Shown one piece after another: positions 1 through 22,994 of a DNA stretch of 22,994 nucleotides; positions within the stretch are counted from its first letter, which is position 1, and each line of letters begins with the position of its first letter. This DNA comes from a virus, in IMG/VR virus record IMGVR_UViG_3300035162_000404, positions 1-22,994 of that record; one strand, 5' to 3'. Position numbers and translations under genes: made by a program. The notes under the pieces are model-generated. The model saw nothing but the letters and a program-made list of their open reading frames with translations, made no database searches and was not told where the DNA came from.

Positions 1-1152
1 TCTTATGGCGTAATTGCTGCTGCTGGTAATGGATTAAAATTCTGGAATGGGTCTGATGCTTATAAGATTGCGATGGGTAATTCTGCTGAATACCACTACG
101 GGCCAGTTACTGATTATTCAATTAAGACAATCATAGATAGTAATTCCTCAACAAGAGGGTTTACATGGGGAGTTAATGGAGGAACTCCGATTGCTGCATT
201 GAATGTCGGTACTGGTGATATGCAGGTTGCTGGTACTATTACTGCGGCTAAACTACATGTTGGTGGCGACGTTACAAGCTTTCCTGATGGTGGAGATCCG
301 GACATATCAACTGATAACATGTTTGCTACTGAAAAGGTTGTTACACCAAAGTTAGTATTTCTCAATGACGCCGCTGGCGATGATATATATGCTGTGTCTG
401 ACGATGGAAACACTGCTTATTCTGTTGATGGCAATTCTTCTGGAGCCTGGATAAAATGGTATGGAGATAAAACGTTAAGTCATGTTGGACAGGTCTTTGA
501 TTACTGGAAAGGTAAAGGAGCTGAAATTACTCAAAATATCAAAATGACCAGTACAACAGGCGTAATTAAGTTTGGTAATGGTAACACATATAAATTAGAT
601 GCTTACAATCAATCAGTTTACAGAGCTGGTACTACTACTAGTGAGGCCAGTCGTGGCGGATTAAGATTCGTGCATGGTCAAGGTCCGGATTTAACGTTTT
701 GGTACGATGCATTTGGAACTGGTCAAGGGGCGCTTAAAATATATAGTAACAACTCAGGCGCTGGTGATATGTTCCAATTCTCGCATAATGGTGATTTCCA
801 CGCTGATGGTAACATTACTGCGTATTCTAATACTACAACTTCTGATGGTAGATTAAAAGATAATGTAAGACCTTTAGAAGGATCTCTAGATAAGACACTT
901 AAATTACAAGGCGTAAAGTTTGATTGGATTGATGCTGATAAACCAGATGATCAGATTGGTTTTATAGCTCAACAAGTTGAAGCAGTAATACCAGAAATAG
1001 TTAGTGATATTAAAAGTATTGATGGCGTTGATACTAAGGTTGTAAATTACCAAGCTGTTATTCCGGTATTAGTTGAAGCTATGAAAGAACAACAAAACCT
1101 TATAAATAGATTAGAAGCGAGATTAAACGCGCTTGAAAATAAAGGAGAATAG
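1..1152 (+). CDS. Tail-fibre-like protein with C-terminal S74 chaperone domain (5' partial)
   Basis: The reading frame is open from base 1, so the protein starts upstream of the window; the ATG at 73 is internal. Most of it is glycine-, asparagine- and threonine-rich beta-type sequence typical of trimeric fibre shafts. The last ~103 residues are a Peptidase_S74 intramolecular chaperone: SDGRLKDNV (codons from 841) holds the Ser-Lys dyad, followed by GFIAQQVEAVIPEIV and NYQAVIPVLVEAMKEQ, then a short coiled coil (LINRLEARLNALEN). In this family the domain helps the fibre trimerise and then cuts itself off just before the serine. The gene lies directly upstream of the neck genes, where T4 keeps fibre, short-fibre and whisker genes, so it is probably a receptor-binding or accessory fibre. 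The adhesin specificity cannot be read. Confidence 0.85.
   Translation, partial: SYGVIAAAGNGLKFWNGSDAYKIAMGNSAEYHYGPVTDYSIKTIIDSNSSTRGFTWGVNGGTPIAALNVGTGDMQVAGTITAAKLHVGGDVTSFPDGGDPDISTDNMFATEKVVTPKLVFLNDAAGDDIYAVSDDGNTAYSVDGNSSGAWIKWYGDKTLSHVGQVFDYWKGKGAEITQNIKMTSTTGVIKFGNGNTYKLDAYNQSVYRAGTTTSEASRGGLRFVHGQGPDLTFWYDAFGTGQGALKIYSNNSGAGDMFQFSHNGDFHADGNITAYSNTTTSDGRLKDNVRPLEGSLDKTLKLQGVKFDWIDADKPDDQIGFIAQQVEAVIPEIVSDIKSIDGVDTKVVNYQAVIPVLVEAMKEQQNLINRLEARLNALENKGE
1101..1108 (+). promoter_or_regulatory. Possible late promoter box TATAAATA inside the S74 gene
   Basis: A perfect TATAAATA lies in the last 50 bases of the fibre gene. Initiation about 6 nt downstream would give a ~42 nt leader for the small gene at 1156. 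The box also encodes Leu-Ile-Asn, so chance is possible in this AT-rich DNA. Confidence 0.4.
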
Positions 1153-1155
1153 CAA

Positions 1156-1419
1156 ATGGCTATTACTAAAACTAAAACATTAGTTGATATTAGAATCTGG
1201 CCTGCAGTACTTGCTGACGGTCCATCAGATTCGAACGATTCATATAGTTCAGTGGCTGTAACATATTTAGTTAGTATAGATGATCCAGACGACTCTGAAC
1301 TTCCTATTGAAAATTATGTACATACATCTATATTAAAGTATGATAGTGAAGGTGTTGTTTCAAATTACAGCTCAGAAGCTTCGCTGGTTCAAATCGTATG
1401 TGACGCAATTTGGATTTAA
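1156..1419 (+). CDS. Small hypothetical, probable virion-associated protein (87 aa)
   Basis: Starts 3 nt after the fibre stop with an AAGGAG ribosome-binding site inside the fibre gene's last codons, so it is probably translated together with the fibre. The protein is acidic (DDPDDSELP) and beta-rich, and ends in a hydrophobic VQIVCDAIWI. No signal peptide or membrane segment is seen. I do not recognise a named family. Position between a fibre and gene 13, where T4 has its whisker gene, suggests a small structural or fibre-attachment protein. The 1472 gene is of similar size and general composition, and the two could be distant relatives. Confidence 0.7.
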   Translation: MAITKTKTLVDIRIWPAVLADGPSDSNDSYSSVAVTYLVSIDDPDDSELPIENYVHTSILKYDSEGVVSNYSSEASLVQIVCDAIWI

Positions 1420-1435
1420 CTTAAAAATAAATAGA

Positions 1436-1443
1436 TATAAATA
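1436..1443 (+). promoter_or_regulatory. Late promoter box TATAAATA before the 1472 gene and neck genes
   Basis: Perfect T4 late box in an intergenic AT stretch, within two direct copies of AAATAGATAT (1429-1438 and 1439-1448). Expected start near 1449 gives a ~23 nt leader carrying the AGGAGA site. It is the nearest upstream box for genes 13-17. Confidence 0.8.
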
Positions 1444-1471
1444 GATATATAAATTAAACTAGGAGAAAATT

Positions 1472-1744
1472 ATGTCAGTGACATATGAATTATTAGAAGA
1501 ATTTACTGGATCACGGTCCAGTGAAGGACCAGATCCGGATAACGAAGGTGAAACAATCACAACAGTATTAGAAGTTACAGATGTTCATGTTAGATTTACT
1601 TGTAGCGAGACTGATATTGTTCATGAGCGTCATGTTAATGTCACATACACCGATGGCGAGTACGATGCAGAAGCTACAGCTGAAGTTATAACATCTGTTG
1701 GTATGGGTGTTGCACACAAAATCGCAGTTGGCGTGATTAGCTAA
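1472..1744 (+). CDS. Small hypothetical, probable virion-associated protein (90 aa)
   Basis: Preceded by AGGAGA at good spacing and by a late promoter at 1436. The product is acidic, with a GPDPDNEGET loop near residue 20 and predicted beta strands (TTVLEVTDVHVRFT, HERHVNVTYT), ending in a hydrophobic, Gly-Val-rich segment. No named family is recognised. Its late promoter and place just before gene 13 suggest a virion or assembly protein made with the neck. Function is not inferred further. Confidence 0.7.
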   Translation: MSVTYELLEEFTGSRSSEGPDPDNEGETITTVLEVTDVHVRFTCSETDIVHERHVNVTYTDGEYDAEATAEVITSVGMGVAHKIAVGVIS

Positions 1745-1759
1745 TAGAGGAATCTAAAA

Positions 1760-2443
1760 ATGGCTAAACCTAATAGTAGAACCACATTAATAGAATACTG
1801 CTTAAGATCTTTACAGCTTTTTCAGCACTATCATGCCGATGCTATTGAAAAAGTATTTCTAAAGCACCAAGTGACTGGAACTGATATTACTAATGGGTAT
1901 ATCAGTATACCTGATTTAGTTACAGACGTTGTTAGTGTACTTCCGATAAGACAAACTAATAGCGGCGGCGGAATGTTTGATCTTCAGTATCAAATGCATT
2001 TAAACGACACACAAGCTCTTGGATATATGGGATCATTGGTAGAGTATGAAATGACTCAACAATGGTTGGCTCTAGCAAATATAATTATGGATCCTGATGA
2101 AAAACATATTAGCTTTGACCGACATAAAAATCAACTAAGAGTTGACATGGATTGGTCTAAAGAAGTAGCAGTTAATGATTACATCATCGTTGAATGTTAT
2201 AGAATATTAGATCCAGAAACGTACAATGATGTTTATAACGATTACTTTTTAAAGCGTTATGCTACAGCTTTAATAAAGCAACAATGGGGAATTAACCTAT
2301 CTAAATTTGAAGGTATGGTAATGCCCGGCGGAGTAACTTTTAATGGCAGACAAATATTAGAAGATGCTAAAGAAGAGCTTAAAGAATTAAACGAAGAAAT
2401 TAGATTGAACTGGGAACAGCCAGTCGATTTCTATACGGGGTAA
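1760..2443 (+). CDS. 13: Neck protein gp13 (head completion)
   Basis: Gp13-family neck protein, which closes the DNA-filled head and joins portal to tail together with gp14. Recognisable blocks are the start TTLIEYCLR, the YLKHQVTGTDI-like segment (here FLKHQVTGTDI), the DYIIVECYRILDPE stretch and the C-terminal MVMPGGVTFNGRQILEDAKEEL, which matches the T4 gp13 end (MMLPGGVTIDGQRLIEEA). At 227 aa it is shorter than T4 gp13 (309 aa). The N-terminus runs CLRSLQLFQHYH, whereas relatives have about 22 extra residues between the LRxL and the helix leading to the YH. SD is GAGGAA. Genes 13, 14 and 15 follow with 3 nt or overlapping junctions. Confidence 0.88.
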   Translation: MAKPNSRTTLIEYCLRSLQLFQHYHADAIEKVFLKHQVTGTDITNGYISIPDLVTDVVSVLPIRQTNSGGGMFDLQYQMHLNDTQALGYMGSLVEYEMTQQWLALANIIMDPDEKHISFDRHKNQLRVDMDWSKEVAVNDYIIVECYRILDPETYNDVYNDYFLKRYATALIKQQWGINLSKFEGMVMPGGVTFNGRQILEDAKEELKELNEEIRLNWEQPVDFYTG

Positions 2444-2446
2444 CGA

Positions 2447-3376
2447 ATGCCTAGAAGTGTATATTTCTCTCAATCAGTAGCTTCAGAGCAATCTGTTTAT
2501 GAAGATCTAATAATAGAATCTCTTAAAATATATGGACAAGACATCTATTATATTCCAAGAACTTTAGTTGATAGAGACACAATCTTGGGAGAAGATCGGG
2601 CTTCTAAGTTTGACGAAGCGTATATGATTGAAGCTTATATAGAGAATCCTGAAGGTTTTGATGGGTCTGGCGATCTATATCAAAAGTTTGGTCTTGAAAT
2701 AAGAGACGAAGCTACGTTTATTATTGCACGTAAACAATGGACTAATTTAGTAGGTGTATGGAATAACGCGGTAGATAGTATAAGACCAATGGAAGGCGAT
2801 CTTATATTCTTACCAATGACTAATAAATTCTTTGAAATATCGTTCGTTGAACATGAACAACCATTCTATCAATTATCAAACTTACCAGTCTATAAACTTA
2901 ATTGTAGTCTCTTCGAATATAATGAAGAAGATTTTGATACTGGTGTTGATGCTATTGATATTACAGAACTTAAGAACACGTATCAAGTTCCAATTACTGT
3001 AAGTTTAACTGGTGGTAATCATTTTGTTAATGGTGAAATCGTAACGCAGGTTATCACAACAGATCCTGCTGTAAGCGTGTATGGAACTATACAGACTTTA
3101 ACTAAAACGTCTAATAATATAGCAACTATTAGCGTATCTAATATTGGAGTTACTGGTTCTACTGAAGCTAAAGATTTTATAATATCTCCGACTTTAGGTT
3201 TAACTGGAAGTATATCTACAAACACATGCTTTATTACTGCTGTTGATGACGTTGCTGATAATACGACATTCCCAAGCGATGGTGGAGCAAGCAATAATGC
3301 ATTTGAATTAGAAGCTGATGGATTTTTAGACTTTACTGAAAATAATCCGTTTGGTGACCCATCGGAGACTAACTAA
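2447..3376 (+). CDS. 14: Neck protein gp14 (head closure)
   Basis: Gp14-family neck protein that forms the ring under gp13 at the head-tail junction. Typical blocks are VYFSQSVASEQSVYEDLIIESLKIYGQD at the N-terminus, FGLEIRDEATFIIARKQW around residue 83, and HEQPFYQLSNLPVYKLNC in the middle. It is 309 aa, longer than T4 gp14 (256 aa); the extra length is a Thr/Val/Asn-rich tail from about residue 175, probably an added beta domain. Starts 3 nt after gene 13 and ends in a TAATG overlap with gene 15, so the neck proteins are probably made in linked amounts. Confidence 0.9.
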   Translation: MPRSVYFSQSVASEQSVYEDLIIESLKIYGQDIYYIPRTLVDRDTILGEDRASKFDEAYMIEAYIENPEGFDGSGDLYQKFGLEIRDEATFIIARKQWTNLVGVWNNAVDSIRPMEGDLIFLPMTNKFFEISFVEHEQPFYQLSNLPVYKLNCSLFEYNEEDFDTGVDAIDITELKNTYQVPITVSLTGGNHFVNGEIVTQVITTDPAVSVYGTIQTLTKTSNNIATISVSNIGVTGSTEAKDFIISPTLGLTGSISTNTCFITAVDDVADNTTFPSDGGASNNAFELEADGFLDFTENNPFGDPSETN

Positions 3377-4122
3377 TGTTTGGTAATCATTTTTATCATG
3401 CTACAATGAGAAAGGCTGTTGCTGTTTTTGGAACATTATTTAATGACATTAGTGTTATTAGACAAGATGGTAATGGTAATGTTCTTAATCAGGTTAAAGT
3501 TCCGTTGGCGTATGGACCTAAGCAAAAGTTCTTAGCTAGATTAGATCAAAATACTAATAGCGATGCTTCTATGGCAATTAAACTACCAAGGATGGCCTTT
3601 GAGATTACTAGTTTAGATTTAGATTCTTCTCAAAAACTAGCTAAAAGAAACACTATATCAGAAAATCATGCAACTGATTCTACTAAGAAGAAGACTTTAA
3701 AGCAACAAGTTGCGTATAACATTAATATGACATTACACATTCTTGCTAAAAATCAAGATGATGGTCTACAAATAGTAGAACAGATCTTACCATATTTTCA
3801 GCCAGAATATACAATTTCAATAACACCAGTTTCTGGATTTCAGTATAAACAAGATGTTCCAATTATATTGACTGGGGTTACTATAAACGATGATTATGAA
3901 GGTGACTTTCAAACTAGAAGAGTCTTAGCATATCAACTTGACTTTACAATGAAAATGAAATTCTTTGGACCAACGTCAAACCAGGGTATTATCAAAGAAG
4001 TTAACTTTGACTTCAACTCTGATGTTGGTGGCGAAAACGTATTAGAAAATATGGATTTCACAATAACACCAACTAACGCGGATGAGAATGATAACTATAC
4101 AGTTAACGTAAGTATAACATAG
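3376..4122 (+). CDS. 15: Tail terminator / sheath stabiliser gp15
   Basis: Gp15 family, the hexamer that caps the tail tube and sheath and connects to the neck. The N-terminus (MFGNHFYHATMRKAVAVFGTLF, with NQVKVPLAYGPKQKFLARL after it) is the family hallmark, and the length (248 aa) is near T4's 272. The middle contains QVAYNINMTLHILAKNQDDGLQIVEQILPYFQPEYTI, also characteristic. The ATG overlaps the gene 14 stop as TAATG with GGAG 7 nt upstream, suggesting translational coupling. Confidence 0.92.
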   Translation: MFGNHFYHATMRKAVAVFGTLFNDISVIRQDGNGNVLNQVKVPLAYGPKQKFLARLDQNTNSDASMAIKLPRMAFEITSLDLDSSQKLAKRNTISENHATDSTKKKTLKQQVAYNINMTLHILAKNQDDGLQIVEQILPYFQPEYTISITPVSGFQYKQDVPIILTGVTINDDYEGDFQTRRVLAYQLDFTMKMKFFGPTSNQGIIKEVNFDFNSDVGGENVLENMDFTITPTNADENDNYTVNVSIT

Positions 4123-4129
4123 GTACATT

Positions 4130-4573
4130 ATGAATAAATTAGATAAGATGCAGGCGAGCCTGAATAATAACTTACCTGAGAAATCAAAAGAAAAATCCAA
4201 TGAAGTCGTTTTAACTAAAAATCAAAAAGAAGTTAAAGATGATTACGAATATTCTAGAAAAACGTACAAAGACCTCATTGATACTGGAGTTAGATCTTTA
4301 GACGTTCTTGCTAATCTTGCAGCAGAGTCTGAACATCCAAGAGCGTTTGAGGTATTATCTAAATCCATAAAAGATATTGGAGATGTTACAGATAAACTTA
4401 TGGCTCTTCAGAAAAATAAACAAGACTTGTCTGGTGAAGCTCCAAATAAAAAACCAGTTACTAATAATAACTTGTTTATTGGTAGTACTACTGATCTACA
4501 AAGATTATTTGCTAAATCTGATAAAGAAGCAAAGGATAAGGAAAAGATTATAGATGTCACGCCTAAAAAATGA
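4130..4573 (+). CDS. 16: Terminase small subunit gp16
   Basis: Small terminase, which regulates the packaging motor and DNA recognition. The central helical segment (KDDYEYSRKTYKDLIDTGVRSL ... SEHPRAFEVLSKSIKDIGDVTDKLMALQKNK) and the distal TNNNLFIGSTTDLQRLF motif match gp16 proteins. Ends are polar and Lys-rich, as is usual. Length 147 aa against T4's 164. SD AGGTA. Its 3' end overlaps the large subunit gene by 20 nt in another frame, as expected for a co-expressed terminase pair. Confidence 0.92.
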   Translation: MNKLDKMQASLNNNLPEKSKEKSNEVVLTKNQKEVKDDYEYSRKTYKDLIDTGVRSLDVLANLAAESEHPRAFEVLSKSIKDIGDVTDKLMALQKNKQDLSGEAPNKKPVTNNNLFIGSTTDLQRLFAKSDKEAKDKEKIIDVTPKK

Positions 4574-6176
4574 TGAAGGATACATGGGCAATCCACACGT
4601 TAAGCGTGATGGGGTAGAGTCCGAATTTAGCGAAGAAGAGATTAAAGAATACAGAAAATGTATGATGGATCCTGCTTATTTCGCTAAAAAATATTTAAAG
4701 GTTATATCGTTGGATGATGGTTTAGTACCATTCAATCTATACGATTATCAAGAAAATATGTTTTCTCATTTTAATGATAATAGATTCTCTATTGTTTTGG
4801 CATGTCGACAATCTGGTAAATCTATTGCTGCTGTTGGTTACTTACTTTGGTATGCGTGTTTCCATTCAGAAAAAACTATTGCTATATTAGCAAACAAAGG
4901 TGCTACAGCTCGTGAAATGCTAGCTCGTATTACTCTTATGTTAGAGAACCTACCATTCTTTTTACAGCCTGGTTGTAAAGCGTTAAACAAAGGTTCAATA
5001 GAATTTTCAAACAACTCAAAGCTTATTGCTTCTGCTACTTCTGGTAGTTCTATTCGTGGCCTTTCTATTAACTTATTGTTCTTAGATGAGTTTGCTTTTG
5101 TTGAAAACGATGCACAGTTCTATACATCAACGTACCCAGTAGTATCATCTGGTAAAGATACAAAGGTTATTATAACGTCAACTGCTAATGGTATTGGTAA
5201 CATATTTCATAGAATATGGGAAGGTGCTACTACATACACGAATGAATATAAAGCATTTAGAGTTGATTGGTGGGATGTACCAGGAAGAGATGAAGCGTGG
5301 AAAGCTCAAACAATTGCTAACACGTCTGAATTACAGTTTGATCAGGAATTCGGTAATAACTTCCATGGTCGTGGTAATACATTAATAGACGCTGGAGATC
5401 TTTTAGCTCAAAAATCTCAAAGACCAATGTCATTCAATGAAAACCTGTTTATGTATGAACCACCAAAAGAAGGCCATCACTATGTAATGACTGTTGATGT
5501 CGCGAAAGGTCGTGGTCAAGATTACAGTACATTTACCCTTATAGATACATCAGTAGAACCATTTAAACAAGTTTGTGTATTTAGAGATAATAATATATCG
5601 CCGATGTTATTACCTGATATAGTGTATAAATACGCTATGGTATATAATGAAGCTTATGTCATCGTTGAATCTAATGATCAGGGTGCTGTAGTTTGTAATG
5701 GATTATACTACGATTTAGAATACGAAAATATGTTCGTCGAATCACAAGTAAAAGCTAATTCAATTGGTGCTACTATGACTAGACGAGTAAAAAGAATTGG
5801 TTGTTCAACGTTAAAAGATTTAATAGGACAAAAGAAATTACACATTGTAGATGGAGAAACTATCGGTGAAATGTGTACGTTCATTGCTCGAGGAAACTCA
5901 TATGAAGCACAGGCTCCTAATCACGATGATTTAATGATGAACTTAGTATTGTTTGCATGGTTTACTTCAACAGACATATTCCAAGGATTAACGAATATTG
6001 ATATGAAAAACTTATTATATAGAGAGCAGTTAAAAGCTATCCAAGATGATATGTTACCGTTTGGCATTATTAATGATGGTAGTAACTATCATACAGAAGG
6101 CATTGGCGACGGAGAAGGTAATGTGTGGTTTGAAGCTGATAGCGAAAGAGATCCACTTAACAGACGCTTAGTATAA
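4554..6176 (+). CDS. 17: Terminase large subunit gp17 (packaging ATPase/nuclease)
   Basis: DNA-packaging motor. N-terminal ATPase: adenine-binding YDYQ near residue 65, Walker A CRQSGKS at 84-90, Walker B LLFLDE at 174-179 with the catalytic Glu179, and coupling motif TSTANG at 208-213. C-terminal RNase H-like nuclease with the acidic triad at D315 (TVDVAKG), E372 (VESNDQG) and D458/D459 (NHDDL). 540 aa against 610 in T4. The start at 4554 has AAGGA about 10 nt upstream and overlaps gene 16; an in-frame ATG at 4584 with its own AAGGA is an equally plausible start and costs only 10 residues. The last codon and stop carry a late promoter box. Confidence 0.96.
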   Translation: MSRLKNDEGYMGNPHVKRDGVESEFSEEEIKEYRKCMMDPAYFAKKYLKVISLDDGLVPFNLYDYQENMFSHFNDNRFSIVLACRQSGKSIAAVGYLLWYACFHSEKTIAILANKGATAREMLARITLMLENLPFFLQPGCKALNKGSIEFSNNSKLIASATSGSSIRGLSINLLFLDEFAFVENDAQFYTSTYPVVSSGKDTKVIITSTANGIGNIFHRIWEGATTYTNEYKAFRVDWWDVPGRDEAWKAQTIANTSELQFDQEFGNNFHGRGNTLIDAGDLLAQKSQRPMSFNENLFMYEPPKEGHHYVMTVDVAKGRGQDYSTFTLIDTSVEPFKQVCVFRDNNISPMLLPDIVYKYAMVYNEAYVIVESNDQGAVVCNGLYYDLEYENMFVESQVKANSIGATMTRRVKRIGCSTLKDLIGQKKLHIVDGETIGEMCTFIARGNSYEAQAPNHDDLMMNLVLFAWFTSTDIFQGLTNIDMKNLLYREQLKAIQDDMLPFGIINDGSNYHTEGIGDGEGNVWFEADSERDPLNRRLV

Positions 6177-6179
6177 ATA
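6172..6179 (+). promoter_or_regulatory. Late promoter box TATAAATA (sheath cluster, copy 1)
   Basis: Perfect late box overlapping the gene 17 stop codon. First of three boxes in 76 bp upstream of the sheath gene. Confidence 0.75.
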
Positions 6180-6192
6180 ACCTTAGTATCAT

Positions 6193-6200
6193 TATTTATA
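6193..6200 (-). promoter_or_regulatory. Possible minus-strand late promoter box within a palindrome
   Basis: The plus strand reads TATTTATA here, a perfect late box on the minus strand that overlaps copy 2 by 2 bases. A start near 6187 would transcribe antisense to gene 17. It may be only a by-product of the palindrome. Confidence 0.35.
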
Positions 6201-6206
6201 TAAATA
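6199..6206 (+). promoter_or_regulatory. Late promoter box TATAAATA (sheath cluster, copy 2)
   Basis: Perfect late box forming the right half of an 18 bp perfect palindrome at 6191-6208. Confidence 0.8.
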
Positions 6207-6239
6207 ATACTGATTGAATATAACCGTATTATGAAAACT

Positions 6240-6247
6240 TATAAATA
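6240..6247 (+). promoter_or_regulatory. Late promoter box TATAAATA (sheath cluster, copy 3)
   Basis: Perfect late box nearest the sheath gene. Expected start near 6253 leaves a ~19 nt leader with the GAGAGGA ribosome-binding site. Confidence 0.85.
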
Positions 6248-6271
6248 AACTCAAATTGAGAGGACACAACA

Positions 6272-7942
6272 ATGGCATTTCAAGTATCACCAGGCGTCCA
6301 AGTCAAAGAGATTGACGCATCGGGCGTAATACCTGCAGTATCGACCAGTATTGGTGGGTTCGCAGGCTCTTTCAATTGGGGTCCAGTAGAAGAAGTAAGA
6401 ACGGTTGGTTCAGAAACAGAATTAGCTTCCATCTTCGGCACACCAGATTCCAATACATTCAAGTACTTTTTAACAGCAGCATCATTCTTAAAATATGGTA
6501 ACGCCCTTAAAGTCGTACGAGCAGCATCAGGTCACTTAAACGCGACTAACGGTACTGCTAAACTAGTCAAGAACCAAGATCATTATGATTCTTTGTCTCA
6601 TGACGGAACATTCATTGCTAAATATCCAGGTGTCTTAGGCAACTCGATTAAAGTAACTGTATGTCCTGCTAATGCTACAGCTTGGGCCGCGTTCACAGAA
6701 GCTTCAAGCTTTGATAGTGCACCAGGAACATCAGACGCTGCTGCAGTTTACGGACATACAAACGACGAATTACATATTGCTGTGGTCGATACTGATGGAA
6801 CATGGAGTGGTACTGCAGGTACTGTTTTAGAAACATTCGCATTCGTATCACAAGCTTCAGATGCTAAAAAATCTGATGGCCAGAGTAATTATTACAAAGA
6901 AGTACTTAATAGAACTTCACAGTACGTATATTGGACAGGCCACGCAACTGGTTTGACTGATGCAGGTGAGTCATTAGCTGATCAACCTTCTGCTACTGCA
7001 TACACGACTGGAACTTCACATATAAGTGCAACTTTAGCTGGTGGTATTGATGATAATACACCAACTACTGGCGAAATTGGTAGCGCATTCGATCTCTTAG
7101 CTGATTCTGAGACTGTTGATGTTAACCTATTGTTCGCATATCCTGATGTTAATGGAGCTAAAGATATTGCTGATAAATTAATAGCAATTTGTAACTCTAG
7201 AAAAGATTGTATGGCGTTTGTTTCTCCACCAATCGATGATTCAGTTGGAACCGATACTCCTGCTGCTGATGTAAAAGCTTGGGCTGATACGTTATCTTCA
7301 ACTTCATATGCTGCTACTGATTCTGGCGCTGTATACGTATACGATAAGTATAATGATGTATACCGTTGGTTAGGAGCTGCTGGTCTTTGTGCTGGTCTTT
7401 GTGCCAATACAGACGATGTTGCTGATGCTTGGTTCTCTCCAGCTGGTGTTAATAGAGGTCAACTTTTCGGAGTTACTAAATTAGCTTACAATCCTAAGAA
7501 AGCCGATAGAGACATGCTTTATAAATCAAGAGTTAATCCTTTAGTTTCTTTCCCTGGACAAGGTACAATGTTATTTGGTGATAAGACTTTACTAAGTAAG
7601 CCTAGTGCATTTGATAGAATCAATGTACGTAGACTATTTATCGTATTGGAAAAAGCCGTTTCAACTGCAGCCAAAGCTCAACTCTTTGAATTCAACGATG
7701 AGTTTACACGTGCACAGTTTAGAAATATGCTTGAACCATTTATGAGAGATGTTAAAGGCAGACGTGGTATGACAGACTTTAGAGTCATATGTGATACTAC
7801 AAATAACACTGGTCAAGTAATTGATGCTAATCGATTTGTTGCTGATATCTTTATCAAGCCTTCAAGATCTATTAACTTCATAACACTGAACTTTATCGCA
7901 ACAAGAACCGGAGTCGATTTCTCAGAAATCGCCGGTAGCTAA
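6272..7942 (+). CDS. 18: Tail sheath protein gp18
   Basis: Contractile sheath subunit. The N-terminus (FQVSPGVQVKEIDASGVIP ... SIGGFAGSFNWGP) and the C-terminus (DVKGRRGMTDFRVICDTTNN ... IKPSRSINFITLNFIATRTGV) are strongly conserved sheath blocks; these ends form the sheath core that interlocks with neighbours and the tube. 556 aa against 659 in T4, the difference falling in the variable outer domains (~110-300, Ala/Thr/Asp-rich). SD is GAGAGGA. Three late promoters sit upstream, consistent with a protein needed in high copy. Gene 19 follows after 11 nt with its own AAGGAG. Confidence 0.95.
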   Translation: MAFQVSPGVQVKEIDASGVIPAVSTSIGGFAGSFNWGPVEEVRTVGSETELASIFGTPDSNTFKYFLTAASFLKYGNALKVVRAASGHLNATNGTAKLVKNQDHYDSLSHDGTFIAKYPGVLGNSIKVTVCPANATAWAAFTEASSFDSAPGTSDAAAVYGHTNDELHIAVVDTDGTWSGTAGTVLETFAFVSQASDAKKSDGQSNYYKEVLNRTSQYVYWTGHATGLTDAGESLADQPSATAYTTGTSHISATLAGGIDDNTPTTGEIGSAFDLLADSETVDVNLLFAYPDVNGAKDIADKLIAICNSRKDCMAFVSPPIDDSVGTDTPAADVKAWADTLSSTSYAATDSGAVYVYDKYNDVYRWLGAAGLCAGLCANTDDVADAWFSPAGVNRGQLFGVTKLAYNPKKADRDMLYKSRVNPLVSFPGQGTMLFGDKTLLSKPSAFDRINVRRLFIVLEKAVSTAAKAQLFEFNDEFTRAQFRNMLEPFMRDVKGRRGMTDFRVICDTTNNTGQVIDANRFVADIFIKPSRSINFITLNFIATRTGVDFSEIAGS

Positions 7943-7953
7943 GGAGAAAGAAA

Positions 7954-8481
7954 ATGGCAATTTTAGGCGTAGATGATTTTAAATCAAAGCTAGTAGGAGG
8001 CGGTGCTCGTTCTAACATGTTCAAAGTAACATGTAACTTCCCTGCTTATGCTCAAGGCGATGTTGAACTTTCTTCTTTCATGATTAAAGGCGCACAGTTT
8101 CCTTCATCAGTCGTAGCTCCTGTACCTGTATTATTCAGAGGCAGACAACTACAACTCGCTGGTGATAGAACTTTCGAACCTGTTACATTGACTATTATCA
8201 ATGATACTGGTTTTGAAGTAAGAAACGCGTTCGAAAGATGGATGAACGGTATGAGCGAACACAACAATAATACTGGAGCAAGTAATCCTACAGATTATAT
8301 GGCTGACATTATTGTTGAGCAGTTGAACAAGCAAGGAGACGTAACTAAGACTTACGATATGAGAGGTTGTTTTCCAACAAATCTTTCTACAATCGAACTT
8401 TCGTATGATAACGAAAACCAGATTGAAGAATTTACTGTTGAGTTACAAGTTCAGTATTGGGAGTCTGGAACCACTTCTTAG
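7954..8481 (+). CDS. 19: Tail tube protein gp19
   Basis: Major tube subunit. Characteristic blocks: start ILGVDDFKSKLVGGGARSNMF, QLAGDRTFEPVTLTIINDTGFEVRNAFERW around residues 70-93, and the C-terminal MRGCFPTNLSTIELSYD. 175 aa against T4's 163. AAGGAG lies 7-8 nt upstream. It shares the sheath transcript and is followed by a new late promoter. The 152 aa protein at 13468 is a clear relative. Confidence 0.95.
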   Translation: MAILGVDDFKSKLVGGGARSNMFKVTCNFPAYAQGDVELSSFMIKGAQFPSSVVAPVPVLFRGRQLQLAGDRTFEPVTLTIINDTGFEVRNAFERWMNGMSEHNNNTGASNPTDYMADIIVEQLNKQGDVTKTYDMRGCFPTNLSTIELSYDNENQIEEFTVELQVQYWESGTTS

Positions 8482-8485
8482 GCGT

Positions 8486-8493
8486 TATAAATA
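8486..8493 (+). promoter_or_regulatory. Late promoter box TATAAATA before portal gene 20
   Basis: Perfect late box 4 nt after the gene 19 stop. Expected start near 8499 gives a ~49 nt leader that begins almost at once with a stable hairpin. Confidence 0.82.
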
Positions 8494-8502
8494 ATATTAG
8501 AC

Positions 8503-8523
8503 GAGGGAAGAACAACTTCCCTC
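8503..8523 (+). promoter_or_regulatory. 5' leader hairpin of the portal mRNA
   Basis: Perfect 8 bp stem GAGGGAAG / CTTCCCTC with loop AACAA. No T-run follows, so it is not a canonical terminator. It lies at about +5 to +25 of the transcript from the 8486 box and upstream of the SD (GAGG). Confidence 0.65.
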
Positions 8524-8547
8524 TGACAATATTGAGGTAAAATTAAA

Positions 8548-10041
8548 ATGGCAGAACTTTTCGGATTTGAGATCAATAGAAAGGGCAACAAACCAGTTGA
8601 ACTTCCTTCTTTTGTTCCAGACACAGATGAAGATGGAGTAGGTGTTATTAACAGCGGTGGCCTTCAAGGTCAGTACGTTGATATTGACGGCGATTCAGCT
8701 AAAAATGAAGTAGACCTTATTCTAAAATATAGAGATATTGCAGCACATCCTGAATGCGATGCGGCAATTGAAGATATTGTGAATGAAGCGATCGTAGGTG
8801 ATAATAGATCAGCACCTATTGAAATTATTATGGATGAGCTAAAAGCATCTGATAAAGTTAAAAGCGCTATTAAAACAGAATTTGAAAACGTTATATCGTT
8901 ATTACACTTTAACGCGTATTCACATGATATTTTTAGAAAATGGTATATTGATGGTAGATTACCATACCACGTTATCATAGATCAAGCTAACCCTAAAAAG
9001 GGTATTAAAGAATTAAGATATATTGACCCAACTAAGTTAAGAAAGATCAAAGAAATTGAAACTGAAAAAGATCCTAAGACTGGTGCCAATATAATTAAGA
9101 AGTCAGAAGAGTACTTCTTATTCCAAGACAGTAATATGGCTGGTAATGATCAAGGATTAAAAATAAGTCCTGACTCAATTGCATACGTTACTTCAGGTAT
9201 GTTAGATCCAAGTCGTAAAAGAATTTTATCACATTTACAAAAGGCTATCAAGCCAACAAATCAGTTAAGAATGATGGAAGATTCGCTGGTTATATATAGA
9301 ATTAGTAGAGCTCCAGAAAGACGTATCTTCTATATTGATGTTGGTAACCTCCCTAAAGGTAAAGCCGAAGAATATTTGAAAAACATTATGGGCCAATACA
9401 GAAACAAATTGGTTTACGATGCTAGTACTGGAGATATTAAAGATGATCGCAAACATATGTCGATGTTGGAAGACTTCTTCTTACCGCGTCGAGAAGGTGG
9501 TCGCGGTACAGAGATTTCAACACTCCCAGGAGGCGAAAATCTTGGACAGATCGACGACATCATATACTTCCAAAAGAAATTATATAAGTCGCTCAACGTT
9601 CCAGCTAACCGTTTAGAACAAGAGTCTGGTTTTAACTTAGGTAGATCCACAGAGATCTCAAGAGATGAAGTTAAATTTAAGAAATTCTTAGATAGATTAA
9701 GAAAAAGATTTAGTGATTTGTTCTTACAATTACTAAAAACTCAATGTTTATTAAAGGGTATTGTAACCACAGACGATTGGAAGAGCTTTAAAGAAGATAT
9801 CGCTTTTGATTTTATTGAAGATAATTACTTTGCTGAATTAAAAGAAGCTGAGATCTTAAGAGAAAGATTCGAAATGCTTGGCCAAATGGACGAATATGTT
9901 GGAAAATATGTTTCTAATGAATGGATCCGTAAGACAGTATTAAGACAGTCTGATGATGAGATAGCTGAGATTAAAAAACAAATAGCAGCTGAAAGAAAAT
10001 CAGGCGAAATCGAAGACGAAGACGCAGACGTTGAAGATTAA
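8548..10041 (+). CDS. 20: Portal vertex protein gp20
   Basis: Dodecameric portal at the head vertex through which DNA is packaged and ejected. Recognisable blocks: YRDIAAHPECDAAIEDIVNEAIV near residue 62, RKWYIDGRLPYHVIID near 130, ELRYIDPTKLRKIKEI, RAPERRIFYIDVGNLPKGKAE, and DDIIYFQKKLYKSLNVPANRL near 338. 497 aa against 524 in T4. The C-terminus is acidic (EIEDEDADVED). SD is GAGGTA. It opens the prohead block followed by genes 67, 21, 22 and 23, the same order as in T4 apart from gene 68, which I do not see. Confidence 0.96.
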   Translation: MAELFGFEINRKGNKPVELPSFVPDTDEDGVGVINSGGLQGQYVDIDGDSAKNEVDLILKYRDIAAHPECDAAIEDIVNEAIVGDNRSAPIEIIMDELKASDKVKSAIKTEFENVISLLHFNAYSHDIFRKWYIDGRLPYHVIIDQANPKKGIKELRYIDPTKLRKIKEIETEKDPKTGANIIKKSEEYFLFQDSNMAGNDQGLKISPDSIAYVTSGMLDPSRKRILSHLQKAIKPTNQLRMMEDSLVIYRISRAPERRIFYIDVGNLPKGKAEEYLKNIMGQYRNKLVYDASTGDIKDDRKHMSMLEDFFLPRREGGRGTEISTLPGGENLGQIDDIIYFQKKLYKSLNVPANRLEQESGFNLGRSTEISRDEVKFKKFLDRLRKRFSDLFLQLLKTQCLLKGIVTTDDWKSFKEDIAFDFIEDNYFAELKEAEILRERFEMLGQMDEYVGKYVSNEWIRKTVLRQSDDEIAEIKKQIAAERKSGEIEDEDADVED

Positions 10042-10046
10042 ATTAT

Positions 10047-10054
10047 TATAAATA
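10047..10054 (+). promoter_or_regulatory. Late promoter box TATAAATA before the prohead core genes
   Basis: Perfect late box just after the gene 20 stop; expected start near 10060 leaves a short leader with AAGGG. No further perfect box is seen before genes 21, 22 or 23, so this promoter plus readthrough probably drives them as one operon ending at the terminator at 13384. Confidence 0.82.
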
Positions 10055-10074
10055 TATAACAAGGGTAATGAATA

Positions 10075-10242
10075 ATGAGTATACTAAATTTGATTGATAA
10101 TGTAAAAGGCGGAGATAACGTTCAGGCAGCTAAAGAGTTTAATACTGTTATGGCTGATAAGTTATCTGCTGCAATGGATGCTAAAAAGATCGAAGTAGCA
10201 TCAACGTTACAAGACAGACAAAGCTCTAAAGCTGAGCAATAG
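10075..10242 (+). CDS. 67: Small prohead core protein, gp67-like (55 aa)
   Basis: Begins MSILNLIDNVKGGDNVQAAK and ends QDRQSSKAEQ, with AAGGG 9 nt upstream of the ATG and a late promoter at 10047. The start (short helix, then an AAKEFNTVMADKLSAAMDAKKIEVAS amphipathic helix) resembles small core proteins found between genes 20 and 21 in T4-like phages. T4 has genes 67 and 68 here, whose products form part of the scaffold core. The assignment rests mainly on position, size and helical character. Gene 21 starts 11 nt downstream. Confidence 0.75.
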   Translation: MSILNLIDNVKGGDNVQAAKEFNTVMADKLSAAMDAKKIEVASTLQDRQSSKAEQ

Positions 10243-10253
10243 GAAATAAGTCA

Positions 10254-10907
10254 ATGAAACTTATATCAGAATATAACGACAATAATCTAGAAGTTATTGT
10301 AGAAAAGGTTAATGGTAAAAAGACTCTCTTCATTGAGGGTATCTTTATGCAAGCCGATTCAAAAAACAGAAACGGTCGAATATACGAAAAAAGTATATTA
10401 GAAGCCGCTGTTAATAAGTATGTAAAAGAACAAGTAAGTACTGGTCGTGCCGTTGGGGAATTAAATCACCCTGAAGGTCCTTCCATTAACTTAGATAAAG
10501 TTTCACATAAGATTACTGAACTCAGGTTTGATGGAAGTAATGTTATAGGAAAAGCATCTATACTTAATACCCCTATGGGCAATATCGTAACCGGTTTGTT
10601 AGAAGGTGGAGTTAAGCTTGGTGTGTCAAGTCGTGGTATGGGAAGTCTTGTAAACAAAAACGGCGCCATGTATGTGAAAGATGACTTTATGTTATCTACT
10701 ATAGATATCGTTCAAGATCCTTCAGCTCCAGAGGCATTTGTCAATGGAATTATGGAAGGTGTTGATTGGGTATGGAACAATGGTGTCCTTTGTCCACAAG
10801 AAGTTGAGAAAATTGAGACTGAAATCAAGGAAGCTCGAGGTATGCGTTCATCGGATATTGAGATTAAAGCTTTTAAGAATTTCCTCTCTAAACTTGTAAA
10901 TTCTTAA
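10254..10907 (+). CDS. 21: Prohead core protease gp21
   Basis: Maturation protease that cleaves the scaffold and trims the capsid proteins inside the prohead. Conserved blocks: GIFMQADSKNRNGRIYEKSIL near residue 29, GELNHPEGPSINLDKVSH with the catalytic His72, GVKLGVSSRGMGS with the catalytic serine at 125/126, and STIDIVQDPSAPEAFVNGIMEG near 148. 217 aa against T4's 212. SD AGGAAA. Placed between the small core protein and the scaffold as in T4. Target sites fitting the family's (L/I)xE preference are visible in gp23. Confidence 0.93.
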   Translation: MKLISEYNDNNLEVIVEKVNGKKTLFIEGIFMQADSKNRNGRIYEKSILEAAVNKYVKEQVSTGRAVGELNHPEGPSINLDKVSHKITELRFDGSNVIGKASILNTPMGNIVTGLLEGGVKLGVSSRGMGSLVNKNGAMYVKDDFMLSTIDIVQDPSAPEAFVNGIMEGVDWVWNNGVLCPQEVEKIETEIKEARGMRSSDIEIKAFKNFLSKLVNS

Positions 10908-10919
10908 TAGGAGAATAAA

Positions 10920-12008
10920 ATGTCTAATGACGAAATGAAAATAGTCGAAGACGTATCAGAAACTGAAGAGCTTACTATCGAGGGGCTCGTTGAAGACGCA
11001 CAAGTTCAAGACGAAGAAATCGTAGAAGCTAAAGATGAAGACGAAGTAGAGGATGAAGATGAGGAAGAAGTTGAGGAGTCTAACGACGACGAAGACGAAG
11101 AGCCTGTAATCGAAATGCCGAAAACTAAAGCTGCCATCATGGCCTCAGTAAATGATATGTTGAAGAAATCGAATAAAGAAGGTACACAAAAGATTTACGC
11201 TAGCGTATATAAAGTTATCAATGCACCAGATGTTGAGCCTGCTAAGGTATATAAGGAAGACGTTACAGTTGACGTTAGCCATATTGATTACCAAGAAGAC
11301 TTAGACGGTTTGGTTGCAGAAGAAGCTACTTTATCTGACGGATTCCAAGCCAAAGCTGGAATTATTTTTGAAGCTGCTTTGAAGTCTAAAGTAAGTGCAG
11401 AAATCGAAAGATTAGAATCTGAGTACGTACAAAACCTTGAAGAAGAAGTAACTGATATCAAGTCAGAACTAGTAGAAAAGGTAGATTCATACCTTAACTA
11501 TGTTGTTGCTAACTGGATTGAAGAAAATAAGCTTGCAGTTGAAACTGGTCTTAGGACTGAAATCGCTGAAGACTTTATGGCTTCTTTACAATCAGTGTTC
11601 AAAGAACATTACATTGAGGTTCCAGAAGGTAAGGTAGACATGATCGACGAATTAGCCGAGCAAGTCGCTGAACTAGAAGAAACTCTAAATAAATCAACTG
11701 AAGAAAATATCAAACTGACTGAATCTGTTTCCGGATTGGAAAGAGCTGAAATCGTTCGAAATGCTTCTTTTGGTCTTGCTTTAACTGAAGCTGATAAACT
11801 AGCATCTTTAGTAGAAGATATCGATTTTGATAACGCTGAAGCTTTCGAAATGAAAGTTAATGTTGTTAAAGAATCATACTTCAAATCAGATGTACAAGAA
11901 TCAGTAGATGAAGCACAATCATTAGTTGGAACTGACGAAGTCGCTACAGACCTCAGTGACACTATGGCTAGATACACAAGCGCAATCTCACAATACAAAA
12001 ACGCATAA
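10920..12008 (+). CDS. 22: Prohead scaffold (core) protein gp22
   Basis: Position between genes 21 and 23 and composition identify the major scaffold: a very acidic N-terminal region (Glu/Asp run about residues 37-65), then MPKTKAAIMASVNDML, and long charged helices with coiled-coil character (e.g. QVAELEETLNKSTEENIKLTESV near 250). In T4 the assembled core is digested by gp21 before DNA entry. At 362 aa it is longer than T4 gp22 (269 aa), most of the excess being the acidic head. SD TAGGAGA 12 nt after gene 21. Confidence 0.88.
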   Translation: MSNDEMKIVEDVSETEELTIEGLVEDAQVQDEEIVEAKDEDEVEDEDEEEVEESNDDEDEEPVIEMPKTKAAIMASVNDMLKKSNKEGTQKIYASVYKVINAPDVEPAKVYKEDVTVDVSHIDYQEDLDGLVAEEATLSDGFQAKAGIIFEAALKSKVSAEIERLESEYVQNLEEEVTDIKSELVEKVDSYLNYVVANWIEENKLAVETGLRTEIAEDFMASLQSVFKEHYIEVPEGKVDMIDELAEQVAELEETLNKSTEENIKLTESVSGLERAEIVRNASFGLALTEADKLASLVEDIDFDNAEAFEMKVNVVKESYFKSDVQESVDEAQSLVGTDEVATDLSDTMARYTSAISQYKNA

Positions 12009-12023
12009 TTAGGGGAAACTATA

Positions 12024-13361
12024 ATGTTTAACGCAGACAAAAACTTAATGGAAAAGTGGAGCCCAGTATTGGCCCACGCCGATGTTCCAACAATTCAAGA
12101 TAGTCATAAAGCAGCTGTTACAGCTCGACTATTAGAAAACCAAGAAATCGCAGCTCGTGAAGAGCATATTGCTAAATCTAATACCTTTTTAGGCGAAGAT
12201 GCAGCAGCTAACGCAACTGGCGGCTCTGTTGCTGGTTTTAATCCTGTTCTTATCTCTTTGGTAAGACGTGCAATGCCTAACCTTATCGCTTATGATATCG
12301 CTGGTGTTCAACCTATGACTGGTCCTACTGGTTTGATCTTCGCTATGAAGAGCAAGTACACTAGCCAATCTGGTACTGAAGCATTACATAACGAAGCAAA
12401 CACTGCTTTCTCTGGTGCTTCTGTAACTCAAGAAGCTGGTCCTTCTGGTTTAGAATCTGCTGCTGATGATGGCGATGGTTCTTTAGCAACTGGCGAAACT
12501 TCTGGTGAGATCGTTTCTGATTTTGCTGGTGGTCTTAGTACTGCTGCTTCTGAAGCTTTAGGTACCGGTGGTTCAGGTGGTTCTTTCGGCGAAATGGCAT
12601 TCTCAATCGAGAAAGCTACAGTAACTGCTAAGTCACGTGCTCTTAAAGCTGAATACACAATGGAACTTGCTCAAGATCTTAAAGCAATCCATGGTCTAGA
12701 CGCTGAAGGCGAACTTGCTACTATCCTTTCTTCTGAAATCCTTGCGGAAATCAACAGAGAAGTAGTTCGTACTGTAAACCGTACTGCTAAACTTGGTGCT
12801 TTACAGGCTTCTGCTACTGTTAAAGGTATCTTCAATCTAGATACTGATTCAGATGGTCGTTGGTTAGCTGAGAAGGCTAAAGGTCTTATCATTCAAATCG
12901 AACGTGAAGCTAACGTAATCGCTAAAGAAACTCGTCGTGGTAAAGGTAACTATGTTATCTGTTCTTCAGACGTTGGTTCAATCTTAGCTGCTTCTGGCAT
13001 GTTAGATTATAGCCCAGCGCTTGCTACTAACCTTAACGTAGATGATACTGGTAATACTTTTGCTGGTGTTCTTAACGGTAAGTTCAAAGTATATGTTGAC
13101 CCATATGCCACTGGTGATTATGTATGTGTTGGGTACCGTGGTACTACTCCATACGATGCTGGTGTTTTCTATTGTCCATATGTTCCTTTGACTATGGTTA
13201 AAGCAATTGGCGAAGAAGATTTCCAACCACGTATCGGGTTCAAGACTCGTTACGGTATGGTTGCTAACCCATTCGTTGCAACTGATGGAACTGTTGGTGC
13301 TGATCGTGGTAACCCATACTTCCGTATATTCCGTGTTGATGGAATCATGCAAAGTGCATAA
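12024..13361 (+). CDS. 23: Major capsid protein gp23
   Basis: HK97-fold shell protein. Conserved blocks: the start NLMEKWSPVLAHADVPTI, SVAGFNPVLISLVRRAMPNLIAYDI (around 67-92), VQPMTGPTGLIFAMKSKYT, and the end NPYFRIFRVDGIM. The processing site is visible as FLGE|D after Glu58, matching the gp21 (L/I)xE rule and giving a mature protein of about 387 residues. 445 aa against 521 in T4. SD AGGGGAAA. Codons are noticeably biased (GGT, GCT, CGT), as expected for the most abundant protein. No late box precedes it directly. A strong terminator follows. Confidence 0.97.
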   Translation: MFNADKNLMEKWSPVLAHADVPTIQDSHKAAVTARLLENQEIAAREEHIAKSNTFLGEDAAANATGGSVAGFNPVLISLVRRAMPNLIAYDIAGVQPMTGPTGLIFAMKSKYTSQSGTEALHNEANTAFSGASVTQEAGPSGLESAADDGDGSLATGETSGEIVSDFAGGLSTAASEALGTGGSGGSFGEMAFSIEKATVTAKSRALKAEYTMELAQDLKAIHGLDAEGELATILSSEILAEINREVVRTVNRTAKLGALQASATVKGIFNLDTDSDGRWLAEKAKGLIIQIEREANVIAKETRRGKGNYVICSSDVGSILAASGMLDYSPALATNLNVDDTGNTFAGVLNGKFKVYVDPYATGDYVCVGYRGTTPYDAGVFYCPYVPLTMVKAIGEEDFQPRIGFKTRYGMVANPFVATDGTVGADRGNPYFRIFRVDGIMQSA

Positions 13362-13383
13362 TCTTTAATTAGATTATAAAACT

Positions 13384-13409
13384 AAAGGGCTCTTCGGAGT
13401 CCTTTTTTT
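13384..13409 (+). terminator. Intrinsic terminator after major capsid gene 23
   Basis: Stem AAAGGGCTC / GAGTCCTTT (9 pairs, one G-U) closed by a TTCG tetraloop with the stabilising C-G closing pair, followed by a run of seven T. It separates the head operon from the next late unit. Confidence 0.92.
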
Positions 13410-13414
13410 ATGCC

Positions 13415-13422
13415 TATAAATA
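13415..13422 (+). promoter_or_regulatory. Late promoter box TATAAATA, distal, before the 13468 gene
   Basis: Perfect box 6 bp past the terminator T-run; expected start near 13428 gives a ~40 nt leader without a clear SD. Confidence 0.75.
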
Positions 13423-13454
13423 GTATATAATACAAGCAAATAACATTTAAAGAG

Positions 13455-13462
13455 TATAAATA
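13455..13462 (+). promoter_or_regulatory. Late promoter box TATAAATA, proximal, leaderless geometry
   Basis: Perfect box with only five bases before the ATG at 13468. With T4-type spacing the transcript would begin at the A of the ATG. It shares 15 consecutive bases (TATAAATAGATATAT) with the promoter at 1436. Confidence 0.78.
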
Positions 13463-13467
13463 GATAT

Positions 13468-13926
13468 ATGACTACTTCAAATAAAAACTATTTAAGCCCT
13501 GTAGGGTTCCAATTCAAAATCGATGCAACTCAATATTCTAATGTTGAATACTTTTGTACATCGGTTACGCTTCCTGATTTAACGTTATCAGAAGTACCTA
13601 CTCCATATAAGACATCTAATATGGGAATGACCGGCGATCGAATCGCTTTTGGTGATTTACAGATTAGATTCAATATAACAGAAGATATGGAAAACTATGT
13701 TGAAATGTTTAATTGGATGCATAATATAATTCAAAAGGGAGAGTCATTTAAATCAGATGCTACACTTTCTATATTGAGTAGTCATAACAACGTAACTAAA
13801 GAAATAACCTTCAGAGATTGCTTTCCAACTTCTCTTTCAGCTGTTGAATTCTCAACTCAACAAAATGACATTGAATACTTACAAGCTGACGTAACATTTA
13901 AATATACATACTTTGAAGTGAAATAG
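13468..13926 (+). CDS. Second tail-tube-fold protein, probable tail tube terminator (gp3-like)
   Basis: 152 aa and plainly related to the tube protein at 7954: TGDRIAFGDLQIRFNITED...FNWMHNI aligns with AGDRTFEPVTLTIINDTG...FERWMNGM, and FRDCFPTSLSAVEFSTQQNDIEYLQADVTF with MRGCFPTNLSTIELSYDNENQIEEFTVEL. T4-like phages use tube-fold paralogs to begin (gp48, gp54) and end (gp3) the tube. From memory, marine T4-like genomes carry gene 3 between genes 23 and uvsY, the position seen here, so gp3 is the best candidate. I have not aligned it to T4 gp3. There is no SD within 13 nt of the ATG. Confidence 0.75.
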   Translation: MTTSNKNYLSPVGFQFKIDATQYSNVEYFCTSVTLPDLTLSEVPTPYKTSNMGMTGDRIAFGDLQIRFNITEDMENYVEMFNWMHNIIQKGESFKSDATLSILSSHNNVTKEITFRDCFPTSLSAVEFSTQQNDIEYLQADVTFKYTYFEVK

Positions 13927-13933
13927 TAAACTA

Positions 13934-13941
13934 TATAAATA
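13934..13941 (+). promoter_or_regulatory. Late promoter box TATAAATA before uvsY
   Basis: Perfect box; expected start near 13947 leaves a ~16 nt leader containing GGAG, so uvsY is at least partly a late gene here. Confidence 0.82.
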
Positions 13942-13962
13942 ATTTTATACCATGGAGATATA

Positions 13963-14409
13963 ATGAATAGCCTAGAAACAATACTTGAAATGTGGAAGAA
14001 AGATTCTGTAATTGATAAACTTGAGTTAGACCAATCTGCTCGAGATTCAGCAAAACTTCACTCAAAATACTTAGAACTATACTCAGTTAATAAATTAAGA
14101 TTCAAGAAATTAGACCTTGAGTTTAAAGTATTATTGAGAGACAAATTTATGCATTACAATGGCAAACTTACTCAAGTCGAATTAGACGATAAGGGTTGGT
14201 CGTATGATCCATTGAATGGACTTACCGTGTTAAAAGGAGATATGGATAAATGGTACGACGCTGATCCATTGATCCAAGCTCATCAAGCTAAAATGCATTA
14301 TACTCAAGAGATGGTAGATACATTAAAAGAGATAATGGAAAACGTAAAATGGCGTCATCAAAATATCAAGAATATTATTGAATGGAATAAATTCACTAGT
14401 GGTATGTGA
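13963..14409 (+). CDS. uvsY: UvsY recombination mediator
   Basis: UvsY helps load the UvsX recombinase onto gp32-coated single-stranded DNA. Supporting blocks: ETILEMWKKDSVIDKLELDQSARDSAKLHSKYLELYSV at the N-terminus, the basic helix LRFKKLDLEFKVLLRDKFMHYNGKLT, and the C-terminal WRHQNIKNIIEWNKFTSG, all typical of UvsY from marine T4-like phages. 148 aa against T4's 137. SD GGAG. It lies a short distance upstream of uvsW, as in T4, separated here by an inserted pair of virion-type genes. Confidence 0.9.
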   Translation: MNSLETILEMWKKDSVIDKLELDQSARDSAKLHSKYLELYSVNKLRFKKLDLEFKVLLRDKFMHYNGKLTQVELDDKGWSYDPLNGLTVLKGDMDKWYDADPLIQAHQAKMHYTQEMVDTLKEIMENVKWRHQNIKNIIEWNKFTSGM

Positions 14410-14439
14410 CACTAAATTGACCAGTGGGTTGCAGTATTC

Positions 14440-14447
14440 TATAAATA
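14440..14447 (+). promoter_or_regulatory. Late promoter box TATAAATA before the 14508-14708 gene pair
   Basis: Perfect box; expected start near 14453 gives a ~55 nt leader holding a perfect 9 bp hairpin and the SD GAGGTA. It is also the nearest upstream box for uvsW. Confidence 0.8.
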
Positions 14448-14464
14448 GTAATACACGCATCAAC

Positions 14465-14488
14465 TTAGCTATGACTGAGCATAGCTAA
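14465..14488 (+). promoter_or_regulatory. 5' leader hairpin of the 14508-14708 mRNA
   Basis: Perfect 9 bp inverted repeat TTAGCTATG / CATAGCTAA with loop ACTGAG, at about +13 to +36 of the late transcript. No T-run follows. It could stabilise the mRNA or bind a regulator; sequence alone does not decide. Confidence 0.6.
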
Positions 14489-14507
14489 TACTACGAGGTA
14501 TAGTAAA

Positions 14508-14708
14508 ATGGCTATAGTTAAACCACACCACGCAAACAATTATTTATCAAATAGAATGGGTATACCGGCATTCGACGATACTCAAATGGTATATACTGGA
14601 GCACTACTTAGCTCTGTTATATATTCTTTGGGTGGAGTTGCGGTAGCTCAAGTAAATTATACGTACAACGCTGATGACGATATCATCAATATTACGAGGG
14701 TATCGTAA
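14508..14708 (+). CDS. Small hypothetical protein coupled to the 14708 gene (66 aa)
   Basis: SD GAGGTA and ATG at good spacing. The stop overlaps the next start as TAATG, so translation of the two is probably linked. The protein has a polar start (MAIVKPHHANNYLSN) and a weakly hydrophobic middle (GALLSSVIYSLGGVAVAQVNYTY), too polar to call a membrane segment. Unrecognised family. The junction suggests an accessory subunit, chaperone or attachment peptide for the large protein downstream. Confidence 0.72.
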   Translation: MAIVKPHHANNYLSNRMGIPAFDDTQMVYTGALLSSVIYSLGGVAVAQVNYTYNADDDIINITRVS

Positions 14709-15799
14709 TGTCCCATAATCAAGTTAACATAGTAAATTTTCAAAACGGTGATGTAGTACCATCTGCTATTATTGGACCAAAAACTACAGTAATTCAAAAG
14801 ACCGCACTGACAAAAACACTAATAGATTCCTTAACGCCTGTAACGCTTCCAGATATGACTATGGTCGGCAGAACTGGACATTTCCTTGTTTCTTTTAATG
14901 GTCAATTTACGATTAAAGATACTTCAAGTATAACAGCAAGCTCTGAAGTAGATTTGATAGCTTTATACGCAGAACTTACAGGTCTTACAGCAACAGTAAC
15001 AAATCACGCTGCGGTGTATGGTTCTGAAACTTTAGGACCAGGCGTATATCATCAGCCTGCTGCTTCAAGTATCGCAGGTAATTTAACTTTAGACGCTGGT
15101 GGTAATGCTAATGCATTATTCGTATTTCGATGTGTTGGAGCTTTTGCTACAGGAGCATCAACAGAAATAATACTAACTAATGGCGCAACTAGTAATAACG
15201 TATGGTTTGTGTCCGGAGGCGCGAGTAGTACTGGAGCAAGTACTATTATGAGGGGTAACCTATTAGCAAACCAAGCTGCTGCTAGTACTGGTGCATCTAC
15301 TCAAATGGAAGGCAGGCTTATGACTGTTAACGGAGCTGTTGGTATTGGAGCTACGAGCACATTCACAACTCCAACTGGAACTAGTGTATCGGATCTAGGT
15401 AGTTTTCTAAATGACTTTTCGATATTTGCTGGAGCTGGATCTATATCAAATACTGGCGCAAGTGTAATTTCAGGTAATATAGGTACTGACTTTGGTAGTA
15501 TTACTGGATTTGAAACAGCCACAGTAAATGGAATAATGTATCCTGGAGCACTTGCTTCTTTAGGCAAAGTATATTGGGGTATATATATTAATGGAACGCT
15601 AGCTCCACACACACAACGTTCAGCAACAAGATCGTATTTAGCTATTGGAACTGAATTCCCAATGATTTTAAGTTCAATGATAAGCGTAACAGCTGGCCAA
15701 ATAATTAGCATTAGAGCATATGCAACGATTGGTGAAGTACTAGTTGAACAATCTAAGACTCTTGTAATAGAACCAATTGCCAACGTTGCTTTCTTATAA
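14708..15799 (+). CDS. Composite virion-type protein: permuted ice-binding-like (DUF3494) domain inside a jelly-roll
   Basis: Residues 72-222 look like the C-terminal part of a DUF3494 ice-binding domain: DLIALYAELTGLTATVT, TLGPGVY (108-114), LTLDAGGNANALFVF (126-140), then a beta-solenoid with repeated TGAST turns at 148, 175 and 194 and GATST at 214. Residues 229-280 look like the N-terminal part: DLGSFLNDFSIFAGAGSISN, TGASVISGNIGT, SITGFETATVNGIMYPG. The order is therefore reversed relative to the family. Flanking segments 44-69 (LPDMTMVGRTGHFLVSFNGQFTI) and 285-356 (GKVYWGIYINGTLAPHTQRS ... EQSKTLVIEPI) read as two halves of a phage jelly-roll domain. No signal peptide. The late promoter implies a virion surface protein. 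Domain calls come from pattern recognition, not a profile search. Confidence 0.78.
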   Translation: MSHNQVNIVNFQNGDVVPSAIIGPKTTVIQKTALTKTLIDSLTPVTLPDMTMVGRTGHFLVSFNGQFTIKDTSSITASSEVDLIALYAELTGLTATVTNHAAVYGSETLGPGVYHQPAASSIAGNLTLDAGGNANALFVFRCVGAFATGASTEIILTNGATSNNVWFVSGGASSTGASTIMRGNLLANQAAASTGASTQMEGRLMTVNGAVGIGATSTFTTPTGTSVSDLGSFLNDFSIFAGAGSISNTGASVISGNIGTDFGSITGFETATVNGIMYPGALASLGKVYWGIYINGTLAPHTQRSATRSYLAIGTEFPMILSSMISVTAGQIISIRAYATIGEVLVEQSKTLVIEPIANVAFL

Positions 15800-15817
15800 T
15801 TCAGTAATAGAGATATA

Positions 15818-17329
15818 ATGGAACAAATAACTGTAAAAATGAAGAATGAGGTTTTCCTCCAGGTTGTGACCGAACCGGGCATAGAGATGGAATTATCAGA
15901 ACACTTCTGTTTCTTTGTAGAGGGATATAAGTTCATGCCAGCATACAAAAATCGTATGTGGGATGGCAAAATAAGGCTATATGATGCCCGTAAAAAGGAA
16001 ATATATGGTGGTTTATTTAAGTATATCCAGGAATTTGCCCAAGTTAGGGACTACGAGCTCATAGTAGAGGACAATTCCATGTATGGAAGGCCTGATACTA
16101 CAGAGTTACATGACATAGAAACGTTCCTAGACACTCTATCACTCTCTGTGAACGGAGTAGGTATAACACCCCGGTCGTACCAGCTTGAAGCACTCGAGAG
16201 GGCGCTACAGCATAAAAAGGCTTTACTATTAAGCCCGACAGCGTCAGGTAAGAGTTTAATCATATATCTAGCTATTAGATACCATTTAGAGTTTAATCAA
16301 GGAAACGTACTGCTGATCGTACCTACGACATCGTTGGTTGAACAAATGTATTCTGATTTTGCTGATTATTCTCAACTTGATGAATGGAATGTTGAAGACA
16401 ATTGTCATAAGATTTATTCTGGTAAAGAAAAATATAACATAAAGCAACAAGTTGTTATTACCACATGGCAGTCGATATATAAAGAAAGTTCTAATTGGTT
16501 TCAACCTTATGGTATGATTGTTGGAGATGAAGCTCATAACTTTAAAGCTAAATCATTAACTTCGATACTTGAAAAATGTACTAATGCTAAATATAGACTT
16601 GGTACAACTGGTACATTAGATGGATCTCAAACTCATCAGTTAGTTTTAGAAGGTTTGTTTGGTCCAGTCTATAAGGTAACATCAACTAAAAAGCTGATGG
16701 AAGAAGGCTCGTTGGCACAATTAGATATTCAAATTTTATTATTAAAGTATAATGACGAATATTGTAAGCTTGTATCAAAGATGAAGTATCAAGATGAACT
16801 TGACTTTATTGTAAAATATCAGCCTAGGAATAATTTTATAACTAACTTGGCTATAGATCAGGAAGGAAATACTTTAATATTATTTCAATATGTCGATAAA
16901 CATGGTAAACCATTACACGACATGTTAAACCAAAAGTTTGATGCTTTACCAAGAAACACTAGGAGACTATTTTATGTATCTGGCGAAACTGATGTTGCGG
17001 CTCGTGAAGAGATTAGGGCAATCACTGAGACTCAGGACAATGCAATTATTGTTGCTAGTATGGGGACTTTTTCTACTGGTATCAATATTAAGCGTTTACA
17101 CAATGTCATCTTTGCTGCACCAAGTAAGTCTCAGATTCGGGTTTTACAGTCGATCGGACGAGGATTAAGGAAGTCTGCTGATGGTATAGATACTACTAAG
17201 GTATTTGATATTGCCGACGATTTACATTGGAAGTCCAAAAAGAACTATACATTATTACACGCAGCTGAAAGGATCAGAATTTATAGTAAAGAGAAATTCG
17301 ACTATAAAATTCATGATATAAATATATAA
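15818..17329 (+). CDS. uvsW: UvsW helicase
   Basis: SF2 helicase that unwinds R-loops and branched DNA and switches T4 from origin- to recombination-dependent replication. N-terminal domain FFVEGYKFMPAYKNRMWDGKIRLYD (32-56) matches T4 UvsW. Walker A SPTASGKS at 139-146, VPTTSLVEQM motif Ia, DEAH box GDEAHNF at 236-242, TGTLDG motif III, and C-terminal VASMGTFSTGINIK and LQSIGRGLRKS with the arginine finger region. 503 aa, close to T4. SD is weak (AGAG). It is probably transcribed from 14440. The first ~430 bp is about 43% GC and the next ~240 bp about 31%, suggesting a mosaic origin. Confidence 0.94.
   Translation: MEQITVKMKNEVFLQVVTEPGIEMELSEHFCFFVEGYKFMPAYKNRMWDGKIRLYDARKKEIYGGLFKYIQEFAQVRDYELIVEDNSMYGRPDTTELHDIETFLDTLSLSVNGVGITPRSYQLEALERALQHKKALLLSPTASGKSLIIYLAIRYHLEFNQGNVLLIVPTTSLVEQMYSDFADYSQLDEWNVEDNCHKIYSGKEKYNIKQQVVITTWQSIYKESSNWFQPYGMIVGDEAHNFKAKSLTSILEKCTNAKYRLGTTGTLDGSQTHQLVLEGLFGPVYKVTSTKKLMEEGSLAQLDIQILLLKYNDEYCKLVSKMKYQDELDFIVKYQPRNNFITNLAIDQEGNTLILFQYVDKHGKPLHDMLNQKFDALPRNTRRLFYVSGETDVAAREEIRAITETQDNAIIVASMGTFSTGINIKRLHNVIFAAPSKSQIRVLQSIGRGLRKSADGIDTTKVFDIADDLHWKSKKNYTLLHAAERIRIYSKEKFDYKIHDINI
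17317..17324 (+). promoter_or_regulatory. Late promoter box TATAAATA within the end of uvsW, leaderless geometry
   Basis: Perfect box, five bases before the ATG at 17330, identical geometry to 13455. The downstream gene has no SD. Confidence 0.72.
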
Positions 17330-17713
17330 ATGGAATCTATTAAAGATATTGATATAAGACACTTTAAACTGACAAATGGGGAAGATCTCATTTGTTATGT
17401 TCAAAGCTCAACAGAACACGCATTCATTGTTGAACGACCTGCGGTCGTAAGATTAACATCAGATGGTATACATACTTTCGGAGATTGGTTTCCTTTCTCT
17501 GATAAGAAGATGTTTAAGATTATGAAGAAGTTCGTGATCAATCATACTGAAGTAGTGGATGAAACTAAAGAATCATACATTAAGTTTTCATGCCAAGATA
17601 TCATAGCTGAAGAGATAACAGATGATATATATGATTATGACAATACAGTGGTAGATACTGGTACTGATGAGTGGAACGAAGAAGAACCATCAACAGAACC
17701 AACTATACATTAG
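17330..17713 (+). CDS. Hypothetical protein, putative Sm/LSM-like fold (127 aa)
   Basis: ATG follows directly on the uvsW TAA stop. Residues ~10-40 (RHFKLTNGEDLICYVQ ... FIVERPAVV) and WFPFSDKKMFKI (~53) show the small beta-barrel pattern of phage Sm-like proteins: a strand ending in NGE, a strand ending near ERP, then a W-x-PF turn. The C-terminal ~35 residues are very acidic (DDIYDYDNTVVDTGTDEWNEEE), probably disordered. If Sm-like, it could bind RNA, but no RNA-contact residues can be assigned with confidence. There is no SD; translation is either from a leaderless late mRNA or by termination-reinitiation from uvsW. Confidence 0.65.
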   Translation: MESIKDIDIRHFKLTNGEDLICYVQSSTEHAFIVERPAVVRLTSDGIHTFGDWFPFSDKKMFKIMKKFVINHTEVVDETKESYIKFSCQDIIAEEITDDIYDYDNTVVDTGTDEWNEEEPSTEPTIH

Positions 17714-17753
17714 ATTATTAGTCTATACCCCTTATCCTCCCGGTGACATCTTT

Positions 17754-17782
17754 ATTATATCATACTTTGGGCGTAATGTAAA
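17754..17782 (-). promoter_or_regulatory. Minus-strand host-type promoter directed leftward
   Basis: On the minus strand: -35 TTTACA (17782-17777), 17 bp spacer, extended -10 TGATATAAT (17762-17754). It matches the gene 55 promoter in -35, spacer length and -10, and in further spacer bases (CCAAA). It faces away from gene 55 into the 3' end of the late region. No minus-strand gene is seen downstream of it. Confidence 0.65.
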
Positions 17783-17838
17783 CGTTTATTTCACCAAATA
17801 TGAAAATAAATTTAATTAAAAATAAACTAAAATAATTG

Positions 17839-17867
17839 TTTACATTTGAACCAAACTGTGATATAAT
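17839..17867 (+). promoter_or_regulatory. Host-type (early/middle) promoter of gene 55
   Basis: -35 TTTACA (17839-17844), 17 bp spacer, extended -10 TGATATAAT (17859-17867). Expected start near 17874, leader ~18 nt with AGGAGA. Strong sigma70-type promoter driving 55-47-46. The rest of the 178 bp intergenic region holds only AT-rich sequence and the divergent promoter. Confidence 0.85.
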
Positions 17868-17891
17868 AGTACATTATTAGGAGATAAAGAT

Positions 17892-18467
17892 ATGACCATC
17901 AAAATCAAACCAAAAGCTAAACCACATTACGTTAACAATAAAGAGTTTTCGCTTGCTGTTGTTGAATACGTCAAGAGTGTTAATGTTGCTAAAACAGCAG
18001 AAACCAATATTCCTAAAGTACCAGATTATGTTGCGACATGCTTCATGAAAATATCAGAAGGCCTATCACATAGACCTAACTTTGTACGTTACACTTATAG
18101 AGAAGAAATGGTTATGGACGGAGTTGAAAACTGTCTAAGAGCCATTAATAACTATAAGATTGAAACTGCTACTAGAACTGGTAATCCAAACGCATTCTCG
18201 TATTTTACTCAAATTTGTTTCTTTGCTTTTATTAGACGTATAACTAAAGAAAAGAAACAGCAAGAAATCAAATTCAGATACATTGAAAAAATGGGTATTG
18301 AAGATTTCGCTGCTATGGGTATGGACGATAACGGTGCAGCACAAACGTTAGAATATGTTGATACCTTAAGACAAAGAATTGATCAGATTCGAACTAAAGA
18401 TGATAAGATCAAAAAGTTTGCTAAAGTCGAGAAAGACAGAGAAAAACTAGAATTGTTTATGGTATAA
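17892..18467 (+). CDS. 55: Late-transcription sigma factor gp55
   Basis: Phage sigma factor that directs host RNA polymerase to TATAAATA late promoters, with the sliding clamp gp45 and co-activator gp33 in T4. The sigma region 2-like core spans residues ~44-130: PDYVATCFMKISEGLSHRPNF, RYTYREEMVMDGVENCLRAINNY, NAFSYFTQICFFAFIRRITKEKKQ. 191 aa against T4's 185. The C-terminus ends in hydrophobic LELFMV, where T4 gp55 carries its clamp-binding peptide; that correspondence is inferred. A strong host-type promoter precedes it. SD AGGAGA. Gene 47 follows after 13 nt. Confidence 0.93.
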   Translation: MTIKIKPKAKPHYVNNKEFSLAVVEYVKSVNVAKTAETNIPKVPDYVATCFMKISEGLSHRPNFVRYTYREEMVMDGVENCLRAINNYKIETATRTGNPNAFSYFTQICFFAFIRRITKEKKQQEIKFRYIEKMGIEDFAAMGMDDNGAAQTLEYVDTLRQRIDQIRTKDDKIKKFAKVEKDREKLELFMV

Positions 18468-18480
18468 TAGGACCTACATT

Positions 18481-19542
18481 ATGAAAATAGCTATACTCAA
18501 CGACACTCACTGTGGTGTCAGAAATTCTTCTGATATATTTTTAAACTATCAGGAACGATTTTATACTGAGATATTTTTTCCATACTTAAAAGAGCATGGA
18601 ATTACAAATATCTTACACCTAGGTGATTACTATGAGCATAGAAAGTTTGTTAATTTCAAAGCTCTTAACGCCAATCGTAAACATTTCTTAGAACCAATGC
18701 GTGAGATGGGTATTACCATGGATATTATTCCTGGCAACCACGACGTATACTATAAAAATACTAACGAACTATGCTCTCTTAAAGAACTTCTTGGTTACTT
18801 CACTTCCAACGTTAATATCATCATGAAACCAACAGTATTAGATTACGATGGTTTAAAGTTTGGTGTATTACCATGGATTAATAACGCAAACTATGAAGAA
18901 TACACTAAATGGGCTATGACTTGTAACGCGTCTTTCCTTGGAGCTCATCTTGAGTTAAAAGGTTTTGAACTTATGGCTGGTGTAACTAATCCTCATGGTA
19001 TGAACGCTGATATATTTTCCAGATTCGAAAGTGTATTAACTGGTCATTTCCATACTAAATCTAGTCAAGGAAACGTTCATTATCTAGGCAATCAGATGGA
19101 ATTTACTTGGTCTGATTGTGATGATCCTAAGTACTTCCACATCTTAGATACTGAAACTCGTGAAGTAACTCCAGTACGTAATCCAATTACAATGTTTAAG
19201 AAAGTAATTTACGATGATACTAAGACTGATTATAATAAAGTTGATGTCTCTGAATTTGAAAATAAATTTATTAAACTTATTGTTGTAAGTAAAAGCGACT
19301 TATACATGTTTGATAGATTTGTTGATAGGTTACAAAGCATAGAAACTCATGAGCTTAAAATTGCTGAAACCTTTGAAGAATACCTAGGTGACAGTGTTGA
19401 AGATGATAAAGTTTCGCTTGAAGATACTGGAGTCTTATTAGATACCTATGTTGACGCTGTTGATACTGAATTAGATAAAGATCATATTAAAGTTGAATTG
19501 AGAAAGCTTTATACTGAAGCTCAAAACTTGGAGATAGTGTAA
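18481..19542 (+). CDS. 47: Recombination nuclease subunit gp47 (Mre11/SbcD-like)
   Basis: Calcineurin-like phosphoesterase that with gp46 resects DNA ends for recombination-dependent replication and host DNA breakdown. Metal motifs in order: NDTH (D8, H10), LGDYYE (D49), GNHDVY (N86, H87), GAHLE (H155), GHFH (188-191). 353 aa against T4's 339. SD AGGA about 10 nt upstream. The C-terminal ~120 residues would be the gp46-binding part. The stop TAA overlaps the inferred non-standard start of gene 46 by one base (TAATC), and GGAG within its last codons serves gene 46. Confidence 0.93.
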   Translation: MKIAILNDTHCGVRNSSDIFLNYQERFYTEIFFPYLKEHGITNILHLGDYYEHRKFVNFKALNANRKHFLEPMREMGITMDIIPGNHDVYYKNTNELCSLKELLGYFTSNVNIIMKPTVLDYDGLKFGVLPWINNANYEEYTKWAMTCNASFLGAHLELKGFELMAGVTNPHGMNADIFSRFESVLTGHFHTKSSQGNVHYLGNQMEFTWSDCDDPKYFHILDTETREVTPVRNPITMFKKVIYDDTKTDYNKVDVSEFENKFIKLIVVSKSDLYMFDRFVDRLQSIETHELKIAETFEEYLGDSVEDDKVSLEDTGVLLDTYVDAVDTELDKDHIKVELRKLYTEAQNLEIV

Positions 19543-21257
19543 TCATACATTTTAAATCAGTCTCTTGGAAGAACTTTCTTTCAACGGGTAATGACACAAT
19601 TAAAGTACAATTAGATAAAACGCCATCAACACTCGTAGTAGGTTCAAACGGAGCTGGTAAATCTACGATGTTGGACGCTCTATCTTTTGGTCTATTCGGT
19701 AAACCTCATAGAGATATTAAAAAAGATCAGTTAGTTAATAGTATTAATAAGAAAGGTACTATTGTTGAAGTTGAGTTTAACGTTGGTAATTCTGAGTTTA
19801 AAATTCATAGAACTATTAAGCCTGGTAAGTTTGAGATCTATCAAAATGGCAATATGATCAATCAGTCTTCAAATGCTCGTGATTATCAGAAATTCTTAGA
19901 ACAGAATATACTTAAGCTAAATCATAAATCATTCCATCAGGTTGTGGTATTAGGTAGTAGTTCGTTTATTCCTTTTATGCAATTACAAGTTGGCCAACGT
20001 AGAGAAGTTATTGAAGATCTATTAGACATTAATATTTTTAGTAAAATGAATTCATTATTGAAAGAACGTAATTCTAAGATTAAAGAAGAACTATCTGAAA
20101 TAAACCATTCATTAGATTTATTTAAGTCTAAAATAGAAACTCAAAACAAATACGTTAAAGACTTACAATCTATTAATAAAGACATGGTTAAGTCTAAAGA
20201 AGATACTGTAAAATTATATGAAATCGAAGTTAAAGATTTAGTTAATGATTCTCAAACTCAAGGGAAAAACCTAACTAGTCTAACCGAAATTCAAAACGAT
20301 AAATACAAGACTATTAATTCAGAAACTTCTAATATTAAATCAAAAAGTCTCGTTTTTAAGTCTCGCATTAAAGATTTAGTATCAAATGCTAAGTTCTTTG
20401 AGAATCATGAACATTGTCCAACATGTGATCAAGATATAGATGAACCTATTAAAATAGATAAATTAAACAAAATTAAATGCGACGCTGCTAATATTCAAAA
20501 ACAAATGGCTGAATTAGATGTACAATCTAATGTAAACACCAATGATGTTACTGAATGTCAAAACGATATGCAAATATTATTAGATAGACAACGTCATATA
20601 AATTCTAATAATGATAAGATCACAATTGTTCAAAGAGAAGTTGAAAGACTACAAAAAGAGATTAGTGTATTATTACAGTCTTCAGGTGATATTAAAACAG
20701 CTAAATCTGAATTAGATTCTTTGCGTGATTCTAAAGATACTGTAACTGAAAAGAAGTTACAATATGTAGAAGAAAGAACGTATAACGAAGTAATTGGTGA
20801 AATGCTTAAAGATACTGGTATTAAAACTAAAGTCATTAAACAATATTTGCCAGTTATGAATCGACTTATTAATAACTACCTTCAAGTCTTAGATTTCTTT
20901 GTTGCATTCCATCTCGACGAAAGCTTTACAGAAACTATTAGATCTCGTCATAGAGACGCATTTAACTATACATCGTTTAGTGAAGGTGAAAAACAACGTA
21001 TAGATTTAGCTTTATTATTTACTTGGAGACAGATTGCTAAGATGAAGAACTCAGCCGCAACTAATCTTTTAGTATTGGATGAGACATTTGATTCTTCGTT
21101 AGATCATGATGGTATTGAAAGTTTAACTAAGATTCTAAATACTCTTGAAGATGGTACTAATGTCTTTATTATATCACACAAAGGCGACATATTAGAGAAC
21201 AAGTTTAGATCTAAGATTGAGTTTATAAAAGAAAGAAACTTTTCCAAGATTAAGTAG
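19542..21257 (+). CDS. 46: Recombination nuclease subunit gp46 (Rad50/SbcC-like), non-ATG start
   Basis: SMC-type ATPase partner of gp47. With the start at 19542 the protein is 571 aa (T4: 560) and begins IIHFKSVSWKNFLSTGND, which aligns with the family N-terminus. Walker A GSNGAGKST at 34-42, Q-loop region VVVLGSSSF, coiled-coil arms with the CPTC zinc hook at 292-295, signature SFSEGEKQR near 478-486, Walker B LLVLDE near 509-514. The first in-frame ATG (19668) lies after Walker A and would give a dead protein. Between the upstream in-frame stop (19515-19517) and that ATG there is no ATG, GTG, TTG or CTG. ATC at 19542 sits 8 nt after GGAG and overlaps the gene 47 stop, so it is the likely start; ATA at 19545 is the alternative. 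A base error is not excluded. Confidence 0.88.
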   Translation: MIHFKSVSWKNFLSTGNDTIKVQLDKTPSTLVVGSNGAGKSTMLDALSFGLFGKPHRDIKKDQLVNSINKKGTIVEVEFNVGNSEFKIHRTIKPGKFEIYQNGNMINQSSNARDYQKFLEQNILKLNHKSFHQVVVLGSSSFIPFMQLQVGQRREVIEDLLDINIFSKMNSLLKERNSKIKEELSEINHSLDLFKSKIETQNKYVKDLQSINKDMVKSKEDTVKLYEIEVKDLVNDSQTQGKNLTSLTEIQNDKYKTINSETSNIKSKSLVFKSRIKDLVSNAKFFENHEHCPTCDQDIDEPIKIDKLNKIKCDAANIQKQMAELDVQSNVNTNDVTECQNDMQILLDRQRHINSNNDKITIVQREVERLQKEISVLLQSSGDIKTAKSELDSLRDSKDTVTEKKLQYVEERTYNEVIGEMLKDTGIKTKVIKQYLPVMNRLINNYLQVLDFFVAFHLDESFTETIRSRHRDAFNYTSFSEGEKQRIDLALLFTWRQIAKMKNSAATNLLVLDETFDSSLDHDGIESLTKILNTLEDGTNVFIISHKGDILENKFRSKIEFIKERNFSKIK

Positions 21258-21273
21258 TTATAAGCATATAACA

Positions 21274-21301
21274 AAATGATCTAAACATGAGTGAATCATT
21301 T
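21274..21301. repeat. Inverted repeat upstream of the metallopeptidase/VWA promoter
   Basis: AAATGAT (21274-21280) and ATCATTT (21295-21301) are perfect 7 bp arms 14 nt apart, touching the -35 region at 21303. It could be an operator or a weak stem-loop; no T-run follows. Confidence 0.35.
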
Positions 21302-21302
21302 G

Positions 21303-21331
21303 TATACAAGGCCCTCGAATTATGATATAAT
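21303..21331 (+). promoter_or_regulatory. Host-type (early/middle) promoter of the metallopeptidase/VWA gene
   Basis: Extended -10 TGATATAAT (21323-21331), identical to the two promoters at 17754-17867, with a 17 bp spacer and -35 TATACA (21303-21308, 4 of 6 consensus). Leader ~30 nt with AAGGAAAGGG. Confidence 0.75.
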
Positions 21332-21367
21332 ATACATATATTAAGGAATAAGGAAAGGGTCAAAAAT

Positions 21368-22994
21368 ATGAATAACTCAAGCTTACCGAAGCTCCTAGCC
21401 AAAGAAAACATCACTATCAGACATGGTAACTATCAGACGCCATGGTTTGATATCAAAAACAGAGTCCTTGGTCTTCCAATATGGAAAGATATGGGTAAAG
21501 ACGTTTACGATTTATTTATTGGTCATGAAGTTGGCCACGCATTAGAAACCCCATATGAAGGTTGGCATGACAGCCCAGAAAAACTAGCTGGATGTCCTAG
21601 ATCTTATATCAATGTTATAGAAGACTGTAGGATCGAACGAAAAATCAAAGATCGTTACCCTGGTTTAGTTGGTCCATTTAGTAGAGCTTATAGCAAGCTT
21701 TATAATGATGACTTCTTTGGCACTTCAAACATCGACTTATCAAAACTTAAAATCATAGATAAAATCAACTTACAAGCAAAGGTTGGTTCTCATTGTGAAT
21801 TAGAATTCAATGAAGAAGAACAAGTCTTTATGAATCGAGCTAACGCAACTCAAGACTTCCAAGAAGTATTAGAATTAGTTAAAGATATCGTAGCATATGA
21901 TATGTCTAATCAGGAAGAAGAACCAGAAGAAGAACCAGAAGAAACAAATGATTCAGAAGAAACAAATGATTCGCAAGAATCAGATAATTCAGAAGAATCA
22001 GATAATTCAGATAATTCAGAAGAATCAGAGGAATATCAAGATGGCGATCAAGCTGAAGATGAAGAAGAAAGTCAAGATGAAGATGAAGTTGAAGACCAAC
22101 CTAAGGTGTCTGATGATGATGAAGAAAGCGGAGACGGAAACCTTACAGATGATCCCGAAGAAGCCGGATCTTATACTGGCTTTGACCGCGATGAGTTAGT
22201 TTCTGTAACTGATGAAGCTTTTAGAGAAAACGAAGATTCATTATTAGACGTTGACGATAAAGGCGTTCAAATCCTTGGCATAGAAGACATCAACAAAGAA
22301 CTTAAAAAAGAAATAATTATTCCATTTTCTGAACTTAAGGCACAAAGAGAATTACGGATGTTGCAGCTGGATAGCTATCATAATACTGAATTAACTAATC
22401 TTAACGCATCATATCCTAAGTATATCAAAGACGTTAAGAGAAGCGTTGGAATTGCTGTTAAAGAGTTTGAAATGCGAAAGGCTGCGACGCAATGGGCTAG
22501 AGCTACTACAGCTAAGACTGGTGTTATCGACGTTAATAAACTACATTCATATAAGATTTGCGAAGACATATTTAAGCAAACTACTAGATTACATGATGCT
22601 AAAAGTCATGGTATGATTATGTTAGTCGATTATTCTGGTTCTATGTATGACTCATTACCTAAAGTTTTAGAACAACTAATTCACTTAGTTTTGTTTTGTA
22701 AGCAAGTCAATATACCATTTGATGTTTACGCGTTTACTACAACTAATCATAAATTAAATTATCGCGCGCTTAGAACATCTGGTTTACTAATTGATGGTGA
22801 TATGGATTTAGAAGAACTAGCGATGCCATTACTTATATCGTCAACTCTTAAAAAACAAGATTTCGACAGTGCTCTTAAAGCATTATATATAAGATCACAA
22901 GGTTCTTCATATCTCATGAGAGATACAATTGCTCCAATTGAAGACTTTGGTTCAACACCTTTAAATCAAGCTTTAATAATGGCTCATAGTTTAG
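21368..22994 (+). CDS. HExxH metallopeptidase-VWA protein (3' partial)
   Basis: Open from ATG 21368 to the window end (542 complete codons). N-terminal Zn-peptidase-like motif IGHEVGHALE (H53, E54, H57) followed by NVIEDCRIE at 82-90, whose acidic pair is a candidate third ligand. Residues ~182-262 are an acidic, Ser/Asn-rich low-complexity linker coded by tandem repeats. A von Willebrand A domain follows: LVDYSGSM at 419-426 gives the DxSxS MIDAS, and GSTPL at 528-532 supplies the MIDAS threonine. The architecture resembles DUF2201/CobT-like metallopeptidase-VWA proteins, which often act with MoxR-type AAA+ ATPases; no such ATPase is in the window. SD GGAAAGGG. The substrate is unknown. Its host-type promoter suggests early or middle expression. 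Confidence 0.85.
   Translation, partial: MNNSSLPKLLAKENITIRHGNYQTPWFDIKNRVLGLPIWKDMGKDVYDLFIGHEVGHALETPYEGWHDSPEKLAGCPRSYINVIEDCRIERKIKDRYPGLVGPFSRAYSKLYNDDFFGTSNIDLSKLKIIDKINLQAKVGSHCELEFNEEEQVFMNRANATQDFQEVLELVKDIVAYDMSNQEEEPEEEPEETNDSEETNDSQESDNSEESDNSDNSEESEEYQDGDQAEDEEESQDEDEVEDQPKVSDDDEESGDGNLTDDPEEAGSYTGFDRDELVSVTDEAFRENEDSLLDVDDKGVQILGIEDINKELKKEIIIPFSELKAQRELRMLQLDSYHNTELTNLNASYPKYIKDVKRSVGIAVKEFEMRKAATQWARATTAKTGVIDVNKLHSYKICEDIFKQTTRLHDAKSHGMIMLVDYSGSMYDSLPKVLEQLIHLVLFCKQVNIPFDVYAFTTTNHKLNYRALRTSGLLIDGDMDLEELAMPLLISSTLKKQDFDSALKALYIRSQGSSYLMRDTIAPIEDFGSTPLNQALIMAHSL
21914..22011 (+). repeat. In-frame tandem repeats coding the acidic linker
   Basis: Three adjacent doublets: a 12 bp unit GAAGAAGAACCA (21914-21925, 21926-21937), an 18 bp unit GAAGAAACAAATGATTCR (21938-21955, 21956-21973), and an 18 bp unit AGAATCAGATAATTCAGA (21976-21993, 21994-22011, perfect). 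A decayed copy follows to about 22029. All units are multiples of three, so length change keeps the frame. Confidence 0.85.

Follow-up and report, generated by a model that had tools for sequence, protein, structure and literature searches.

In the tandem ice-binding protein IBPv (5uyt), the coils of the DUF3494 β-solenoid are stacked in the order b1-b6-b5-b4-b3-b2 (PMC5673226), and a tabulation of the family assigns alignment positions 5-30 to the top rows and positions 71-180 to the bottom through to the sixth row (PMC12337378). In the canonical domain, the N-terminal part of the sequence (N-part) precedes the C-terminal part (C-part). In the literature we searched, no paper joins DUF3494 with phage, bacteriophage or circular permutation. 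Here, we considered a virus sequence (IMG/VR record IMGVR_UViG_3300035162_000404, positions 1 to 22,994, hereafter the window, 22,994 nucleotides in all) which encodes a protein, P0001, where the two parts come in the reverse order and lie within a second domain. We regard P0001 as probably a late virion adhesin, in which a jelly-roll carries a permuted DUF3494 solenoid and binds the host cell surface.

The window carries the late structural genes of a T4-like phage, with a major head protein 60-61% identical to those of Pelagibacter phage HTVC008M and phage C48C1. The P0001 gene (14708..15799, + strand, an ORF of 363 amino acids; locus copy L005) is flanked by uvsY and uvsW; at this site C48C1, a related phage, has no gene, and that of HTVC008M is unrelated. 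The stop codon of a 66-aa partner gene, orf66 (14508..14708, + strand), overlaps the P0001 start (TAATG), and approximately 60 bp upstream of these two genes lies an intergenic T4-type late promoter motif, TATAAATA (14440..14447, + strand). Exact copies of this motif number 14 in the window, versus 4.1 expected, a count reached in 0 of 100 shuffles; it occupies the same place in the near-identical locus L002, and lies directly upstream of the orf66 homologue in L061. Late expression, already suspected in the sequence-only reading, is what this motif match predicts for the pair. The permuted gene keeps an orf66 homologue as its neighbour in L001/L002 (95%), L061 (56%) and L092 (35%), and the two remain together even where other neighbours differ; as judged from this gene order, they behave as a mobile two-gene cassette. 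orf66 has no PHROGs family and no Pfam family above cut-off, and is perhaps a chaperone or an anchor. A distinct tail-fibre protein of the window is encoded at 73-1152, and the late region also holds two gp19-like tail tube genes (7954-8481 and 13468-13926), as does that of C48C1.

All segments of P0001 lie on the + strand. An N-terminal segment of low model confidence (residues 1-26, 14708..14785), which by eye resembles those of L061 and L092, is followed by the first half of a predicted TNF/C1q-like jelly-roll (J1, residues 27-72, 14786..14923), delimited by structure alignment and a J1 family profile. Next come the DUF3494 C-part, with the α-helix and most of the solenoid coils (residues 73-222, 14924..15373), and a linker, TGTSVS (residues 223-228, 15374..15391), which bridges the former C and N termini; in the alignment of this linker, TP... 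and SV are kept in the first three relatives. The N-part, the first part of a canonical domain, is here downstream of the C-part (residues 229-279, 15392..15544), and the protein ends with the second half of the jelly-roll (J2, residues 280-362, 15545..15793), placed by family profile and predicted model.

The Pfam profile PF11999 (ice-binding-like, DUF3494; curated cut-off 28.7 bits) matches P0001 with 102.6 bits (E 3e-29); of the two matching stretches, the stronger one aligns residues 64-215 to profile positions 47-204, so the prospect of a DUF3494 match in neither order can be set aside. To avoid circularity, separate profiles for the two parts were made solely from canonical-order proteins: the C-part profile scores 92.0 bits at residues 74-215, versus 12.2 bits for the best of 2000 shuffles, and the N-part profile 24.8 bits at residues 235-277, versus 9.9 bits. 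As these scores stand far above those of the shuffles, both parts are genuine, and with the C-part at 74-222 and the N-part at 229-279, P0001 departs from the canonical order. This is mirrored by a rotation test, in which the domain was shifted one residue per step and each rotation scored as one alignment: the score rises from 83.7 bits in the native arrangement to 97.1 bits when the domain starts at residue 218. The optimum falls at the same junction in 19 of 22 permuted proteins, P0001 included (the exceptions are L062, L076 and L101); in the 14 canonical viral controls the optimum always lies at rotation 0-3, and rotating never adds more than 1.8 bits. The swapped halves that had been noticed from the sequence are thus confirmed by the canonical-only profiles and the rotation test together. 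The check proposed at the time, a PF11999 search with the parts exchanged, succeeded in producing one continuous stretch (profile 4-204), but the total hardly increased (100.8 versus 99.3 bits, for a construct that deviated from the native sequence by one or two residues at its start), since HMMER adds both stretches in the native order. The spacing of 19 residues once taken as a sign of successive coils holds for one interval between the TGAS(T) motifs, which begin at residues 148, 175, 194 and 249: it separates 175 from 194, but the other intervals are 27 and 55.

The AlphaFold2 model of P0001, built from a 31-sequence alignment, has a pLDDT of 90.3 and a pTM of 0.73, with residues 1-22 below 50; a model from P0001 alone (pLDDT 30) was discarded. 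By VIA-align, residues 73-224 superpose on solved ice-binding proteins, 5uyt giving a Z of 20.3 and 7bwy a Z of 19.4 (149 residues, rmsd 1.3). With a helix at 75-91, and 144-154 residues fitting solved DUF3494 members at an rmsd of 1.1-1.6 (essentially the C-part alone), the C-part is predicted to be a right-handed β-solenoid with a bracing α-helix. The flanks tell a second story: over residues 27-362, the model aligns with the TNF-like lectin 9ib9 (Z 15.2, 122 residues, rmsd 2.0), with 2wq4, another TNF-like lectin (Z 15.1), and with the exosporium jelly-rolls 8d02 (Z 14.0) and 1wck (Z 12.1). The lectins PLTL and BC2L-C are the nearest jelly-rolls to 27-72 plus 280-362 (Z 15, approximately 120 residues), and BxpB, ExsF and BclA follow with Z 12-14 across model ranges of roughly 22-362, that is, with both halves used. 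Since only about 129 residues lie outside the insert, an alignment of 122 needs both halves; this supports the prediction that 27-72 and 280-362 jointly form one TNF/C1q-like jelly-roll. The model, at pLDDT 90, therefore agrees with the earlier proposal of a solenoid nested in a single jelly-roll built from both flanks, rather than with an ordinary linear fibre; the two halves had been correctly located at 44-69 and 285-356, but their bounds prove slightly longer.

The jelly-roll assignment of P0001 draws on this model and on weak profile matches in its relatives. No Pfam family matches the jelly-roll of P0001 itself, even with the halves joined, and P0001 is absent from the 5 of 15 members in which the joined J1 and J2 halves match BclA_C (best E 1.6e-4). 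In one relative, L066, BclA_C is matched at E 0.042 with the halves joined, and the second half by itself has no match. A profile of the joined halves found no solved structure in a sequence search of the PDB, and no unsplit homologue among the viral loci; a contiguous match of 16 bits at residues 411-520 of L256 makes this protein a plausible sequence candidate for the unsplit version. Weaker contiguous matches in L255 and L257 (9-10 bits) were rejected on inspection. Foldseek against predicted viral structures returned only diffuse full-length matches for the P0001 model. Two giant-virus proteins in BFVD, A0A481YXR3 and A0A481Z347, align over 341 columns to the nested model at 8-9% identity, and may represent another solenoid within a jelly-roll.

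How could a solenoid tolerate such a rearrangement? In solved relatives the first coil lies against the last, so a chain that runs from coil 6 on into coil 1 and is opened after coil 1 has its coils in stacking order; by analogy, the permutation would render the solenoid continuous along the chain. The old N-terminal coil of P0001 would still cap the last coil, as it does in solved relatives, and the new solenoid ends, which were once linked by a peptide bond, would sit adjacent to one another on the jelly-roll. Ends that were formerly joined are close together, which suits loop insertion, and we envisage that the loop after the strand at 57-71 was replaced by the circularly permuted solenoid. 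The sequence-only reading went further, holding that the permutation served to allow the insertion. On this point we disagree: DUF3494 domains of canonical order occur as inserts in phage sheath-type proteins too (L191, by Pfam; L084, by eye), which rules out permutation as a requirement. Insertion is feasible in either order because the termini are near each other in space.

Seven IMG/VR scans, followed by profile classification of every ORF, recovered the order J1, C-part, N-part, J2 in 23 distinct viral sequences, a count that includes the copy in the window and two near-identical ones; none of the approximately 48 canonical-order viral DUF3494 proteins is bracketed by the jelly-roll halves. 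In L077 and L141 the nested module is the C-terminal tip after collagen-like stalks, in L071 virion and tail-spike repeat families come before it, and the N-terminal segment of L004 is common to many phage loci. P0001 is short, and neither a fibre stalk nor a known attachment domain is recognised in its annotation; residues 1-26 could possibly act as an attachment segment. P0001 had no tblastn match at E 1e-3 in 50,697 phage genomes, and a search with the L004 domain gave one chance match only; in plasmids, all matches were partial, covered the C-part region and fell mostly in proteins annotated as ice-binding family. Beside the full copy in L071 lies a protein of 155 aa (L071:7087-7551) in which the helix, N-part and J2 are kept and the C-part coils are lost, by its sequence a natural deletion form. 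Elsewhere, the viral contigs L026 (7056-9590) and L056 (7062-9662) encode proteins of around 850 aa with two well-separated canonical DUF3494 domains, and viral-classed contigs L097-L100 encode permuted DUF3494 proteins with lipoprotein-like starts and flanks unlike the TNF-like halves.

The permuted domain is also found in a contractile-tail sheath protein (L078:4294-7155; PHROG tail sheath, E 1.7e-25), and comparable inserts occur in L104:3661-6606, where the sheath likeness was judged by eye, and in L190:4488-7337, where sheath families were examined by Pfam only. Did these arise once? A tree of 92 domains unites the 25 fibre-type viral permutants in a single clade (support 98), to which the tandem Flavobacterium domains are sister in this first sample, and the permuted domains of L078, L104 and L190 are placed among canonical sequences. 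A single clade for all permutants is rejected by the AU test (p-AU 0.004), and it is therefore likely that there were at least two permutation events, each of them likely to have proceeded via duplication and trimming. In a larger tree that includes bacterial permutants, the backbone is unresolved, phage and bacterial sequences are mixed, and some canonical domains fall inside. P0001 aligns to the tandem protein IBPv straight through its two-domain boundary at ~33% identity (phmmer), and the family profile, which includes two tandem rows, scores 224.9 bits on the boundary-crossing stretch of IBPv versus 144.7 bits on the second domain's own C-part. Most likely, the permuted module would have derived from tandem ice-binding proteins of Bacteroidota, through a duplication after which the outer parts were lost, and would since have passed between phages and bacteria.

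The nested module is specific neither to this phage nor to phages in general. Profile searches of Bacteroidota genomes found the full architecture on chromosomes in 1 of 296, 3 of 397 and 8 of 199 (one genus), and the surroundings of one such gene (L208) consist of ordinary chromosomal genes, with no prophage. The bacterial proteins have starts that by eye resemble signal peptides, mostly followed by a VGIGTxTPDxSSILDLxSxxKGLLxPRM segment. They also occur in arrays of paralogues, with at least 12 copies over three contigs of genome G693 (L262, L263, L264), four in a row in G851 (L265), and a further array in G827 (L266). These arrays of secreted nested proteins could possibly constitute a diversifying family of surface adhesins, and the distribution as a whole suggests that phages and Bacteroidota draw on one exchangeable sticking device.

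What would such a device bind? That relatives sit at the tips of fibres, that the jelly-roll is of lectin type and that bacterial surface arrays have diversified all argue for cell-surface binding, and the earlier proposal of a virion adhesin has become the probable one, given that relatives (L077, L141, L071) carry the tail-fibre stalks or attachment fusions which P0001 lacks. The jelly-roll would assemble as a trimer, placed either on the virion surface or at a fibre end, with three solenoids pointing outward, and the solenoid faces, the jelly-roll interfaces, or both would bind a glycan or protein of the host surface and so aid attachment. Could the solenoid instead be a true ice-binding site, with the virion or a released protein held on ice or on brine-channel walls, near sea-ice bacteria? 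We consider this unlikely, even though the closest kin among canonical proteins are the tandem ice-binding proteins of Flavobacterium, one of which, IBPv, has measured antifreeze activity, and the equivalents of the IBPv ice rows in P0001 (row 1, A145, A172, A191, A210 and S245; row 2, A147, S174, S193, G212 and S247) are small or hydroxyl residues with no bulky one among them. Row 2 is mostly T/S in a clade of 11 phage sequences; however, the same columns are N/G/A in another phage clade (L071, L076, L077), ice-site rows diverge strongly among true family members, which makes a residue match weakly informative, and ice-free habitats commonly hold DUF3494 (PMC12337378). A broader version, in which three permuted solenoids on a lectin-type trimer at a fibre tip hold particles on ice near their hosts, and Bacteroidota use these tips as adhesins for ice or surfaces, with exchange between virus and cell, seems to us more doubtful still.

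It is equally improbable that the solenoid has no ligand of its own and acts as a rigid spacer or decoration, stiffening or shielding the fibre tip: structural proteins have repeatedly taken up the domain, among them the tail sheath of L078, which is not a receptor-binding part, yet in fibres the solenoid occupies the C-terminal tip, and it is diversified in the Bacteroidota paralogue arrays as would be expected of a binding device. Finally, the notion that there is no working permutation, only the remnant of a tandem pair with the C-part of one domain and a useless N-part of the next, is very unlikely: tandem canonical proteins do contain exactly this collinear stretch, but the N-part is kept with near-invariant residues in approximately 50 phage and bacterial proteins, is modelled in P0001 at a pLDDT above 90 over most of its length, and none of the J1-J2 members has either an N-part ahead of its C-part or another complete C-part behind it.

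To conclude, a known domain has been permuted and nested within a fold that is itself known, and this arrangement is recurrent and common to phages and bacteria. Fibre and tail-sheath permutants share one cut point and a common origin for them is rejected, which provides a natural test of permutation by duplication and trimming; an adhesin tip common to phage fibres and Bacteroidota surface proteins implies that host range and bacterial attachment may share a pool of modules. With DUF3494 proteins such as IBPv, P0001 shares both sequence parts, the solenoid with its α-helix (in the model) and small residues at the ice-site rows, but its parts are reversed, it lies within another domain, it has no signal peptide, and ice binding is only a candidate function. 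The sheath insert of L078, and likewise those of L104 and L190, has the same permutation point as P0001, whereas its host fold is another one and its domains are nearer to canonical phage and bacterial domains than to the fibre permutants. The secreted Bacteroidota proteins (L208, L239-L269) match P0001 in the complete nested architecture, and differ in being chromosomal, in their signal-peptide-like starts, in often forming paralogue arrays, and in having another N-terminal stalk. As for the flanks, they superpose as one jelly-roll (Z 12-15) on TNF-like lectins, namely the N-terminal domain of BC2L-C and PLTL, and on the exosporium proteins BclA, BxpB and ExsF; at 8-15% identity, P0001 stands apart from these in that its jelly-roll is split by an insert of approximately 205 residues.

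Follow-up and report, generated by a model that had tools for sequence, protein, structure and literature searches.

Gene 46 of the DNA analyzed here (the window, i.e., the whole 22,994-nucleotide stretch of the IMG/VR virus record IMGVR_UViG_3300035162_000404) is very probably an intact gene, whose translation begins at a near-cognate AUC codon at position 19542, by re-initiation after the preceding gene 47. With the same high confidence, taken jointly with this explanation, AUU and AUC starts of gp46 genes appear to have emerged on many occasions among T4-like phages from environmental metagenomes, the window being one such case. The near-cognate start as such seems well supported by the comparisons described below; the exact codon is presumably AUC rather than the adjacent AUA, and initiation would proceed by re-initiation rather than by fresh binding of the 30S subunit.

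All features of the junction are located on the plus strand. Gene 47 (18481–19542), which begins with ATG and ends with TAA (19540–19542), encodes a 353-aa Mre11/SbcD-like nuclease subunit (Pfam Metallophos, E-value 2e-05; PHROG 100, SbcD-like, E-value 2.8e-94). It is followed, in a frame differing by one, by gene 46 (19542–21257), comprising 571 codons from ATC to the stop codon at 21255–21257 and encoding a Rad50/SbcC-like ATPase. Read from ATC, its product matched PHROG 77 over residues 2–570 (E-value 6.4e-157), as well as Pfam AAA_23 (E-value 2.1e-17, from residue 7) and SMC_N (E-value 4.8e-13), which, together with its Walker A motif and the adjoining Mre11/SbcD-like gene 47, assigns it to the T4 gp46/SbcC-Rad50 family.

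The frame of gene 46 is preceded by an in-frame TGA at 19515, and between this codon and the first in-frame ATG (19668–19670) no ATG, GTG, TTG or CTG is present in that frame. The ATG corresponds to residue 43 counted from ATC and is located directly 3' of the Walker A motif (GSNGAGKST, 19641–19667), so a start there would drop this motif; the 42 codons before it (19542–19667) encode the conserved N-terminus together with Walker A. The near-cognate codons available in the frame upstream of 19668 are ATC at 19542, ATA at 19545, ATT at 19599, and ACG at 19584, 19620 and 19665. The first of them, ATC (19542–19544), has its A in common with the gene 47 stop codon, which gives the overlap TAATC (19540–19544), as expected for a translationally coupled gene pair, and a GGAG Shine-Dalgarno (SD) word (19530–19533) lies inside the end of gene 47, at a spacing of 8 nt from ATC. 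A preceding sequence-only reading of this DNA had claimed the N-terminus and Walker A upstream of the first ATG, the lack of any canonical start from the stop at 19515 to 19668, and the TAATC overlap with GGAG 8 nt upstream, and each of these observations was confirmed. Gene 46 thus combines the absence of a canonical in-frame start with an SD word at a functional spacing and, as shown below, with the start column of its homologs.

The 80 nearest gp46 relatives found in IMG/VR align with the product of gene 46 from residue 1 or 3 onward, and 79 of them carry ATG, the remaining one (L033) ATC, at the position of the window's ATC; the ATG of 79 relatives, standing exactly at this column, identifies it as the true position of the start. 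Scanning IMG/VR for AUH codons at the start column, with a strict downstream pattern, revealed six contigs: L158, which belongs to the window's lineage, L156 and L159, which represent another lineage, L114, which is the L033 contig, L160 and L157. The TAATC overlap was present in four contigs of two lineages (the window and L158; L156 and L159). Within 609 nt of gp46, the window and L158 differ at five synonymous and no nonsynonymous sites, and L158 is therefore a separate sequence. The comparison of the same junction in related phages, proposed in the sequence-only reading as a check, thus recovered the C at 19544 in L158, L156 and L159. Near-identical DNA to the window was not found in phage records.

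The gp46 of L156 is 75% identical to that of the window, and across gene 47 and gp46 this contig is ~99–100% identical to L090/L008. In L090, a 94-aa ORF is located between gene 47 and gp46, and gp46 starts with ATG. At the sites at which the window and L090 differ, L156 equals L090 up to position −7, the window from −4 to +33, and L090 again from +42. It appears that an ATC-bearing tract of at most 46 nt (maximum extent 19537–19582, with informative sites from 19539 to 19574), identical in L156 and L159, moved between lineages and replaced an insert-bearing junction. Neither the window nor L090 contains the sequence that spans the two boundaries of this tract in L156, which argues that a simple assembly chimera of those two is no explanation.

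For a wider survey, IMG/VR was scanned with a looser gp46 pattern, which demanded isoleucine at codon 2 and fixed downstream residues. This resulted in 45 contigs, in 41 of which ATC or ATT occupies the gp46 start column with no in-frame NTG (CTG included) upstream; the four contigs with an upstream NTG (L287, L299, L319, and L325) were excluded, and L287 was restored for the cassette count only. All 41 encode gp46 homologs, preceded by a gp47 homolog in every case except L293, and these genes are open across 567–578 codons where the contig is long enough. L081 (a copy of the window) and L279 (the same contig as L306) were dropped before counting, and junctions identical over the compared stretch were counted once, which left 31 distinct AUH junctions, the window included: 21 with ATT, 10 with ATC, and none with ATA, although ATA accounts for 21% of the isoleucine codons of these genes (p = 6e-4, for rows that are not independent). 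The distance from the gp47 stop to gp46 in the other AUH lineages ranges from 46 to 1961 nt.

A quick tree was built from 208 gp46 proteins with the start residue omitted. It required 17 changes between ATH and NTG starts, compared with 29 for shuffled labels, and the starred branches force at least 15 of the start-type changes; with its long branches and exchangeable junctions, this tree makes 17 a rough figure and not a firm count of independent origins. Proteins under 200 aa, or under 450 aa (L158 and L159 were kept), were excluded from the trees, and rows under 57% identity were additionally excluded from the first one. All 14 named phage records that were examined have an ATG start of gp46, with no AUH start among them, and searches for cultured phages with three AUH gp46 proteins gave relatives under 60% identity, plus one record at 60–80%.

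The usual 16S rRNA tail is the anti-SD sequence, and an SD word was scored as 4 or more nt complementary to it at a spacing of 5–10 nt, on the assumption of this tail, which may not be that of the host. Such a word precedes 30 of 31 AUH starts (a single junction is without it by this measure) and 25 of 186 NTG starts (p = 8e-15), i.e., 10/10 for ATC, 20/21 for ATT, 9/9 for TTG, 1/5 for GTG, and 15/172 for ATG. The test was initially run on five junctions; for the 26 identified later, p was 1.7e-12, and the background, counted before internal ATC/ATT codons of NTG gp46 genes, was 359/6307. The test is independent of how the AUH starts were found. GGAG at 8 nt, as in the window, is the commonest AUH gp46 arrangement (15/31), and the SD of the window is stronger and better spaced than in its AUG relatives; the strengthening of the SD at near-cognate starts looks compensatory. 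No shared RNA structure was detected at the junction (z of −2.1 for the window and +0.5 for L156).

Selection was analyzed in two well-diverged pairs in which both members have ATT. For the first 42 codons, dN/dS was 0.05 (L292/L304) and 0.08 (L288/L309), so the codons before the first ATG are, as judged from these ratios, under purifying selection. ATT has been kept by both members of each pair at a whole-gene dS of 1.19 in L292/L304 and at saturation in L288/L309, though one base change would restore ATG, which favors some selected role of this codon. Taken together, the independent contigs, the purifying selection before the first ATG and the strong, well-spaced SD support the proposal of the sequence-only reading that gp46 would start at a near-cognate codon overlapping the gene 47 stop.

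In the mechanism that we propose, the ribosome would end gene 47 at the overlapping UAA, GGAG 8 nt upstream would hold it on the message, and it would re-initiate on AUC, which the ordinary initiator tRNA would decode. An SD is described as favoring re-initiation in E. coli, and an excess of IF3 as reducing it (PMC2268962), and weak third-base pairs, e.g., AUU with the anticodon CAU, are reported to do worse in vitro as IF3 rises (PMC10158994). The output of gp46 would presumably be lower than from AUG, and by analogy with these systems both this lower output and a sensitivity to IF3 are expected.

AUH starts were also searched for in other genes. A strict gp47 pattern revealed no contigs with AUH starts on gp47, and a looser one gave 22, among which 15 are gp47-like, 14 having no in-frame NTG and one having CTG only; gp47 thus begins with ATT or ATC in 14–15 other contigs. 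Moreover, the homolog of the gene located at 21368 in the window has an ATT start following AAAGGAG in L020, L128 and L135; its open frame in L020 spans 723 aa, and ATG, GTG and TTG are absent both upstream in frame and in the next 60 codons. The notion that AUH starts are confined to gp46 was consequently dropped.

At several 47/46 junctions, a putative mobile element accompanies the near-cognate start. The gp46 DNA of L033/L114 (ATC) is 98.6% identical to that of L032/L116 (ATG). Upstream, L114 and L032 agree closely to nt 14 of the original gp46, after which L114 carries an insert that contains ORFs of 172 aa (HNH-like) and 55 aa and is followed by AAGGAG, 9 nt and ATC; its gp46 then shows, besides ATC, eight changes in the first 33 nt (nt 3–33) and none further to nt 302. 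As read from this alignment, the insert stands inside the 5' end of the original gp46, and a rewritten copy of that end comes after it. The 172-aa ORF carries the pattern LDHI(V/I)PI...N...LPW...N, which we take to be that of an HNH nuclease, and the profile matches are weak with regard to HNH: phrog_5104, of unknown function (E-value 5.4e-18), and, for the homolog in L318, a weak match to phrog_59, HNH endonuclease (E-value 0.0013).

A search with the 172-aa ORF indicated nine contigs, two of which, L114 and L279, have it at the 47/46 junction, in both cases with gp46 starting with ATC. L279 was retrieved by means of its nuclease, independently of the start codon. In total, HNH-like cassettes were located just upstream of gp46 in five lineages (L114, L289/L315, L318, L306, and L287), all with near-cognate starts, three of these five loci having been found via the AUH pattern, and in none of the 186 NTG junctions compared. 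In L289/L315 and L318, gp46 starts with ATC and the HNH-like homolog stands in front of it; in L287 it starts with ATT, and a GTG is present 13 codons upstream, within the end of the nuclease ORF. The 47/46 gap of L157 (ATT) contains an unrelated HNH/NUMOD3 ORF on the opposite strand. L160 has no HNH-like ORF; it carries a 17-codon ORF that opens with the usual first codons of gp46 (a relic), followed by AAGGAG and ATC. Inserts accompany 7 of 10 ATC starts and 38 of 194 NTG starts (p = 0.001, with counts entered by hand). At the 47/46 junction of the window, no nuclease ORF, cassette or relic was found, and most ATT lineages are also without an insert; homing therefore may explain at most part of the AUH pattern.

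Several explanations would remove the near-cognate start altogether or place it elsewhere. A sequencing or assembly error at 19544, with a true TAATG, would fit the prevalence of ATG at this column (79 of 80 loci), but the same C recurs in L158 and also, between different flanking sequences, in L156 and L159, which makes an error very unlikely. Initiation at the next codon, ATA (19545–19547), or at another near-cognate codon is improbable, though less so: ATA is also an AUH codon in the same frame, but it is 11 nt from GGAG, whereas ATC holds both the ATG column of the relatives and the modal SD spacing of 8 nt, and ATA never occurs at the start column in the 31 junctions. It could also be that full-length gp46 is not made, either because the gene is decaying or because only a short form is translated from the ATG at 19668, which is the first canonical start. 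We consider this highly improbable, as the short form would lose Walker A, the frame remains open for 571 codons with solely synonymous differences between the window and L158, and the low dN/dS of the ATT-ATT pairs concerns precisely the codons before the first ATG position. Finally, the one-nucleotide difference between the frames and the SD-like word, acting as a stimulator, might point to a gp47-gp46 fusion produced by programmed frameshifting; this seems extremely improbable, given that no slippery heptamer was seen before the gene 47 stop and that the 46 to 1961 nt separating the two genes in other AUH lineages do not allow a fusion to be general.

Two further proposals concern the purpose or origin of the AUC start rather than its existence. 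The one that adds a purpose to re-initiation on AUC and takes up the function suggested in the sequence-only reading, namely that a weak, IF3-sensitive start holds gp46 low or times its production, is possible but on balance doubtful. It can rely on working precedents, infC and Streptomyces sigR (PMC5472188), on the reduction of re-initiation in E. coli by IF3 overexpression (PMC2268962), and on the conservation of ATT over saturated dS. However, the SD is strengthened in a way that looks compensatory, most relatives do without a near-cognate start, and such starts are found on gp47 and on the third gene as well, so adjusting the level of gp46 relative to gp47 cannot be their general role. We regard as rather unlikely, i.e., somewhat less probable again, that homing leaves the near-cognate start as a by-product or protective mark, with mobile cassettes inserting in the 5' end of gp46 and bringing a rewritten start. 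This would agree with the comparison of L032 with L033/L114, with the occurrence of HNH-like cassettes at near-cognate and not at NTG junctions, with the relic of L160 and with the association of inserts with ATC starts; against it stand the window and most ATT lineages, which have no insert, the HNH assignment by a motif and weak profile matches, and the recovery of three of the five cassette loci via the AUH pattern. A combined view, to which we give a probability between those of these two proposals, would be that AUU/AUC on phage Mre11-Rad50 genes is a recurrently selected translation setting in T4-like phages and is partly mobile: an HNH-like cassette would insert within the first gp46 codons with a rewritten 5' end (SD, ATC and ~11 recoded codons), restoring the gene and destroying the nuclease target, and an empty ATC allele like that of the window could spread as a junction resistant to homing. 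Protection by ATC against the cassette nuclease is a guess.

Near-cognate starts are of a known kind. T4 gene 26 reportedly has an internal AUU start (ascribed to Nivinskas, 1992); it resembles gp46 in its AUU start and T4-type phage, but it yields a shorter product from an internal position, whereas AUC is the proposed main start of gp46. The infC gene, which starts with ATT in E. coli and ATC in Streptomyces, is described as another real gene with a near-cognate AUH start (PMC5472188); it differs in encoding IF3 itself, within an autoregulatory loop, while gp46, an ATPase of phage recombination, is not known to be linked to IF3. According to the same source, Streptomyces sigR has a GTC start with a strong SD, AGGAGGTG, and a coupled partner gene, and is repressed by IF3; the sigR-rsrA pair thus resembles the window in that a rare start codon and a strong SD occur in coupled genes encoding mutually binding proteins (PMC5472188), but it is cellular, starts with GTC and has its IF3 control demonstrated by experiment. 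A weaker start codon with a stronger SD was also described by Belinky (2017), where GUG/UUG starts are compensated by stronger SDs; in that data set, one AUG-to-AUU switch was reconstructed in 61,358 AUG starts (PMC5622118), whereas AUH arises repeatedly in the gp46 family.

With respect to the cassette, fungal mitochondrial mobile ORFs (Allomyces, Glomus) are described as bringing a replacement gene end (PMC3630166). They resemble L114 in having an endonuclease ORF in the gene and a divergent duplicate of a gene part, but there the C-terminus is replaced, and in L114 it is the N-terminus with the start codon (PMC3630166); by analogy, the L114 arrangement looks like a 5' counterpart of this gene-end replacement. 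T4-like phages are well known for free-standing homing endonucleases that co-convert the flanking sequences (PMC2988022; for general background on homing genes, see PMC10448857). The split nrdA of Aeh1 likewise shows a homing-type insertion in or beside an important phage gene, which remains functional, although the account consulted in PMC2988022 describes no change of start codon class. Within the open-licence literature, we met no report of AUH starts in phage recombination genes and none linking start codons to a homing cassette; what is new would be that phage recombination genes use such starts repeatedly and that the starts are linked with an HNH-like cassette.

These results suggest that a nearly forbidden start codon is used again and again in phage recombination genes. 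Gene finders taking only ATG, GTG and TTG would start such genes internally and lose the Walker A region. The near-identical natural pairs L032/L033 and L090/L156, which differ mainly at the junction, constitute ready-made controls. If the starts work as inferred, SD strength and coupling can overcome the discrimination against AUH codons often enough for evolution to use them, and a start codon travelling with a homing cassette, if true, would represent a novel strategy by which a selfish element preserves the gene that it targets.

The junction between genes 47 and 46, encoding the Mre11/SbcD-like nuclease subunit and the Rad50/SbcC-like ATPase, respectively, is an insertion hot spot, since in 40 of the 199 distinct junctions compared the two genes lie at least 46 nt apart; an ATGA-type overlap was found at 144 of the 199.

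In some of the compared loci of related phages (L001, L085, L090/L008, and L063), genes 47 and 46 are separated by an ORF of 75–95 aa, which starts with a TAATG on the gene 47 stop and whose end overlaps the gp46 ATG. Its C-terminus is conserved (NQSWLKTKVANWLG.KY-like), the middle part is variable, and the L090 copy gave no match in Pfam (at E <0.01) or in PHROG. In L289, L318, and L114, the cassette (the insertion carrying an HNH-like ORF upstream of gp46) has a second small ORF, which terminates just before gp46 with IY.KRR; the GGAGG or AGGAG preceding gp46 is supplied by the very codons for these terminal residues. The 1961-nt gap separating genes 47 and 46 in L318 contains a GIY-YIG/NUMOD3 endonuclease ORF alongside the HNH-like one; this single junction carries two homing-type genes.

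Near-cognate starts were also found on other genes. The start codon of the gp47-like genes of L326, L329–L332, L334, L337, L339, L340, L342, and L344–L347 is ATT or ATC, and the frame upstream of it contains no NTG (ATG, GTG, TTG, or CTG); most of these genes have GAGG or GGAG about 8 nt ahead of the start, and mostly an in-frame stop lies one codon upstream of it. Moreover, in L020, L128, and L135, the homologue of the window gene at 21368 has an ATT start preceded by AAAGGAG.

The ORF at 14708–15799 of the window, surrounded by a phage structural-gene region, encodes an Ice_binding domain (Pfam PF11999, E 3e-29), which is unexpected cargo for a T4-like phage.
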